Source of the DNA: Desulfocarbo indianensis
Lineage (GTDB): Bacteria > Desulfobacterota > Desulfarculia > Desulfarculales > Desulfarculaceae
Reading direction: 5' to 3'
Assembly: GCA_001184205.1 (NCBI GenBank)
Contig: LBMP01000001.1
Span: 124,001-188,000 of the forward strand
DNA length: 64,000 bases
In this document: positions 1 through 64,000 of the stretch, piece by piece
Numbering within the stretch: position 1 is the stretch's first letter
How the letters are laid out: each line of letters opens with the position of its first letter
Position numbers and translations under genes: made by a program
The notes under the pieces: model-generated
Seen by the model: only the letters and a program-made list of their open reading frames with translations
The model's database searches: none
What the model was told of the DNA's origin: nothing

Positions 1-1037
1 CCGGCGGCCGGCCCGCGCCGGATTTGGATCTGGGCCCGGCGCCGGATTTGGCCCTGGCCCTGGAGGCCTGCCCGGCCGGACTCAGGCCCCGGGCCTGCCT
101 CAACCTGGCCCCCGCCCCGCCCCAAGGAATGGACTGCCTGCCCTGCCCCACCCTGGGCTGGGCCGGCGGCCAGGGCTGGGAGGGCGTTCTGCCCGCCGAC
201 GCCGGAGAAGCGGCGGAAGCCGCGCTAACGGCGGCGCGCCGGGGGTTCACATCGGAATGGCTGGAGCGGGTGCAGGTCAATCTGCCGCTAAACGATCTCC
301 TGGGCCGCTACCGGCCCCTGGTCGAGGCCCTGCCCATCAACCTGGAGGTGGGCCTGGACGCCCAGGCCCTGGACCGCGTCAGCGCCGGGGAGACGCAGGC
401 CGCCCGGCGCCTGCTCAAGGGCCGGCGGCTCACCGCCCATCTGCCCTTCATGGATTTAAGCCCCGGCAGCCGCGACCCCCAGGTGCGCGAACTGAGCCGG
501 CAGCGCCTTTTGGCCGCGGCCGAGCTGGCCGGCCGCCTGGAGGCGGTGCAGGCGGTGGCCCACCTGGGATTCGATCACCGGGTTAATCCCGACCCGGCCC
601 AATGGGTGGAGCGGGCCGCCCCGGTCTTCGCGGAGCTGGCCCAGCGCCTGGCCGGCCAGGGCTGCCGCCTGGCCCTGGAGAACGTGTTCGAGCTGGAGCC
701 TTCCCTGCACCTCGCCCTGCTGGCGGCCCTGGACCACCTGGGCGAGGCCAAACCGGGCCTGTGCCTGGACGTGGGCCACGTCCTGGCCTTTTCCCAGAGC
801 CGCCTGGCTGATTGGTGGGAGGTCTTCGCGCCCCGCTTGTGGGAGATGCACCTGCACGACAACCACGGCGGGGGCGACGAACACCTGCCCGTGGGCTGGG
901 GAAAGGCGGATTGGCCTTTTTTACGAAAGGGGCTGGGAGAGCTGCAAACGCCACCGGTGCTGACCCTGGAGCCGCACCGCGAGCCCCACCTCTGGGGCTC
1001 GCTGCGGGGGCTGGCGCGGCATTTCGCCGGCCTGTGA
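1..1037 (+). CDS. Sugar phosphate isomerase/epimerase-like TIM-barrel protein (possibly 5'-truncated)
   Basis: The C-terminal ~255 residues look like the AP endonuclease 2 / xylose isomerase-like TIM barrel. Counting from the TTG at 24, candidate metal ligands are Glu219 in LALEN, Asp249 and His252 in CLDVGH, His278/Asp279 plus Asp285 and His287 in the HLHDNHGGGDEHLP stretch, and a late LEPH. The reading frame is open to the left edge with strongly GC3-biased codons, so the first ~82 residues (Cys/Pro-rich, not barrel-like) may belong to an upstream part of the gene outside the window. An in-frame GTG at 270 would give the barrel alone. Substrate cannot be told. The family contains sugar epimerases, endonuclease IV and the cobamide-remodelling enzyme CbiR, and I cannot choose between them. 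Confidence 0.7.
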   Translation, partial: GGRPAPDLDLGPAPDLALALEACPAGLRPRACLNLAPAPPQGMDCLPCPTLGWAGGQGWEGVLPADAGEAAEAALTAARRGFTSEWLERVQVNLPLNDLLGRYRPLVEALPINLEVGLDAQALDRVSAGETQAARRLLKGRRLTAHLPFMDLSPGSRDPQVRELSRQRLLAAAELAGRLEAVQAVAHLGFDHRVNPDPAQWVERAAPVFAELAQRLAGQGCRLALENVFELEPSLHLALLAALDHLGEAKPGLCLDVGHVLAFSQSRLADWWEVFAPRLWEMHLHDNHGGGDEHLPVGWGKADWPFLRKGLGELQTPPVLTLEPHREPHLWGSLRGLARHFAGL

Positions 1038-1045
1038 GGCCGGCG
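1025..1045 (+). terminator. Hairpin spanning the stop codon
   Basis: CGCCGGCC and GGCCGGCG form an 8-bp stem around a 5-nt loop that contains the TGA stop of the isomerase gene. It is followed by GCTGCTTATTCTT, a weak U-rich tail. It sits between convergent genes, which fits a terminator. Confidence 0.45.
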
Positions 1046-1102
1046 GCTGCTTATTCTTGAATGACCTAACGAGGCCCGGCCCACCCTCACCGCGCGGCCC
1101 CT

Positions 1103-1813
1103 CTATGCCTTCCCGAGCCCGCCGGGTTCCAGCGCCGCGCACCGCCGGGCCGTGATTGCCAGCCTGGCAAGCTGATACGCTCCACAGGCCACCAGGGCCA
1201 CGTCCACGTAGGCGCCCAACAGGAATATGCCGAACAACCCAAAATATACGCACACCGCGCCGGAGACCAACTCCAACCCGGAGGGCCGCTGGCTGGCCAG
1301 GCACAAGAACCCGCTTATGGTCAGCATGGTGGGGCAATTCACCACCCCCAGCGGCGAAAACAACAAGGCGTTCAACATGATTGGGCTCTGCACCCAATGC
1401 AAGTACCAGAAACCGAATATCAGGCCTATGAGGCCGAAAAGCCGATCCGCGGCGTTGGTCTTGCCCAGGTCCCAGCCCAGCCCGCCGCGCCGAAGGCCAT
1501 TCAGGATAAGCGCGAAGTAGAGCCCGAACAGCAATATATTGGGCAGGACGAAGTAGTAGAGCGCGACACCGGCGGCCGAGGCGGACAATAAGCCTAAGAA
1601 GCCGCCGAAAAGGCGGACCCGAGCGCCGGGCAGCAGCAGCCCGGCCGCCAGCACGGCCAAGAACGCCGCATGCATGAATAGCGAAAACATGGCAAGATCG
1701 CTCGCCACAACCGCCAGCATACGGCTGATTGCCTGCGGCGACCGCATGAGCGTCATGGCGAAAATAATAACCAGCATCCCTCCCGCTGCCCACCATTTCA
1801 CCTTGTCTCTCAT
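1103..1813 (-). CDS. Predicted polytopic membrane protein
   Basis: A 236-residue protein with about six hydrophobic segments (around residues 8-24, 35-60, 65-100, 125-150, 160-178 and 185-215) and few charged residues between them. I recognise no family. Its ATG overlaps by 4 bp (ATGA) the stop codon of the remnant C-terminal end of the upstream methyltransferase pseudogene, so the two were once translationally coupled. The purine-rich GGAAAGGAGAGAG just upstream is a good ribosome-binding site. Confidence 0.6.
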   Translation of the reverse strand: MRDKVKWWAAGGMLVIIFAMTLMRSPQAISRMLAVVASDLAMFSLFMHAAFLAVLAAGLLLPGARVRLFGGFLGLLSASAAGVALYYFVLPNILLFGLYFALILNGLRRGGLGWDLGKTNAADRLFGLIGLIFGFWYLHWVQSPIMLNALLFSPLGVVNCPTMLTISGFLCLASQRPSGLELVSGAVCVYFGLFGIFLLGAYVDVALVACGAYQLARLAITARRCAALEPGGLGKA

Positions 1814-2179
1814 TGCTCTCTCCTTTCCGGTTTAATAAGCAGGGCCCGCAGCCCACGCCGAGGCTCCGCGGGGTCGGCTTCCAATCCCGCGCGGTGCGCC
1901 AACTCCAGGGATTCGGCGAAGTTATCCACGCTGACCTGCCCCCTGGGCTCGCACCTTTTGAAGCATCTTCGGTTGTATGTCCACCGCCAAGACCTTGCCC
2001 TCCGGCCCCGCCATCTGGGACGCGGGCAGGGTGAAAAAGCCCATGCCGCGGCCCGGCTCCAGCACGGTCATGCCGGGTGACATATAAGGTCCCAGCACCT
2101 TGCGGGGGCTTTCCCAGAGCTTTCTGGGTGGACTAAGGAGCAGATATCCCACCCACACCGGGCACACATGTTCTGCCAT
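1810..2179 (-). pseudogene. Class I SAM-dependent methyltransferase, internally deleted and frameshifted
   Basis: The first ~75 residues are a normal methyltransferase N-terminus: MAEHVCP...YLL, then motif I in the form VLEPGRGMGFFT and a motif II-like VLAVDIQPKML. The frame then ends after 85 codons, while the family usually has about 190-220. Reading on in the shifted frame from a run of five Gs near 1940 gives a plausible family C-terminus (FAESLELAHRAGLE... then RALLIKP) that stops at 1810-1812, overlapping the next gene's ATG. The central ~90-100 residues are missing. I read this as one deletion plus a frameshift. A palindromic operator-like site lies ~20 bp upstream of the start. Confidence 0.7.
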
Positions 2180-2198
2180 GTGTATTTCTTTTCACGAT

Positions 2199-2212
2199 AG
2201 TAAGTACTTACT
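2199..2212. promoter_or_regulatory. Perfect 14-bp palindrome (TetR-type operator)
   Basis: AGTAAGTACTTACT is a perfect dyad about 20 bp upstream of the methyltransferase start. The same 7-bp half site AGTAAGT recurs as an inverted repeat upstream of the TetR gene at 2667-2684. Paired copies around a tetR gene and its neighbour are typical of autoregulating TetR proteins. Confidence 0.65.
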
Positions 2213-2237
2213 TTTATCGGCGGCAAAAAATCCGCCC

Positions 2238-2654
2238 TTACTCCAGGGGCAGAAGCCGGTCCATGAACATGTCCGCCAGGGTCCAGGCCGCCTCCTTGTC
2301 GCTGACCACCAGGGGCTCGCCGAAGAATTTTATATAAATATCCGTTACATAAAAAGATACAGCGAAAAGGAAAAAGCGCGCGGCCAGGTGCGGGTCCTTG
2401 GCCCGGAGCGCGCCTTCTTGCATGCGCTTGGCAAAATAGCCTTCCAGAATCTGGATGGGGGTCCCCTCGTGCTCGGCCATGTGGAGGCCCTCCAGGCTGC
2501 TGAAGAGCGTGGACCGCACTATGCGTTTGTCACGGCTCACGCGCTCCATAACGTGGCGGGCGATGGCGTATGGCACTTCCCGATCATCGCCCACCCGCAT
2601 GGCCGACTCCATCTCCCCCCCACCGGGTGGTGGGCGAAAAATGGGTTCACTCAC
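2238..2654 (-). pseudogene. TetR-family regulator lacking its helix-turn-helix domain
   Basis: From residue ~25 on the protein matches the all-helical C-terminal ligand-binding half of TetR regulators (ARHVMERV..., ILEGYFAKRMQEGALR, AARFFLFAVSFYVTDIYIKFF, DMFMDRLLPLE). The ~50-residue N-terminal HTH that should precede it is absent. I place the start at GTG 2654, preceded by AGGGG, because the residues VSEPIFR resemble a normal TetR N-terminus and because the operator-like repeat lies just upstream. The first dozen residues then jump to the C-terminal domain, which suggests an in-frame deletion of the HTH. The frame stays open upstream to 2711, but that start would run through the operator. 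It probably cannot bind DNA. Confidence 0.6.
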
Positions 2655-2666
2655 CGCCGCCCCTGT

Positions 2667-2684
2667 AGTAAGTACACACTTACT
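2667..2684. promoter_or_regulatory. Inverted repeat, second TetR-type operator
   Basis: AGTAAGTACACACTTACT contains the same 7-bp half sites (AGTAAGT/ACTTACT) as the palindrome at 2199-2212, here separated by 4 bp. It lies 13 bp upstream of the proposed TetR start, in the position of an autoregulatory operator. Confidence 0.6.
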
Positions 2685-2711
2685 TATATCAGGCGGAAAG
2701 AACCATGTCAA

Positions 2712-3026
2712 GCCAGCCGGCCCGGGGCGTGAAGATGCTGGCGGCCGGTTGAGAACCTACGTTGCCAAATTCGGTGAATAGTCTGCTCTGAAATGGTCGG
2801 CGTTCATGTCCAGCGCCGGCGCGCCGCCCCCGCTTAGGTTAGCCGGCCCCACCCATCAAGGTGCGCCACCCCCTCCAGGTTCGCCGGCCCGCCCATCAAG
2901 GCGCGCCGTCCCCGCTTAGGTTCGCCGGCCCCCCAGGGAAGCCGTCCCCCCTGCCCCGGTCCGCCAGCCCCCCTGCCCCGGTCCGCCGGCCCCCTTGCCC
3001 CGGTTGGCCGGCTCGACCAGCCCGGC
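2712..3026. repeat. Non-coding GC-rich region with imperfect tandem repeats
   Basis: No credible gene lies here. From about 2830 the sequence is built of degenerate units around GGTTCGCCGGCCC and CCCATCAAGG(C/T)GCGCC. From about 2946 to 3012 there are three consecutive ~21-bp units close to CCCCTGCCCCGGTCCGCCGGC. The units have no spacers, so this is not a CRISPR array. Confidence 0.6.
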
Positions 3027-3482
3027 TCAGTTCTCCGAATACACCCTGTCGTCGTATTCGCGCTCCAGGAAGAGCTTGTGCTTGGCCTCTTCCTGGGCCA
3101 GGGCCTCGAAGACCTCTTGCAGCTCGGCGTCGTCGGTGGAGCCGGCCAGGTCGCTGTAGAGGGCGAAGGCCGCCCGCTCGCGCTGCATGGCCACCATGAG
3201 CGCGTCCTGGTAATCCATCTCCGGCTTGGGCTGGGTGGGGGCCAGGTATTGGGAGACTTTGAGGTCCGGCACCTTGCCGCCCGCGCCCAGGGATTTGCGG
3301 CCCTGCTTCACGCCCTTGAGCCTGGCCTCGTGGCGGGCCTCCTGGGCCACGAATTCCATGAGGAGCTTCTGCATGGCCTGGCTTTTCACTTTGCCGGCCA
3401 AGTCGCGGTAAAAGCTCTGGGCCTCCTGCTCTCTTGCTATGGCGAAATCCAGGATGGCTTCCGCGGATTCGAACTTCTCCAT
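3027..3482 (-). CDS. Ferritin-like diiron protein (rubrerythrin family, no rubredoxin domain)
   Basis: A 151-residue four-helix protein with duplicated E...ExxH patterns: E(16)REQEAQSFYRDL with EARHEARL, then RERAAFALYSDL with EEAKHKLFLE. These are the carboxylate and histidine ligands of a diiron site. Rubrerythrins use such a site to reduce peroxide, but the usual C-terminal rubredoxin domain (two CxxC) is missing, so the electron donor would be a separate protein. It starts at an ATG after a purine-rich AGGAGCCGCTC and appears to be a single-gene unit. The role in oxidative stress is inferred from the family. Confidence 0.8.
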   Translation of the reverse strand: MEKFESAEAILDFAIAREQEAQSFYRDLAGKVKSQAMQKLLMEFVAQEARHEARLKGVKQGRKSLGAGGKVPDLKVSQYLAPTQPKPEMDYQDALMVAMQRERAAFALYSDLAGSTDDAELQEVFEALAQEEAKHKLFLEREYDDRVYSEN

Positions 3483-3562
3483 GAGCGGCTCCTAGAATTG
3501 ATTATTAAGGGATTGCTAATCACGTTATAGCACAAGCCCGTTGGCTTAAAAAACCGGAACCT

Positions 3563-4123
3563 CTATTTGCAGCCGTTCATGGGCGCGCCCACGCAGGACT
3601 GGCTGGCCGGGTTCCAGGATTCGCAATCAAAATGGCATTTTTCATCCGCCTGGGAGGGCACTATGGCGCCTTGCCTCACCGAACAGCCGGCGGTCAGCCA
3701 GCCGCGGTTGGGGCCGTACACCCGGATCACGATCTGCCCGTCCACCGGCACGATGTCGGCGTTGCAGGCGGCCTGATTGGAAATGCTTCCGGTGTAATGG
3801 ACGTTTTCATACTCTCCCTTATCAAAATTAAAAACCCTATGGGTCCAGGGGAGCTGCACCTCCACTTGCAGGAATGCCAGATTATAGCCGGAACCCTCCA
3901 CGGGATCGCCCAACTGCACGGTCACGGTGGAGCCGGTTTCGTGCAGGTCATAGGTGGTGGTCTTGGTCAGGGTCAGCGAATCCGTGTCAAAGAAACGGCC
4001 GCCGATTATCTCCATACCGGGATCGCATTGAAAAGTGAGGGTGGCGGCTCCGGCGACCCCGGCCAGACAGGCGACGTACAGGCATAGACCGCAGATTGCC
4101 AGCGATATTTTCTTCACGACCAT
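3563..4123 (-). CDS. Secreted hypothetical protein
   Basis: 186 residues with a clear signal peptide (residues ~1-26, KK then a hydrophobic core ending AGVAGA). The rest is beta-rich with no membrane segments and has Cys residues in a C-terminal cluster (CSVRQG, CHFDCESW, SQSCVGAP, NGCK) plus C33, suggesting disulfides in the periplasm or outside. A strong GGGAGGAT ribosome site precedes the ATG. I recognise no family. Confidence 0.55.
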   Translation of the reverse strand: MVVKKISLAICGLCLYVACLAGVAGAATLTFQCDPGMEIIGGRFFDTDSLTLTKTTTYDLHETGSTVTVQLGDPVEGSGYNLAFLQVEVQLPWTHRVFNFDKGEYENVHYTGSISNQAACNADIVPVDGQIVIRVYGPNRGWLTAGCSVRQGAIVPSQADEKCHFDCESWNPASQSCVGAPMNGCK

Positions 4124-4209
4124 ATCCTCCCGCCCCAGCAGGCTGTTCAGATGTTAAACGTCTGGCCAGTCTAGCAAAAAAGCGGCCCAGCGTACAGGCG
4201 GACGCCGGT

Positions 4210-5058
4210 TCAGGCCCGGCCCCGGCCACGCAGCCAGCCCCACAGGGAGGCCAGGATGTAGACCGCCCCGGCCAGGACGATGATGAAGGCGCCGGCGGGC
4301 AGGTCCGGGCCGTAGCTCAGGCCCAGGCCCGCGGTGGTGAAGACGGCTGAGATGACCACGGCCAGGCCCATGATCTGCCAGAGGCGGCCGGCCAGGCGGC
4401 CGGCTATGGCCGCCGGCAGGGTGAGCAGGGCGATGACCATGACGATGCCCACCACGGTGGCCAAGAGGACCACGGTGAGGGCGGTGAGCACCAGAAGGAG
4501 CAGGAAATACAGCTCCACGTTGAGGCCCCTGACGCGGGCGAACTCCTCGTCAAAGCATACCGCGCCGAGCCCCCGGTAGAGCCCCAGGCCCACGGCCAGC
4601 ACCACCAGGTCCAGGGCGGCCATGGCCCAGAGGTCGCCGGGGCTCACCATCAGTATATTGCCGAAAAGATAGCCCATGAGATCGGTGCCGTAGCCGGGGG
4701 TGGCGGCCATGAACAATATGCCCAGCGCCATGCCCACCGCCCAGATGGCCCCGATTATGGTGTCTTCCCGTTCGCGGGCTTTCAGGCTGACCAGGCCCAT
4801 TATCAGGGCCGCCAAGACCCCGGCCACAAGGGCCCCGCCCAGGGGATCGGCCCATTGCCAGCCGTTGACCACTTGCAGATAGCGGGCCGCGCCCAGCCCG
4901 GCCAGCACACTGTGGGCGATGGCCCCGGCCAGATAGGAGATGCGCCGCGCCACCACGAATGTGCCCACCACCCCGCAGGCCAGGCTGGCCAGAAGACCGG
5001 CCAGCAGGGCGTTCTGCATGAAGGCGTAGGAAGCCAGGGCTTGCCAGAAATCACTCAC
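4210..5058 (-). CDS. znuB: Zinc/metal ABC transporter permease
   Basis: A 282-residue integral membrane protein of the ABC-3 family (ZnuB/MntB type) with eight or so hydrophobic helices, starting at the typical FMQNALLAGLLASLACGVVGTFVV segment. It forms the channel for divalent metal, most likely Zn2+, delivered by ZnuA and driven by ZnuC. Translation starts at a GTG (5058) that overlaps the end of znuC by 8 bp, so it is translationally coupled as the last gene of the operon. Confidence 0.9.
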   Translation of the reverse strand: MSDFWQALASYAFMQNALLAGLLASLACGVVGTFVVARRISYLAGAIAHSVLAGLGAARYLQVVNGWQWADPLGGALVAGVLAALIMGLVSLKAREREDTIIGAIWAVGMALGILFMAATPGYGTDLMGYLFGNILMVSPGDLWAMAALDLVVLAVGLGLYRGLGAVCFDEEFARVRGLNVELYFLLLLVLTALTVVLLATVVGIVMVIALLTLPAAIAGRLAGRLWQIMGLAVVISAVFTTAGLGLSYGPDLPAGAFIIVLAGAVYILASLWGWLRGRGRA

Positions 5059-5845
5059 AGGCGCAGCCTCCGGGCGGGCCCTTGTGGTCGTGGCGCACCA
5101 GGCGAACCTCGCGGCCGTACATCTGGCGGATGAGCTCCGGGGTCAGCTCGGCGGTGGGATGGGTGGCCACGGTGCGGTTGACGCAGATCACGTGCCCCAC
5201 CAGGGGCGACACGAAGCCCAGGTCGTGGGAGACCACCAGCACGGTGAGGTCCCGGCGCAGCCGGTCCAGGATTTCGTAGATGCCCTCCTCGGCCGCCGGG
5301 TCCACCCCGGCGAAGGGCTCGTCCAGGAGCAATATCTCGGGCTGGGTGGCCAGGGCGCGGGCCAGGAGCACCCGCTGGCGCTGGCCGCCGGAAAGCGCCG
5401 CGAAGGAGCGCCCGGCCAGGCCCTCCAGGCCCACGGTGCGCAGGGCCTCCCGGGCCACCCGGCGGTCGGCGCGGGACCAGCGCCCTCCCCAAAACCGCCC
5501 GCCCAGGCCCAGGCGGCCCATGAGCACCACCTCGCCCACGGTGATGGGGAAGGCCCGGTCCAGGCTGGGGTGCTGGGGCAGATAGCCCAGGCGGTGGCGG
5601 GCCTTGGCCGGGCTTTGGCCCAGCACGCGCACCTGGCCCTTTTGGGGCGCTAAAAGCCCCACCAGGAGCTTTATGAGGGTGGACTTGCCGCCGCCGTTGG
5701 GCCCCACCACGGCCACGAAATCGTTGCGGGCCACGGTGAACTCCACGTCCTTGAGCACGGTCTCCCCATTGTAGGAAAAGCTTAAACCCGTGACCTCGAT
5801 CACCCGGGGGGCGTCCAGGCTGGGCTGCAGATGAGCCAGGCTCAC
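5051..5845 (-). CDS. znuC: Zinc ABC transporter ATP-binding protein
   Basis: 264 residues with a complete ABC ATPase: Walker A GPNGGGKST (~residue 50), Q-loop YLPQHP, signature ALSGGQRQRV, Walker B ILLLDEPFAGVD and the switch His in VVSHD. It powers the ZnuA/ZnuB importer at the inner membrane. The GTG start at 5845 overlaps the znuA stop by 4 bp (GTGA). The C-terminus ends in a short His/Cys tail (RHDHKGPPGGCACE) that could bind metal. Confidence 0.92.
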   Translation of the reverse strand: MSLAHLQPSLDAPRVIEVTGLSFSYNGETVLKDVEFTVARNDFVAVVGPNGGGKSTLIKLLVGLLAPQKGQVRVLGQSPAKARHRLGYLPQHPSLDRAFPITVGEVVLMGRLGLGGRFWGGRWSRADRRVAREALRTVGLEGLAGRSFAALSGGQRQRVLLARALATQPEILLLDEPFAGVDPAAEEGIYEILDRLRRDLTVLVVSHDLGFVSPLVGHVICVNRTVATHPTAELTPELIRQMYGREVRLVRHDHKGPPGGCACE

Positions 5846-6774
5846 GGCTTTTCCCCCGCCAGAGCCTTGGCCAGATTCTTGGCCATGTCTTCCAGGTTGT
5901 CGGGGTAATCGGCCGACAAGGGGTCCAGCACCACCAGGGAACCGCCGATGGCCTGGGCCAGGGTCTTTGCCGTGCCCTGGGGGAACTGGGGCTCCACGAA
6001 GATTATGCGGATTCCTTTAGCCTTGGCCCTTTTGATCAGCCAAGCCAGGCGCTTGGCTCCCGGCTCCCTGCCCCCCTCCTGCACGGCCAACTGCTCGAGG
6101 CCGTAGGCCTGGGCCAGATAGCCCAGGGCCGGATGAAACACCAGGAACTCGCGGCCGCGATAGGGCTCCAGAATCTGGCGCAGCTTGGCGTCCAGGGCCA
6201 GGAGCCTTAGCTCCAGGCGCTTCAAGTTGGCCTCATAGACTTGCTGGCCCACGGGATCGGCCTGGATGAAGGCCTTGGCCAGGTTGTCGGCCATCTTGGC
6301 GGCCCGCCGGGGGTCCAGCCAGATATGGGGGTCCACGTCCCCCTCGTGGCGGTGGCCGTGCCCTTCCCCGGCGTGGGAGTGCCCGGCGTGATCATGCCCC
6401 GCCTCCTCCACGGCGTGCTCCGGGGCGGGCAGGCGCTTGATGCCGGCGGCCACGTCCACCACGGCGAGGCCGGGATTGGCGCTTTTTATCTTGGGCAGCA
6501 GCCTCTCCACGAAAGGCAGGCCCAGGTTCAAGAAAAGCCGGGCCGAGGCCAGGCTGGCCATTTGGCGCGGGGTGGGCTCGAAGGTGTGGGGGTCGCGGCC
6601 TTCCGGCACCAGTTGCGCCACCCGCACCCGCTCGCCGCCCACCAGGCGGGCCAGGCTGGCCAGGGGCGCGATGTCGGCCACCGCGTGCAGCGGCGACTCC
6701 GCCGCGGCCGTCTGAATGAAAGCCAAGCCCGTCAACATGACGCCCAAGCAGGCGATGGCCAATAAACGCTTCAT
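5842..6774 (-). CDS. znuA: Periplasmic zinc-binding protein
   Basis: A 310-residue cluster A-I substrate-binding protein with a signal peptide (residues 1-25). It has the hallmark His-rich loop at about residues 127-151 (HDHAGHSHAGEGHGHRH) followed by DPHIWLDP, whose His is a metal ligand. Other ligand positions are the early RDPHTFEPTP and the later VFHPALGY. The rich loop favours Zn2+ over Mn2+. The ATG at 6774 overlaps the stop of the upstream RHH regulator by 4 bp, so regulator and transporter form one operon. Confidence 0.92.
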   Translation of the reverse strand: MKRLLAIACLGVMLTGLAFIQTAAAESPLHAVADIAPLASLARLVGGERVRVAQLVPEGRDPHTFEPTPRQMASLASARLFLNLGLPFVERLLPKIKSANPGLAVVDVAAGIKRLPAPEHAVEEAGHDHAGHSHAGEGHGHRHEGDVDPHIWLDPRRAAKMADNLAKAFIQADPVGQQVYEANLKRLELRLLALDAKLRQILEPYRGREFLVFHPALGYLAQAYGLEQLAVQEGGREPGAKRLAWLIKRAKAKGIRIIFVEPQFPQGTAKTLAQAIGGSLVVLDPLSADYPDNLEDMAKNLAKALAGEKP

Positions 6775-7073
6775 GATCCGGCTCCTTCCTGTCCGTGGTG
6801 ATCAGCTTTGCGCTTTTCCGAACAGACCAGGTGCCAGGCGTGGCATTGATCGCATTCCTCCAGGTGGTGGCTCTGGCTGAAGCGTCGCCAATGGTCTTTT
6901 TGTTCCGCCGAGAGAATGCCGGTGCCCTGGCAAAGCGGGCAAACCCCGTCTAAAGCGGCCAGGACCGCCGAGCGGATGAATTCCGAGCGGTTGGGAATCG
7001 CCGCCATGGCTTTGATCAGGGACTCGTCCGCCTTGAAGCTGATGACCTCATGACGTCCCTTGCGCGCGCCCAT
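6771..7073 (-). CDS. Ribbon-helix-helix regulator with C-terminal zinc-ribbon-like domain
   Basis: 100 residues. Residues ~8-43 (HEVISFKADESLIKAMAAI then RSEFIRSAVLAAL) match the CopG/NikR-type ribbon-helix-helix DNA-binding fold. The rest carries CPLC (~46-49), a HH pair (~69-70) and CDQCHAW followed by HLVC, a Cys/His set suited to a structural or sensory zinc site. It is the first gene of the znu operon (4-bp overlap with znuA), so it is probably the zinc-responsive repressor in place of Zur. A strong promoter with an overlapping repeat lies just upstream. Zinc sensing is inferred, not shown. Confidence 0.78.
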   Translation of the reverse strand: MGARKGRHEVISFKADESLIKAMAAIPNRSEFIRSAVLAALDGVCPLCQGTGILSAEQKDHWRRFSQSHHLEECDQCHAWHLVCSEKRKADHHGQEGAGS

Positions 7074-7113
7074 GCCTATCCTCGCGGTTATGAGGTTTAA
7101 GCCGTTGCTTCAA

Positions 7114-7141
7114 GTATTACGCCGTAGTACCCGCGTGTCAA
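7114..7141 (-). promoter_or_regulatory. Sigma70-type promoter with overlapping operator-like repeat (znu operon)
   Basis: On the minus strand TTGACA (7141-7136), a 16-bp spacer and TAATAC (7119-7114) form a near-consensus promoter about 40 bp upstream of the RHH gene. Overlapping the -10 and spacer, on the plus strand, are GTATTAC and GTAGTAC with 3 bp between them (7114-7130). Each is a near-palindromic GTAnTAC, which would suit RHH dimers. Confidence 0.6.
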
Positions 7142-7298
7142 TGATCGACGCCTCGCCGCACGGCGGTTCAGCGCAAGGCCAGGGGCGGTTCGGCGGCGGA
7201 GCGGCCGCGCGGGCGGGCTCTAGCGTGAACCCGCCCCGCCTCAGCAGGGAGGTGTGGCTGCTATAAAAAGCGCAAGGGAGCGGCGGGGCGGGTATTTC

Positions 7299-9659
7299 TC
7301 AATTGGGCAGCGGGGGCCCGAGCGGGCACTCCGCGCTTCCCCGTTCTTCGCCCAGGGGGGCGCGGCGGTCGCGGACAAACACGTTGCCCGGCTTGCTCTT
7401 GGCGTATTTCTTCACCTCGGCGGCCCGCTGGCCCACCAGGCCCAGATCGCAGACCCCCCGGCAGTCCAGGATGCCCAGGGAGACGCTGACCAGGGGGAAC
7501 TGGCCCTGGCGGCCCTCGCGGTCGCGGCCGCACACCATGCCCGCGGCGCGGTCCTCGGGGCTGTAGAGGCCGCCCACCAGCCGGCTGAAGCAGCGCACCA
7601 CGGCCTTGGCGGTGCGCTCGGCGCAATCGGCCTTGGTGATGACCACGAAATCGTCCCCGCCCACGTGGCCCACGAAGCCGTCGCCGCCGCCGTGGCGCCG
7701 GGCGGCCCACACCAGAATGCGGGAGATTAAAAGAATCATGCGGTCGCCGGATTCGAAGCCGTACAGGTCGTTGTAGACCTTGAAATTATCCAGGTCGCAG
7801 TAGATGAAGCTCACCAACTCGCCCTCCTGGCAGCGCCTTTGGATCTCCTGCTCCAGGGCCACGTTGCCGGGCAGGCCGGTGAGGGGGCTCATGCCCTTGG
7901 CCATCTCCACCTGCACCCTGGCCAGGGCGTCCAGCATCTTCTGCACCGAGACCAGGCCGAAAAGAAAGCCGTCCTTGGTCACGATGATGTGGTCGTAGAG
8001 CTTGAAGCGCTCGCGGCGCATGGCCAGCTTGGCCACCTGCTCCACCGGCGCGCCGCCGTCTATCACCAGGGGCGAGGTGTCCATCAGGCGGCTGACGCTG
8101 CGTTCGTAATACAGGCTGGTGCCGAAATAGGTGCCAAGCTGGCGGTCCAGGTGGTGGCTCATGATGAGCCCCACCGGCTTGCCGCCGTCCACCACCACCA
8201 CGCCGCTGATGGGCTGGGAATCCAGGAGGTGCTTCACGTCGCGGGTGAGGGCCTCGGAGTTTACCGTGGGCGCCGGCTCGCTGAGCTCGCTCACCGGTAT
8301 GGAGCATTTCCAATCCCGGGCGCGGCCGTTGATGCCGCGCATCAGGGGCAGGCGCACCTGGGGGGTGGGCTTGGGCGCGGCCGGCCGGGCCAGGTAATAG
8401 CCCTGGCCGTAATGCACCCCCATGGACATGAGGCTGGTGAGCTCGGTTTCGGTTTCGATGCCCTCGCAGATGATGCCGCAGCCTATCTTGTGGCACAGGG
8501 TGACCAGGGTCTCTATGAGGGAGCGCTGCACCGGGTTGGTGTCTATGCCCCGCACCAGGCTCATGTCCACCTTGATGTAATCCGGCCGCACGGCGGCCAA
8601 ACGGCTCAGGCCCGAATAACCGGTGCCCACGTCGTCGATGGCCACCTGATAGCCCTGGGAGCGGTAATGCTCCAGCGTGCGGTAGAACAGGGTGAAGTCC
8701 TTGATGTTGTGGCGCTCGGTTATCTCGAAGACCACGTTGTAGGGCTTGAGCCCGTGATGCTCCAGGAGCCGCAGGGTCTCGCCGCTCCGGAAGCCGGGAT
8801 CGCCCAGGGTCTGGGGGTGGATGTTGAGGAACAGCTTTTGGCCCGGCTCCAGGCCGCCCAGCCCCACGATGGCCTGCTCCCGGCAGCAGCTCTCCAGGGC
8901 GAAGACCCAGCCCACCTCCTCGGCGAAGTCGAAGAGCATGCTGGGCGAGCGGAAATTGCCGCCCTCCGGCCCCCTGGCCAGCGACTCCCAGCCCAATACC
9001 TCGCCGCTGCGCAAATCCACGATGGGCTGATAGACCGCGCGCAGACTGGGGGTTTCCACCACCTCGCGGAACTCGGACATGAGGGAGAGCTTGGCCGTGT
9101 CCAGGGTGCCCTCCGCCACCTGCCTGGCGTCGCTTAAAGCGTGAAAAATAAGGCGCTCCAGGTCCCCGCCGCCGTCAAAGGGCAGCATGGCGTAGCCCAG
9201 TTCCAGGTCTAGGCTCTGGCCGGTCTGCTTCACCACCTCCTGGTTAAGGAGATTTTTTACCGACAGCCGCAGGCGGAGAGACAAATCCGCCATCTCCTCC
9301 AGGTTGCAGCCGGCCTCGAACACGGCGATGAAGGCGCCCGGCTCGGCCTTGTCCACGATGCGGAAGCCGGGCCCCGGCAGGTGGGAATCCAGGGCGGTGA
9401 CCACGAAGCGGCGCAGATGGCTCAACACGCCCGAGCTGATGGGCTCGCCGTAGAGCTTTTCAAAGAGGCTGTAGCCCGCGATGCGCAGCCAGATGAGGCC
9501 CAGGTTGCCGGCCTGCTGCAGCAGGCATTCCATGCGCGCCCTGGTGGGCTGGCGCAGAAAGGCGAAGGTTTCCAGCGGTCGCGGACCGAGTTCGTCGCCT
9601 TCCGGGCGGCCTCCTCGCGGGACAAAGACGGGCGTGAGCTTCCAGCGTGTTTGCAGCAT
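7299..9659 (-). CDS. c-di-GMP enzyme: degenerate GGDEF, EAL, paired CBS, GGDEF
   Basis: A 786-residue cytosolic protein. Residues ~45-180 resemble a degenerate GGDEF fold (no GGDEF signature; ends DLERLIFHALSDARQVAE). An EAL domain follows (~205-440) with ExLxR as ESLAR (~222-226), FLNIHP, FEITE, IDDVGTGYSGL and the IKVDMSLVRG and EGIET motifs, so catalytic ligands appear intact. Two CBS segments (~475-590) may sense a nucleotide. The C-terminal GGDEF (~600-770) carries GGDDF, a permitted variant. It may therefore degrade or make c-di-GMP, with CBS ligand as switch. No membrane segment is seen. Confidence 0.85.
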   Translation of the reverse strand: MLQTRWKLTPVFVPRGGRPEGDELGPRPLETFAFLRQPTRARMECLLQQAGNLGLIWLRIAGYSLFEKLYGEPISSGVLSHLRRFVVTALDSHLPGPGFRIVDKAEPGAFIAVFEAGCNLEEMADLSLRLRLSVKNLLNQEVVKQTGQSLDLELGYAMLPFDGGGDLERLIFHALSDARQVAEGTLDTAKLSLMSEFREVVETPSLRAVYQPIVDLRSGEVLGWESLARGPEGGNFRSPSMLFDFAEEVGWVFALESCCREQAIVGLGGLEPGQKLFLNIHPQTLGDPGFRSGETLRLLEHHGLKPYNVVFEITERHNIKDFTLFYRTLEHYRSQGYQVAIDDVGTGYSGLSRLAAVRPDYIKVDMSLVRGIDTNPVQRSLIETLVTLCHKIGCGIICEGIETETELTSLMSMGVHYGQGYYLARPAAPKPTPQVRLPLMRGINGRARDWKCSIPVSELSEPAPTVNSEALTRDVKHLLDSQPISGVVVVDGGKPVGLIMSHHLDRQLGTYFGTSLYYERSVSRLMDTSPLVIDGGAPVEQVAKLAMRRERFKLYDHIIVTKDGFLFGLVSVQKMLDALARVQVEMAKGMSPLTGLPGNVALEQEIQRRCQEGELVSFIYCDLDNFKVYNDLYGFESGDRMILLISRILVWAARRHGGGDGFVGHVGGDDFVVITKADCAERTAKAVVRCFSRLVGGLYSPEDRAAGMVCGRDREGRQGQFPLVSVSLGILDCRGVCDLGLVGQRAAEVKKYAKSKPGNVFVRDRRAPLGEERGSAECPLGPPLPN

Positions 9660-9798
9660 GGTTCGGTTTTTTCCCAGAATAGGCCGTCACGGGCGAATAA
9701 CTCGCCAGTCCCCCAGAGACCGGCATCTCATGGGGGGACCATAGCACGGCTTGGTTACAGAACCATGGCGGGTCTATGAAAAGTGGTCGACTTTGGCT

Positions 9799-10485
9799 TT
9801 ATAGAGGGCCCACGCTGTCGGTGGCCACGCCCTTGTGGCGGATGATCTCGCCTTCCACCAAAAACACCACCTCCTCGGCGATGTTGGTGGCCTCGTCGCC
9901 CACTCTTTCCAGATGGCGGGAAGCCAGGATGAGTTCCACGCCGCGGCGGGTCACCCGCTGTTCGCGGGTCATCCATTCGACCATCTCTTCCAGGATGTGC
10001 AGGTTGAGATCGTCCAGCTCGTCATCGCGTTTGATGACGTTTTTGGCCAGATCCACGTTGTTTTGCACAAAGGCGTCCAGGCAGAGGCAGGTCATCTCCC
10101 GGGCCAGCTCGCCCATGGCCACCAGGCGGCGCGGCGGGTCCACCGGCTCCATGTCGGCCAGGACCAGGGTGCGGTCGGCCAGGTTCACCGATTGGTCGCC
10201 CATGCGTTCCAGGTGGGAGCAAATCTTTATGGCCGCCGAGAGAAAGCGCAGGTCGCTGGCCACCGGCTGCTGGGTGGCCAGGAGAGCGAACACCCGCTCC
10301 TCGATCTGGTTTTGCATCAAATCGATGCGGCGGTCGCCCTCGATCACGCCGCGGGCCTGGGCCTTGTCGCGCGCGATCAGGGAGTCCACCGCCTCGTGGA
10401 TGGATTCCTCCACCAATCCGGCCATCATGAGCAGGTCTTCCTTGACTTCGCGTATCTGACGGTGGAAATGGGATATGGTGTTCAT
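9799..10485 (-). CDS. phoU: Phosphate signalling protein PhoU
   Basis: 228 residues with the two repeated three-helix halves of PhoU. Acidic metal-binding motifs are seen (DRRIDLMQNQIEE and SHLERMGDQSVN; second repeat DDELDDLN and RHLERVGDEATNIAEE). PhoU links the Pst transporter to the PhoR sensor and restrains the Pho regulon when phosphate is plentiful. It is the last gene of the pst operon, 110 bp after pstB. Confidence 0.92.
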   Translation of the reverse strand: MNTISHFHRQIREVKEDLLMMAGLVEESIHEAVDSLIARDKAQARGVIEGDRRIDLMQNQIEERVFALLATQQPVASDLRFLSAAIKICSHLERMGDQSVNLADRTLVLADMEPVDPPRRLVAMGELAREMTCLCLDAFVQNNVDLAKNVIKRDDELDDLNLHILEEMVEWMTREQRVTRRGVELILASRHLERVGDEATNIAEEVVFLVEGEIIRHKGVATDSVGPL

Positions 10486-10510
10486 CTAATGCTCTCTGTT
10501 CCTTGACTGA

Positions 10511-10539
10511 CGCCCGCGCATGCCGGGCGGGCGTTTTTT
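10511..10539 (+). terminator. Hairpin between pstB and phoU
   Basis: CGCCCGC and GCGGGCG (7-bp stem, 9-nt loop) followed by six Ts on the plus strand. No plus-strand gene ends here. In the minus-strand pst transcript the same stem lacks a U tract and could act as a processing or partial-attenuation element reducing phoU expression. Confidence 0.35.
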
Positions 10540-10595
10540 GGCTTGTTCATCGGCGGCGAGCCGCCATAACCCAACTCCGCCGCGTTGGCGATCCC

Positions 10596-11363
10596 CTAGC
10601 CGAAACGGCCGGTGATGTACTGCTCGGTCTGGTCCTTCTTGGGCCGGGTGAATATCTCTTCGGTGGGCCCCATCTCCACCAGGCGGCCCATGTAGAAAAA
10701 CGCGGTCTGATCCGAGACCCGGGCGGCCTGCTGCATGTTGTGGGTCACGATGATGACCGTGTAGTTCTTTTTCAACTCCTTGATCAGCTCTTCTATGCGG
10801 GCGGTGGCTATGGGGTCCAGGGCGCTGGTGGGCTCGTCCATGAGCAGGATCTCCGGCTGCATGGCTATGGCCCGCGCGATACAGAGCCTTTGCTGCTGGC
10901 CGCCGGAGAGGCCCAGGGCGCTCTGGTGCAGGATGTCTTTCACTTCGTCCCACAAGGCCGCCGCGCGGATGGATTCCTCCACGATGCGGTCCAGCCTGCC
11001 GCGGTCGAGCTTACCATGAAGCCGGGGGCCGTAGGCCACGTTGTTATAGATGGACTTGGGGAAGGGATTGGGCTTTTGGAAGACCATGCCCACCCGCCGG
11101 CGCACGTCCACCGGGTCCACCTGGGGATCATAGAGATCGATATCGTCCAACAGGACCTTGCCCTGCACCCGGGTGCCGGGTATCAGGTCGTTCATGCGGT
11201 TCAAGAGCCGCAAGAAGGTGGACTTGCCGCATCCCGAGGGACCGATGAGGGCGGTGACCCGGTTGGACTCCACCTCCATGTTGATTCCCGTGAGCGCCTG
11301 GAAATCCTCGTAGAAGAAATCCAGCTCCTCCACCGTGATTATCTTTTTCATTTTTTGGTTCAT
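10596..11363 (-). CDS. pstB: Phosphate ABC transporter ATP-binding protein
   Basis: 255 residues from the ATG at 11363 (an in-frame TTG at 11384 overlapping pstA is possible). It has Walker [10 protein letters not shown], the Pst-typical [13 protein letters not shown]-loop VFQKPNPFP, signature [14 protein letters not shown], Walker [13 protein letters not shown] and THNMQQA. It drives phosphate import through PstC/PstA. Confidence 0.95.
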
Positions 11364-11377
11364 GGTGCCGTTTTTGC

Positions 11378-12256
11378 CTACCAATTCTTGGTGCGGCGCA
11401 TGCGCGTGCGGATGATTATCGCCAATAAGCTCATGCCCAAGACCAAGCTGATGAGAACCAGCACGGTGCCGTATTGCAGGGGCCTGGTTTCGGCGATGTG
11501 GGTGCCGGCGGTGGCCAACACGTAGATATGATAGGGCAGGGCCATCACCTCGTGCAGGGGCGAGGTGGGAAGCTGCAAGGTGTAGAAGGTGGCGGCGGTG
11601 AACATGATGGGCGCGGTCTCGCCGGCGGCGCGGCCGATGGCCAGGATGGAGCCGGTGAGGATGCCCGGCATGGCCGCCGGCAGCACCACCTTGCGGATGG
11701 TCTGCCAGCGGGTGGCTCCCAGGCCCAGGGAGGCCTCCCGGAAGGTGCTGGGCACCGCCCGCAGGGCCTCTTCCGAGGCGCCGATCACGGTGGGCAGGAT
11801 CAAAAGGCCCAGGGTGACGGAACCGGCCAGGAGGCTGACCCCGAAGCCGAAGAACACGCAGAACAGAGCCAGGCCGAAAAGCCCGAAGATGACCGAGGGC
11901 ACGCCCGCCAGGTTCTGGATGCCCAGGCGCACCACGCGCAGGGCCCGGCCCTCGTTGGCGTATTCCGAAAGATAGACGGCCGCGGCCACGCCCAGGGGCA
12001 GGGCCACCATGATCGCCCCCACCGTGAGATACAAGGTGCCCACGATGGCCGGGAAAATGCCGCCCTGGGTCATGGCCTCCTTGGGAGGCTCGGTGAGGAA
12101 GGTCCAGGATATGGCTCCGGCGCCCTGGATCAGTATCCAGCCCAGGATGGCGCCCAGGCTGCCCAAGACCAGGAGGATGGCCAGGCGGAAGGTCCAGAAG
12201 GCGATCTCCTGGCGGAGCTTGCGGCCGGCGAGCGATTTGGTGTCGGTGAAGCTCAT
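11378..12256 (-). CDS. pstA: Phosphate ABC transporter permease PstA
   Basis: 292 residues, six predicted membrane helices, with the EAA-type cytoplasmic loop ([27 protein letters not shown]) that contacts PstB, and the [12 protein letters not shown] segment typical of PstA. Its ATG overlaps the pstC stop by 4 bp (ATGA). Confidence 0.94.
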
Positions 12257-13242
12257 AAGGTGGCGGCTCCTCTTTGCTGGAAGCGCCGGCTTATGTAGGC
12301 GGCCACCAGGTTGAAGGCCAGGGTGATGAAGAAAAGAACGATGCCGATGGCGAACAAAGCGAAGTAGTGCTCGCTGCCCACCGGAGTCTCGCCCATCTCC
12401 GCGGCGATGGTGGCGGGCAGGGGGCGGGCCGAATCAAAGATGCTGCCTGGTATCATGGCCGCGCCGCCGGCCACCATGAGGACCACCATGGTTTCGCCCA
12501 TGGCCCGGCTCATGCCCAGGATCACGCCGGTGCCCATGCCGCTGATGGCGCCCGGAATCTGCACCCGGGTCAGGGTTTCCCAGCGGGTGGCGCCCAGGGC
12601 CAGGGAGGCCTCCTTGAGGTCGTTGGGCACCGAGTGCAGGGCGTCCTCGGCGATGCTGGTGATGGTGGGTATGGCCATCAGGGCCAGCATGAGGGAGGCG
12701 TTCAGCACGTTCAAGCCGGTGGGGATATCCAGGAGCTGCTGCATCAGGGGCGCTATGAGCACCATGCCCACGAAGCCCAGCACCACCGAGGGCAGGCTGG
12801 CCAAAAGCTCCACCGCCGGCTTGACCACTTCCCGCACCTTGGAGCTGGCCACCTCGGCCAGGTACAGGGCCGCGCCCAGGCCCAAGGGCACCGCGATGGC
12901 CGAGCTTATGAAGGTGACCGCCACCGAGCCCATTATCAGGGGCAGGATGCCGAAATCGGCCGGATCGTAGGTGGGGTACCAGAATTGGCCGAAGAGGAAA
13001 TCGGAAAGGCTCACCGTGGCGAAGAGCCCCACGCCCTCCCGGAAGAGGAAGAGCACGATGAGAGCCATGATAATTACCGAGGAGAAGCCGACCACGGTGA
13101 ATATGGCCCGGATCATGACCTCCCGCTCCCGGCTTTTGCCGCCGGTGAGCGAGGGCCGCGGAACCTCCGCCGGGGCGCTGGCGCCGGCGGCGCTGGCCAA
13201 GCCCTCGGAATCCACTGTCTCCGCCCTATATGCGCTGGACAT
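12253..13242 (-). CDS. pstC: Phosphate ABC transporter permease PstC
   Basis: 329 residues with an N-terminal ~40-residue polar extension, then six membrane helices. The EAA loop is [23 protein letters not shown] and the [10 protein letters not shown] segment is the PstC counterpart of that in PstA. It heads the pstCAB-phoU block and has its own Pho-box-like site and an upstream terminator separating it from the porin gene. Confidence 0.94.
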
Positions 13243-13327
13243 TATCTTACATAATCCTTTATTTAAAGCCCTTCGAACAGCCTGCCTAAATCATAATGCA
13301 GTATGATGTCACCCGCGCGTTCACAGG

Positions 13328-13345
13328 GTTACAAGTAGGTTACAA
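13328..13345 (-). promoter_or_regulatory. Pho-box-like direct repeat upstream of pstC
   Basis: On the minus strand TGTAA occurs twice with an 11-bp period (TGTAAnnnnnnTGTAA), the spacing of PhoB half sites. It lies ~85 bp upstream of pstC. The related site before pstS supports a shared PhoB-type activator. Confidence 0.55.
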
Positions 13346-13348
13346 AAT

Positions 13349-13373
13349 GCCGGGGCCCCTGGGGGGCCCCGGC
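13349..13373 (-). terminator. Terminator after the porin gene
   Basis: GCCGGGGCCCC and GGGGCCCCGGC form an 11-bp stem with a very short loop, followed on the minus strand by ATTTTG. It lies between the porin stop and the pstC Pho box, suggesting that pstS-porin and pstCAB-phoU are separate transcripts. Confidence 0.6.
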
Positions 13374-13420
13374 GGCTTTTTTCAGGCCTTAAGCCGGCCG
13401 AAACCGGCTTGGACCCTTTA

Positions 13421-14689
13421 CTAGAACTTGAACACCAAGTCGGTGAAGAAGGTCTGGTAGCCGTGGCTCACGCCGGAGACGTCCTCGTCCTCGGGCTCCA
13501 TGTTGTAGTAGCTCAGCTTGATCTCGCCGTACTTCCAGAACTTGTAACCGGCCTCCAGGACCCAGCCCTTGGAGTTCACATAGCCGCTATCAGAGTCGGC
13601 GATGAAGCCGGGGGTGGCGTTGGCTTCCACGTTCTTGTACCAGGCGCCGAAGCTGAACTTGTCGTACTTGATCTTGGCGCCGGCGGCCCAGCCCTTGTCC
13701 TTGTCCTCGTAGGGGCCGTCAGAGTCGCTGTTGGTGAAGTAGTGGCCCCAGAAGCCCAAGGAACCCTTGTCGGTGAACTTGTAGTCCGCCTGGGCGTAGA
13801 TGTCCCACACCTTGTAGTTGGTGGTGCGGTCCTCGCCGCCTTCGCTGTACTCGGGAGTGCCGTGCAGGTTGGGCGGCAGGTAACCGGCGTCGCCCAGCTT
13901 GCCCCAGGAGGTGTAGGAAGTGGCCGCGGCGAGCTTGAACTTGCCAAACTTGGCGTTGACGCCCAACTGGGCGGCCGGGGCGTACAGGTTGTCGTCGAAC
14001 TCGCCGCCCTGGCTCACGAACATGTAGGAAACCAGCAAGAAGGGCTGCACGTTGCCCTTTTTGTTGAAGGTGCCCTTGATGAAGGCGCCCTCGGGAACCA
14101 CGTCGCCGTCCCAGATGCCCTTGGAAGTCATGAAGGGATTCTTGATCTTACCGAAGCTCAGGTCAATCATCTTGCCGATGGCGGAGGGGGTCCAGGTCAC
14201 CCAGGCCTGGTCCACGCCCCAGCTGGTGATCTCGGCGAAGTAGTTGCCCATGGTCTGGTTGGTGCTGGTGGGATCGTCGTCAGAGCCGGAGGCCATGCGG
14301 AAGCCCAACTGGACGTCCTCATGAATCTGGCTTTTCACGCCGAAGCGCAGGCGCACCCGGAAACGGTCCTTGCCGGTTTTCGACTTGCCTTTCAGGTCGT
14401 CATAGCTGGTGTGCTCATAGCGGAAGCGGGTATCCCCGAAAAGGGTGATGCGCTCGATCCACTTGGGCAGGGCGTCGCTGGCGGCCACCTGGGCCACCGC
14501 CGCCTGCTGATCCTGAGTGGACTTGACCTCGGCCAGTTGCTGTTTCAGACCCTGCAGGCTCTGCTCCAGCATCTGAATTTTCTTCTCCAGGTCATCCTGG
14601 GAAGCCGCCTGGGCGGGAGCCCAAGCCGCGCCGAGGCAAAGCACCGCGCCCAGAACCAGCGCCGCGGCAAACTTGATCTTGCCTCTCAT
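13421..14689 (-). CDS. Outer-membrane porin with N-terminal coiled coil
   Basis: 422 residues with a signal peptide (residues 1-28), a short coiled coil (DDLEKKIQMLEQSLQGLKQQL, ~31-55) as in periplasmic-stalk porins, then a beta-rich barrel with alternating aromatic strands, ending in the outer-membrane C-terminal signature VFKF. It lies between pstS and pstC in the same orientation. By position it is probably a phosphate-starvation-induced porin for anions, but this is inference from context. A GGAGAAA ribosome site precedes the ATG. Confidence 0.78.
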   Translation of the reverse strand: MRGKIKFAAALVLGAVLCLGAAWAPAQAASQDDLEKKIQMLEQSLQGLKQQLAEVKSTQDQQAAVAQVAASDALPKWIERITLFGDTRFRYEHTSYDDLKGKSKTGKDRFRVRLRFGVKSQIHEDVQLGFRMASGSDDDPTSTNQTMGNYFAEITSWGVDQAWVTWTPSAIGKMIDLSFGKIKNPFMTSKGIWDGDVVPEGAFIKGTFNKKGNVQPFLLVSYMFVSQGGEFDDNLYAPAAQLGVNAKFGKFKLAAATSYTSWGKLGDAGYLPPNLHGTPEYSEGGEDRTTNYKVWDIYAQADYKFTDKGSLGFWGHYFTNSDSDGPYEDKDKGWAAGAKIKYDKFSFGAWYKNVEANATPGFIADSDSGYVNSKGWVLEAGYKFWKYGEIKLSYYNMEPEDEDVSGVSHGYQTFFTDLVFKF

Positions 14690-14824
14690 TTCCGATTTCT
14701 CCTTTCACGGTTGTCTAAACGTCCGGGTCGGGACCGCCCCAACCCCGGACACCCTTCGCGTCGGTTGTGCGGACGCCGCGGCCTCCGTCAAGAGGTCGCG
14801 GCAGCCTTTTATTCAGAAATCCCC

Positions 14825-15661
14825 CTACTTGGGCAGAGGCACGAAGCCTTCCTCGGCCACGATCTTCTGGCCCTCGGGACCCATCACGAAGTCGATGAAC
14901 TCCTTGACCACGCCTTGGGGCTCGCCGCGGGTGTACATGTTCAGGCCGCGGGCCACGGGGTAGGATTTGTCGGCGGCGGTCTTGGGGCTGGCGGCCACGC
15001 CGTTAATCTTCACGGCCTTCAGCTTGTCGTTGACATAGCCGATGCCCACATAGCCGATGGCGTTCTTGTTGCCGGCCACGGCCTGGGCCACGGCGCCGTT
15101 GGAGGCCTGCAGCTGGGCGTCGGGACGCACGCGGGTCTTCTTGCCCAGGACCATGTGGTTCCACACCTCGAAGGTGCCGGATGAGGAGTCGCGGGATACC
15201 GCCACCATCTCCAGATCGGGACCGCCGACATCTTTCCAGTTCTTGATGTCGCCGGTGTAGATCTTCTTAAGCTGCTCCAGGCTGAGATCGCCGACCGGGT
15301 TGGAGGGATGCACCACCGGCACGATGCAGTCCAGGGCGACCACGTGCAGCTTGGGGGTCACGCCCTTTTCCTTGGCCAGCTTGATTTCCTTGTCTTTCAT
15401 CTCGCGGGAGGCGTCGCCGATGTCGGCGGTGCCGTCGATCACGGCCTTGATGCCGTCGCCGCTGCCGGTGCCGGCCACGGAGATGCGCACATCAGGGTGT
15501 TTCTTCATGAAGTCCTCGGCGGCCTTTTGGGCCACGGGGAGCACAGTGGTGGAGCCGGTAATGGTGATGGATTTACCGCCGGCCATGACCGCGCCGGGCG
15601 CCATGATAAGGGCGGCCGCCAGCAAAGCCACGGTCCCCATCAGGAGAAAGCTCTTACGCAT
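14825..15661 (-). CDS. pstS: Periplasmic phosphate-binding protein
   Basis: 278 residues with a signal peptide (residues 1-27). Phosphate-site motifs are GSTTVLPVAQ, AGTGSGDGIKAVIDGTADIGDASREMKD and SRDSSSGTFEVWNHMVL. It delivers phosphate to PstCAB. It is the first gene of the phosphate region and is preceded by a Pho-box-like repeat. Confidence 0.95.
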   Translation of the reverse strand: MRKSFLLMGTVALLAAALIMAPGAVMAGGKSITITGSTTVLPVAQKAAEDFMKKHPDVRISVAGTGSGDGIKAVIDGTADIGDASREMKDKEIKLAKEKGVTPKLHVVALDCIVPVVHPSNPVGDLSLEQLKKIYTGDIKNWKDVGGPDLEMVAVSRDSSSGTFEVWNHMVLGKKTRVRPDAQLQASNGAVAQAVAGNKNAIGYVGIGYVNDKLKAVKINGVAASPKTAADKSYPVARGLNMYTRGEPQGVVKEFIDFVMGPEGQKIVAEEGFVPLPK

Positions 15662-15750
15662 CGAAAAATCCCTCCATGCTTGCAGAGTTATAGTAGGCGC
15701 GGGAATCCCTCTCGCGCCGTAAGCTACGACCGAAGACTATGCGAAATGTG

Positions 15751-15766
15751 TTACAACCGGTTGACA
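15751..15766 (-). promoter_or_regulatory. Pho-box-like direct repeat upstream of pstS
   Basis: On the minus strand TGTCAACCGGTTGTAA contains TGTCA and TGTAA at an 11-bp period, close to the E. coli PhoB pattern TGTCAnnnnnnTGTCA. It lies ~90 bp upstream of the pstS start. Confidence 0.6.
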
Positions 15767-15790
15767 GGTAAGATACATTTACGAGACAAA

Positions 15791-15814
15791 GCCCCGGCGC
15801 TGTCCGGCCGGGGC
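15791..15814. other. Hairpin between pstS promoter and cyclase gene
   Basis: GCCCCGGC and GCCGGGGC form an 8-bp stem with an 8-nt loop, in the 5' region of the plus-strand gene starting at 15860. No U tract follows, so its role is open. Confidence 0.35.
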
Positions 15815-15859
15815 ATAAGGCGGCTACCCGCCAACCCTCCAGGGCGGGCGATCAGGACC

Positions 15860-16558
15860 ATGGCGCAAGACAATCGGCCCAGGCCGAAGTTCATCGATAT
15901 AAGCTCGGAGTTGAGCCCCCAAACCCCGGTCTATCCAGGCGATCCGGCCTTTGAGCGCCGCCCGCGGTGCGATACGGCCGCGGGGCATCCCTTCGAGCTT
16001 TCGTCCTTAAGCCTGAGCGCCCACGCCGGCGCCCATCTGGACGCCCCCCGGCATTTTTTCGAGGGGGCGCGGACCATCGACGGCTTCCCGCCGGAGTCGT
16101 TCTTTTTGGCCGCCACGGTGGTGGCGGCCGCGGGCGCGGCCGTAACGCCGGAGGATCTGAGCCAAACGCCTCCCCGCCCCGGCGGGGCCCTGCTCTTCCG
16201 CACCCGCAATTCCCTGGCCGGCTGGCGGCCTCATCCTAACTACCGCAAGGATTACGCTTACTTGAGCCTGGCGGCCGCCCGGCGCTGCCTGGAGCTGGGC
16301 GCGGCCCTGGTGGGCATTGATTACCTTTCCGTGGACCGGCACGGCGACGAGGCCTACCCGGTGCACCGCCTGCTCCTGGGAGCGGGCCGCCTCATCCTGG
16401 AAGGGCTGGATTTGTCCGCCGCCCCGCCCGGCGACTACGGCCTGATTTGCCTGCCGCTGAAAATCCGGGCCGGCGAGGCCTCGCCCGTGCGGGCCCTGTT
16501 GGTGCCTCCTGACGAAACTGGCCGAATATCCTTGACATTTGGGCCTGGCATCCATTAA
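15860..16558 (+). CDS. Cyclase-family (kynurenine formamidase-like) metal hydrolase
   Basis: 232 residues from the ATG at 15860, preceded by CAGGA. It shows the cyclase/KynB fold: FIDISSELSPQTPVYPGDPAF, then HAGAHLDAPRHFF, where the HxGTHxDxPxHF-type motif supplies metal ligands, and GIDYLSVD...HRLLL near the end. The family hydrolyses amides or cyclic ureas such as N-formylkynurenine, but the substrate here is unknown. It is divergent from pstS and not evidently linked to it. Confidence 0.8.
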   Translation: MAQDNRPRPKFIDISSELSPQTPVYPGDPAFERRPRCDTAAGHPFELSSLSLSAHAGAHLDAPRHFFEGARTIDGFPPESFFLAATVVAAAGAAVTPEDLSQTPPRPGGALLFRTRNSLAGWRPHPNYRKDYAYLSLAAARRCLELGAALVGIDYLSVDRHGDEAYPVHRLLLGAGRLILEGLDLSAAPPGDYGLICLPLKIRAGEASPVRALLVPPDETGRISLTFGPGIH

Positions 16559-16644
16559 CCCTATCTGAGGGGTGAATTACGGTTCGCGCTCACCGTCGCC
16601 ATGATACCTGGGCCCGCCGCGCCTATCGCGGGCAGGAGCGAATC

Positions 16645-17028
16645 ATGAACCGCCGCATTCTGGTGGTGGACGATGAACAACCCATACGCGACCTTCTCAG
16701 CCAAGCTTTTTCATCCATGGGTTACCAGGTGGACGTGGCCGCCGACGGCGACGAAGCCCTGGACCAGGTGGCCGTGAACGGCGCCCAACTGGTTTTCCTG
16801 GATCTCAAGCTGCCCGGCCTCAACGGCCTGGAATTGGGCAAACGCATCAGGAAATTCAATCCCCTGGCCGTGGTCTACGCCATGACCGGCTACCCCTCCC
16901 TTTTCGAGCTGGCTGACTGCCGCGAGGCCGGATTCGACGACTACTTCCGCAAGCCTGTAAAATTACAGGTGCTATTCAAGGCGGCCAGCGACGCTTTCGA
17001 ACGCCTGGAGCGCTGGCGGGATTTCTAA
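16645..17028 (+). CDS. Stand-alone response-regulator receiver protein
   Basis: 127 residues, a single REC domain: acidic pair DDE (residues ~9-11), phospho-acceptor Asp in FLDLKLPG (~52), conserved Thr in AMTGYPS and Lys in YFRKPVK. There is no output domain, so it would work through protein contacts like CheY or Spo0F. No kinase is adjacent. A GGCAGGAG ribosome site precedes the ATG. Confidence 0.85.
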   Translation: MNRRILVVDDEQPIRDLLSQAFSSMGYQVDVAADGDEALDQVAVNGAQLVFLDLKLPGLNGLELGKRIRKFNPLAVVYAMTGYPSLFELADCREAGFDDYFRKPVKLQVLFKAASDAFERLERWRDF

Positions 17029-17107
17029 CCAACCATAACCAAAGGCCATGCCCCGCCCCATCGCCATCCAATTGAGCAATATCCAACTGACCGCCGAACT
17101 AACAGGA

Positions 17108-17133
17108 AGCCGGCCGGGATAACCCGGCCGGCT
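17108..17133. terminator. Hairpin between receiver gene and phage tail tube gene
   Basis: AGCCGGCCGGG and CCCGGCCGGCT form a perfect 11-bp stem with an ATAA loop between two convergent genes. U tracts are weak on both sides. Confidence 0.5.
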
Positions 17134-17160
17134 GTTCAATGCCCGGGGCCGCTGGCGCGG

Positions 17161-18198
17161 CTAGGCCAGGGGGTCGCTGGATCTGGCGTTGATCAGGTTC
17201 AGGGCGAAGGGCGCGCTTATGCCGGCCATGCCCTCGCGCTCAGCAGCGGCGGCAAGAAGCGAGCAGGTGACCGGATGGGCGATCTTGCCGGCCTTGTCCA
17301 CCGAGGCCTCGGCGTTGGTGATGACCAGATGGGGGATGAGCAGTTCCAACTGGTAGGCGTAGCCAGACTCGATCTCGTCCCCGCTGAAGACGATGCTCAG
17401 CTTCTTCCTGGCGTCGCTGCCCAGATCGGAAAGATAAGTGTCGCTGGTGTAGGTGGGGAACTCCAGGCTGAGGCTGACCTCGGGGAAGGACTCGGCCGTG
17501 GGCTCGGCGATCTTGTCCTCGCCGCCGGCCAGGTAATCGCCCTTGAGGCCGCGCTTGAAGGAAAGGCTGAAGCGGTTGGGGTGAATGGCGTCGGCGGCGG
17601 ACAGGGCCGGCCCGGCGGCGTCGTTTAGGCGGAAGGCCCCCTGGCGGAAGAGCACCCGGTTGCCGGCGGGCAGAGCGGCCAGAGCGGCCAGGGCGGCGGC
17701 GGTGTTCACCCCGCCGCTGGCGTTGATGGCCATGTCGTCGCAGATCAGGTTGAAGGTGACGCTCAGGGGCTGGCCGGCCTCGCCCTCCAGGCTGAAGCCG
17801 TCCACCTTGCAGCCGGCGTATTCATGGCAGCTCAGCCCCTTGTACAGGGCCAGGGTGCCGAAGAGGCCGTCCGCGTCGTCGGCCAGGCGCAAGGCGTGGG
17901 CGTAGGCGCTGGTCATGCCGGCCAGGCTGGGCTCGCCGGCCGCGCCCATGGCCATGGCCAGCAGGGTCTCCAGCCCCTGGTAGCGCAGATAGGCGCTTAT
18001 ATCGCCGGAGCAGGTGATGAGCCCCGCGTCGCGCTGGGCGTGAAAGGCCTGGCCGGCCGAATCGTCGGGCAGGTGCTCCACGCTCTTGACCAGCTTTTCG
18101 CTGGTGAGAAGCAGGGCGTCCGCGCTTCCCACCGCCACCGGAGTTCCCCAGGCGCCGGCCTTCTTGAAGGCGGCCTTGAATTCCTTGCCACTTGCCAT
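17161..18198 (-). CDS. Phage major tail tube protein
   Basis: 345 residues, no signal or membrane segment, beta-rich with repeated Ala/Ser-rich strands. The opening GKEFKAAFKKAGAWGTPVAVGSAD and a late LSLEFPTYTSDTYL are in the style of siphophage tail tube proteins, and position after the tail terminator agrees. It is the last gene of the module; normally chaperone and tape-measure genes follow, but here transcription ends at a hairpin and host genes begin. Assignment rests mainly on gene order. Confidence 0.6.
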   Translation of the reverse strand: MASGKEFKAAFKKAGAWGTPVAVGSADALLLTSEKLVKSVEHLPDDSAGQAFHAQRDAGLITCSGDISAYLRYQGLETLLAMAMGAAGEPSLAGMTSAYAHALRLADDADGLFGTLALYKGLSCHEYAGCKVDGFSLEGEAGQPLSVTFNLICDDMAINASGGVNTAAALAALAALPAGNRVLFRQGAFRLNDAAGPALSAADAIHPNRFSLSFKRGLKGDYLAGGEDKIAEPTAESFPEVSLSLEFPTYTSDTYLSDLGSDARKKLSIVFSGDEIESGYAYQLELLIPHLVITNAEASVDKAGKIAHPVTCSLLAAAAEREGMAGISAPFALNLINARSSDPLA

Positions 18199-18262
18199 TG
18201 TCTCGCTCCTTTATATGGTTGCTGGTTTGTCTTGATCGCTTCCAGGCCGCCGGCAGGGCGGC

Positions 18263-18691
18263 CTAGAGGGTGCCCAGGGGCGATTCGTAGATCACCCTGA
18301 CTTCCAGATCGAAAAGCCCCAGGGGATCGCCGGCCCCGCCCTCGTACATCTCCAGGCGGCCGCAACTGGTGGCCTGCCAATGGGGGTTGCGCGCCGGATC
18401 GGCCAGCACCCGCAGGCAGGAGGCGGCCAGGGCGTCCAGCTCGGCGTAGTTGTCGTTCACCGCCTTGGCCGCGCCCCACACGTGCAGGATCAGCTCCCGC
18501 TCGGCGCTGCCGCCGGTGAGGTCCCTGGTGTCCACCGCCTCGTTGAAAAGGCTGAGCGCGGGCAGCTCGTTGAACTCCTCGGCCAGATGGATGCCCCGCC
18601 GCACGTCGCGCACCTGGACCGCGTAGCCGTTCAGGGGGCTGATGGCGGCCAGAGCCGCCAGCAGGTCTTGCATGATCTGAACCCGGGTCAT
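18263..18691 (-). CDS. Phage tail terminator / neck protein
   Basis: 142 residues. The start (MTRVQIMQDLLAALAAISPLNG), followed by a beta-rich body with LILHVWGAAKA and LFDLEVRVIYESPL, fits the tail terminator/completion family in size and position between the HK97 gp10-like and tail tube genes. The start overlaps the gp10-like stop by 4 bp. Sequence alone is not decisive. Confidence 0.5.
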   Translation of the reverse strand: MTRVQIMQDLLAALAAISPLNGYAVQVRDVRRGIHLAEEFNELPALSLFNEAVDTRDLTGGSAERELILHVWGAAKAVNDNYAELDALAASCLRVLADPARNPHWQATSCGRLEMYEGGAGDPLGLFDLEVRVIYESPLGTL

Positions 18692-19131
18692 GACAGCTCC
18701 TTTTCCAGGGCCTCGAACAGATAAGCCTCCAGCCTGGCGGCGGCCTGGTCCCGGGCGGGCCGCAGGAAGGGCCGGGCCGGCAGCACCACCCGCCTGACCT
18801 GCACCCAGCGGCCCTGCACCTGGAATTTCAGATAGCGCGCCCGCTTGGCCTGGATCACCGCGCCGCGCTCCTGGGCCGCGGCATAGGGCGCGTCGCTGGC
18901 GATCCAGCCCACCAGGCCGGAGCCCCGCGTCTCCACCCCCGTGCGGATGGAATTCTTTAGCCGCCCGCTGCGCGGCCGGGGCCCCTGGCCGGATTGCATG
19001 CGCTGGCGGGCCAGGCTGAGGCCGTCCTGCAGGGCGCGCTCCATGGCCTGGCGCATGATCTGGGGCAGCCGGGCGCTCAGCCTTTCCAAAAGGCCCAGGG
19101 CGCTAGTTGAACCGCTCATGACGCCGCTCAC
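18688..19131 (-). CDS. HK97 gp10-like head-tail joining protein
   Basis: 147 residues with the gp10-family pattern: an N-terminal helix, the basic Gly/Pro-rich GPRPRSGRLKNSIRTG, a APYAAAQERGAVI strand and the PARPFLRPA motif, then a C-terminal helix. It joins head to tail. The ATG overlaps the preceding gene's stop by 4 bp. Confidence 0.75.
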   Translation of the reverse strand: MSGVMSGSTSALGLLERLSARLPQIMRQAMERALQDGLSLARQRMQSGQGPRPRSGRLKNSIRTGVETRGSGLVGWIASDAPYAAAQERGAVIQAKRARYLKFQVQGRWVQVRRVVLPARPFLRPARDQAAARLEAYLFEALEKELS

Positions 19132-19724
19132 AGGGCGAAGCGGTTGCGGTAGCGGTCCAGGACCTCGCGCACCTGGGGCAGAAGCCCGCTGGCCGTGTAG
19201 CTCACCGAGCCGTCGGCCAGGGTGCGGGCGCTGAGCCCCAGGCGGCCGTGGCCGGCGGCGGATTCCTGGAAACGGGTGGCGGCCTGCTCCAGGGCGGCCT
19301 GGGCCAGATCGGGCGGCAACGTGGCGAAGCCCGCCCGGTAGCGCAGTCCCAGGTTGCCCCTTCCCCTGGGGAACCCGCCGGTCCTCATGCTGAGCACGCC
19401 GGCGGCCCGGTCCAGCGCCAGGCTTTCCAGGTTCAGATCCTGGCCGTCCAGGCTGACGCCGGAGAGGCTTATCACCGGGTATTGGGGCAGGAGCAGCTCG
19501 GCCTGGCCGCTGCCATCCAGGAGAGCGTTGTCCGGGTCATAGGCCGCGTCCGCCGCCAGATGGGAATAATCGCGCGCCGTGAGCTTGCGCCCGGTGTATT
19601 GGTTGAACTGGGCGCTCACCGCCTCGATCAAGGATTCCAGCAGATCGTCATGCTGGGCGCCTTCTATCTGGAGATATTGCTTGAGCGCCGCCAGGCTGGT
19701 CAGGGCGTCGGCTGATAGGGCCAT
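19128..19724 (-). CDS. Phage head-tail connector (gp6-like)
   Basis: 198 residues. The N-terminus (TSLAALKQYLQIEGAQHDDLLESLIEAVSAQFNQYTGRKL) is the characteristic all-helical start of HK97 gp6-like adaptor proteins, followed by a strand-rich insert and a C-terminal helix. It forms the ring below the portal. Confidence 0.75.
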   Translation of the reverse strand: MALSADALTSLAALKQYLQIEGAQHDDLLESLIEAVSAQFNQYTGRKLTARDYSHLAADAAYDPDNALLDGSGQAELLLPQYPVISLSGVSLDGQDLNLESLALDRAAGVLSMRTGGFPRGRGNLGLRYRAGFATLPPDLAQAALEQAATRFQESAAGHGRLGLSARTLADGSVSYTASGLLPQVREVLDRYRNRFAL

Positions 19725-19773
19725 GGCTCACCTTTGTTGGGCTTGGGTTGATGGCTTATTCCGCTGGGCTTGA

Positions 19774-19836
19774 ATCCCCCCGCCGGCCGGAGCCAAGGGC
19801 CGGGAGGGCGGCCCGGCCCCGGCCGGCGGGGGGGAT
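19774..19836 (-). other. Long GC hairpin after the major capsid gene
   Basis: ATCCCCCCGCCGGCCGG and its near-complete inverse 19819-19836 can form a ~16-bp stem. It lies just past the capsid stop in the minus-strand transcript without a U tract. Such a structure can stabilise capsid mRNA or lower read-through into connector genes. Confidence 0.45.
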
Positions 19837-19839
19837 GAG

Positions 19840-21063
19840 CTAGGCGGTGACGATGCCCGAAAGCATGGCGAAGCGCTTTTCGTCGCTCACCGCGAAGCCG
19901 ATGCGCACCTCGGCCAGGAAGGCGGTCTGGTTGTAGGAGAAATAGGGCTCGGCCCAGGGATTGGTCTTGACCACCAGGCCGGAGCGCACCCCCACCAGGG
20001 CCCCGCCCGCGAAATCGCCGGCGAAAAGCCGGGTCTCGTTGCTGCCGGTGCCCAGGTTCACCAGGATGTTGGGATCGCGCACAAAGGGCTCGCCCCACAC
20101 CCGGGGCCGGTTGTCGGCTTCCTCGCCCACCGCGGAGCGGCGGAAGATGAAGTTGTCGTCCGCGTCCTTCATGGTCATGAGGAGCTTCTCGGCCTTGGGA
20201 TGCCCCAGGACGGGAACCTCGGCCGCGTGCGGGGCGTGGCCGTAGACCGCGTAGATCAGGCCGGCCACGTCGTCGAAGGCGAACTCCGCGCCCGCGCCCA
20301 GGGCGTTGGTGCTGATGCGCCCGGCCAGGCCGTTTATGGGGTCCAGGGCGGTGCCCGCCCCGCGCAGGGCGGCCACGTCGAAGGCCTGGCCGATGGTCTC
20401 GGCGAACAGCGTCTGCAGGACCTTGTCCACGCCGGGGTCGGAATCGTCCAGGAGCTGATTGCTCACCACCACCTTCACCGCCAGCACGTGGGCGGTGAGC
20501 GCCAATTGGCCGAAGGTGGCGTTGGAGCGGGGCGTCTCGCCGGCGGCCTGGCCGGTGCCGTCGGGCACCACGCCCTCGCTGTCAGCGGCCTCGGGCACCC
20601 AATAGGCGGTGAGCCCGCCGGAAACCGTGGGGAAGGTGATCTGGTGGGCGCTCATGGGCACCTGGCGGCAGAGGCCCTTCACCGCGCTGTGGCTGTTAAC
20701 CAGGTTGAGCACCTCGGAGGCCTGCTCGCCCGGCACCAGATAGCCGCCCGCCGTGGTGGCGCCTTCCCGCAGGTCCTTCACCTTGTGGGCCGGCATTTCC
20801 GTGAGCGCTTTCGCCGCCCGCACCAGGTCGCCGCCCGCGGCGTGGCGGGGGGCCTGGCCCATGCCCAGGCGACGCACGTCGCCCAGATAGCGGCTGAAGC
20901 CCAGGCCGGCGCCGGGCAGGTCGGCCCCCAGGGAGATGGCCCTGGGATGGGCGGCCTTGAGCACGCCGGCCAGGCGCTCATCGATGAGGGATTTCAACCG
21001 CTCCTCGTCCAGGCTCAGGCCGGTGGCCTGCTCCAACAGGGCGATCAGTTCGTTATCGGTCAT
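19840..21063 (-). CDS. Major capsid protein, HK97 family
   Basis: 407 residues. An N-terminal ~100-residue segment rich in charged residues (the likely delta domain cleaved by the protease) precedes the HK97 core: TTAGGYLVPGEQASEVLNL, VPMSAHQITFPTV, QLALTAHVLAVKVVVSNQLLDDS, ETIGQAFDVAALRG and a late FGFAV-type strand. This order of motifs is typical of the family. It forms the icosahedral shell. Confidence 0.88.
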   Translation of the reverse strand: MTDNELIALLEQATGLSLDEERLKSLIDERLAGVLKAAHPRAISLGADLPGAGLGFSRYLGDVRRLGMGQAPRHAAGGDLVRAAKALTEMPAHKVKDLREGATTAGGYLVPGEQASEVLNLVNSHSAVKGLCRQVPMSAHQITFPTVSGGLTAYWVPEAADSEGVVPDGTGQAAGETPRSNATFGQLALTAHVLAVKVVVSNQLLDDSDPGVDKVLQTLFAETIGQAFDVAALRGAGTALDPINGLAGRISTNALGAGAEFAFDDVAGLIYAVYGHAPHAAEVPVLGHPKAEKLLMTMKDADDNFIFRRSAVGEEADNRPRVWGEPFVRDPNILVNLGTGSNETRLFAGDFAGGALVGVRSGLVVKTNPWAEPYFSYNQTAFLAEVRIGFAVSDEKRFAMLSGIVTA

Positions 21064-21107
21064 GGCATTGGTCCTTTCTCGGTTTTGCTGAAAGATTGAT
21101 CCGCTTG

Positions 21108-21731
21108 CTAAGACACCCGGCCCAGGTGATAGCGCAGGCGTCCCAGGACCAGGCGGTCCAGGGCGCTTTGCGCCAGGGCCTTTTCCGCCGCGGCCCGGTG
21201 CGCGGGAAAGGGTGAAGCCGCCAGTCGGGGTTTGCCGGGAAAAGCCGGGCCGGTCAGGCCCGCGGCCACCAGGGCCTCGGGGTTGGCGGGCAGGGTCACG
21301 CAGGATATCTCGTAGAGCTCCTGGCGCAGGTAGCGGGTTCCGGCGAGGGAGCGGCCGTTGGTTTCCACCCGGGCGATTTCGCTTTGGATGGGGGTGAAGC
21401 CCACGGAAAAGGCCCGCAGGTAGCCGCCCCGGTAGAGCTTGAACACGGTGTCGGCGAACTGGTAATCCTCGGGCGCGGGGAACTGGGCCTTGAACAAAAG
21501 GCGCTCCCCCTCCACCTTCACCTCCAGGGCCTTGGCCACCGGCGGCTGGGAATAATCATGGGCCCAGGCGATCACCGGGTTCTTGAGGAAATTGCCCAGG
21601 TCCCAGCCGTCGGCGCGGATGGAATCGCCCTGGCGGTCCGGGGTCTCGCTGGAGGCCACCGCCCAGAAGGTGCGGGCCTCGTCGTCCACCTTGTCCACCT
21701 TGAAATCCAAAACCTTGTGCACTAGCTTCAT
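21108..21731 (-). CDS. HK97-family prohead protease
   Basis: 207 residues with the S78-type fold: TPDRQGDSIRADGWDLGNFLKNPVIAW, catalytic His in AWAHDY (~58), catalytic Ser in LRAFSVGF (~113) and the ELYEISCVTLPANPEAL strand. It cleaves the capsid delta domain and itself during head maturation. A 44-bp gap separates it from the capsid gene. Confidence 0.88.
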   Translation of the reverse strand: MKLVHKVLDFKVDKVDDEARTFWAVASSETPDRQGDSIRADGWDLGNFLKNPVIAWAHDYSQPPVAKALEVKVEGERLLFKAQFPAPEDYQFADTVFKLYRGGYLRAFSVGFTPIQSEIARVETNGRSLAGTRYLRQELYEISCVTLPANPEALVAAGLTGPAFPGKPRLAASPFPAHRAAAEKALAQSALDRLVLGRLRYHLGRVS

Positions 21732-21734
21732 GGC

Positions 21735-23216
21735 TCAATTCGTCTCCTTGAAAAATGGGGCCAGGCTTTGCAGGGCCTGGGCCGCGTCCAGGTCGTCGGC
21801 CAGGCATCGGGCCAGGCGCTCTTGGAGGGCGGCCGCCAGTTCCGGCTCCAGTCCCTGGGGCAGCAGGGGTTTTATGAGGCCGGGGGATTTTTTCAGCTCC
21901 GCCTCCACCCGGCCACGGGACCAGCCGTGGAAGCGGGCTCGCAGGCGGGGGTAATGCCTGGCGGCCGCGGCGGCGGCCTGGGCGGCCAGGCTCTCGCCGC
22001 CGGCCGGCGGCGCGCTCTGCCCGCCGGCCTGGGTTGCCGCCTGCCCTTGTAAATAGGGCTCGTCGCCCCAGGCCACCGGCTCCCGTCCCAGGCTGGCCCG
22101 GTATTCGTTTATGGTCATCACGCCCCGGTCCAACTGCTCCATGGCCTCCAGGTGGTTCTGGGCGCGGTCGCTGGGCACCGGGTTGTCGTGTTTGAGCGCC
22201 AGGCCCGTTGAATAGCGCGGCAGGAGAAAGCGGGTCAGCACGTCCTCGATCAGATCCAGGCGGGGGCGCACGCACTCGGCGTTGAAGGTGACGTCGATGC
22301 CCTGGGCGTTGGCCCGGTTCACGTCCTTGACCAGGCCCAGCTTGCCGGCCGGCACCCCGTAGGCGGCCAGGATGTTGTCCTGGGTCCAGCCGGCCAGGGC
22401 CAGGAACTCGAAATCCTTGCTGGAGAAGGTGAGCGGCTGGGCCTTGAGCCCGCCGTCCAGCACCGTGGGGCTGAAGGCGTTGGCCAGGCCCTGGTGCTTC
22501 TGGTTCCAGCGGGTGAGGATGCGCCGGGCCTCCTCCTCGGTGAGGCGCTGATCGGTGGAGAGCACCACCTCGGGCCGGGCCGAATTGCGGAAAAAGTTCT
22601 TCTGGTAGACCCGCACCGCCAGATCGATGTCATAGGCGTGGGCCATGGCCTCTATGGGGCTGGCCCCGTAGAGCAGGTTCCGGGGGCTGGGGTGGCGGAA
22701 GTAGAGCACCTCCGAGGGATGGTAGCGCGTGAGGCGGCCGCCCGGCCCGGAGAAGGCGAAGGCCGCGATGGGCTGGCCGGTGTCCGGCCCGGCCTCGATC
22801 TCCACCAGATCAGCCGGCGACAGCGGCCACAGCTCGGCCGGGCGTCCCAGGGCGTTGGGCGTCACCAGGGCGAAGGCCATGCCGGTGAGCTCCAGATGGG
22901 TCACCAGGGTGAAGCGGAACTGGCGGCGGGTCATGATGGAGTTGGGCCGCTCCAAGAGGTCCAGCACCGGGTGCCGCGCCACCTCCGGCCCCAGGCCCTT
23001 GGCCGCGGCGGTGAAGAGCCGCAAGGGCATGCCGGCCACCCGCTGGGCGATGACGTTCACCGCCGCGAATACCCAGCCCTGGTAGGCGGCCAATTGGCGG
23101 GAGCGGCTGCCCAGGCCGCCGCCGGCCAAAAACCCCGGCGGCGGCGGCGCCGGATAGGGCAGGTCCAAGCCGCGGCGCACAAAGGGTCTCGTCAAGCGTT
23201 CAAGCCATTTAGCCAT
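21735..23216 (-). CDS. Phage portal protein, HK97 type
   Basis: 493 residues. Typical segments are AYQGWVFAAVNVIAQRVAGMPL, HPVLDLLERPN, the stem-region YHPSEVLYFRHPSP, LYGASPIEAM, and GWTQDNILAAYGVPAGKLG. After ~residue 390 a proline/alanine-rich, then charged helical tail is present. The portal is the ring through which terminase packs DNA. The stop is 3 bp before the protease start. Confidence 0.9.
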   Translation of the reverse strand: MAKWLERLTRPFVRRGLDLPYPAPPPPGFLAGGGLGSRSRQLAAYQGWVFAAVNVIAQRVAGMPLRLFTAAAKGLGPEVARHPVLDLLERPNSIMTRRQFRFTLVTHLELTGMAFALVTPNALGRPAELWPLSPADLVEIEAGPDTGQPIAAFAFSGPGGRLTRYHPSEVLYFRHPSPRNLLYGASPIEAMAHAYDIDLAVRVYQKNFFRNSARPEVVLSTDQRLTEEEARRILTRWNQKHQGLANAFSPTVLDGGLKAQPLTFSSKDFEFLALAGWTQDNILAAYGVPAGKLGLVKDVNRANAQGIDVTFNAECVRPRLDLIEDVLTRFLLPRYSTGLALKHDNPVPSDRAQNHLEAMEQLDRGVMTINEYRASLGREPVAWGDEPYLQGQAATQAGGQSAPPAGGESLAAQAAAAAARHYPRLRARFHGWSRGRVEAELKKSPGLIKPLLPQGLEPELAAALQERLARCLADDLDAAQALQSLAPFFKETN

Positions 23217-23245
23217 GGGCTATCACTCCAAGCTGGCAGGGGTTG

Positions 23246-24718
23246 TCACCACACATTGGGCCCGCTCCCCTTGAGCAGGGAAACCGCCCCCTCCAGGGCG
23301 TCCGGCCCGTCGTCGTTCACGTTGGGGCTGGGGAAATGCAGAAGCTGCTCGATGAGGAGCGACTGGTCGCCCTGGGCCGGGTTGAAGCGCACCAGGCCCC
23401 GCTCCACCAGGGGGCTCACACCGGCCAGGCGGGTTTCCTTGGCCAGGCGGTGGGTGACGCCCCGCAGGGGCAGCACCACCCGCTCCTCGCGGGCGGCGCG
23501 GGCGAACTCGTCCAGCAAAAGGCGCTGAAAAAGATTGTCCTCCACCCCGAACACCAGATAGCCGTGCCGGAGCTGCCGCCGCAGGACCGCCCGCACCAAC
23601 TGCTCGATGCTGCAGCGGCGGATAAAGGCGTCCAGCACGTAGAACACCCCCTGGACCTGGTCCAGGCCCAGGCTGATCACGGCCTTGTAATCATGGCTCT
23701 GGCCCTCGCCCAGGCTGGGGTCCAGAAAGCCGGCCACGGCCAGGGCCTTGTCCTGGATATCGGCGGGGTGATAGGAGCGCAGCCATTCATCCTGAAAAAG
23801 GCCGGCCTCGTCCGTGGGCTCGTTCTGTTTTTCCTTGTTGAAGGCCAGGCTCCCCATGAGCCGTTTCTGGCGCAGCAGCTCCTCCACCGGATGGCGCTGG
23901 GGCCACAGGGAGGATCCGTCGGGCAAGAGGGCCTGGTAGCGCCGGCGGGTGAAGCGGCAATAGGGCTCCTCCGGCGAAAAAATCAGCGTGGCCAGGGCGC
24001 TTTTCTTGGCCAGGACGGTGCCGATGATGAACAGGCTGCCGGCGGGGTCGATGGCCGGATACACCGCCTCCTTGATCCAATCCAGGGTCTCGCGCACCAG
24101 GCGGGGGTTCTTCACGTTCTTGTCGTTTTCCAGGTCGTCCAAGATCACCAAATCCGGGCGGAAGCGGCCGTGCTTGAGGCCCCGCAGGCGCTGGCCCGCG
24201 CCCCTGGCCAGGATTCTCACCTCGGGGCCGGCCACGAAATCGCCGGCCGGGCCCCTGGCCTGGCAAAGGGGTCCGAAATCCTGGGCCAGGCGCTGGTTGT
24301 TGGCCAGTTCCAGGCGCAGGTAGGCCGTGAGGTCGGTGGCCAGATCGGCGGTGTCCGAACCCAGCACCACGAAGCGGCGTTTACCGAAGAGCGTCTGGTG
24401 CAGCACGTAGCCGAAGCTGACCAGGGTGGTCTTGGCGAAGCCCCGGGGCGCGGCCACGGCCACCGGCACCACCGCCCCTCCCCGGGGCCGCAACAGCTCC
24501 ATGAGCTCATGGTGAAAGGGCGCGAAGCCCTGGTTGAAATAATGGGGCAGATAGGCCGTGAAGAAATAAAAGGGGTCCTCTTCGGCCCGGGCCAGGCGCT
24601 CCTTGCGGGGCGGGGCCTGGGGGCCGAAGGCCCCCACCTCGGTGCGCAGCGCCGCCACCACCTCCGAGGCCTTGCGGCGGAAAGCGCCAGCGCTGAGCTT
24701 GTTGGCCGCGGCCGTCAT
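23246..24718 (-). CDS. Phage terminase large subunit
   Basis: 490 residues. The ATPase half has a deviant Walker A in the segment VAAPRGFAKTTLVSFGYVL and Walker B LVILDDLEND. The nuclease half has acidic residues in GFLDPSLGEGQSHDYKAVI and FGVEDNLFQ. It cuts and pumps DNA into the head. It starts 4 bp inside the end of the small-subunit gene (overlap). Confidence 0.88.
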   Translation of the reverse strand: MTAAANKLSAGAFRRKASEVVAALRTEVGAFGPQAPPRKERLARAEEDPFYFFTAYLPHYFNQGFAPFHHELMELLRPRGGAVVPVAVAAPRGFAKTTLVSFGYVLHQTLFGKRRFVVLGSDTADLATDLTAYLRLELANNQRLAQDFGPLCQARGPAGDFVAGPEVRILARGAGQRLRGLKHGRFRPDLVILDDLENDKNVKNPRLVRETLDWIKEAVYPAIDPAGSLFIIGTVLAKKSALATLIFSPEEPYCRFTRRRYQALLPDGSSLWPQRHPVEELLRQKRLMGSLAFNKEKQNEPTDEAGLFQDEWLRSYHPADIQDKALAVAGFLDPSLGEGQSHDYKAVISLGLDQVQGVFYVLDAFIRRCSIEQLVRAVLRRQLRHGYLVFGVEDNLFQRLLLDEFARAAREERVVLPLRGVTHRLAKETRLAGVSPLVERGLVRFNPAQGDQSLLIEQLLHFPSPNVNDDGPDALEGAVSLLKGSGPNVW

Positions 24719-25113
24719 CGGGCCCCGCCTTCCAGCTGGCTGAAAAAGGCCTCGATCTCATCGGCCAGCCAGTTGCGCCGCTCCGGGCCGGCGCGGCGGG
24801 CGCTCACAAAGGCGGCGAAGCGGGCCATGACCTCGGCGGCGGCGGTCTTCAGGTCGTAGCCCGCCGCCTCCAGGCGGCTCAGGGCCTGGCCGATCTTGGC
24901 CAGCTCGTCGGCCTCCTCGCGCTCCAGATCCCCCTTGGCCGCCAGCCGGCGCACCTTTTGCTCCAGCACCCGGCGCAGGCAGGCCGCCGCGCCGCGGGGG
25001 TTGTCCAGGCCGGGGCCGGCCTGGGCCAGGGCCGCCAGGCGCTCCGGCGCGGGAGCCGCCTCCGGGGGGGCCGGCCGCTGGACGCCGCCGGTCTTGGCTT
25101 TGGCGCGCGCCAT
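24715..25113 (-). CDS. Putative phage terminase small subunit
   Basis: 132 residues from the ATG at 25113 (a longer open frame upstream would overlap the neighbouring gene entirely). Basic N-terminus, then helices rich in Leu/Glu (CLRRVLEQKVRRLAAKGDLEREEADELAKIGQALSRLEAAGYDL). The assignment rests on its place directly before the large subunit, with a 4-bp overlap, and on size. Confidence 0.55.
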   Translation of the reverse strand: MARAKAKTGGVQRPAPPEAAPAPERLAALAQAGPGLDNPRGAAACLRRVLEQKVRRLAAKGDLEREEADELAKIGQALSRLEAAGYDLKTAAAEVMARFAAFVSARRAGPERRNWLADEIEAFFSQLEGGAR

Positions 25114-25115
25114 GC

Positions 25116-25349
25116 CTAGGCCAGGTCCTTGAGTTCGCGGGAAAGCGCCTTGTACTCGCGCACCGCCGCCACCAGCTCCTCCATGGCCTGTTCGGCGTGG
25201 TCCACCCTGAGCCCCTCGATGCCGTCCAAAATGTAGAGGTAGTAGTTGATGTCCTTGATGAGCCGGTCGATCTTGATCTCCAGCTGTTTCAGGCGCTGGC
25301 GCTTTTCCTCGATCAGGCCCTTGGCTATCAGCCGGGATGTCTTGTCCAT
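25116..25349 (-). CDS. Small coiled-coil phage protein
   Basis: 77 residues, almost entirely helical and charged (LIEEKRQRLKQLEIKIDRLIKDI, then EELVAAVREYKALSRELKDL). It ends 2 bp before the terminase small-subunit ATG and so is in the same transcript. Proteins of this kind occur beside terminases in transposable phages, but I cannot name a function. Confidence 0.55.
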   Translation of the reverse strand: MDKTSRLIAKGLIEEKRQRLKQLEIKIDRLIKDINYYLYILDGIEGLRVDHAEQAMEELVAAVREYKALSRELKDLA

Positions 25350-25379
25350 GCCTTGTTCCTATCGCCTTTCGAGGCCGGG

Positions 25380-25640
25380 TCATTGCAGAAGGGTTTTGGA
25401 GAGCGCCTGGAAGGCCAGCCACAGGGCGGCCAGGCCGCCGGTGTAGGTGGCCAGGCGGGATTGCAGCCGGTCCAGGCGCTCGTCCAGGGCCTCCACCAGG
25501 GAAGTCTGCCGGCCCAGGGCCCCGCCCAGCTCCGCGTTGACCCGCCGCTGCTCGGCCATGCTCATCTTGAGCACCGTGTCCAGACGCTTCAGCTCTCCGC
25601 GCAGGTTTTCCAGGGCCAGCCGCAATTCATCCTCGCTCAT
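25380..25640 (-). CDS. Small phage protein with coiled coil and C-terminal hydrophobic segment
   Basis: 86 residues from the ATG at 25640 (a TTG one codon earlier is possible). Residues ~5-65 form heptad-like helices (LENLRGELKRLDTVLKMSM, LVEALDERLDRLQSRL) and the last ~20 are hydrophobic (GGLAALWLAFQAL). It overlaps the end of the upstream small membrane gene by 14 bp. It could be a holin partner or spanin-like protein; this is a guess. Confidence 0.5.
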   Translation of the reverse strand: MSEDELRLALENLRGELKRLDTVLKMSMAEQRRVNAELGGALGRQTSLVEALDERLDRLQSRLATYTGGLAALWLAFQALSKTLLQ

Positions 25641-25818
25641 CAACCTTGGGCTCCCGGACTTGCTTGACCATGCCGTGGCGCAGAAAAATCGCGGCCAAAC
25701 CCGTGATGGCCATTTGCAGGGCCTGGACCAGGCCGGCCTCGCCGGCCAGATAGGCCCCGGCCGCCGCCGCCAGGGCGGCCGCGCCGGTCCAGAAGGTCTT
25801 GGTTCGCAGAAGTTTCAT
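25627..25818 (-). CDS. Small phage membrane protein (holin-like)
   Basis: 63 residues from the ATG at 25818, chosen because AAAGGAGAG lies at the right distance; an upstream ATG at 25854 lacks one. A hydrophobic segment (FWTGAAALAAAAGAYLAGEAGLV) and a second shorter one precede a charged tail (RHGMVKQVREPKVDERG). Size and position suit a holin, but no endolysin is present in the window. Confidence 0.5.
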   Translation of the reverse strand: MKLLRTKTFWTGAAALAAAAGAYLAGEAGLVQALQMAITGLAAIFLRHGMVKQVREPKVDERG

Positions 25819-26024
25819 GCTCGCTCTCCTTTGGCAAGGCGGCCTCGCCCTCATGGGTTTCGCCGCGCGTTGGGGAGGAGCTTAGTGCCGGGGAAGGGGG
25901 CGGACAAAAGCTGGGCTGCGTAAAAACCGGTCCGGGAAGCAGGGACTGGCCGCGCCTCCGGAAGACTTATCCGCCGGGGCGCGCCAGTAATATCTGGAGG
26001 GCAAGGGGAATGCGGGGCAGGGAG

Positions 26025-26339
26025 CTAATCATTGACCTTGCGGGGCGGATTGACGATGTGGCGCACGTGACGGGCCGACAGCCCCCAACGCCGGGCCAGG
26101 CCGCGGATATTGGCGCCGTCGAACTCCCTCCTTATCACCTGGTTGCGCAGGGTTAAAAGCGCCCTTTCCAGTTTGGGGAAATACACGCTGGTTCCCGCGT
26201 AGATCCGGGCCAGGTTGATGGTGGACTCCACCCCGATCACCTCGGCCATTTCGCGGTAAACCTCGGGCAAATCCTGGGGTTGCACTTTGCGCATCCATCC
26301 GGGAACCAGCCTTTGATAATCCGTTTTCACAAAATCCAT
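26025..26339 (-). CDS. Mor-family transcription activator (Mu-like phage)
   Basis: 104 residues from the ATG at 26339, behind AAAGGTGG (ATG 26342 is equally in frame). It has the Mor pattern: LPEVYREMAEVIGVESTINLARIYAGTSVYFPK, a dimerisation region ending in the strand before LER, then a C-terminal helix-turn-helix (FDGANIRGLARRWGLSARHVRHIVN). Mor turns on the middle operon of phage Mu. Here it is the first gene of the minus-strand phage block, 200 bp upstream of the small membrane gene, and probably drives it. Confidence 0.75.
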   Translation of the reverse strand: MDFVKTDYQRLVPGWMRKVQPQDLPEVYREMAEVIGVESTINLARIYAGTSVYFPKLERALLTLRNQVIRREFDGANIRGLARRWGLSARHVRHIVNPPRKVND

Positions 26340-26418
26340 CATAACCACCTTTCTCAGCTCGCTGGTTGTGCTAGGCTCATGCCTTATTGGCAACAGGGGC
26401 GCAGGCAAGCGAGACGAT

Positions 26419-26841
26419 ATGTCTTTTAAAGTCATTTGTCAAGCACTAAATATATCCGTTATAGTCATACTGGGCTTGATCAAACGTCTCCTCCCCCTGC
26501 TCTCCTCGGCGGCCACACTCTGCGCCGGCTGCGTCACCCTACGGATCAATGAAACACCGGCCTGTTGGCCCCCGCCGGGGCCTTCCTCCGTTCCCTCGGG
26601 CCCCCAGTATTGGCATTTTGCCCTGGGCGCGGCCGTGGCGCTGGCCCTGGCCCTCATCTGGGGCGGACTGCGGGCGGGAGCCCTCCGGCCCAGGGCGCGA
26701 TCGCCGGAAATGACGCGGGAAGACCTGGCGCTTTTACGAACCGCCCGCGACGCGCTGGCCATGCTGACCCGCCGCCAGATCGCCCGCGTCTTCGGGGGAG
26801 CCGAGAAAACCTGGCCTCGGGAAAAGGAACGTCTGCCTTAG
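26419..26841 (+). CDS. Uncertain ORF divergent from the Mor gene
   Basis: A 140-residue open frame (ATG 26419; TTG 26476 is an alternative). It reads as a basic stretch plus a short hydrophobic start ending CAGC, a Pro-rich piece (WPPPGPSSVPSGP), one clear membrane segment (HFALGAAVALALALIWGG) and a charged tail. A possible promoter (TTGTCA 26436, 18 bp, TATAGT 26460) lies inside the first codons and favours the later start. It may be a phage membrane protein or spurious. Confidence 0.3.
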   Translation: MSFKVICQALNISVIVILGLIKRLLPLLSSAATLCAGCVTLRINETPACWPPPGPSSVPSGPQYWHFALGAAVALALALIWGGLRAGALRPRARSPEMTREDLALLRTARDALAMLTRRQIARVFGGAEKTWPREKERLP

Positions 26842-26921
26842 GCCCATCTTTCCGCTCGCAAGCCAGGTCCGTTTTGGTAGGATTAAAAACATCCGTCGCC
26901 AATGACTTCCCCTGAGGAAAA

Positions 26922-28973
26922 ATGCCTATCATGGAGCGGGTGAATACGCACCCCCTTGACCGGGACCTTTTATATCTGAACACCGCCCTGGCCGAGCTGG
27001 CCGGAGAGATACTCTCCGCCGCCAAGCTGAAAGATATTTCCCGCAAGGCGCTGGAACTGGCCTGCCGCTTGAGCGAGAGCCCCCTGGGCCTGGCCGGGGT
27101 GGCCGACGCGGCCCAGCGCCGCCTGGTCTCGGTCACCGTCACCCCGGAAATGTTCAATCAATGCAAGGTGGCCGAACCGGGCTCAATCCTGGATAAATCC
27201 TGGGGGCTCTGGCAGCGCGTCCTGGGCCGGGGCCAGGGCTATTTCAGTAACGATGTGGCCGGGGACAGCCTGAGCGCCGGCCCTCCCCAGGGCCATATCC
27301 CCATCAGCCGCTTCCTGGCCGCTCCCGCCGTGGTGCAGGGCGAGCTGGCCGGGGTGATCGCCGTGGCCAACGCCAAGCGCGATTACACCGAGCTGGACCT
27401 GGAGCGCCTCAGCCGCCTGGCCGCGCTGTACGCCCTGGCCATCCAGCAAAAACACTGGGAGCAAAAACTGCTCCGCTCCGAGGAACGCCACCGCCACCTG
27501 GTGGAAAACGCGGGCGAGGCCATCATGGTTTTCCAGGACGAGCGCCTCTGCCTGGCCAACTCCGCCGCGGAGAGCCTCCTGGGCATGGAGCCCCGGGCGC
27601 TGGCCGGAAAGCCCCTCAAGGAGCTGGTGCACCCCGAAGACCTGGCTTCGGTTCTGGCCCGCCACCGCAGCCGGCTGGCCGGTCAGCAAGCCTCCAGCGA
27701 TTCCCTGGTGCGCATGCTGCACGCAACCGGCAAGACGGTTTGGACCCAGTTCAACTCGGTGCGCATCTTTTGGGAAGGCCGTCCCGCGGTGCTCAGCTTC
27801 GGCCGGGACGTAACCCGCCAGCGCCGTCTGGAGGAGCAGGCCCGCCAGCGCCAGCAATTGAACACCCTGGGCGCCCTGGCCTCGGGCGTGGCCCACGATC
27901 TCAACAGCTCCCTGGGCGTGGTCTTGGGCAACCTGGAAATGATAGCCGACGACCTGGGGCTGGAGCACGGCAGCCTGCGCAGCCTGAACCGCGCCATGCA
28001 GGCCGCCCGCCGCTCCAGGGACCTGGTCCGCCAGATTCTGGCCTTCAAGCGCCTCTCCCCGGCCGAGCCCCAGCCGCTAGCCATGAAAGGCATGGTGGAG
28101 GAGGCCCTGAATCTCATGTCCGCCTCCCTGCCCCAGCAGGTCCGCCTGCGCCTGGAGCTGGAGGCCGGCGGCCTGGTGCTGGCCGACGCCACCCAGATAC
28201 ATCAGGTGATTATCAATCTTTGCCTCAACGCGGCCCAGGCCATGGAGCCCAAGGGAGGCGAACTGCGGGTGGCCCTGCGCCAGGCGGAAATCAACGGCGG
28301 CGAAGCGGCCCGCCTGGACCTGGCGACCGGCCCCTATATCAAGCTCACGGTCAGCGACCAGGGATGCGGCATGACCGGCGCGGTTCTCGCCCGGGCCTTC
28401 GAGCCCTTTTACACCACCAAAGCGCCCGGCCAGGGCAGCGGCCTGGGCTTGAGCATCGTGAGCGGCATCGTGGGGGAGCACGGCGGCGCGGTGGAGGCGC
28501 AGAGCCAACCGGAGCGGGGAAGCGTGTTCAGCGTGCTGCTGCCGCTATTCGAGGGCGAGGCCGCCCCCCAAAAGACCGAGCCCGGCCAGGCCCCGGCCGG
28601 ACAGGGCGAGCGCCTGGCCCTGGTCGACGACTTGAAAGACTATCTGGTCACTCAAAAGAAGCTCCTGGAGCGGCAAGGGTACCGGGTCACCACTTTCCAA
28701 GACCCGCTGGAGGCGCTGGCGGCCGTCGCCGCGGCCCCCAGGGATTGGGATTTGATCATCACCGATTTCAACATGCCGGGGCTCACCGGTCTGGAACTGA
28801 TCCAAAAGCTGCCCCCGGCCACAAGGCCGCCGGTGATCATCTGCACCGGTTATGGCGATGTCTTGACACCGCAGGACGCCAAGGCGGCCGGCGCGGCCGA
28901 TCTTTTGATCAAGCCGGTGGAGCTGAAGCGGCTGGCCCGGGCGGTGCGCCGGGCCCTGGAACTGAAAACCTGA
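26922..28973 (+). CDS. Hybrid sensor histidine kinase (GAF-PAS-HisKA-HATPase-REC)
   Basis: 683 residues, cytosolic. GAF-like sensor (~20-175, with FLAAPAVVQGELAGVIAVAN), PAS (~185-300), dimerisation/phospho-acceptor with His325 in GVAHDLNSSLG, ATPase with N box (INLCLNAAQAM), G1 (DQGCGM), F and G2 (GSGLGLSIVSGIV), then a receiver (~572-683) with VDD, Asp in ITDFNMPG, CTGYG and LIKPVE. GAGGA precedes the ATG at 26922. It lies 20 bp upstream of a sigma54-type response regulator, its likely partner. The signal is unknown. Confidence 0.92.
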   Translation: MPIMERVNTHPLDRDLLYLNTALAELAGEILSAAKLKDISRKALELACRLSESPLGLAGVADAAQRRLVSVTVTPEMFNQCKVAEPGSILDKSWGLWQRVLGRGQGYFSNDVAGDSLSAGPPQGHIPISRFLAAPAVVQGELAGVIAVANAKRDYTELDLERLSRLAALYALAIQQKHWEQKLLRSEERHRHLVENAGEAIMVFQDERLCLANSAAESLLGMEPRALAGKPLKELVHPEDLASVLARHRSRLAGQQASSDSLVRMLHATGKTVWTQFNSVRIFWEGRPAVLSFGRDVTRQRRLEEQARQRQQLNTLGALASGVAHDLNSSLGVVLGNLEMIADDLGLEHGSLRSLNRAMQAARRSRDLVRQILAFKRLSPAEPQPLAMKGMVEEALNLMSASLPQQVRLRLELEAGGLVLADATQIHQVIINLCLNAAQAMEPKGGELRVALRQAEINGGEAARLDLATGPYIKLTVSDQGCGMTGAVLARAFEPFYTTKAPGQGSGLGLSIVSGIVGEHGGAVEAQSQPERGSVFSVLLPLFEGEAAPQKTEPGQAPAGQGERLALVDDLKDYLVTQKKLLERQGYRVTTFQDPLEALAAVAAAPRDWDLIITDFNMPGLTGLELIQKLPPATRPPVIICTGYGDVLTPQDAKAAGAADLLIKPVELKRLARAVRRALELKT

Positions 28974-28993
28974 AGGCTCCCCAGGGAGGCGGT

Positions 28994-30361
<1,368 letters not shown>

Positions 30362-30386
30362 AGCCCCGCGAAATCAGCCAGCAAAA

Positions 30387-30419
30387 AGGCCAGCCCGGAG
30401 GGTTCTCCCAGGCTGGCCT
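30387..30419 (-). terminator. Terminator after the DVU0772-like gene
   Basis: AGGCCAGCC and GGCTGGCCT form a 9-bp stem. On the minus strand it is followed by TTTTTG. It serves the minus-strand gene and may also stop the plus-strand regulator transcript. Confidence 0.75.
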
Positions 30420-30442
30420 GACGCATATTCTCTGGCCGCCGC

Positions 30443-30814
30443 CTAGTGGATGGTGGCCTCCAGGCCCAGCTCCGCCCGCAGCCAATCCCGTATCTCGTCG
30501 GTGAGGGCGTACACCCCCTTGTGTCCGCCCCAGTGCTCCTGGAATTCGCGGGCCAGGGAGGGCGGCAATTGGATCGCGGCCAGTTCCTCGGAGCCTTGGG
30601 TGTCGCGCCGCACCAAATGCACCAACGGCCCGTTTTCCCAAGAATAAACCACGAAATAATACGACACGTCGCCCGGTCCCTTGACCATGCGGACGCCGTG
30701 GTTCCAGCCGTTGCCCCATTCCAGATAAAGCGAAACCGCCTTTTCCGGGGTCATTTCCCAATCGATTTCGTTGAGCAGCCTCTTGTTTTCGCGTATTTCC
30801 TGCAAAGCCAACAT
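30443..30814 (-). CDS. DVU0772-family conserved hypothetical protein
   Basis: 123 residues from the ATG at 30814, with AAGGAGA at the right distance; the longer open frame upstream is not supported. Conserved-looking core IDWEMTPEKAVSLYLEWGNGW, then VSYYFVVYSWENGP and a C-terminal helix (EIRDWLRAELG). I recognise the opening as that of a small protein family found in Desulfovibrio-type bacteria with no known role. It has its own promoter region with a 13-bp palindrome and its own terminator. Confidence 0.6.
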   Translation of the reverse strand: MLALQEIRENKRLLNEIDWEMTPEKAVSLYLEWGNGWNHGVRMVKGPGDVSYYFVVYSWENGPLVHLVRRDTQGSEELAAIQLPPSLAREFQEHWGGHKGVYALTDEIRDWLRAELGLEATIH

Positions 30815-30867
30815 GGCGGACTTCTCCTTGCCGTGGTTTTGTCTAGTTATCTGGTAATTATTATAGT

Positions 30868-30880
30868 AACGATTATCGTT
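30868..30880. promoter_or_regulatory. 13-bp palindrome upstream of the DVU0772-like gene
   Basis: AACGATTATCGTT is a perfect inverted repeat (AACGAT-T-ATCGTT) about 55 bp upstream of the start, in an AT-rich island of otherwise GC-rich DNA. It looks like an operator; the regulator is unknown. Confidence 0.45.
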
Positions 30881-30937
30881 CGCGGCAAGCTTTTGCTCCG
30901 CTTGAGCCGGGCCGGCGGCGGCGGCCCCCAAACAAAA

Positions 30938-30968
30938 AAGGCGGGGACCCCGCCGGGGACCCCGCCTT
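30938..30968 (-). terminator. Terminator after trpB2
   Basis: AAGGCGGGG and CCCCGCCTT, with further pairing of the inner GGGGACC/ACCCC parts, form a strong stem followed on the minus strand by TTTTTTG. It lies just past the trpB2 stop. Confidence 0.8.
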
Positions 30969-30989
30969 ATCCTTCGCAATTATTGTCTT

Positions 30990-32354
30990 TTAGCCGATCT
31001 TGGGCAGGCCCTCCAAGGCTTTGAGGGCCCGCTGAATCTCCTCCTCGGGCAGCTCGTAACGGGTGAGCTTGCCGGAGAGATAGGCGTCGTAGGCGGCCAT
31101 GTCCACCAGGCCGTGGCCCGACCAGTTGAACAGGATGTTCTTGGCCTTGCCCTCTTCCTTGGCCTGCTTGGCCACCTCCACCACGCAGGCTATGGCGTGG
31201 TTGGTCTCGGGCGCGGGGATAAAGCCCTCGGTGCGGGCGAACATGATGCCCGCCTCGAAGGTGGCGATCTGGTCGTAGGCCCTGGGCTCCACCAGCTTCA
31301 GGTTCACCGCGTGGCTGACCATGGGGGCCATGCCGTGGTAGCGCAGGCCGCCGGCGTGGATGGGGGCGGGCACGAAATCGTGGCCCAGGGTGTGCATGGG
31401 CAACAGCGGCGTGGTCTGGTTGGTGTCGCCGAAGTCGTAGCCGTAGGGGCCTCTGGTGAGGGTGGGGCAGGAGGTGGGCTCGGCCGCGATCACCTGGATT
31501 TCCTTGCCCGCGATCTTGTCGGCCAGGAAGGGGAAGGCCAGGCCCGCGAAGTTGGAGCCGCCGCCCGCGCAGCCGATGATCACGTCGGGATACGCGCCGA
31601 TGGTCTCCATCTGCTTTTTGGCCTCCTGGCCGATCACGGTCTGATGCAATAGCACGTGGTTGAGCACCGAACCCAGGGAATAGCGGGTGTCGTCGCGCTG
31701 CACCGCCTCCTCGATGGCCTCGCTGATGGCGATGCCCAGGGAGCCGGGGCTGTCCGGGTCCTTGGCCAGAATCTTGCGGCCGGCCTCGGTGGTGTCGGTG
31801 GGCGAGGCCACGCATTCGGCCCCCCAGGTCTGCATCATGAGGCGGCGGTAGGGCTTCTGGTTGAAGGAAACCTTGACCATGTAGACTTTGCAGGTCAAGC
31901 CGAACTGCTGGCAGGCGAAGCTCAGGGCGCTGCCCCACTGGCCGGCCCCGGTTTCGGTGCAGATGCTTTTTACGCCGAACTCTTTATTGTAATAGGCCTG
32001 GGCCACCGCCGTGTTGGGCTTGTGGGAGCCGGCCGGGCTCACGCCCTCGTTCTTGAAATAGATCTGGCCCGGATAGTCCAGCGCCTTTTCCAACCCCGTG
32101 GCCCGGTAGAGGGGCGAGGGACGCCACATGCGGTAGATCTCCAGCACTTCCTGGGGGATGTCCACCCAGCGCTGGGTGGTCATCTCCTGCTCCACCAGGT
32201 TCATGGGGAAGATGGGGGCGAAATCCTCGGGAGTGGGCGGCTGGCCGGTGCCGGGATGCAGGGGCGGGGGCATGGGCGTGGGGAAATCGGCGTTCAGGTT
32301 GTACCACTGCTTGGGAATGAACTCCTCGCCCAAAAACACTTTCTTGACAGCCAT
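30990..32354 (-). CDS. trpB: Tryptophan synthase beta chain, TrpB2 type
   Basis: 454 residues from the ATG at 32354 behind AGGAGG. PLP Lys112 sits in [10 protein letters not shown] and the phosphate loop is [11 protein letters not shown]. Length (~450 rather than ~400) and the extended N-terminal region with [15 protein letters not shown] are those of the TrpB2 branch. It joins indole and serine to tryptophan, probably salvaging free indole because no trpA lies next to it. Upstream are a Trp-rich leader ORF and an attenuator, so expression follows Trp-tRNA supply. Confidence 0.93.
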
Positions 32355-32661
32355 GGGGTAATCCTCCTGCTTGGTTTGGCCCTGGTCCCTTTTAAGTCGC
32401 CATGCCTTGGCATGGGGAGGCAGGGCTGTAATGCCTTGGTCCCTACGCCGTTGGCGGCAAATGGCCGCAAGCGGCGGAGACCCAGGGTGGGATGGCCGGC
32501 CAGGTCCGCTCTGGTGTTCGATCCGTGGTTGCCGGAACGATAAGCGACGGAGGAAGCGCGAGCCGTCCCTTTGCCTTTTCCGGCGCCTGCAAAGGGGGCT
32601 CTCCAACAGCGGCTGTCAGCATGGTTCTGGAAGGAACCGGACCGGGCCCGCCCAAGAATAA
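32355..32661 (-). other. Untranslated leader between attenuator and trpB2
   Basis: About 300 bp without a convincing gene. One hairpin stands out: CCCTTTGC and GCAAAGGG (8-bp stem) around 32568-32597. I see no second terminator and no known riboswitch. The length is unusual for a classical trp attenuator. Confidence 0.4.
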
Positions 32662-32688
32662 AGCGGGCCCCGCTGGGGGAGGCCCGCT
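32662..32688 (-). terminator. Transcription attenuator of trpB2
   Basis: AGCGGGCC and GGCCCGCT form an 8-bp stem followed by TTATTCTT on the minus strand. It lies between the Trp leader peptide and trpB2. The 5' arm and loop (32675-32683, GCCTCCCCC on the minus strand) are perfectly complementary over 9 bp to GGGGGAGGC in the leader ORF (32736-32744), an alternative pairing that would break up the terminator. Confidence 0.7.
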
Positions 32689-32720
32689 CTGTCTTAGGCG
32701 TCTTTAACTGTAAGCGACGC

Positions 32721-32804
32721 TTAGCACAAGGGCATGCCTCCCCCCGGCGACCAGCGCCACCACCAGAGAAGGACCATGCCGTTGTTTGCAGCGTTCTTAT
32801 ACAT
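32721..32804 (-). CDS. trpL: Trp leader peptide of the trpB2 attenuator
   Basis: A 27-codon ORF with Trp at positions 14, 15, 16 and 18 (WWWRW), preceded by GGAGAGA with a 6-nt spacer. Four Trp codons in five is the hallmark of a tryptophan-operon leader peptide. When charged tRNA-Trp is scarce a ribosome would stall there and allow the antiterminator to form. A terminator hairpin lies 33 bp beyond the stop codon and the controlled gene is trpB2. The peptide itself has no expected function. Confidence 0.85.
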   Translation of the reverse strand: MYKNAANNGMVLLWWWRWSPGGGMPLC

Positions 32805-32824
32805 TATCGCTCTCTCCGCCAAGC

Positions 32825-32854
32825 AACCTAGCAAAGCTGCGGCGTGCAAGTCAA
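32825..32854 (-). promoter_or_regulatory. Candidate promoter of the trpL-trpB2 unit
   Basis: TTGACT (32854-32849), an 18-bp spacer and TAGGTT (32830-32825) on the minus strand. A start near 32818 would leave a very short 5' leader before the ribosome site of the leader peptide. The -10 is imperfect. Confidence 0.35.
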
Positions 32855-32964
32855 GCCCCGCGATGCCTCGCCTGGCCGGCCAGGCCCGCCAAGGGCGTTT
32901 TTTTTGGGGGGGGCGGCCCGCCACGCCGGGCCGAGCCGGCCCCAACCAGGCTAGGGCCGGATTA

Positions 32965-34008
32965 TCAGAAGCGCACCGTGATGACGCCGGGTTTTTGGCT
33001 GGTGGCCCGGCCCACCGGCCAGCGGCCCAGGCCCAGCCGCTCCAGCATGGCCAGCGCCGTGTCCAGGCATTCCTCGTTTATGCCCATGAGCATGCCGCCG
33101 GAGGTCTGGGTATCGGCCAGGAGGTCCATGACGATGGCGTCCTCCGGGCCCTCCACCCGCACGGATTTGGAGCAGAAGTTGCGGTTGGCGTGGGAGCCGA
33201 TGGGCACCAGGCCCATGGAGGCCATCTCCCTGGCCTCCTCCAGGATGGGCACCGCGCCGGCTTCTATCTCCAGGCCCACCCCCGAGGCGCGGGCCATTTC
33301 CAGGGCGTGGCCCAGGAGGCCGAAGCCGGTGACGTCGGTGCCGCCGGTGACCGAGCAGGCGGTCATCACCTCCACCGCCGGGGCGTTTAAGGTGCTCATG
33401 AGCTCCACCGCCTGGGACACGGCCTGGGGGCTGGCCAGGCCGGCCTTCAAGGCGGTGGCGATCACCCCGGTGCCCAGGGGCTTGGTGAGCACCAGGCGCT
33501 GGCCGGGTTTTAGCCCGGCGTTGGTCACGATGCGCTCCGGATGCACCAGGCCGCTTACGCTGAGGCCGTATTTAAGCTCAGGGTCTTCCACCGAATGGCC
33601 GCCCACCAGGACCGCGCCCGCCTCGTGCACCTTTTCCTGGCCGCCGCGCAGTATCTCCCGGAAAACCTCGGGGGGCATGTCCTTGACCGGAAAGCAGCAT
33701 ATGTTCATGGCGCAGATGGGCCGCCCGCCCATGGCGTAGACGTCGGAAAGGGCGTTGGTGGCCGCGATCTGGCCGAAAAGATAGGGCTCGTTCACGATGG
33801 GGGTGAAGAAATCCACGGTCTGAATCAGGGCGAGCTGGTCCGAAAGGCGGTACACGCCGGCGTCGTCGGCGGTGCCCGCCCCCACCAGAAGGTTGGGGTC
33901 GCTCTCCACTGGCAGCCCTTCCAATATCGAGGCCAGGTCCCCTGGCCCGATCTTGGCGGCTCAACCAGCGGCGCGGGCCTTTTCGGCCAGCTTGAACTGG
34001 GAAGCCAT
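32965..34008 (-). CDS. selD: Selenophosphate synthase, selenocysteine-containing
   Basis: 347 residues when the in-frame TGA at 33963-33961 (codon 16) is read as selenocysteine: ATG 34008 behind GAGGAG, then ...RAAGUAAKIGPGDLASIL.... Position 16 is the catalytic Sec/Cys of SelD and Lys19 is the conserved catalytic Lys. Glycine-rich ATP-site segments follow (VDFFTPIVNEPYLFGQIAATNALSD, GGHSVEDPELKYG, GGTDVTGFGLLGH, SGGMLMGI). It makes selenophosphate from selenide and ATP for Sec-tRNA synthesis. A plain ORF call starts at 33924 and loses the first 28 codons. A bSECIS hairpin follows the UGA. Confidence 0.95.
33926..33951 (-). promoter_or_regulatory. bSECIS element of selD
   Basis: In the mRNA, AUCGGGCCAGG and CCUGGCCUCGAU form an 11-bp stem with one bulged U and a GGA apical loop. 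The stem begins 9 nt after the UGA and the loop lies ~20-23 nt after it, with a G first in the loop. These are the features expected of a bacterial SECIS recognised by SelB. Confidence 0.8.
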
Positions 34009-34026
34009 GGTTCTCCTCGTTTATGA

Positions 34027-34497
34027 TCAGCGCCGCAAAGTGGCGCGCAGACGATCCGGCTTTAATAATAACTGGAGAGCGGCCAGAGGGCCAGGGACCG
34101 CCAGGTCGGCGGCCAGGATGGCGGCGCCGGCCGCGCCCTCCTCGCCCACAACGGCGATGCCCAGGGCGGCGGCCTTCAGCATGAGCGCGTCGTTGGCCCC
34201 GTTGCCCAGGGCCGCCACCCGCTCCAGCCCCAGGCGCTCCACCAGGGCCAGCTTCTGGGCCCCTTCCCCGCCCGGCCCGATCACCTCCACCGCCACGCCG
34301 GGGCCGAAAAGACGGCCGGCGGTGCCGAAGGTATCGGCGGTTATCAAATGGCAGGAAAGGCCCCGGGAGAGTCGGTCCACGGCCTGGGCCACGCCGGGGG
34401 CCAGTTGGCCGTCCAGGGCCACGGTGCCGTTCAAGTCCAGGACCAGGTGTTCCAGCTCCAGGACCCGCCAGCCGGGGATTTCAATGGTCAGGGCCAA
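34027..34497 (-). CDS. HAD-family hydrolase (soluble P-type ATPase-like)
   Basis: 156 residues without membrane segments. HAD motif I reads LDLNGTVA, the Thr motif II is in HLITADTFG, the Lys is near GAQKLALVE, and motif IV is LGNGANDALML. It resembles the isolated phosphatase domain of P-type ATPases. Substrate unknown. It lies between the LysR regulator (3-bp gap) and selD (18-bp gap), so it is part of the selenium cassette. Confidence 0.75.
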   Translation of the reverse strand: MALTIEIPGWRVLELEHLVLDLNGTVALDGQLAPGVAQAVDRLSRGLSCHLITADTFGTAGRLFGPGVAVEVIGPGGEGAQKLALVERLGLERVAALGNGANDALMLKAAALGIAVVGEEGAAGAAILAADLAVPGPLAALQLLLKPDRLRATLRR

Positions 34498-34500
34498 GGT

Positions 34501-35412
34501 TCAAGCCGCCTGGTCGGCCTCTTCGCCGGGTTCGGCCAGGCAAAGGCCGATGAAGGCCTTGGCCGCGGGCGAGTGGGTGCGTTCCCGGCGGGTTATCAAA
34601 TAGAACTGGCGTTTCAGGTCCAGGCCTTCCACGTGCAGCTCCACCAAGCGGCCGGCGGCCATATCATCCATGATGGCCCGGCGGCTGAGGAAGCCGACCC
34701 CCACCTGGCAGCGCACCGCCATGAGAACCGCCAGGGAGGAGCCCATCTGCGCCCCCACGGTCAAATCCTCCAGGCTCAGACCCGCCTTGGCCAGCGCGCT
34801 TTCGAAAAAGGCCCGGGTGCCGCTGCCCGGCTCGCGCAGCACGATGGGGGTGGTGGCGAGGTCGCTCAGGGTGGCCTGGCGGCCGTCCAGGGGATGACCC
34901 GGCCAGGCGGCCAGGCAGACCGTGTCGTCCATGATGGGGGTGCATATCAGGCGTTCGTCCTTGGCCGCCGCGCCCACCACGCCGGCCTCCAGCTTGCCGG
35001 CGAGCACCCCCTGGGAAATCTCGCTGGTGTCGCCCACCTCCACCGTGACCCTGACTTCCGGGTGCAGGAGCCGGAAGCGCCCCACCATCTCGGGCAGCAC
35101 GTAATGGGCCGGAATGGTGGAGCCGCCCACCACCAGGCTGCCCCGCAGGCGGCCCAGGAAGGCGTCCACCGCGGAAGTGGCCTCGTCCACCATGTAAAGA
35201 ATGCGCACGGCGTATTCATAGAGCAGCTCGGCCGCGCTGGTGGGCAGTATCTCCCTGCCCAGGCGGTCGAAAAGCGGCACGCCTATCTCCTCTTCCAGGG
35301 TCTTGATGTGCCCGCTCACCGTGGGCTGGCTCAGCAACACCTCATCGGCCGCCCTGGAGAAGGATTTGCACTCATACACTTTGGCGAAAACCTGCAAGCG
35401 CCTTAAATCCAT
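34501..35412 (-). CDS. LysR-family regulator, selenium-associated type
   Basis: 303 residues. An N-terminal winged HTH (MDLRRLQVFAKVYECKSFSRAADEVLLSQPTVSGHIKTLEEEIG) and a two-lobed inducer-binding domain (~90-290). A LysR subgroup is known next to selD and selenoprotein genes in anaerobes, and this one heads a LysR-HAD-selD cassette in which the genes nearly touch. It may respond to selenium status and act on its own operon. The effector is unknown. Confidence 0.82.
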   Translation of the reverse strand: MDLRRLQVFAKVYECKSFSRAADEVLLSQPTVSGHIKTLEEEIGVPLFDRLGREILPTSAAELLYEYAVRILYMVDEATSAVDAFLGRLRGSLVVGGSTIPAHYVLPEMVGRFRLLHPEVRVTVEVGDTSEISQGVLAGKLEAGVVGAAAKDERLICTPIMDDTVCLAAWPGHPLDGRQATLSDLATTPIVLREPGSGTRAFFESALAKAGLSLEDLTVGAQMGSSLAVLMAVRCQVGVGFLSRRAIMDDMAAGRLVELHVEGLDLKRQFYLITRRERTHSPAAKAFIGLCLAEPGEEADQAA

Positions 35413-35668
35413 GGGGCACTACACCTATCGGAAATATCTTGTTTCACTTATCGGCCTAACAAAGAATAACAAGGCAAAGCGGAATCCGTCAAGGCCAACT
35501 TATTACCACGGCGGCATAATCCCCGTTCCGCCCCCCCCGAGCTGTCTTGCCGGCCAGTCCATCCCACGATCCCCCGCTGGCAAGCCGGGCCGGGCGGGCG
35601 CGCGGCGGCCCGGCCGCCCGCAGGCTCCTGACTAAATTGACATTAATAAACGATGACTTGGGTTTTGG

Positions 35669-37345
35669 CTAAAAGCGGCCGCCCCTGGAGCGCAGGATGT
35701 TCCACACCAGCCACAGGCCGATGACCCCGCTGATGAGATAGCCCACCAGGCCCATGGCGGGCAGGCCGAAAATCTTGGGCTCCACCCCGGTGGTGATGAT
35801 CATGGAGCTGCCCACGATGAGTGCGGCCACGATGAGCCCCACCGCCACCCGGTTGGCCGAGGACTCGATGGCCTCGGTCAGGGGCACCAGGCCCTTGTGC
35901 TTGAATTCCATGCCCAGCTCGCCGCGCTCCAAGGCGGCCAGCAGGCGGTCCAGGCGCAACGGCAAGTCTTTGACCAGCTCCATGCCATCGGCCAGGTTGC
36001 GCCGCAGGGTGCGCAGGATCACCTCCGGGCGGTAGCGCTCCAGCCACAGGGCGCGCACGTGGGGCTGGGCCACGGCCACCGGGTTGATGTCCGGGTCCAG
36101 CTCCCGCATCAGGCCCTCGATCTCCAGGAGCGCCTTGTCCAGGAGGGCGTACTGGGCCTGCACCTGCAAGTGGTGCTCCCGCATCAGCTCCATGATCTCC
36201 AGGATCAGCCCGCCCAGGTCTATCTCGTTCAAGGGCCGGGAATGCACCAGTTCCAGGAGCTGCTCCACGTCCTCGGCCAGGCCGGCCTGGTCGTTCCCGG
36301 CCGGGGCCGCGCCCATCTTGACCAATTCCCGCACCACCGCCTTGGCGTCTTTTTCCACCATGGCGGCCATGAGATCGCCCACCAGAAAACGCATCTCCGG
36401 GGTCAGGCGGCCCACCAAGCCCCAATCCAGGAGAGCCAGCCGGGGGGGCTCTCCCGGCGCCAGTATCAGCAGCACGTTGCCCGGATGGGGGTCGGCGTGG
36501 AAAAACCCGTGCTTTAGCACGCTGGCCAGCATGACGTCGCCCAGGCCGCGGGCCAGTTGCCGGCCCTGCTCCGGGCTGAGCCGGGCGTCCTGCAGGCGCT
36601 CGCCCTCGATCATTTCCATGACCAGCACCGCCGGCCTGGTCAGTTCCGGATAGGGCTCGGGGATGATCACCAGGTCGCTGGCCGATTCGCGGGAGCGCGC
36701 GCTCAGCATGTGCCTGGCTTCCTTGCTGAAATCCAGCTCCTGCCTGAGATGGTGGCCTATTTCCTCCACCAGCCCCGGCAAATTGTAATGTTTCAGGCCC
36801 TCCACCCTCTCATGCAGGGCCTGGGCCAGATCGGCCAGGAGCGCCAGATCGGACTCGATGACGTCCGCCACGCCCGGGCGGCGCACCTTGACCGCCACGG
36901 GGCGGCCGTCTTTTTTCAGGCGGGCGCGGTGCACCTGGGCCAGGGAGGCGCTGGCCAGGGGTTTCTCCTCGAACTCGCTGAAAATCTCCTCCACCGGCTT
37001 GCCCAGGGCTTTCTGTATGGTGCGCCGGATGTCGCCGATCTCCTCCGGGGTCACCTGGTCCTGCAGCTTGCGCAACTCCAGGATCAGCTCCTTGGGCAGC
37101 AGGTCCGGCCGCTGGCTCATGATCTGGCCCAACTTCACGAAAGTCGGGCCCAAATCCTCGGCCACCAGGCGCACCCGCACCCAGAGGGAATATTTCCTGG
37201 CCAGCTGCTCGCCGCCGGCCTTGGTCGCCGGGCCGGTCTTGGCGGGCAGCTCCAGGCGCTGGGCCACCTCGGCGAAACCGTTTTTGACCAGCACCACCGC
37301 CACGTCGGCCAGGCGGCCCCAATGTCGCATGGAAGCGAGCCCCAT
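35669..37345 (-). CDS. ubiB: UbiB/AarF-type ABC1 atypical kinase
   Basis: 558 residues. Family marks are the KxGQ motif in FVKLGQIMSQRPDLLP, the Ala-rich loop PLASASLAQVHRA, invariant Lys in VAVKVRRPG, the HADPHPGN catalytic loop and LLDWGL (DFG equivalent). Two C-terminal membrane helices (VGLIVAALIVGSSMII, VGYLISGVIGLWLVW) anchor it. UbiB proteins help quinone (ubiquinone or menaquinone-related) synthesis or lipid handling; in an anaerobe the precise role is unclear. It lies 6 bp after the phasin-like gene, as in many bacteria. Confidence 0.88.
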   Translation of the reverse strand: MGLASMRHWGRLADVAVVLVKNGFAEVAQRLELPAKTGPATKAGGEQLARKYSLWVRVRLVAEDLGPTFVKLGQIMSQRPDLLPKELILELRKLQDQVTPEEIGDIRRTIQKALGKPVEEIFSEFEEKPLASASLAQVHRARLKKDGRPVAVKVRRPGVADVIESDLALLADLAQALHERVEGLKHYNLPGLVEEIGHHLRQELDFSKEARHMLSARSRESASDLVIIPEPYPELTRPAVLVMEMIEGERLQDARLSPEQGRQLARGLGDVMLASVLKHGFFHADPHPGNVLLILAPGEPPRLALLDWGLVGRLTPEMRFLVGDLMAAMVEKDAKAVVRELVKMGAAPAGNDQAGLAEDVEQLLELVHSRPLNEIDLGGLILEIMELMREHHLQVQAQYALLDKALLEIEGLMRELDPDINPVAVAQPHVRALWLERYRPEVILRTLRRNLADGMELVKDLPLRLDRLLAALERGELGMEFKHKGLVPLTEAIESSANRVAVGLIVAALIVGSSMIITTGVEPKIFGLPAMGLVGYLISGVIGLWLVWNILRSRGGRF

Positions 37346-37351
37346 GGGGGA

Positions 37352-37726
37352 CTACTGGCCTCCGGGAGTCTGGCCGCCGGGGCCGGGCTGGTCCGCCTCC
37401 GGGCCTTGCGCTTCCCCCGCGGCCGCGGGGGGTTGGCCCAGGCGCTCCTCCAGGGCCGCCACCCTGGCCTCCAGGGCGGCCACTTCGCCGGCCTTGGCCA
37501 ATTCCATGCCCTTCAAGGCCCCGCGCACCGCCTCCTCGATGCTCTGGCCCAGGCTGCGGGCCTGGCGCTTGGATTCCTCCATGATCTCGTCGGCCAGTTT
37601 CTCGGCCTCGGCCGCGCTGAGGGAGCCCTTGTCCACCCATTGCTGGGCCACCTCCAGCACCTTGTCGCGGGTGATCAGGGCCGCGCCCAAGCCGGCCAAA
37701 AGCAGGTTGCGCAGATTATCCAGCAT
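37352..37726 (-). CDS. Phasin-like / PHA granule-associated-type coiled-coil protein
   Basis: 124 residues. A helix starting NLLLAGLGAALITRDKVLEVAQQWVDKGSLSAAEAEKLADEIMEE is the usual signature of small phasin-family proteins encoded next to aarF/ubiB. A heptad helix (EVAALEARVAALEERL) and a Pro/Gly/Gln-rich tail follow. It forms a two-gene operon with ubiB. A PHA link is not established; no PHA synthase is in the window. Confidence 0.7.
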   Translation of the reverse strand: MLDNLRNLLLAGLGAALITRDKVLEVAQQWVDKGSLSAAEAEKLADEIMEESKRQARSLGQSIEEAVRGALKGMELAKAGEVAALEARVAALEERLGQPPAAAGEAQGPEADQPGPGGQTPGGQ

Positions 37727-38213
37727 TATTCAGATCCCTTCCTGGCGGGCATGCCCCTGGGCGGCCCGCGTTCGGCGTGGATGATTGAAATTCATTCCCC
37801 CCGGCGAGACGCTTGACTGGGAACGATCCGTGCGGTTATCGTAAGGCAAGGCCATGAGAGACCATGGAGTATCGGAGTGGGGGTGCTCGTCCGGCCTATC
37901 TTCTTTGATTAATCCCCCCTGGTTTGCCCGCTCAATCACAACCTGCCCCAAGCCCGGGCTGTTTGGCTACCCTCTGCAAGCGTCTCGCGAGTGGCCGTAC
38001 AGCCTTGATTTTTGTGTACAAACGCCTCCGGGGGGATGCGCGGCATCATAACATTATGGCTAGGATTAAGGATATTTATATACCCTTTCCCCCGCGCCGC
38101 GCGGCCACCGGCCGCCGGCCCCGGGCGCGCGGCGCTTACTGTCCAAATACTAAAGGGCATTGTCCGCATGTGTCAAATGGCCGCGCCGGCCGGCGCCGGC
38201 CGGGCGGGACGCC
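37727..38213. other. Intergenic region between divergent units
   Basis: About 490 bp carrying the promoters of the phasin-ubiB unit (minus) and of the PAS-GGDEF gene (plus). It has no convincing ORF. AT-rich stretches occur at ~38060-38085. I see no clear repeat or RNA structure. Confidence 0.4.
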
Positions 38214-40733
38214 ATGAGGTTCGGACCCTTCACCTGGCTGAACCGCCGTTCGGTGGGCCTCAAGCTTTCCGGGGCCCTGGTCCTGGTGGTGTTGCTCACC
38301 GCCAGCGTGCTGAGCATCATCCAGGAAAGCCTCACCTCCCGTTTCATGGAGGAGCACGCCAACCTGCACCTGCACCAGGAGGTGGGGCTGGCCGTCAAGG
38401 TCTTGAGCCTGGCCCACCGCCAGCGCGCCGATTTGGCCGAGTCCCTGGATCTGGCCTACGAGGAGCTGGGGGACTCCCTGGACCGGGGTGAATTGCTGTA
38501 CGTATTGAGCCCGGACGGCCGCCTGCTGGCGCCTTCGGCCATGAGGAGCTTCTCTCCGCCCGCCCCGAGTCTGCTTGAGCAGATCAGGCGGCGGGGCAGC
38601 GGGGTGCTCACCGTCGAGCTGGAGGGCGAGCGCTTCCTCCTGGGTTTCGACCGCCTGGCCAAGTGGGGGGCGGTGCTGGTGGTGCAGGCCAGCCACGAGG
38701 TGCTGATCGGCCGCGCCTCCCACGCCCTCAGAAGCTCGTTTCTCCTGGCCGCCCTCCTGCTTTCGCTTTTGGTGGGCCTGGCCGCGGTTTGGCTGGCCAG
38801 GCGCGAGCTGGTGCGCCCCCTGCGCCAACTCACGCTGGAGGCCGAGCGGGTGGCCTCCGGCGACCTCACGCCCCCCGCCCCCCTGCCGGGCCGTCAGGAT
38901 GAGCTGGGCCGCCTTTCCCGGGTGCTCAACAGCATGGCCCTGGCCGCCAGGCACATGGTGCAGGAGGCCAGGGCCTCCCAGGCCCGCTTCCAGCAGCTTT
39001 TCACCGACAACCGCGACGCCATCATCATCATCGACGACAACGATCGAATCGAGGCGGTGAATCCCGCCGCGGCCCAGATATTCGGTTTCCAATCGGCGGA
39101 GGAGATGCGCTCCATCGTCTATTCCCACATCCTTTTCGCCAAGTCCCAGGACCGCGGCCACTACCTGGACATCCTGGCCGAATACGGCTTCGTGAAAGAC
39201 TATCCCATCCTCATGCGCCGCAAGGACGGCGGCAGCTTCAACGCCCTCATTACCGCCACCATGCGGGGACGCAACGCCCGCTTCGCCCTGGTGCGCGACG
39301 TCACCCAAACCCTGGCCGCCCAACGGGCCCTGTTGGAAAGCGAGGAGCGCTACAGGCGGCTCCTGGAGAACGCTCCGGACATGATCTACCGCTGGAACAT
39401 CGTGGACCGCTGCTTCGACTATCTCAGCCCGGCCACCGAATCGGTCACCGGCTATTCCCCCGCCCAAGTATTGGCCGATCCCATGCTGCTCTGGCGCATG
39501 GTGCACCCGGAAAGCCAGGAGCGGGTCAAGGCCCATTGGCGCTCCCAGGTAAAGGGCGAGGGGCCCAATTTCTACGAGCACGAGTTCCGCTTCCTGCATA
39601 TCTCCGGCCAGACCCGCTGGATAAGGGAGCGCAGCATCCTGGTGCGCGACCAGGAGGGCAAACCCAAGGCCATCGAGGCGCTGGCCACCGACATCACCCA
39701 GGACAAGCAGATGGCGGAGGCCCTGCGCAAGGGCCAGCGCATGGTGGAATCCACCCTGCAGGGCCTGCCCGCCGCGGTCATGGTGCTGGACCAGGACCAC
39801 AAGATCGTGCACTGGAACAAGGCCATGGAGCGCCTGTCCGGGCTCAGGGCCCAGGAGGTGGTGGGCACGGACCAGCAGTGGAGGGCCTTCTACACCCAGC
39901 CCCGGCCGGTGCTGGCCGATCTCATCCTGGAAATGGATTGGGACGCCATCAAGCGCCTCTACGGCGACAAGGGCCTGAAGCCTTCCCCGGTGATCGGCGG
40001 CGGCCTGGAGTGCGAAGATTACTACCGCAACTTGAACGGGGCCGACCGCCACATCTATTTCCTGGCCGCGCCCATCCTGGACGAGGACGACCGGGTGGTG
40101 CGGGTGGTGGAAACCCTGGTGGATTTGAGCGACAAGCGCAACATGGAGGAGGAGCTGCGGCGGCTTTCGGTCACCGACGATCTCACCGGCCTCTGCAACC
40201 AGCGCTTTTTCTACGCCACCCTGGGCCGCGAGGTGGAGGCGGCCCGGCGCTACCGCTCGCACCTGGCGCTCCTGCTCTTGGACCTGGACCATTTCAAGCA
40301 CTACAACGACTCCTATGGCCATCTGGAGGGCGACCGGGTGCTCAAGCGCTTCGCCGCCTCCCTGCGGGAGGCGGTGCGCGCCACCGATCTGGCCTGCCGC
40401 TACGGCGGCGAGGAATTCGTGGTGCTTCTGCCCCACACCGACCTGGGCGAGGCCCTGGTGGTGGCCGAACGCATCCGCCAGGGGGTGCAGGACCTGGAGT
40501 TCTATCCCGTGGTGCCCGGCCAGGGCCAGCGCAAGGCCCGCATCACGGTCAGCGTGGGCGCGGCCCTTTACTCGGCCGGCGGCGACATGAACGAGCTGGT
40601 GCGCCAGGCCGACATGGCCATGTACCGCGCCAAGGCGGCGGGCCGCAACCGGGTGGCCGTTTACCAGGGAGAAGGAAAGGTGGATATAATCGAAAGGCCC
40701 GGCCCGGCGCCCTCCAACCTGAAGCGCGCTTAG
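38214..40733 (+). CDS. Membrane PAS-GGDEF diguanylate cyclase
   Basis: 839 residues from the ATG at 38214 (an upstream TTG at 38160 is less likely). One membrane helix at ~18-38, a periplasmic part, a second at ~178-200, then HAMP (LARRELVRPLRQLTLEAERVASGDL), three PAS domains (~255-370, 380-500, 515-640) and a C-terminal GGDEF with YGGEEFVVLLPHT and an intact active site. It should make c-di-GMP in response to internal or periplasmic cues. Confidence 0.9.
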   Translation: MRFGPFTWLNRRSVGLKLSGALVLVVLLTASVLSIIQESLTSRFMEEHANLHLHQEVGLAVKVLSLAHRQRADLAESLDLAYEELGDSLDRGELLYVLSPDGRLLAPSAMRSFSPPAPSLLEQIRRRGSGVLTVELEGERFLLGFDRLAKWGAVLVVQASHEVLIGRASHALRSSFLLAALLLSLLVGLAAVWLARRELVRPLRQLTLEAERVASGDLTPPAPLPGRQDELGRLSRVLNSMALAARHMVQEARASQARFQQLFTDNRDAIIIIDDNDRIEAVNPAAAQIFGFQSAEEMRSIVYSHILFAKSQDRGHYLDILAEYGFVKDYPILMRRKDGGSFNALITATMRGRNARFALVRDVTQTLAAQRALLESEERYRRLLENAPDMIYRWNIVDRCFDYLSPATESVTGYSPAQVLADPMLLWRMVHPESQERVKAHWRSQVKGEGPNFYEHEFRFLHISGQTRWIRERSILVRDQEGKPKAIEALATDITQDKQMAEALRKGQRMVESTLQGLPAAVMVLDQDHKIVHWNKAMERLSGLRAQEVVGTDQQWRAFYTQPRPVLADLILEMDWDAIKRLYGDKGLKPSPVIGGGLECEDYYRNLNGADRHIYFLAAPILDEDDRVVRVVETLVDLSDKRNMEEELRRLSVTDDLTGLCNQRFFYATLGREVEAARRYRSHLALLLLDLDHFKHYNDSYGHLEGDRVLKRFAASLREAVRATDLACRYGGEEFVVLLPHTDLGEALVVAERIRQGVQDLEFYPVVPGQGQRKARITVSVGAALYSAGGDMNELVRQADMAMYRAKAAGRNRVAVYQGEGKVDIIERPGPAPSNLKRA

Positions 40734-40810
40734 GGCGCGATATCTTGGGGCCGCCCGCCCGCTGATTGTTCATTTGCTGAATAAGTAGAAGATAGGAAGT
40801 GATAATTTCC

Positions 40811-40842
40811 GGGGAAAACTTTTGTTCACAAAAGTTTTCCCC
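40811..40842. terminator. Perfect 15-bp inverted repeat between convergent genes
   Basis: GGGGAAAACTTTTGT and its exact inverse are separated by only TC. It lies in an AT-rich pocket between the GGDEF gene and a minus-strand gene. AAAACTTTTGTTCACAAAAGTTTTC would give U-rich arms on either strand, so it may be a two-way terminator. A trace of a mobile element is an alternative. Confidence 0.55.
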
Positions 40843-40907
40843 CCGAGGCACTGGCCCCGGTTTTTCTCTTTGCTGGTTGAGAGCCTGTTGCGCCGCGGGG
40901 CGGGGCC

Positions 40908-41324
40908 CTAGGGCGTCGTCCAGTTGAACGCCACCTTTTTCACCAAGAGCGGATCGATTTCGGCCTGCCCCGTCTGGCCGCTGACCGGGTCCTTGGCGCG
41001 AAAGGCGATCTCGTCGCTGACGCTTATCTGCATGCTGCTGAAGACGGTGAAGCTCTTGCCGGCGCGGTTCTCCAGGCGCACCTGCCCGCCGCCCAGCCAG
41101 GTCAGGCTTTTCACGTCGCGGAGGGGAACGCTCTGCACCGCGTCCTCAAAGGTGAAATAGTATTCCGGCAGCAGGTTGAGGAATTCCTCCACCTGGATGG
41201 TGCGCCCCTGGCTGTCCTCGATGAGCCCGGAAGGACCCGCCGCCAGGGCCCCGCCCGCCGGGCCCAGCCCCGCGGCGGTCAAAAGCGCCATCAGCGCCCA
41301 AAGTATTTTCCAGCGCAGCCTCAT
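40908..41324 (-). CDS. Secreted hypothetical protein
   Basis: 138 residues from the ATG at 41324, after GGCAAGGCGG; a GTG at 41342 overlapping the previous stop is also possible. Signal peptide ~1-29 (LRWKILWALMALLTAAG...GGALAA), then a beta-rich domain (GRTIQVEEF, VPLRDVKSLTWLGGGQVRLENRAGKSFTVFSSMQISVSDEIAF). It follows a lipoprotein gene with only 17 bp between, so the pair is an operon in the cell envelope. Family not recognised. Confidence 0.55.
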   Translation of the reverse strand: MRLRWKILWALMALLTAAGLGPAGGALAAGPSGLIEDSQGRTIQVEEFLNLLPEYYFTFEDAVQSVPLRDVKSLTWLGGGQVRLENRAGKSFTVFSSMQISVSDEIAFRAKDPVSGQTGQAEIDPLLVKKVAFNWTTP

Positions 41325-41341
41325 GCCGCCTTGCCCGGCCA

Positions 41342-41971
41342 CTAATCCCAGCGCAGGGGCAGCTTGGCCTGGCCGGGCGCGCCGCTCATGACCAGGGTCG
41401 ACTTGCCGTCCTTCACCAGGGGCGCGCCGTCGGACGCGGTTTTGGGAAAGCGCAGGAGGTAAAGCCGGCTCCAGGGGCCCCAGAAATAGTACAAGGTCTC
41501 GTGCAGGGCCGTGCGGTCGCTGATGCGGCGGCGGTCAAAGGGCTCCACCCGCTGTCCCTTGGCCCCCTCCATATAGGCCAGGAAGGTGGGGTTCTGCCCG
41601 GCCAGATCGTTCCATTTGCTTTCCGGCACGTAGACCGAGATCACCACTTCCAGGGCCTCCTGCTGGGCTTTCCGCTGGTCCGCCAGGCGCTTCTGGGCCT
41701 GGGCCGGGGAGAGGCTGAAAGCCAGGGTCTCGCGCTCCACCATGGCCTGGCGCACCCGCGCGCTTAAAGGCAGCGCCTGGAAGTGGGCGTTGGTGGCCGG
41801 GCCGTCGTAAATGGAATCCTTGGCCAGGCGGCTGTCGGCCACCTGGCGGTAGACCTGATCGGCCGGCTTCAGGCGCGGGTCGAAGTCCTGGCCGAGGTCC
41901 TGCATCCTCTGGCAGGCGCCGCAGAGCAGGGCCGCGGCCAACAGCAGGCAGAGCGTTCGCAAGGCTTTCAT
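41342..41971 (-). CDS. Lipoprotein of unknown function
   Basis: 209 residues with a lipobox (LLCGAC, Cys20). The body shows VVISVYVPESKWNDLAGQNPTFLAYMEG and FWGPWSRLYLLRFPKT, which look like a globular beta-containing fold. It is first in the pair with the secreted protein and likely sits on the inner or outer membrane. I recognise no family. Confidence 0.6.
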   Translation of the reverse strand: MKALRTLCLLLAAALLCGACQRMQDLGQDFDPRLKPADQVYRQVADSRLAKDSIYDGPATNAHFQALPLSARVRQAMVERETLAFSLSPAQAQKRLADQRKAQQEALEVVISVYVPESKWNDLAGQNPTFLAYMEGAKGQRVEPFDRRRISDRTALHETLYYFWGPWSRLYLLRFPKTASDGAPLVKDGKSTLVMSGAPGQAKLPLRWD

Positions 41972-42061
41972 CGGGCTTTCTCCTTTGGCTGCCGCGGCCG
42001 GGCTAGCGGGCCGCGTTCCGGCGTGGCTCCCATTATAGCATCGCCCATCGGCGGCGGCGGC

Positions 42062-43375
<1,314 letters not shown>

Positions 43376-43446
43376 GTTCCGGTCCTTTCACCGCCAAAAG
43401 GGCGTTTGGTTTGAACTTTCGGCGCGCTCCCGCGGCCGCGCCGCCA

Positions 43447-43788
43447 TCAGGCTGAACGCCGGCTTTTCTTTTTAAGCCCTCTGGCGCATGCAAGCAACAA
43501 CAGGCCAGGGACCAGGCAAAAATTCAAGGGCGTGAACGGCCCGAAGCCGGCGGCCAGGGCGATCAGCGAAGTCAACGCGCCAGAGGCGGTCAATATGAGC
43601 CCGGCGGCCAATTCCCAACGCCAGGCCAGGAGCATCGCCAGGAGACTGGCCGTGACCAGAATCAGCTGGGCCGAATCATACCAGGAGAGGTCGGCCAGGC
43701 CAGGCCACTCCTCGCCCGCGTAAAACGGCGCCGCAAAGGCGAACATGCCCAGGCAAATGAGGCGCGCGCTCCACCGCAGCGCCTTCAT
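43447..43788 (-). CDS. Small membrane protein
   Basis: 113 residues with four hydrophobic segments (LICLGMFAFAAPFY, SAQLILVTASLLAMLLAW, LAAGLILTASGALTSLIALAAGF, FCLVPGLLLLAC) and a basic C-terminus. No family recognised; similar small proteins are annotated as hypothetical membrane proteins. It has its own start 58 bp beyond nothing recognisable. Confidence 0.5.
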   Translation of the reverse strand: MKALRWSARLICLGMFAFAAPFYAGEEWPGLADLSWYDSAQLILVTASLLAMLLAWRWELAAGLILTASGALTSLIALAAGFGPFTPLNFCLVPGLLLLACARGLKKKSRRSA

Positions 43789-43921
43789 GTGGTCACACTC
43801 TTTTTTGGCAAGGCGTTATCCACTCTGCGGTCATACTAGATAAGCGGCCTTCTCCCGTCAATCCTTGGCCGCGCAACCAGGGCGGCCTTGACCAACCAGC
43901 CGGTTCAGGTCATTTTTAAGC

Positions 43922-44533
43922 ATGTCCTCCGCCACCGCGCAACAACTGCTATGGCTGGGCCTGCTCTACGCGGGCTGGGCCGCGCTGCACAGCCTGCTTT
44001 TGTGGGAGCCCCTGCGCGGCCGTTTGGAAAGCGCCTTAAGCCTGTCCCGCAACGCCTACCGCGCCTATTACTCCCTATTGGCCCTGGTCAGCCTTGTCGT
44101 CCTCTCGTGGTGGACCTGCCGGCTGGGCGGGCTGTGGCCCTTTTTCTGGCCCTGGCCCTGGCTCGCCCTGCAGGCGGTCCTCTGGGCCCTGTCCCTGGCC
44201 TTGGGCGGCTGGGCCTGGCTCAGCTTCAGAAAAGGCGGCCTGGACCTGATGGGCTGGCAAGGGGGCGCCGCCGGCCATCACGAGCCGCCCCATCTGGTGA
44301 CCGGGGGGGCCTACGCCTGGAGCCGGCACCCCATGTATTTGGCCAGCCTGGTCTGGCTCTGGGCGCGTTATGTGTCGGCCCCGGATTTGGTGGTCAACGG
44401 CGTGCTCAGCCTTTACCTGTTCCTGGGGGCCTGGCACGAGGAAACCCGCCTGCGCCGGGCCTTCGGCGGCCAATACCGAGCCTACGCGCGCCGGGTGCCG
44501 GCGGGGCTGGGCCTGGGCGGGCCGCGCCCTTAG
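43922..44533 (+). CDS. Integral-membrane isoprenylcysteine/phospholipid methyltransferase-like protein
   Basis: 203 residues, four or five membrane helices. The C-terminal catalytic block GAYAWSRHPMYLASLVWLW, then E-ETRLRRAFGGQYRAYARRVP, is the SAM-binding pattern of the ICMT/PEMT-type membrane methyltransferases (RHPxY...EE...Y..Y). It should methylate a lipid or small molecule in the membrane. Substrate unknown. It is convergent with the chemoreceptor gene. Confidence 0.78.
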   Translation: MSSATAQQLLWLGLLYAGWAALHSLLLWEPLRGRLESALSLSRNAYRAYYSLLALVSLVVLSWWTCRLGGLWPFFWPWPWLALQAVLWALSLALGGWAWLSFRKGGLDLMGWQGGAAGHHEPPHLVTGGAYAWSRHPMYLASLVWLWARYVSAPDLVVNGVLSLYLFLGAWHEETRLRRAFGGQYRAYARRVPAGLGLGGPRP

Positions 44534-44591
44534 AGCCGCAAGCGCTCGCGCCTTTTCCCCCCGCCGCATCCGGGTAGCCGCCCCCAAAAGA

Positions 44592-44621
44592 GGCGCGCCG
44601 GAGAAAGCTCCCCGGCGCGCC
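44592..44621 (-). terminator. Terminator after the chemoreceptor gene
   Basis: GGCGCGCCGG and CCGGCGCGCC form a 10-bp stem with a 10-nt loop, followed on the minus strand by TCTTTTGG. It lies between convergent genes. Confidence 0.7.
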
Positions 44622-44648
44622 GAAAATCCAAGGCTCGCGGCCGCGGGC

Positions 44649-46772
44649 CTAGAACTCCTCGAAGCCTTCCAGGTCGTCCACGTTGAAGAATTCGTCATCC
44701 GCCGGCTTTTTGGGCTTGGCCGCCGGCTTTTCCGCCTTGTGGGCCGGCGGCTTGGCGGCGGGCTTGCGCGCCGGCGGTTTGGCGGCGGTCTTGTGGGCCG
44801 GCCTGGGGGCGGGGCTGGGCAGGGAGGCCACCGGCCCGGCCTGGCGGCCGTCCACCTTGAACTGGCCCATCTGGGAGCGCAATTCCTCGGCGGCCGAGGC
44901 CATCTGCTCGCTGGAGCTGGCCGCTTCCTCCACCAGGGCCGCGTTCTGCTGCACGCCCTCGTCCATCTGGGTGACGGCCTTGTTGATCTCGTCTATGCCC
45001 TGGGCCTGCTCCTGGCTGGAAGCGGTGATCTCGGCCACGGTGTCGGCCACCGCCTGCACGTTGGTGATGATCTCGCCCAACAGCCGGCCGCTTTCCCCCA
45101 CCAGCTCGTTGCCCTGCTCCACCTTGCTGACGCTGTCGGTGATGAGGCCCTGTATCTCCTTGGCCGCGCTGGCCGAGCGGCCGGCCAGGTTGCGCACCTC
45201 GCCCGCCACCACGGCGAACCCCCGCCCGGCCTCACCGGCCCGGGCCGCCTCCACCGCGGCGTTTAAGGCCAAAAGGTTGGTCTGGAAAGCTATCTCGTTC
45301 ACCACGTTGATGATGTCCGATATCTTCTTGCTGCTGTCGGTGACCGCCGCCATGGCCTCCACCGTGCTCTCCACCACCCGGCCGCCCTCCTTGGCCATCT
45401 CGGCGGTGCGCTTGGCCAAATCGTTGGCCTGGCGGGAGTTTTCCGCGTTCTGCTTCACCGAGGAGGTCATCTCCTCTATGGCGCTGGCGGTCTCTTCTAT
45501 GGCGCTGGCCTGCTGCTGGGTGCGCTGGGAAAGATCCTGGTTGCCCTGGCTGATCTCGTTGGCGCTGGCGGCCACCATATCGGCGGCCTGGGCCACCTCG
45601 CGCACGGTGGTGGAAAGATTGTCGGCCATCTTTTGCACGTCGCGCGACATGGCTCCCAATTCATCGCCCAGCCTGAGATATTTTTGCTCCACCTGAATGC
45701 GGAAATCGCCCTGGCTGGCCAGACCCACCGCCTTGCCCGTGGCCAACACCGGCTTGGTCACGCTTCTGGTGGTCACCACCGCCAGGATTATGCCCGCCAG
45801 CAGCGCCACCAGGAGCCCCACCAGGGTGATTACGGTCGCCGTTTGCAGATTGATCGCGGCTTCGTCCGCGATTTTTTGGGTCTGGGTCAAGCCGGCCGCG
45901 GCGGTGGCCTTGGCGAGGGTGAGCACCTTGTTGCTCACCTCCTCCCGCGCCTTTTGCAGCGCGACCATGGCGTCCATGTTTTCCAGCAGGGTTTGGATGG
46001 CCGACTTGTAGGACCCGGCGGAATCCTTGATGGCCTGCAATTGATCAAGATTGATCTTCTGTCTGGTGATCTTTTGCAGCTCCGCCAGCTTCTGCTCTAT
46101 CTTGGCGAAATTGGGCAGCGCCTGGCGGATGAGGCTGAAGTCCCGCAGGGCCTGGGACTTGAAGTTGGCCACCCGCATCTCGTTGCCCATGTCGACCACG
46201 TCGTTGACCAGGGTTATCTTGGCGAGCCTCTCGCCCAGGCGCAAGGCCCCCCCGTTGGCCTGCATTTCGTTTTCCATGGCCTCGTTCTGGCTGGCCAGGA
46301 AATCCATGCAATTCTTCATGTAGGAGGCGGCCGCCTGGTCCATGGTGACGCGCGCCGCGTCCAGGGCCTTGTCCCTTTCCTCGGTCTGATTGACCAGCTG
46401 CTCATAGCGGTCAACCGCCTCGATGGCCTGGCTTATGTTTTTGCGCAGGGTGACCAAGGCCTCGTATTGTTTCGCCAAATCTTGGGCCTGGCCCAGCTCG
46501 ATCCGTAATTGCGCCAGTTCCGCGCGGCCTTCCTTGAGATATCTCAGGTCCTCGGACAGGCCATAGCCCCTGATGGCGAACATGGTCAAAAGGGCGTGGC
46601 GTTCAACGGAATTGGCCACCCTGACTTCCGGCAGGTATTGCTGGGCGAGCTTTTCGGATTCCCCCCCCACGGTCATCATGTTAAAGACTCCCAAGGCCCC
46701 CAGGGCCAAGGTTATCAGGATCACCACCCCGAAGGAGGCTCCAATCTTGCTTCCCAGCTTAATATTTTTCAT
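44649..46772 (-). CDS. Methyl-accepting chemotaxis protein
   Basis: 707 residues. Membrane helix ~11-30, a long helical periplasmic sensor (~31-310), second helix ~312-335, HAMP and a signalling domain whose hairpin tip [31 protein letters not shown] is canonical. After the signalling helices comes a ~60-residue tail of Lys/Ala/Pro repeats ([13 protein letters not shown]...) ending in an acidic aromatic peptide ([16 protein letters not shown]). The tail would be a flexible tether with a terminal docking peptide, for CheR-like partners by analogy; that is inference. Confidence 0.93.
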
Positions 46773-46890
46773 GCCCTGAAACCCTTCGTCCGAGATGGCC
46801 GGTCCATGCTCCGGCGATAAAAGTGTATGGTTTTTTTTTTTAGATGCCTGCCAATACGAAAACCCTATCCGCCACGCATCCGTAAAATTG
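46773..46890. other. Promoter region of the chemoreceptor gene
   Basis: AT-rich, with a run of T on the plus strand near 46831-46841. I could not define promoter hexamers for the chemoreceptor gene. Confidence 0.3.
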
Positions 46891-46897
46891 TGCCATT

Positions 46898-47002
46898 TAT
46901 AATACTAAACTGAGCTTTACAAAAAAGAAAGCCTGGACAGGCTATTAAGTGTGGGGCGCAAAGAAAATCAGGGGACCGCGCACTGGCCGCGTCCCCTTTT
47001 TT
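46898..47002 (+). ncRNA. Candidate small RNA with intrinsic terminator
   Basis: A -10-like TATAAT (46898-46903), then ~90 bp with no ORF, a small hairpin (GCCTGGACAGGC, 46931-46942) and a strong terminator (GGGGACcGCG/CGCGTCCCC, 46971-46996) followed by six Ts. No plus-strand gene ends before it. A -35 box is not evident. It does not match an RNA family I know. Confidence 0.4.
46971..47002 (+). terminator. Intrinsic terminator of candidate small RNA
   Basis: Left arm GGGGACCGCG and right arm CGCGTCCCC pair with one bulged C, loop CACTGGC, then TTTTTT. The nearest upstream plus-strand transcript is the candidate small RNA. Confidence 0.6.
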
Positions 47003-47457
47003 CCCGTCTCCATTGGCAGTATGGCCGTAATGCAATGACCAGCGCGTTAACTAAAAGATAAAGCACTTTGGGCTTATTCGTCAACCTCGACGGAGCCCCG
47101 CCGCGGCTATTTTGCCTAGCGCGCCGCTAGTGTAACGCTTTGGTAACAATCTACGTTACACAATTGTAATTAAGCGCCGGGTTTGATAAGCTCCTCCCCA
47201 ATGCAGGCAGGCGGGAAACCAATGAGCGCGGCCTCGCAATTGGCTGAATACATAACCCCTATCCGCTCCAAGCGGAACGGGGGCAACACCGCTCGTCGCC
47301 GTTGGCGCTCTGGCACCCATGTTGCTTTAATCGGCAGCGCGCCCGTTGGGCCGCGGATGCCACATGCCTACCCCCCGGCTGGGCTGACAGCATCCCAACC
47401 GGACAAAGTGGTCCGCATGCCGGTTTTTGCGCCTGGAGGTGATGAGGAGGTGTTATA
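47003..47457. other. Intergenic region upstream of the HDOD gene
   Basis: GTGTAAC (47130-47136) and GTTACAC (47155-47161) form an inverted repeat, and TGTAA/GGTAA lie 11 bp apart at 47131 and 47142, resembling the Pho-box-like sites at pstS and pstC. An ORF running through 47183-47545 has no supporting features. Confidence 0.35.
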
Positions 47458-48354
47458 TTGTATTTTCAATCTAACCCGGGGCCTGCTCGAGAATTGGCGT
47501 ACCAAGAGGGCAAAAATATCTCTCAGCCGATGTTGCAGGGCATAAAGGCCTTGCCGTCCCTGCCTCAGGTATTGAACCAAATCCTGAGCACCATGGAGGA
47601 TGAAAAATCCTCGGCCAGCGACCTGGAAAAGGTCATCCGGCAAGACCAGGCCCTTTGTTCCCAGCTCCTTTCCGTGGCCAACAGCGCCTATTACGGCTTC
47701 ATGGCCAAGATCACCACCCTGCGCAGGGCGGTGGTGGTGCTGGGCATGTCGGAAGTCCGCAAGGTCTGCCTGGGCGCCGGCATCTTCAATATGTTCAACC
47801 GCTCGCGGGTCAAGAACTTCAAGCTGGTGGAGGAGCAGTGGGCCCATTCCCTGGCCGTGGCCGAGGGCGCCCGCATCTTGGCCTCCCGCACCAGAAAGGC
47901 CGATCCCGAGCAGGCCTTCACCGGCGGCCTGCTGCACGATCTGGGCAAGCTGGTCCTGGCCGCCTATTTTCCCGAGGAGTTGAAGGCCGTCAACCAACTG
48001 GCCGCCTCCCAGGACATCAGCTATCAGGAGGCCGAGGCCATGCTGGGCGTGGATCATGAGGATTTGGGCATCTCCCTGGCCGAGCACTGGCATTTGCCGC
48101 CCATGCTGAGCGAGGTCATGGGCCGTCACCACGAACCCTATCCGGATCTTACCTATCTGGAGCTGGTGGCGGCGGTGCACGTGGCCGATTGCCTGGCCCA
48201 TGAGATACGCCCGGGGGACGACAATCAAATCATGCTTCCCTTCCCCGAGGCCTTGAAAGCCCTGGACCTGGACGAGGAGGGCCTCTGGTGGGCGCGCAAA
48301 AGGCTGCAGAAACGCGCCCAGGCCATCGAGGCCCTGCGCAGCAATCTGCTTTAG
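47458..48354 (+). CDS. HDOD-domain signalling protein
   Basis: 298 residues from a TTG start with a perfect AGGAGG 7 nt upstream. HDOD domain (~22-220): LPSLPQVLNQIL, VIRQDQALCSQLLSVANSAYYG, GGLLHDLGKLVLAAYFP (HD-like) and GHHEP-type RHHEPYPDL. HDOD proteins act in signalling with c-di-GMP and chemotaxis, mostly without catalysis; here the HD pair in LLHDLGK and a downstream RHH are present, so a phosphohydrolase role is possible. Possible Pho-like sites lie upstream. Confidence 0.85.
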   Translation: MYFQSNPGPARELAYQEGKNISQPMLQGIKALPSLPQVLNQILSTMEDEKSSASDLEKVIRQDQALCSQLLSVANSAYYGFMAKITTLRRAVVVLGMSEVRKVCLGAGIFNMFNRSRVKNFKLVEEQWAHSLAVAEGARILASRTRKADPEQAFTGGLLHDLGKLVLAAYFPEELKAVNQLAASQDISYQEAEAMLGVDHEDLGISLAEHWHLPPMLSEVMGRHHEPYPDLTYLELVAAVHVADCLAHEIRPGDDNQIMLPFPEALKALDLDEEGLWWARKRLQKRAQAIEALRSNLL

Positions 48355-48500
48355 GTCGCCAGGCGCCCAATCCCCCGCGCAAGCCCGCCGGTTCTGGATG
48401 CCGCGCCGGCGGCTTCCCGTCACCCAGGCTTGTCCTTGAGACGCGGGCTCGGCCCGTTCTATAGTGAAAACCATCTGCGCGTTTTTTCCTGGGAGGCGTC

Positions 48501-48914
48501 ATGGGAGCCTTGGCGGATTTTTTTAGGGCGCTGGCCGGCATATGCCAAACCCGGCCCCTGGATCAAGCCTTCTGGCGGGTGGAGGGCGACAAGATAATCG
48601 TTCTTCTGGCCGCGGCCGGGCAACTGGCCCAGCGGGGCGGCGCCGCGCGCCTGGAAGGCCAGGGCCTGCCCGCGCCCGTCCTGGTCCTCCGCGGCCAGGA
48701 CGGCGGCTACCGGGCCTTTGTCAACCGCTGCACCCACATGGGCCGCCGCCTGGACCCCGCGGCGGGCGGCGCTTCCCTGCGCTGTTGCAGCCTAAGCCAC
48801 TCCACCTTTGATCTGGAAGGCGAGCGCCTTGCCGGGCCGGCCAAGGGCGGGCTCACCAAACTGAAGGTGGAGCACCTGCGGGGTGAGCTGTTGGTCACCC
48901 TGCCGCCCGAATAG
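48501..48914 (+). CDS. Rieske-type [2Fe-2S] protein with unusual second ligand spacing
   Basis: 137 residues. First ligand pair Cys77-x-His79 in RCTHMGRRL is normal. The second pair should be C-x2-H but reads RCCSLSHSTF: Cys96-x3-His100 (or Cys95-x4-His100). A SxFDxxG-like loop follows. Whether a Rieske cluster is bound is therefore uncertain. It has no membrane anchor, so a cytosolic electron carrier or oxygenase-type ferredoxin is possible. The hydrolase gene follows 8 bp later. Confidence 0.75.
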   Translation: MGALADFFRALAGICQTRPLDQAFWRVEGDKIIVLLAAAGQLAQRGGAARLEGQGLPAPVLVLRGQDGGYRAFVNRCTHMGRRLDPAAGGASLRCCSLSHSTFDLEGERLAGPAKGGLTKLKVEHLRGELLVTLPPE

Positions 48915-48922
48915 GGGAGCCC

Positions 48923-49819
48923 TTGCCGCGCCTGGGCGTGAAGCTTTGCCTGCCGCGGGCGGCGCGCGGAATGGCCGGCCGGCTGAAAAAGGCTCCGGCC
49001 AAGGCCGCGGCGCTGGCGGCCCTGCTGATATGCACGGGGGGATGCGGCATGGCGTGGGATTCCTTCATCGAGAGCCAGATTTTTTTCCCCGAGCGGAGGC
49101 TGGAGTCTCAGCCCGGCGATTGGGGCCTGCCCCACGAGGAGCAATGGATCGTGGGCGAGGAGGGGGTGCGCCTCCACGCCTGGTGGCTGCCGGCCCCGGA
49201 GGCGCGCACCGTGCTGCTTTTCTTCCACGGCAACGCGGGCAACATCTCCCACCGCCTGGACAACCTGCGCCGCCTCCACGCCTGGGGCTTGAGCGTCTTG
49301 ATCTTCGACTACCGGGGTTACGGCAAAAGCCAGGGAAAAATCAGCGAGCCGGGCTTTTACGCGGACAGCCGGGCGGCCCTGGCCGCCGGCCTGGCGCGGG
49401 CCCAGGCGACCGGCTGCCGTCTGGTCCTGTTCGGGCGCTCCCTGGGCGGCGCGGCCGCGGTGAGCGTGGCCGCCGAGCCCCGGGTGGCGGGGGTCATCCT
49501 GGAATCCACCTTCACCAACCTGGGCGACATGGCCAAGGTCCATTTCCCCTTGCCCGGCCTGGGCCGGCTGGGCAGCCGCTTCAACTCCCTGGGGCGCATC
49601 GCAGAGGTGCGCGCGCCCAAGCTTTTCATCCACGGCGATAGAGACGACATCGTGCCCTGGGAACTGGGCCGCCGCCTCTACGAGGCCGCGCCTGACCCCA
49701 AATCCTGGCTGAGCCTCCCCGGCGCGGGGCACAACGACACCTATCTGGTGGGCGGAGATGGCTATTTCCGGGCCATCCGCGAGTTCCTGGATAGCCTGCC
49801 GGCACCTGGGGTATACTGA
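48923..49819 (+). CDS. Alpha/beta hydrolase (S33/BEM46-like), lipoprotein-type N-terminus
   Basis: 298 residues. Nucleophile elbow GRSLGG (~Ser173), acid Asp in HGDRDDIVP and His in GAGHND complete a triad; oxyanion LFFHGNAGN. Residues ~20-42 are hydrophobic and end LLICTGGC, which may be a lipobox (after an N-terminal basic stretch; a later start at ATG 48971 is possible). Probably a peptidase or esterase attached to the membrane. It sits 8 bp after the Rieske gene and may share its transcript. Confidence 0.8.
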   Translation: MPRLGVKLCLPRAARGMAGRLKKAPAKAAALAALLICTGGCGMAWDSFIESQIFFPERRLESQPGDWGLPHEEQWIVGEEGVRLHAWWLPAPEARTVLLFFHGNAGNISHRLDNLRRLHAWGLSVLIFDYRGYGKSQGKISEPGFYADSRAALAAGLARAQATGCRLVLFGRSLGGAAAVSVAAEPRVAGVILESTFTNLGDMAKVHFPLPGLGRLGSRFNSLGRIAEVRAPKLFIHGDRDDIVPWELGRRLYEAAPDPKSWLSLPGAGHNDTYLVGGDGYFRAIREFLDSLPAPGVY

Positions 49820-49877
49820 TACTGAACGATGGGCCCCGCCGGGGCCCGCATGTTTTATGAACCGAGGCCGGCCAGTC

Positions 49878-50774
49878 ATGAACCAGACGCCGCACAACGA
49901 GCAGGAAGAGTTCCAAGCCGGACGCCGGGTCACCCTGGTGGGGGCGGCGGTCAACCTGGCCCTGGTGGCCTTCAAGTTCTGGGCCGGCGTTTTGGGGCGC
50001 AGCTCGGCCCTGATAGCCGACGCGGTGCATTCCCTTTCCGACCTGGCCACCGACGTGGTGGTCCTGGTGGGCCTCAAACTGGGCCGGGCCCCGGCCGACC
50101 AGAAACACCAATTCGGCCACGGCCGCCTGGAAACCTTGAGCGCCGCCCTGGTGGGGCTGGCCCTTTTGGGCACCGGCGTCTTTCTGGGTTACGAGGCCGG
50201 GGTGCGCATCTATCAGCACGCGGAAAAACACCCCACCTGGCTGGCGGCGGTGGGCGCCCTGGTATCGCTCCTCGGCAAGGAAGCGCTTTTCCGCTGGACC
50301 ATGGCCGTGGGCAGGCGCATCAACAGCGCGGCGGTGCAGGCCAACGCCTGGCACCACCGTTCCGACGCGCTCAGTTCGGTGGCGGTGCTCATCGGGGTGG
50401 GCGCGGCCATCATCAATCCGGCCTGGCACATCCTGGACGCCTACGCGGCGCTGGTGGTATCGCTTTTGGTCTGCAAGGCCGGCCTGGGCATAATCCGGGA
50501 TGCGGCCAAGGAGCTGACCGATCAGGCCCCCACCCCGGAGGTGCTGGATAACATTCAGCGCTGCGCCTTGCAGGTGGAGGGCGTCAAGGAGGTGCACGAC
50601 CTCAAGGTGCGGGCCTCCGGCGGGCGCTACCAGATGGAGTTGCACGTGGTGGTGGACGGCTCCCTGAACGTGCGCCAGGGCCACTCCATCGCCAAGGAGG
50701 TGGAGGGCTGTCTGATGGGCGATCTGCCCCTGGTGGAGCGGGTCATCATCCACATCGACCCGGCCGACCAATGA
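49878..50774 (+). CDS. Cation diffusion facilitator (metal efflux transporter)
   Basis: 298 residues from the ATG at 49878. Six membrane helices. Metal site motifs are ADAVHSLSDLATD (HxxxD) in helix II and HHRSDALSS in helix V, plus the cytoplasmic C-terminal domain (VHDLKVRASGGRYQMELHVVVD). It exports Zn2+, Fe2+ or similar. With the znu import operon elsewhere in the window, zinc homeostasis is covered on both sides. Metal specificity cannot be read from the sequence. Confidence 0.9.
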   Translation: MNQTPHNEQEEFQAGRRVTLVGAAVNLALVAFKFWAGVLGRSSALIADAVHSLSDLATDVVVLVGLKLGRAPADQKHQFGHGRLETLSAALVGLALLGTGVFLGYEAGVRIYQHAEKHPTWLAAVGALVSLLGKEALFRWTMAVGRRINSAAVQANAWHHRSDALSSVAVLIGVGAAIINPAWHILDAYAALVVSLLVCKAGLGIIRDAAKELTDQAPTPEVLDNIQRCALQVEGVKEVHDLKVRASGGRYQMELHVVVDGSLNVRQGHSIAKEVEGCLMGDLPLVERVIIHIDPADQ

Positions 50775-50778
50775 ACCT

Positions 50779-50837
50779 CCCCGCAGCAAGCTGCGGGGCA
50801 TCGGCGGGAACCGAATCATACCGAAGCAAGCTTCGGG
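50779..50837. repeat. Two short hairpins with the same CAAG loop
   Basis: CCCCGCAG-CAAG-CTGCGGGG (50779-50798) and CCGAAG-CAAG-CTTCGG (50821-50836) lie between the convergent CDF and TatT-like genes. They may act as two-way terminators. Sequence of stems differs but the loop is identical. Confidence 0.4.
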
Positions 50838-50865
50838 TTATTAGACCCGCGACCGAAGAATAAAA

Positions 50866-50893
50866 CGGGGCGGGCCTTGCCGCGCCCGCCCCG
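50866..50893 (-). terminator. Terminator after the TatT-like gene
   Basis: CGGGGCGGGC and GCCCGCCCCG form a 10-bp stem with an 8-nt loop, followed on the minus strand by TTTTATT. Confidence 0.75.
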
Positions 50894-50931
50894 CTGGCCT
50901 CCGTTGCCGGGGCTCGCAGAAGCTCCCGCGC

Positions 50932-51684
50932 TCACTGGAGCTTTTTCAATAGCTCCTGGGCCTCGGCCGTCCACATGGCGTAATCGGGCTCCAGGCCCTG
51001 GGGGGCCGGCCCCTGGATGATCTTCTGCAACAGCTCCTTGGCCTTGTCGTTTTCGCCCTCGTCCAGGTAGACCTCGGCCAGGTAGAGATGATTCAGCCAG
51101 CGGGCGGGGCCGTAGGCGATGGCTTGCTCCAGGTTTTTGATGGCTTCCGAGTTGGAGCCGCCGAAAATGCCCGGCACCTTGAAATACAGCCGGCCCAGCA
51201 CCCGGTAGGGCCCGCCTTCGTCGTATTTGGGGTCTATGGCGATTACCTTGGCCATTTCCTCTTTTATGGGGTTGATGAGGGAAAGGCTTTTGGTGACGCC
51301 CTTGGCGCTGCCGTACAGACCGTAGCTCACCCCCAGCCAATAGTGCCCGCCCAGGCTGTCCGGGTTGATGGCGATGGCCTTTTGGGCGTCGGCTATGCCG
51401 CGCTCGAACACCAGGACCTTGGCCTCGTCGCCCTCGGTGTTGCGGCCGATCCAGTAAATCACTCTGGCCGCCTTCCAGGCCGCCTCCTCGTTTTTGGGGT
51501 CGGCGGCCAAGGCCTTTTCGTACAGGTCCGCCGCCTGGTTGGCTTTGGCCAGATCGCCGCGCTGGGCGAAGAGCAAATCGGCCTCCTGCACCAGGTCGGC
51601 CGAATCAGCGCCCAGGGCCGGCAGGGCCAGGCTCAGACACAGGCAGAGCGCCGCCAGCCAGGCGGCGGCTTTGAAGGGTGACAT
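50932..51684 (-). CDS. TPR-containing periplasmic protein, TRAP TatT-like
   Basis: 250 residues from the ATG at 51684. Signal peptide (1-25), then TPR helices (ANQAADLYEKALAADPKNEEAAWKAARV, ADAQKAIAINPDSLGGHYWLGVSYGLYG, RVLGRLYFKVPGIFGGSNSEAIKNLEQAI). The last pattern, a Gly-rich loop after Lys/Val-Pro-Gly, is that of TatT, the periplasmic trimer subunit of some TRAP transporters. No TRAP permease lies in the window, so the partner is elsewhere or lost. Confidence 0.7.
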   Translation of the reverse strand: MSPFKAAAWLAALCLCLSLALPALGADSADLVQEADLLFAQRGDLAKANQAADLYEKALAADPKNEEAAWKAARVIYWIGRNTEGDEAKVLVFERGIADAQKAIAINPDSLGGHYWLGVSYGLYGSAKGVTKSLSLINPIKEEMAKVIAIDPKYDEGGPYRVLGRLYFKVPGIFGGSNSEAIKNLEQAIAYGPARWLNHLYLAEVYLDEGENDKAKELLQKIIQGPAPQGLEPDYAMWTAEAQELLKKLQ

Positions 51685-51820
51685 GGCGATACCTCCTCGG
51701 CTACGGGGCCGGTCGGCCCGTGAAAGGCGTGCGGGGCCTTGGACGCTTCCACCATAACCCGGCCGCGCCGCTCCTGGCAAGAGCGCCCCTGGGGAGCCCC
51801 GCCGGCGCGAGGCCGCCCTG

Positions 51821-52801
51821 CTAGAGCCGCCAGCCCCAATAGCGCAGGAAGCGGGGAAAATCGTTCAGGTCCGAATCCAGGCGCGCCCAGGGCTTGATGC
51901 TGGTGTAAAAGGGATTGCCCGGGTAGCCGTAAGCCTTGTCCATGCCCACCGCCAAGTCCAGGGTGGGAAGCCCCAAGAGCAGGGTCTCCCAGGGCTTGTG
52001 CGCGCCTTTCACGTGCCCGTGCAAGGGGCCGCCCTGATAAAACAGGCTGGTGTAGCCGTCCCCCAGGGGCAGGCGCTCCAACTGCTCCATGGGCAGCAGC
52101 TCGGCCCGCCAGGCCTGATACAGGCGGGGGTCGTTGAGCTTGGCCCAGGGCCGCCAGGCCACCCGCATCACCCGGTGCTCGCCGGGCCGGAACTCCACCA
52201 CCAGCCTGAAGTCTTGGGGTGGCGGGTAGTCCAAGAGCGCGGGCAGGGTCTCGCCGTAAATCTCCTGGGGCTCGTCGCTCCAATCCAGGGGCAGGGCCTC
52301 GGCCGGCAGGGCGGCGGTGGGGATGATGGCCGCATAGCATCCGCAGGTGCCCACCGTGGTCACCAATACCGGCCTATCCCGGTGGTCCAGGGTTATCACC
52401 ACCATATTACCCAGGTTCTCACCCCAGCCAATGAAAAAGGGAACCAGGGAGGCCGGGGTGGCGGGATAATGCACCCGGTAGATCAAATTGCGGTAGGATC
52501 CTCTAACGGTTTTAAAATCAACCACTTGGTAATAGACGGCCGGTTCCTGGGGGTCCATGCGGATCACCTCCAGGCCGCGCCCGTCCAGAGCGGCCCTGGG
52601 CCTGCCGATGAGGTTGTGCGGCTGCTGCGGGTTATAAACCAGAAAAACCGGGGCGTTGCGCGCCACCGCCTGGGGGGCGGGGCCCGAGGGCAGATACACG
52701 GCCGGCTTCACCTGGTCATCCACTTGGGCCAAATGGGCGCAACCGCCCAAGGCGAGACCGGCCATCAGCAAAAACAGGCGCCAGGGCCGCCTCTGGGCCA
52801 T
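51821..52801 (-). CDS. Lipoprotein of unknown function
   Basis: 326 residues from the ATG at 52801 (TTG 52846 is another candidate). Lipobox LALGGC (Cys21), then a globular domain with FLVYNPQQPHNLIGRP, RGSYRNLIYRVHYPATPASLVPFFIGWGENLGNMVVITLDHRDRPVLVTTVGTC(G)CY and a late FRPGEHRVMRVAWRPW. The CGCY pair may form a disulfide. I do not recognise the family. Confidence 0.55.
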   Translation of the reverse strand: MAQRRPWRLFLLMAGLALGGCAHLAQVDDQVKPAVYLPSGPAPQAVARNAPVFLVYNPQQPHNLIGRPRAALDGRGLEVIRMDPQEPAVYYQVVDFKTVRGSYRNLIYRVHYPATPASLVPFFIGWGENLGNMVVITLDHRDRPVLVTTVGTCGCYAAIIPTAALPAEALPLDWSDEPQEIYGETLPALLDYPPPQDFRLVVEFRPGEHRVMRVAWRPWAKLNDPRLYQAWRAELLPMEQLERLPLGDGYTSLFYQGGPLHGHVKGAHKPWETLLLGLPTLDLAVGMDKAYGYPGNPFYTSIKPWARLDSDLNDFPRFLRYWGWRL

Positions 52802-53350
52802 GGTCTTTTTGCTCCAATGCGCGAAAAAAGCCAGTGAACGAGCCAAACTTAACGCACTCCGAAAATAAATTTAGTTACTATTTTTAAATTATAATGAATG
52901 GTTGCTTAAAACAAGCCCACTTTGTGACAAAAAGGTTAAATAGAGTCCCAAAGGCTTGCCAGCCTCCCGGAAGCCCGATAGAATGTTGCGCTATATCGCT
53001 GGAGTTAGCCTACCCCCCGGCCCAGTCTAGAGTCTGGATTGGGCCGGTAGCTGCCCCACTGGCGATCAGCTTTGAAAAACGCATGCCGTTCAAGCCCCGC
53101 CAAGCCGGTTCCTTGCTCCCGGATAAACGCATTGTTGCGCGACCAAGTCTCCATCTTGCCCCTACCCGTCGTTTAGTGTTATAGATTAACAGTTTGCTCT
53201 TTCCATGCCCAACGGCATGGTTTTGCGCGGCGTTAAGCATTCAGGCGCCCCAAAACCCGCCGGGCCGGCCGGAGTCGGCCCGATGCTCGCTACCAGGACC
53301 CTAACCCGACCTTGAGCTGACTGGCAATGGCGCCCCGGAGGGCGGCTGGC
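52802..53350. other. Intergenic region between divergent lipoprotein and GT genes
   Basis: About 550 bp. The half near 52850-52900 is AT-rich with a TATAAT on either strand (around 52889-52896), probably the lipoprotein promoter. I see no gene; an ORF at 53010-53240 on the minus strand has unnatural composition. Confidence 0.4.
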
Positions 53351-54529
53351 ATGCGTGAAAGCCTTTTAAGCCCAGGCGGAGCCTATCTAGCGCGGCCCAA
53401 GGGGTGGCTTTACTCCCGCTGGTGGCTGCTGCCGGTACTCTGCGCGGTGCTTTTGGTTTACGGCTGGGCGATCAACCAAAGCCTGGCGCGCCACGGCGGC
53501 AATTGGAGCGGATTCGCCGTGGTGGGCGACCGTTTCCCCGCTCCCGCCATCCACGGTCCCGGCGTTCTCATCCTGCCCAACAGCTTCGGCTACGACGGCC
53601 AGTTCTTTCTTTTGGCCGCCCACGATCCCTGGCTGCGGGGCCAGGCCCACACTTACATGGACGTGGCCGGCTACCGCTATCAGCGCATCATGTATCCCTG
53701 GCTGGCCCGGCTCTTGGCCTTCGGCGATCCCCAGGACCTGCCCAGGGCCCTGGTGCTGGTCAATCTTTTCGCGGTGGCGGCCGGGGCCTGCTTCATGGGC
53801 CTGCTCTGCGTGCGGCGGGGGGCCAGCCCCTTGTGGGCCCTTTTCTACGGCTTTTCCAGCGGGCTCATCATCGCGCTCTTGCGCGATTTGGCCGAACCGG
53901 TGGCCATGGCCTTCTTGATCGGCGGCTTCTGGCTCTACGACGCCCGCCGTCCCTGGTGGTGCGCCCTGTTCATGGCCTGCGCGCTTTTAAGCAAGGAGAT
54001 CTGCGCCATCGCGCTTGCGGCCATGGCCCTGCACGCCCTGAGCCAGGGCAACTGGCGGGGTTTGTTGGCCTTGATCCTGGCCGGCCTGCCCCTGGCCCTG
54101 TGGTGGGCCTATATCTACTACCGCCTGGGAACCCTGCCCATGCAGGGCGGTGAAAGCAACTTCGGCGTCCCCCTGGCGGGCATGCTGGCCTATGCCCGAG
54201 GCCTGTTCCCCTTGAGCACCTCCTCTCCCCAAAACCTGCTGGGCCTGGGGTTCGTCATCGTCACCTGCCTGGTCATGGTCGCGGCGGTTTTGGAATTCCT
54301 GCGCGGCTGGTCGGCCCACGGCCTGGCCTTTTTCCTCTACGCCGGGTTCTTCTCGCTCATGACCGACAAGGTATGGGTGGAGCCCTGGAGCTACGGCCGG
54401 GTGCTCCTGCCTCTCTACGTCCTCATGCTGGCGGGTTTCGCCCAAACCAGGAGCCGCTGGTACTGGTTGCCCTTGTGCGGAAGCCTGGCACTGTTTATCA
54501 TGACCCTCATGTGGCAGAAATTCATCTGA
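53351..54529 (+). CDS. GT-C-like polytopic membrane protein for cell-surface glycan
   Basis: 392 residues from the ATG at 53351 behind GGAGG (ATG 53327 also open). About ten membrane helices. The early PNSFGYDGQFFLLAAHDPW segment with an acidic pair after the first helix resembles GT-C mannosyl/polyprenyl transferases, and a glycopolymer-forming family of this layout is known in Azospirillum-like bacteria. It ends 23 bp before a GH99-like lipoprotein gene and probably acts with it on surface sugar. Donor and acceptor unknown. Confidence 0.65.
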   Translation: MRESLLSPGGAYLARPKGWLYSRWWLLPVLCAVLLVYGWAINQSLARHGGNWSGFAVVGDRFPAPAIHGPGVLILPNSFGYDGQFFLLAAHDPWLRGQAHTYMDVAGYRYQRIMYPWLARLLAFGDPQDLPRALVLVNLFAVAAGACFMGLLCVRRGASPLWALFYGFSSGLIIALLRDLAEPVAMAFLIGGFWLYDARRPWWCALFMACALLSKEICAIALAAMALHALSQGNWRGLLALILAGLPLALWWAYIYYRLGTLPMQGGESNFGVPLAGMLAYARGLFPLSTSSPQNLLGLGFVIVTCLVMVAAVLEFLRGWSAHGLAFFLYAGFFSLMTDKVWVEPWSYGRVLLPLYVLMLAGFAQTRSRWYWLPLCGSLALFIMTLMWQKFI

Positions 54530-54552
54530 GCCCGTCCCCGGCAAGGAAAACC

Positions 54553-56010
54553 ATGCTTCTTCGCGTCCTCAAGCTCATGTTCTTGGCGGGGCTGGGTCTG
54601 GCCTTGTGCCTGGCGGCCTGCCAATCCCAGCCGCCCGTGGTGCAAAACGACCGCTACCTGGTGGGGGCCTACTACTACCTCTGGTACCCCCAGAATTTTT
54701 CCCAGGGCTGGCTGCGGGCCAAGCTGGACCCGCCCCAGGAGCCCGTGCTGGGCCTTTATTCCTCCGACGATCCCCAGGTGGCCGAACAGCACATCGCCTG
54801 GTGCTCCCGCTACGGCGTGGATTTCCTGGCCCTGGGCTGGTGGCCCAGCCGCCCCCGGCAAAACCGGGCCATGTACCAGGGCTTTCTCAAGGCCAAGAAT
54901 CTGGGCGACATCAAGTTCTGCGTGTTCTACGAAACCCAGGACCTGGGCTTCGACCCGGTTTTGGGCATAACCCTGATGACCCGCGAAAAGATGGACCGCT
55001 TGGTGGCCGACGTTCGCCAGGTGGCCCAGACCTTTTTCAACCACCCCAGCTACCTGAAGGTCGCGGGCCGGCCGGTGATGATTTTCTACCTGACCCGGTC
55101 GGTCTACGTGAACTACCAGGAGGCCTTCACCCGCCTGCGCCAGGCCCTGCGGGACGACGGCTTCGACCCCTTCATCATCGGCGACGAGATTTTCTGGAAG
55201 GTGATCGAGGCCAAGGGCTCCTGGGCGGAAAGCGAGCCCAAAATAAAACCCACCGATTCCACCCAGCCCCAGGTGGACCGGGCCCGGCTGTTCGACGCCG
55301 TCACCGCCTACAACATGTACGAAGGCGGCAAGGGGCACCACGCGGGCTATGCCTCCCAAAGCGGGCATATGGCGGAAGTGGCGGCCAAGTACCGGCTCTA
55401 CCGCGACGCTCTGCAGGGCCAGGCGGCCTTCGTGCCCAACATCCTGCCCGGCTACAACGACCGGGGGGTGCGCCTGGGGGTGAATCATTACGCCATTCCC
55501 CGCCAGTGGGCTCCCGGCGCGCCCCAGGGCTCTTTTTTCAGGGAAAGCTTTCAGCGCCTGGCCTTTCCCTTGGTGGACCCCACGCTCAACATGATCATGA
55601 TTACCACCTTCAACGAGTGGAACGAGGACACCAGCATCGAGCCCCTAAGGCCGGCGCCGCCCACCAACCGCGACCAGAGCGCCAGCCAGCGCGATTACAC
55701 CCAGGGCTTTGCGTACGCCGGCTACGGCCTCGCCTATCTGGAGACCCTCAGGGACCAGGTCATCGCCGCGGCCGGCCGGGTGGTGCGGCCGGACGGCGCG
55801 CCGGCCGCCGGAGCCCTGGTCAAGGCCTGGCGCGAGGGCCGGGAAGTCGGCCGGGACCTCAGCGACTCGGCGGGTTACTACACCCTGAGCCGCCTGCGCA
55901 TGCCGCCGGGCGACTACGAGGTGGGCCTGGCCGCCGGCGGCCCCAGGCTGAAAGCGCGGGTGGAGCCCCAGCGCGCCACCCTCCTGGCGGACCTGGCGGC
56001 CGCTCCCTAG
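54553..56010 (+). CDS. GH99-like glycosidase lipoprotein with C-terminal carboxypeptidase-regulatory-like domain
   Basis: 485 residues from the ATG at 54553 behind AAGGA. Signal with lipobox-like LAAC (Cys19). GH99/GH71-type barrel marks: GAYYYLWYP start, DFLALGWWPS, and the terminal ITTFNEWNEDTSIEP with acidic pair. The last ~75 residues form a beta sandwich (AAGRVVRPDGAPAAGALVKAW...GYYTLSRLRMPPGDYEVGLA). It may trim mannose- or other alpha-linked surface glycans. Catalysis is likely but not proven. Confidence 0.75.
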   Translation: MLLRVLKLMFLAGLGLALCLAACQSQPPVVQNDRYLVGAYYYLWYPQNFSQGWLRAKLDPPQEPVLGLYSSDDPQVAEQHIAWCSRYGVDFLALGWWPSRPRQNRAMYQGFLKAKNLGDIKFCVFYETQDLGFDPVLGITLMTREKMDRLVADVRQVAQTFFNHPSYLKVAGRPVMIFYLTRSVYVNYQEAFTRLRQALRDDGFDPFIIGDEIFWKVIEAKGSWAESEPKIKPTDSTQPQVDRARLFDAVTAYNMYEGGKGHHAGYASQSGHMAEVAAKYRLYRDALQGQAAFVPNILPGYNDRGVRLGVNHYAIPRQWAPGAPQGSFFRESFQRLAFPLVDPTLNMIMITTFNEWNEDTSIEPLRPAPPTNRDQSASQRDYTQGFAYAGYGLAYLETLRDQVIAAAGRVVRPDGAPAAGALVKAWREGREVGRDLSDSAGYYTLSRLRMPPGDYEVGLAAGGPRLKARVEPQRATLLADLAAAP

Positions 56011-56181
56011 ACCACGCCGGCCATCCGCCGGCGCCCGGGCTCTGGACAAGACGGTTTAGCTCGTATACAAAACAGTAACGGCCCCGGGTAACCTGACGCG
56101 GTCCCCCGGCGGCCAGGGCATATATTCTTGCCAATTACACGGCCAGTAACGCGAAAAGCGCGCGGCCGGGGGAACCGCCCA

Positions 56182-56673
56182 ATGCGCCAAGACCGCTTCG
56201 ACATACTTAACCAGCTGCTCTGGAGCCTCATCCGCAAGGTCAATTTCCTGCAAAACCACCAGCAGGATTTCGGCACCGGCCAGCTCCTGACCTCGGCGGA
56301 AATCCACACCATCGAGGCGGTGGGTAAAAACCCCGGCCTCAACGTGACCGAGCTGGCCCATCACCTGGTGGTGACCAAGGGGGCCATCTCCCAGATAGCC
56401 AAGAAGCTGGAGGCCAAGGGCCTGCTCAGGCGCTACAAGGAAGAAAAAAACAGCAAGGAAATCCGCCTGACCCTCACCGATTTGGGCATCACGGCTTTTC
56501 GGAGGCACGCCGATTATCACGCCCGCTTGGATCAGCCGATCATGGAGGAGCTGGACCGGTTGAATCAAGAGCAGTTCGATTTTCTGCAGTACATGCTGCT
56601 GCGGCTCAACCAGGGCGCGGACTTGTACATCGCCCACCTGGAAAAGCAAACCCAAGTCAAGCAAGGCGGCTGA
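56182..56673 (+). CDS. MarR-family transcription regulator
   Basis: 163 residues from the ATG at 56182, behind GGGGGAA (longer frame upstream unsupported). Winged helix with TSAEIHTIEAVGKNPGLNVTELAHHLVVTKGAISQIAKKLEAKGLLRRYKEEKNSKEIRLTLTDLG, the standard wing and DxR-like turn. It probably regulates its own unit; no obvious palindrome was seen. Ligand unknown. Confidence 0.85.
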   Translation: MRQDRFDILNQLLWSLIRKVNFLQNHQQDFGTGQLLTSAEIHTIEAVGKNPGLNVTELAHHLVVTKGAISQIAKKLEAKGLLRRYKEEKNSKEIRLTLTDLGITAFRRHADYHARLDQPIMEELDRLNQEQFDFLQYMLLRLNQGADLYIAHLEKQTQVKQGG

Positions 56674-56715
56674 GATGAAAGGCGGGGCCGGCGCTGAACA
56701 TGCTTGCCGCGCCTA

Positions 56716-57942
56716 TCAGCCGATGGCGGCTGGGTCTTCTCCCCCCTTGGGAGCGGCGCGCAAGAGCGCCAGCAGGCCCTGCCCGGCCAGCACGCAGATG
56801 GCCGGCTCCACCGGCAGGCGGTAGCGGATGATGCCGTAGATCAAGGCGTGCGCCAGCACATGATAGCCCCAATATCCCCACAGGAGCCCGGCCCGGCCTC
56901 CCAAACCGTGCCGCCCCAGGGAAACCAGGGCCAACAGCACGATCAGGATATAGAACCCGCCCACCAACAGCCAGTTGCGCGGGCTGGCCCCCTCCCAGGT
57001 GGGCCGCCACATGTTCCATATCTTGGCCGGCAGCCTGCTCCAAAAGAGCTCGGGCCGCTCCGCCAGGCCTTGCAGGGCTTTTTGGCTTAGCTGGGCGCTC
57101 CAGGCGTTGTCGCTGATTCCGGGCGGCGGGCCGGGTGGCGGCTGCACGTCGTGGCCCCAGGAAAGATGCCCGCCGCTGCCGCCGGTGGAATCGGGCGCGT
57201 TGCCCAGATAGAACTCGAAGCCGCCCCTGGTGGAGAGCGGGATGAACTCGTGAAAGGTGACCGCGTTGCGGATCACCCAGGGAGCCAGGGCCAGGCCCAG
57301 GCCCAACAGCATGACCAGGGCCTTGCCTCTCTTGCCCGGCAGGACCAGGGCCGTTAACCCCGCCAGGCCCGCGAAGCCGGCCAGCACCGGCCTGGTCAAG
57401 ATCGCCGCCCCGGCCACCAGGCCCGCGGCCAGGGCCACACGCCAGGAATCGCGCATGTGGGCGTAGAGCGCCAGGAAGGCGGTGGCCAGAAAGACGTACA
57501 GGGTCTCGCCCAAGGGTATGGCCACGAAGGCGAAGCTCATGGGATAAAGCGCCGCCAGGCAGGCGGCGGCCAGGCCGGCTTTTTCGGAGAAACAGCGCCG
57601 GCCCAGGATGAACACCAGCCACACCGTGGCCGTGGACAGAAGCGCCTGGCTCAGATATATCCAGATCAATTCCGGGCCGCACAGCGCCTTGACCAGGGCC
57701 AGGAAAAGAGGATAGCCGGGCACGTCGGCGGCGGTGGGGTCCGCCCCGTTGTAGGCGAACACGCCGGATTCGGCCAGGTGTTTGGCCAGGCGCATGTAGC
57801 GCTTGGAGTCCGGCGCGAAGGTGGCCACCGCGAACAGGCCGTGATTGACCTGCGCGTACACGTAGGCCAGGCGCACGCCCAGGGCCAGGGCCAGGATGAG
57901 GAGCAGCCAGCGGCCGGTCCGCGCTTTGGCCGCCAGGCTCAC
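56716..57942 (-). CDS. GT-C (ArnT/PMT-like) membrane glycosyltransferase
   Basis: 408 residues with about ten membrane helices. The first periplasmic loop ends in acidic residues (FAPDSKRYMRLAKHLAESGVFAYNG), the position of catalytic Asp/Glu in GT39/GT83 enzymes, and PGYPLFLALVKAL follows. It would transfer a sugar from a polyprenyl-phosphate donor to lipid A, lipid or protein on the outer face of the inner membrane. Convergent with the MarR gene. Confidence 0.8.
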   Translation of the reverse strand: MSLAAKARTGRWLLLILALALGVRLAYVYAQVNHGLFAVATFAPDSKRYMRLAKHLAESGVFAYNGADPTAADVPGYPLFLALVKALCGPELIWIYLSQALLSTATVWLVFILGRRCFSEKAGLAAACLAALYPMSFAFVAIPLGETLYVFLATAFLALYAHMRDSWRVALAAGLVAGAAILTRPVLAGFAGLAGLTALVLPGKRGKALVMLLGLGLALAPWVIRNAVTFHEFIPLSTRGGFEFYLGNAPDSTGGSGGHLSWGHDVQPPPGPPPGISDNAWSAQLSQKALQGLAERPELFWSRLPAKIWNMWRPTWEGASPRNWLLVGGFYILIVLLALVSLGRHGLGGRAGLLWGYWGYHVLAHALIYGIIRYRLPVEPAICVLAGQGLLALLRAAPKGGEDPAAIG

Positions 57943-58009
57943 GCCGGATTCATCCCGCCGGCGGTCCGGCTTGCGGCGCTGATGCCGCGCGCGTGCTCCG
58001 CCGCCGTTC

Positions 58010-59155
58010 TCATGCCCCGCCCGCCAGTTCCGCGGCCGCGCTTGCCACCGCCTCGATCACCTGCTCCACCTCCCGGTCGCTCAGGCCGGGGTACAGGGGC
58101 AGGGTTATGGTGCGGTCGCCGATGCGCTCGGCCGCCGGGAAATCGCCGGGCCGGTGGCCCAGGGTGCGCCGGTAATAATCCAGGAGATGCACGGCCCGGT
58201 AGTTGACCGCCACCCCCACCCCCTTGGCCTGCAAGGCGGCCAGGAAGCGGTCGCGCTCCTCCACCCAGATGGTGAAAAGATGGCGGCCGCTCATTGCGCC
58301 CTGGGGCACCCTGGGGAAGTCCACCCCCGCCATGGCCGCGAAAGCCTCCTCATAACGCCGGCAGATCGCCTCGCGCCGGGCCAGGCGCTGGGCCAGCTTG
58401 GGCAACTGGGGCAAGAGCAGGGCGGCCAAAAGGTCCGGCAGGTTGGCCTTGCGGCCCAGCTCCACCATGTCCCAGTGCTGAAAAGCGCCGGCGTAGCGGT
58501 CGGCCGCGCCCTTGCTCATGCCGTGGTTGCGCAGTATCTTCAGCCGCTCGGCGGTCTCCTCCCACGGGCAGGCCACGGCCCCGCCCTCGCCGCAGGTCAG
58601 GTTCTTGGTGGCGTAGAAGCTGTAGCAGGCCGCGTCCGCCAGATCGGCCGAGCCCAGGCCGTCGCGGCGCGCCTCCAGGGCGTGGGCGCAGTCGGCGATG
58701 AGCTTCAGGCCGTGGGCGTCGCAGATGGCGCGCAGGGCGCGCATGTCGCACATTACGCCGTAGAGGTGCACCGGCAGCACGGCCTTGGTGCGCGGGGTGA
58801 TGGCCGCCGCCACCCGGCCGGCGTCCAGGTTGCCGGTGGCGGGCTCCACGTCCACGAACACCGGCTTGGCCCCCGCGTAGAGGCAGGCGTTGGCGGTGGC
58901 GATGAAGGTCATGGGCGTGGTAATCACCTCGTCGCCGGGTCCCACGCCCAGGGCCTTCAGGGCCAGCTCCAGGGCCGCGGTGCCGGTGGATACCGTGACC
59001 GCCTGGGGCGCTCCCAAGTAGGCGGCCAGCTCCTTTTCGAAGCGGGCGCACACGCCGCCGGTGGTGAGGAAAAGGGAATCCAGCACCTTTTCAAAAGCCT
59101 CGGCCTCCTCGCGGCCCAGGCCGTGCCGGTAAAAATCTATCTTCTGGTTGCCCAT
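58010..59155 (-). CDS. DegT/DnrJ/EryC1/StrS-family sugar aminotransferase
   Basis: 381 residues. PLP Lys184 sits in YSFYATKNLTCGEGGAV, Asp/Gln of the ring site in CDAHGLKLIADCAHALEA, early STGTAALELALKALG. It makes amino sugars from 4- or 3-keto NDP-sugars. It is in the surface carbohydrate region and is divergent from the heptose cluster. The product sugar is unknown. Confidence 0.9.
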   Translation of the reverse strand: MGNQKIDFYRHGLGREEAEAFEKVLDSLFLTTGGVCARFEKELAAYLGAPQAVTVSTGTAALELALKALGVGPGDEVITTPMTFIATANACLYAGAKPVFVDVEPATGNLDAGRVAAAITPRTKAVLPVHLYGVMCDMRALRAICDAHGLKLIADCAHALEARRDGLGSADLADAACYSFYATKNLTCGEGGAVACPWEETAERLKILRNHGMSKGAADRYAGAFQHWDMVELGRKANLPDLLAALLLPQLPKLAQRLARREAICRRYEEAFAAMAGVDFPRVPQGAMSGRHLFTIWVEERDRFLAALQAKGVGVAVNYRAVHLLDYYRRTLGHRPGDFPAAERIGDRTITLPLYPGLSDREVEQVIEAVASAAAELAGGA

Positions 59156-59380
59156 CGCGGAAACCGCCTCGCTAACGTTTGTGATTGCTCGCCTAAGGCT
59201 TCCTACGCCAGCGGTCCGGGCAAGTCAAGAGAAGCCCTTTGCACTTTTGCGCCGGCCCACCCCCGAGCGGGGCCGGGGACGCAAGGAAGCCGAGACCGCT
59301 TTGTGAATTTATGATATAGAAAAGCTGCTAATGGTTTGCCATTACTATACATACGGGGACCCACCCAGCGGAGTTTCCTC

Positions 59381-60388
59381 ATGATCATCGCCAAGGCCCC
59401 GGTCCGCATCTCCCTGGGGGGAGGTGGCACGGACCTCAAATCCTTTTATTCGCGCTTCGGCGGATTCCTGATCGCCGGCGGCATAGACCGCTACGTGTTC
59501 ATCTGCGCCAACCGGCGTTTCGAATCCACCATCCGGCTCAGCTATTCGCACACCGAGCAGGTGGAGCGGGTGGAGGACATCCAGCACAACATCTTCCGCG
59601 AGGCTTTAAGGCTCATGGATATCCAGAGCCACATCGAGCTGGCCTCCATCGCCGACGTGCCGGCCAACTGCGGCCTAGGCTCCTCCTCCAGCTTCACGGT
59701 GGCCCTGCTCATGGCGCTGCATTCCTACAAGCGCGACCTGGTGCCCCTGCGGGAGCTGGCCGAGCAGGCCTGCCGGATAGAGATCGATATCCTGGGCGCG
59801 CCCATCGGCAAGCAGGACCAGTACATGGCGGCCTTCGGCGGGGTGACCGCGCTCACCTTCGAGCCCGACGGCCACGTGCAGGTGGAACCGGTGCGCATTC
59901 CCGAGGACAAGCTGGTGGAGCTGGAATACAACATCGCCCTCTTTTACACCGGCATCCAGCGCAAGGCCTCCGACATCCTGGCCGGCCAGGACCGGAAGAC
60001 CAAGGAGGACGACCAGGGGGTGGTGGACCGCCTGAAGGAGATCAAGGAAATCGGGCTCACCACCCGCAAGTATTTCGAGAAAGGCGACTTGGATTCTTTC
60101 GGAGACCTTTTGCACCAGCATTGGCTCACCAAGAAAAAACTGAGCAGCGCCATATCCAACCCCGTCATCGACGAGGCCTACGAGGAGGCGCGCAAGGCCG
60201 GGGCGCTGGGCGGCAAGATCATGGGAGCCGGCGGCGGCGGCTTTTTCCTTTTCTATTGTCCGGGCAGCAAGCCCAAGGTGATCCAGCGCCTCACCACCAT
60301 GGGTCTAAGGTATTCCCCCTTCCGTTTCGATTTCGAGGGGGCCAAGATCGTGGCCAACATGCGAAAAGCCGAGCCCTTGGGGAGATGA
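59381..60388 (+). CDS. hddA: GHMP kinase, D-glycero-D-manno-heptose 7-phosphate kinase-like
   Basis: 335 residues from the ATG at 59381 (a longer frame starts 59336). GHMP motifs: APVRISLGGGGTDL, GLGSSSSFTVALL (motif 2, Walker-like Ser-rich), KIMGAGGGGFFLFY (motif 3). The size and the following SIS isomerase and HAD phosphatase indicate HddA, which phosphorylates C1 of manno-heptose 7-phosphate in the GDP-heptose or ADP-heptose route. The three genes follow with 3-bp or overlapping junctions. Confidence 0.87.
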   Translation: MIIAKAPVRISLGGGGTDLKSFYSRFGGFLIAGGIDRYVFICANRRFESTIRLSYSHTEQVERVEDIQHNIFREALRLMDIQSHIELASIADVPANCGLGSSSSFTVALLMALHSYKRDLVPLRELAEQACRIEIDILGAPIGKQDQYMAAFGGVTALTFEPDGHVQVEPVRIPEDKLVELEYNIALFYTGIQRKASDILAGQDRKTKEDDQGVVDRLKEIKEIGLTTRKYFEKGDLDSFGDLLHQHWLTKKKLSSAISNPVIDEAYEEARKAGALGGKIMGAGGGGFFLFYCPGSKPKVIQRLTTMGLRYSPFRFDFEGAKIVANMRKAEPLGR

Positions 60389-60391
60389 AAA

Positions 60392-60994
60392 ATGATTGAC
60401 GACTATATCGCCAGGTATCTGGAGGAGGCCCAGCGGATAGCGGCCGGCCTGGATGCGGCCGAGTTGGAGCGCATGGTTTCCTTGATCGTGAGCGTGCGCC
60501 AGGAAGGCGGGCGCATGTTTTTCCTGGGGGTGGGCGGCGGCGCGGGCAACGCCTCCCACGCGGTGAACGATTTCCGCAAGATCGCCGGCATGGAATGCTA
60601 CGCGCCCACCGACAACGTGAGCGAGCTCACCGCGCTCATCAACGACGAGGGCTGGGAGGGCGTTTTCGCGCGCTGGCTCAAGGGAAGCCGCCTGTCGTCC
60701 TACGACGCGGTGTTCGTCTTCAGCGTGGGCGGCGGCAGCCTGGAAAAGCGCATCAGCGTGAACCTGGTGGAAGCCCTCAAGCTGGCCCAGGAGGTGGGCG
60801 CCCGCATCCTGGGCGTGGTGGGGCGCGACGGCGGCTACACCAAGCAGGTGGCCGACGCCTGCGTGGTGATACCCACCCTGGGAGACGACACCGTGACCCC
60901 CCACACCGAGGCGTTCCAGGCCGTGGTCTGGCATCTTTTGGTCTCGCACCCCATGGTGCTCAAAAACGAGATGAAGTGGGAATCGGTGAAGTGA
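60392..60994 (+). CDS. gmhA: Phosphoheptose isomerase (SIS domain)
   Basis: 200 residues. SIS fold with GGRMFFLGVGGGAGNASHAVNDF (sugar phosphate loop), VFSVGGGSLEK and ACVVIPTLGDDTVTPHTEAFQAVVWHLLV, the late Glu/His pair used for catalysis. It makes D-glycero-D-manno-heptose 7-phosphate from sedoheptulose 7-phosphate. It starts 3 bp after hddA. Confidence 0.88.
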   Translation: MIDDYIARYLEEAQRIAAGLDAAELERMVSLIVSVRQEGGRMFFLGVGGGAGNASHAVNDFRKIAGMECYAPTDNVSELTALINDEGWEGVFARWLKGSRLSSYDAVFVFSVGGGSLEKRISVNLVEALKLAQEVGARILGVVGRDGGYTKQVADACVVIPTLGDDTVTPHTEAFQAVVWHLLVSHPMVLKNEMKWESVK

Positions 60995-61518
60995 GGCGGG
61001 CGGTTTTCCTGGACCGCGACGGAACCCTGAACCATCTGGTGCCCAGGGGCGACGGCTCCTGGGCCTCGCCCAGGGCGGCGGCCGAGTTCGAGCTGGCGGC
61101 GGGCGCGGAAGAGGTGGTGGCCAGGCTTAAAAAAGCCGGCTTTCTGGTGCTGGTGGCCACCAACCAGCCGGACGTGGCGCGCGGTTTTTTGAGCCCGGCC
61201 CAGTTGGAGGAGATGCACCGGCTGCTGGCAACGCGCCTGGCCGTGGACGAGATCCTGGTCTGCCCCCATGACGACGCCGACGGCTGCGCCTGCCGCAAGC
61301 CCCTGCCCGGCATGCTCCTGGAGGCCGCCCGGCGCCGGGCCATCGACCTGGGGCGGTCCTTCATGGTGGGCGATTCCTGGAAGGACATGGAGGCGGCCCG
61401 GCGGGCCGGCGTCACCGGCATTCTCATCGCCGCCGAATACAACCAAGAAGTGACTTGCGGCCTGCGCGCCGAAAGTCTAGAATCCGCCTGCGACTATATT
61501 TTGAGACAAGGACGGTAG
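60991..61518 (+). CDS. gmhB: D,D-heptose 1,7-bisphosphate phosphatase (HAD)
   Basis: 175 residues from the GTG at 60991, which overlaps the gmhA stop by 4 bp (GTGA). HAD motif FLDRDGTLN, VATNQPDVARG, MVGDSWKDMEAARRAGV, and the GmhB zinc loop CPHDDADGCACRKP (Cys-x-His and Cys-x-Cys). It removes the C7 phosphate from heptose 1,7-bisphosphate made by HddA. Confidence 0.92.
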   Translation: MRRAVFLDRDGTLNHLVPRGDGSWASPRAAAEFELAAGAEEVVARLKKAGFLVLVATNQPDVARGFLSPAQLEEMHRLLATRLAVDEILVCPHDDADGCACRKPLPGMLLEAARRRAIDLGRSFMVGDSWKDMEAARRAGVTGILIAAEYNQEVTCGLRAESLESACDYILRQGR

Positions 61519-61523
61519 CGCTC

Positions 61524-62207
61524 ATGGCCATCTTTTTGGATAGCGGCAAGATCGAGGACGTCAGGAAATACCTGGCCTGGGGGGTGATCCGCGGGGTCAC
61601 CACCAACCCCACCATCTTTTTCAACGACGGAGTCACCGGCGGCGTCAAGGGCATGAAGGCCCGCGCCAAGGAGATAGCCGACCTGATCCACCCCTATCCC
61701 CTCTCCCTGGAAGTGACCAGCAACGACCGCGGGCAGATGATTGCCCAGGCCCTGGATTTCGCCTCCATCGCGGAAAACATCAACGTGAAGATCACGGTGC
61801 ACGGCCCCCAGGGCGAGACCGAAAACCTGGAAGTGGTGCACGAGCTGGAAACCCGCCACGACGTGCGGGTGAACTGCACCGCCATGATGAGCGGCCAGCA
61901 ATGCCTCCTGGCCGCCCTGGCCGGGGCCAGCTATGTTTCGCTTTTCGGCGGCCGGGTGAACAACATGGGCTACGACAGCCGCGAGGAGATCTCCCGCCTG
62001 CGCCGGGTGCTGGACCTGCAAGGCCTGGGCGCCCAGATCATCATCGGCTCCACCCGCGAGGTGCTCAACGTCATCGAGTGGCTGGACGCCGGCGCCCACA
62101 TCGTCACCGTCACCCCCAACCTGATCCAGGGCATGCTGGTGCACCCCTACACCAAGGAAACCGTGCAGATGTTCCTGGATGACGCCAAGAAATGCGAACA
62201 GGTCTAA
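61524..62207 (+). CDS. Transaldolase-family protein
   Basis: 227 residues from the ATG at 61524. FLDSGKIEDVRKYLAWGVIRGVTTNPTIFF opens the barrel; Lys89 in INVKITVHGP is the Schiff-base residue; the short length matches TalC/FSA-like enzymes. It follows gmhB by 5 bp. It may make sedoheptulose 7-phosphate or a related ketose for GmhA, keeping supply inside the operon. A fructose-6-P aldolase role is possible. Confidence 0.85.
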   Translation: MAIFLDSGKIEDVRKYLAWGVIRGVTTNPTIFFNDGVTGGVKGMKARAKEIADLIHPYPLSLEVTSNDRGQMIAQALDFASIAENINVKITVHGPQGETENLEVVHELETRHDVRVNCTAMMSGQQCLLAALAGASYVSLFGGRVNNMGYDSREEISRLRRVLDLQGLGAQIIIGSTREVLNVIEWLDAGAHIVTVTPNLIQGMLVHPYTKETVQMFLDDAKKCEQV

Positions 62208-62220
62208 ACCTGCGTGAGCT

Positions 62221-63510
62221 TTAGGCGGCCTTGAGGGCCCGGGCCAAGCCCCGGGCCTTTTCCACGCACTGATCCATGTTCAGGTATTCGAAGCGGCCCC
62301 AGCGCCCGCAGACCTGGATGCCCTGTTCGGCCAGCCAGGCGTAGACCTTGCCCCGGTTGGCCAGATAGTCCAGATCGTAGACCACGTAGGCGTAGGGGAT
62401 GCGCCGCACCTGGGCGGCCACCACCTCGCCCGGCTTGATGCCGCAAAGCTCGGCCACGTCCTGCAAGGTCCGCTCGATGAGCCAGGCGTCGTCGGCCTGC
62501 AAGAGGGGATCGCCCGGCGGCGCGGTGATTTCGGCCACCAGGTTGGAGCAGCCCCGCGGCGCGTTGCCCGCGGAAAAATAGCTCATGTAGCACACCCGGT
62601 GGGGCAGGCGCTCCGGGTCGGGGATGTAGACGGCGCTCTTGTCCATGAGCCCCTGGTGGCCCACCCCCAGCATCACCAGGATGATGGAGTTGTAGACCAG
62701 GCGGCCGGCGGCTTGGCTCACCGCCTGGGGCACGCCCTCCAGGCAGGCCAGCAGGTCCCAGGGCGCCAGGGTGGATGCCAGGTTTCGGCAGCCGTAAACC
62801 CGCCCGCCGTCGGAGACCTCCCAGCCGTCCCCGGTTTTCTTTATGCGGCTCACCCGGCAGCCGTTCACCAGGGGCGCGCCGTGGGCCAGGCCGCGGATCA
62901 GGGCCTCGATGCCGCCGGTGCGGGGATAGTGGAAATTAAGCTGGTGGGTGTAGCCCTCGGTCTCGATGCCGATGGCGCTTTTCACCACGTCTTCCAAAGG
63001 CGGGCTGGGTATGCGCTCCACCCAGTGCACCGAGATGTCCCTGGCCGGCCGCTTCCATATTTTATCGTTGTAGGGCAGCAGGTATTTGTCGCTGATGCCG
63101 TCGCCGAAGCGAAAACGCGACCACTCCTCCAGGTTGGCGGGCTTGCCCCCGGCGTTGCGCGCCAGAAACCCCATGAGGCAATCGAACGCGTCGTTTTTGT
63201 CCAGGGCGGCCAGGTCGTTCTCAAAGGGGTATTTCACGAAGCGGTCGCGGAACCATATCTGGTTGTTGCGTCTTTGGGTCAGGCGGTTGTCGCCCAGCCA
63301 GCCCAGCAGGGTGTCCAACAATCCCTGGTCGCGGGAAAAAAGAATGTGGCCGCCGATGTCATAGGTGAAGCCCTGGTTCTCAAAGCTGCGGCAGAGCCCG
63401 CCCGGCCTTTCCTCGGCCTCCAGCACCAGGCATCGGTTGTCCAGGAAGCGGGCCAGGGAAAGCCCGCTCAGGCCGCCGCCGATGATTATGGTCTCCGCGT
63501 AGTCGCTCAT
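62221..63510 (-). CDS. FAD-dependent UDP-galactopyranose mutase-like / protoporphyrinogen oxidase-like protein
   Basis: 429 residues. Dinucleotide fold IIIGGGLSGLSLARFL, the second FAD loop EAEERPGGLCRSFE, and the GGHILFS and FRPYNDKIW-type LLPYNDKIWKRPARD segments. This is the family that includes UDP-galactopyranose mutase-like proteins of LPS regions. It is convergent with the transaldolase (13-bp gap) and 3 bp after the nucleotidyltransferase gene in the other direction, with which it forms an operon. Substrate unknown. Confidence 0.78.
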   Translation of the reverse strand: MSDYAETIIIGGGLSGLSLARFLDNRCLVLEAEERPGGLCRSFENQGFTYDIGGHILFSRDQGLLDTLLGWLGDNRLTQRRNNQIWFRDRFVKYPFENDLAALDKNDAFDCLMGFLARNAGGKPANLEEWSRFRFGDGISDKYLLPYNDKIWKRPARDISVHWVERIPSPPLEDVVKSAIGIETEGYTHQLNFHYPRTGGIEALIRGLAHGAPLVNGCRVSRIKKTGDGWEVSDGGRVYGCRNLASTLAPWDLLACLEGVPQAVSQAAGRLVYNSIILVMLGVGHQGLMDKSAVYIPDPERLPHRVCYMSYFSAGNAPRGCSNLVAEITAPPGDPLLQADDAWLIERTLQDVAELCGIKPGEVVAAQVRRIPYAYVVYDLDYLANRGKVYAWLAEQGIQVCGRWGRFEYLNMDQCVEKARGLARALKAA

Positions 63511-63513
63511 GCT

Positions 63514-64000
63514 TTATGCTCCGCGCTCCGTGAGAAGCTCCTCCAGCTCCCGCAGCCCCTCCGGCGAACCCACCTCGTAAAAGGGCTGGCCGGTCTCATA
63601 GGCGGCCAGGAGCCCCTCGGCGGCCAGGTCGCGGAAAACCTCCTCGATGGCAAAGGGCCGGTCCGGCGGCACCCGCTCCAGCACCTCTTTTTTCAGGCAG
63701 GTGAGCCCCTCGTCTATGTATTCCTTGGCCGGGTCGGGGGTCCATTTGTCGTAGACCGCCACCCGGCCGTCCCGCACCGCCAGGTTGCTGGGCACCCGCC
63801 GGTTGCGGTTGCGGAAGACCACCATCATGGCCGGCAAGTCCTGGGCTGAAAAACGCCGCCAGATTTCCGCGTAATCCAGGAGCAGGTAGCTGTCGCCCCA
63901 CATCATCATGAAGGCCGGGTCCAACAGCGGCGCGGCCCGGCGCAGGGCCCCGCCGGTGCCCAGGAGCTCGCCGGTCTCCCGGCTGTAGGCGATCTCCACC
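63514..64000 (-). CDS. hddC: Sugar-phosphate nucleotidyltransferase, N-terminus cut by window edge
   Basis: 162 residues are visible and the frame runs off the right edge. ETGELLGTGGALRRAAPLLDPAFMMMWGDSY (end of the N-terminal nucleotide-binding region), MMVVFRNRNRRVPSNL, VYDKWTPDPAKEYIDEGLTCLKKEVLERV, and a C-terminal FYEVGSPEGLRELEELL are typical of NDP-sugar pyrophosphorylases, including D-glycero-D-manno-heptose 1-phosphate guanylyltransferase. With hddA/gmhA/gmhB next door it would complete NDP-heptose. HddC is the best guess. Confidence 0.7.
   Translation of the reverse strand, partial: VEIAYSRETGELLGTGGALRRAAPLLDPAFMMMWGDSYLLLDYAEIWRRFSAQDLPAMMVVFRNRNRRVPSNLAVRDGRVAVYDKWTPDPAKEYIDEGLTCLKKEVLERVPPDRPFAIEEVFRDLAAEGLLAAYETGQPFYEVGSPEGLRELEELLTERGA

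Follow-up and report, generated by a model that had tools for sequence, protein, structure and literature searches.

The window analysed here, a 64,000-nucleotide stretch of the Desulfocarbo indianensis genome, carries on its minus strand selD, whose stop codon lies at 32965, and trpB2 (32354-30990), and the elements of a putative attenuator are located in the interval between these genes. The trpB2 product scored 737 bits against NCBIfam NF009057 (cut-off 366) and 649 bits against TIGR01415 (cut-off 519). Because it exceeded the curated cut-offs and its gene was unlinked to trpA, it was assigned to TrpB2 (TIGR01415/PRK12391, alternative TrpB); trpBA is found on another contig, together with other trp genes. 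An operon partner of trpB2 was sought, and none was evident at the window locus or in most of the loci inspected; the gene is apparently monocistronic. From the enzyme family, indole salvage would be its expected role in vivo. The following features were distinguished.

32854-32825, minus strand: putative sigma-70-type promoter of the leader transcript, TTGACT-18 nt-TAGGTT (from the sequence)
32817-32811, minus strand: Shine-Dalgarno sequence GGAGAGA of the leader peptide, 6 nt ahead of the ATG (from the sequence)
32804-32721, minus strand: leader peptide ORF MYKNAANNGMVLLWWWRWSPGGGMPLC, 27 codons, ATG at 32804-32802, stop codon ending at 32721 (from the sequence and orthologous Trp clusters)
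32780-32766, minus strand: region 1, GGCATGGTCCTTCTC, just ahead of the Trp codons, partner of region 2 (from the minimum-free-energy fold)
32765-32751, minus strand: regulatory Trp codons 14, 15, 16 and 18, TGGTGGTGGCGCTGG (from the sequence)
32745-32731, minus strand: region 2, GGGGGGAGGCATGCC, just past the Trp codons, partner of region 1 or of the terminator 5' arm (from the fold and an exact 9-nt complement)
32688-32654, minus strand: intrinsic terminator, stem 32688-32679/32671-32662, tail TTATTCTT (from the fold and covariation)
32653-32361, minus strand: long spacer from the attenuator to trpB2, single copy, no strong structure
32354-30990, minus strand: trpB2, 454 aa, TrpB-like PLP enzyme, the controlled gene (from NCBIfam NF009057 and TIGR01415)
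30963-30940, minus strand: terminator after trpB2, 8-pair stem with a T-rich tail

The 27-codon frame with Trp at positions 14-16 and 18 and the good ribosome site described in the first-pass annotation are both present in the minus-strand sequence. The hairpin, which had been placed 33 bp past the leader stop with 8 bp, was found to begin 32 nt beyond it, and its 8 GC-rich pairs can be extended to 10; the U-tract that follows is interrupted (TTATTCTT). The complementarity that had been called perfect is indeed exact over 9 nt, GCCTCCCCC (32683-32675) being the reverse complement of GGGGGAGGC (32744-32736). Thus, the locus has the parts of a ribosome-mediated trp attenuator: a short ORF with a start codon, a ribosome site and clustered Trp codons, an intrinsic terminator between this ORF and the gene and, as computed, an antiterminator that competes with the terminator and is freed by a stall at the Trp codons. 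A 1:2 anti-antiterminator pairing was also computed for this locus. This pairing and the plausible promoter TTGACT-18-TAGGTT were additional to the elements noted earlier. The -10 element of the promoter (TAGGTT) is weak and was missed by a consensus scan; a TTGACT-type promoter also precedes the leader at a locus of the same genus (L003). An Rfam covariance-model search gave no match at the gathering score in the window or in 15 loci.

When the 181-nt attenuator region was folded, as had been proposed, its z-score was -4.0 relative to dinucleotide shuffles, and the rival structures were computed. The 1:2 helix, in the fold of the leader alone, had an energy of -44.5 kcal/mol, the 2:3 helix (32744-32736 with 32683-32675, plus further pairing) -35.2 kcal/mol and the 3:4 helix, which is the terminator, -21.4 kcal/mol; within the energy model, this is the right order of stabilities for an attenuator. 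Ribosome stalling was modelled with a 12-nt downstream footprint, the footprint and the energies being model assumptions. When the modelled stall was at Trp 14, 15 or 16, the core of region 2 was wholly free and 2:3 was the best fold, and with the stall at Trp 18, about half of this core was free. With the ribosome at the leader stop codon, the terminator was the best fold.

It could be supposed that the hairpin is merely the terminator of the upstream selD, which ends at 32965 on the same strand, approximately 280 nt upstream of it, and that the Trp-rich ORF merely occurs by chance in GC-rich sequence. TGG-rich stretches are frequent in this genome, and in a genome-wide search for the TGGTGGTGGCG pattern, the reversed control pattern was at least as frequent. 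However, on both strands of the 64-kb window, the leader is the sole ORF in the range of 8-45 codons that combines three or more Trp per six residues with a following terminator, and no such pair was found in 446 control windows. The pair also keeps its place beside trpB2 in many other genomes, with cognate complementarity. This explanation was rejected on the basis of the orthologue and control tests described below and is considered highly improbable.

For these tests, TrpB2 orthologues were drawn from the family of the window, from a collection of genome contigs and from a phylum-wide sample, and their upstream regions were searched for ORFs in which six residues include three or more Trp and for a terminator within 130 nt. 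In the first collection, a Trp-cluster ORF was found in 25 of 95 upstream regions and was accompanied by a terminator in 23 of them, whereas 0.5 and 0.0 cases, respectively, were expected from shuffles; upstream regions were limited to 420 nt in this collection, and the leader of the window itself lies beyond this limit and was not counted. In the second set, the corresponding numbers were 24 and 20 of 89, compared with 16 and 0 among 446 control windows taken from loci of this kind. The two sets partly overlap through shared public genomes, as illustrated by the identical leaders of L030 and L174. At the same-genus locus L003, the leader MRAVVSAEYRWWTWWWRSAPPGGPRLC (RWWTWWWR) and a terminator are present 139 bp before trpB2, and within the family, the motif W(W)WRWQPPGRG is common. 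Judging by record titles, which can err for MAGs, further leader-bearing cases belong to MAGs of Desulfobacterota, candidate division KSB1, Spirochaetes and Bacteroidales. Such a leader is lacking in approximately three quarters of the sampled trpB2 genes; at L004 and L005, where trpB2 loci have approximately 80% identity, other upstream sequence is found instead. At L004, this sequence includes a different hairpin, accompanied by a U-run, approximately 300 nt upstream of trpB2. The orthologue comparison suggested in the first-pass annotation thus revealed the Trp-rich ORF and terminator before both close and distant trpB2 orthologues, and predicted Trp attenuation of trpB2 is recurrent across phyla and not an oddity of one genome.

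Outside the Trp cluster, the leader peptide is poorly conserved, even within the genus. This bears on the possibility that the attenuation is real but that the main action of the leader, as transcript or as peptide, is exerted in trans, a function published for the trp leader peptide peTrpL of Sinorhizobium (PMC7298713). In favour of it, the product of termination would be a small RNA. Nevertheless, the poor conservation of the peptide beyond the Trp cluster argues against a conserved peptide function, and a mainly trans-acting role appears extremely unlikely.

The pairings themselves were studied in an alignment (A2) of 13 family attenuators. The terminator helix was paired in 93.4% of cells, and its covariation score was 0.236 versus 0.114 in shuffles, none of 500 shuffles reaching this score. 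The antiterminator was paired in 78.6% of cells versus at most 55% when the partner was slid; its covariation alone was modest, the score being matched by 44 of 500 shuffles. In a swap test on 22 non-redundant attenuators, with trpB2 and trpD leaders pooled, the pairing of a leader with its own terminator arm was 4.5 kcal/mol better than with swapped partners (0 of 20,000 permutations). The z-scores of leader:terminator duplexes at individual loci were weak in GC-rich DNA, and only this pooled permutation test was persuasive. In most cases, the pairing region is situated close to the leader stop or ahead of it, from a few to 16 nt past the last Trp codon. It may be concluded that, of the two hairpins whose conservation was to be compared, the terminator covaries, and the antiterminator shows a register peak and cognate complementarity.

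Other Trp attenuators were found in the same genome. Contig C279 carries a complete tryptophan pathway and three further candidates: a single attenuator ahead of trpE and a serial pair ahead of trpDCFBA.

L267:12445-12250 (contig C279), minus strand: trpE attenuator at the head of the aromatic gene cluster, leader MHMSQGLDHKPSAPAAPSLTAGQGFGFYWWWRSPKTVSFALDRPS, ending ...FGFYWWWRSPKTVSFALDRPS
L102:12549-12220 (= L267:649-308; contig C279), minus strand: tandem Trp attenuators located between tyrA and trpDCFBA, with leaders MIAMAAWRNWWWRKNAEVPRAGVV and MRKQIITIVSLRGVWGWWWRSAAGEVCPR and one terminator per leader

The terminator that precedes trpE (L267:12225-10837) is GCCCACCGTCTTAGTGACGGTGGGC-TTTTCATTTG, and the leader sequence is complementary to its 5' arm. 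On the 3' side of trpE are trpG, a DAHP synthase gene (called aroF), aroA and others including aroB and aroQ, followed by aroC, pheA and tyrA; trpC and trpF were assigned by reading the sequence, without a family search. The core CTGGTGGTGGCG is common to all four Trp leaders of the genome. The interval separating the tandem leaders is hardly long enough for a promoter, so transcription of the second leader probably depends on polymerases that have read through the first. Tandem leaders were found in 9 of 15 scorable trpD loci of the family (L136, L137, L140, L141, L142, L144, L145, L147 and L151), with weaker second terminators at L144 and L145, and also at L244, which belongs to another family.

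These data are compatible with a regulon of four attenuators under the control of Trp-tRNA charging, a proposal that is regarded as fairly likely. One attenuator would act on trpE, a serial pair would gate trpDCFBA within an aromatic cluster of more than 12 kb (trpE-trpG-aroF-aroA-...-aroC-...-pheA-tyrA-A-B-trpDCFBA, where A and B are the tandem attenuators), and one would act on trpB2, which lies apart from the others. Repression would be multiplied by the two serial attenuators, which would also shield the Trp genes from the transcription required for Phe and Tyr, and the repeated sensing of Trp-tRNA would mark bacterial TrpB2 as Trp-biosynthetic on Trp starvation.

In four Bacillota MAGs, trpB2 is preceded by a T-box (L036:2671-2950, L038:61-334, L056:63-338 and L066:2598-2872). 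The first three scored above the Rfam gathering score, and L066 reached 92.6 versus 93 bits; in all four, the specifier position aligns with UGG (Trp). In three of these MAGs, a tRNA-Sec gene was observed just 3' of trpB2 on the opposite strand (L036:4426-4517, L038:1813-1904 and L056:1939-2030 minus). The location of trpB2 near tRNA-Sec there and beside the selenium gene selD in the window is possibly a coincidence.

Since a Trp-containing leader peptide ahead of an indole-metabolism gene recalls TnaC, the possibility was also considered that the leader is an arrest peptide responding to free tryptophan, so that trpB2 is induced at high tryptophan levels. Against it, the leader contains a run of adjacent Trp codons while the remaining peptide is poorly conserved, the terminator is factor-independent and is combined with an antiterminator, with no evident Rho-dependent arrangement, the sibling leaders sit on the biosynthetic trpE and trpD, and the Trp-specifier T-box of the Bacillota trpB2 is a sensor of uncharged tRNA. 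Induction by free tryptophan is therefore judged to have a very small probability.

Over the -10 element of several trp promoters of the family, immediately ahead of the leader or the gene, a palindrome GTATAC-N-GTATAC or a close variant was found (trpB2 loci L010, L016, L017, L008, L014 and L011; trpD loci L138, L144, L146 and L148), which suggests an additional repressor. The palindrome is absent from the trpB2 and trpD promoters of the window genome itself. The Trp repressor (PF01371) was rejected as its binder because a search of 20 family genomes revealed no TrpR homologue.

The transcription-attenuation architecture proposed in the first-pass annotation is thus supported by the conservation in orthologues, the covariation of the terminator and the cognate leader:terminator complementarity; the parts of the attenuator, their conservation and the competing pairings can be read directly from the sequence. 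With a probability of about 0.92, the region 32854-32654 (minus strand) would be a classical ribosome-mediated transcription attenuator through which charged tRNA-Trp governs the expression of the stand-alone trpB2, and trpB2 is very probably switched on only when charged Trp-tRNA is low. When Trp-tRNA is ample, the ribosome would clear the four Trp codons and arrive at the stop codon, where region 2 would be masked or re-paired with region 1 and become unavailable to region 3. Region 3, unpaired by region 2, would then form the 3:4 terminator, and RNA polymerase would halt approximately 300 nt ahead of trpB2. When Trp-tRNA is scarce, the ribosome would stall at codons 14-16 and disrupt 1:2; region 2 would capture the emerging region 3, the terminator would be blocked, and trpB2 would be transcribed. 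That the leader promoter is used, that the leader is translated and that tryptophan elicits the response is inferred.

The stretch of approximately 300 bp between the attenuator and the gene, which had been called odd, is in fact longer than in relatives: the distance from the leader stop to trpB2 is 366 nt here versus 139 nt in the same genus and 100-132 nt in most of the family, and the excess over close relatives is approximately 230 bp. A repeat element was ruled out because the spacer is a single copy in the genome, and a structured RNA was rejected because no strong structure was found (z-score -1.8). A promoter scan of the spacer (32361-32653, minus strand) gave no match.

On the evidence of its sequence, the element is a known kind of regulator, a ribosome-mediated trp attenuator, on an unusual target, a stand-alone trpB2. 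The earlier remark that an attenuator on a lone trpB2 is unusual thus holds for the target of a trp attenuator but not within trpB2, where the same control recurs in several phyla. In E. coli trpL and other proteobacterial trp attenuators, a leader peptide with Trp codons is combined with helices 1:2, 2:3 and 3:4 and an intrinsic terminator. The main survey of proteobacterial attenuation is reportedly that of Vitreschak et al. (2004). The E. coli trp attenuator was modelled quantitatively in PMC1183508. The Trp-codon leader, the three competing helices and the intrinsic terminator are common to E. coli trpL and the present element, whereas the target here is a lone trpB2 and not trpE, the attenuator lies approximately 300 nt ahead of the gene, region 2 occupies a part of the leader ORF that follows the Trp codons and precedes the stop, and there is no Rfam match.

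The openly licensed PMC papers searched yielded no earlier account of an attenuator on a stand-alone trpB2 or of serial Trp attenuators. In Corynebacterium diphtheriae, a Trp attenuator was predicted in 2005 before trpB2A (PMC1262725). In both cases, the predicted Trp attenuator precedes a second trpB copy, but the corynebacterial trpB2 is in an operon with trpA, and its name may only number the second copy, whereas the gene studied here is a stand-alone alternative TrpB (PRK12391/TIGR01415). The Bacillota Trp T-boxes likewise sense Trp-tRNA charging and have trpB2 as a target, but here the RNA itself binds uncharged tRNA and no leader peptide is involved. Predicted control by Trp-tRNA charging through at least two RNA mechanisms in several phyla links TrpB2 to tryptophan supply, and the recurrence in related bacteria suggests that TrpB2 serves tryptophan synthesis. 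The trpB2 attenuator therefore bears on the question of the physiological role of TrpB2, which as a stand-alone enzyme has been described as indole-scavenging (PMC2700814) and for which, in one archaeal case, another, not yet identified selective function was considered (PMC1854888).

The tandem trpD attenuators are a more novel observation than the trpB2 attenuator. They share with the Salmonella mgtCBR leader (PMC3641672) the presence of two regulatory short ORFs per leader; however, the mgtCBR pair is not made up of leaders for the same amino acid, whereas the trpD pair consists of two serial Trp leaders with their own terminators. Such tandem attenuators would be a natural case of same-signal serial attenuation, useful for models of sensitivity such as that in PMC1183508.
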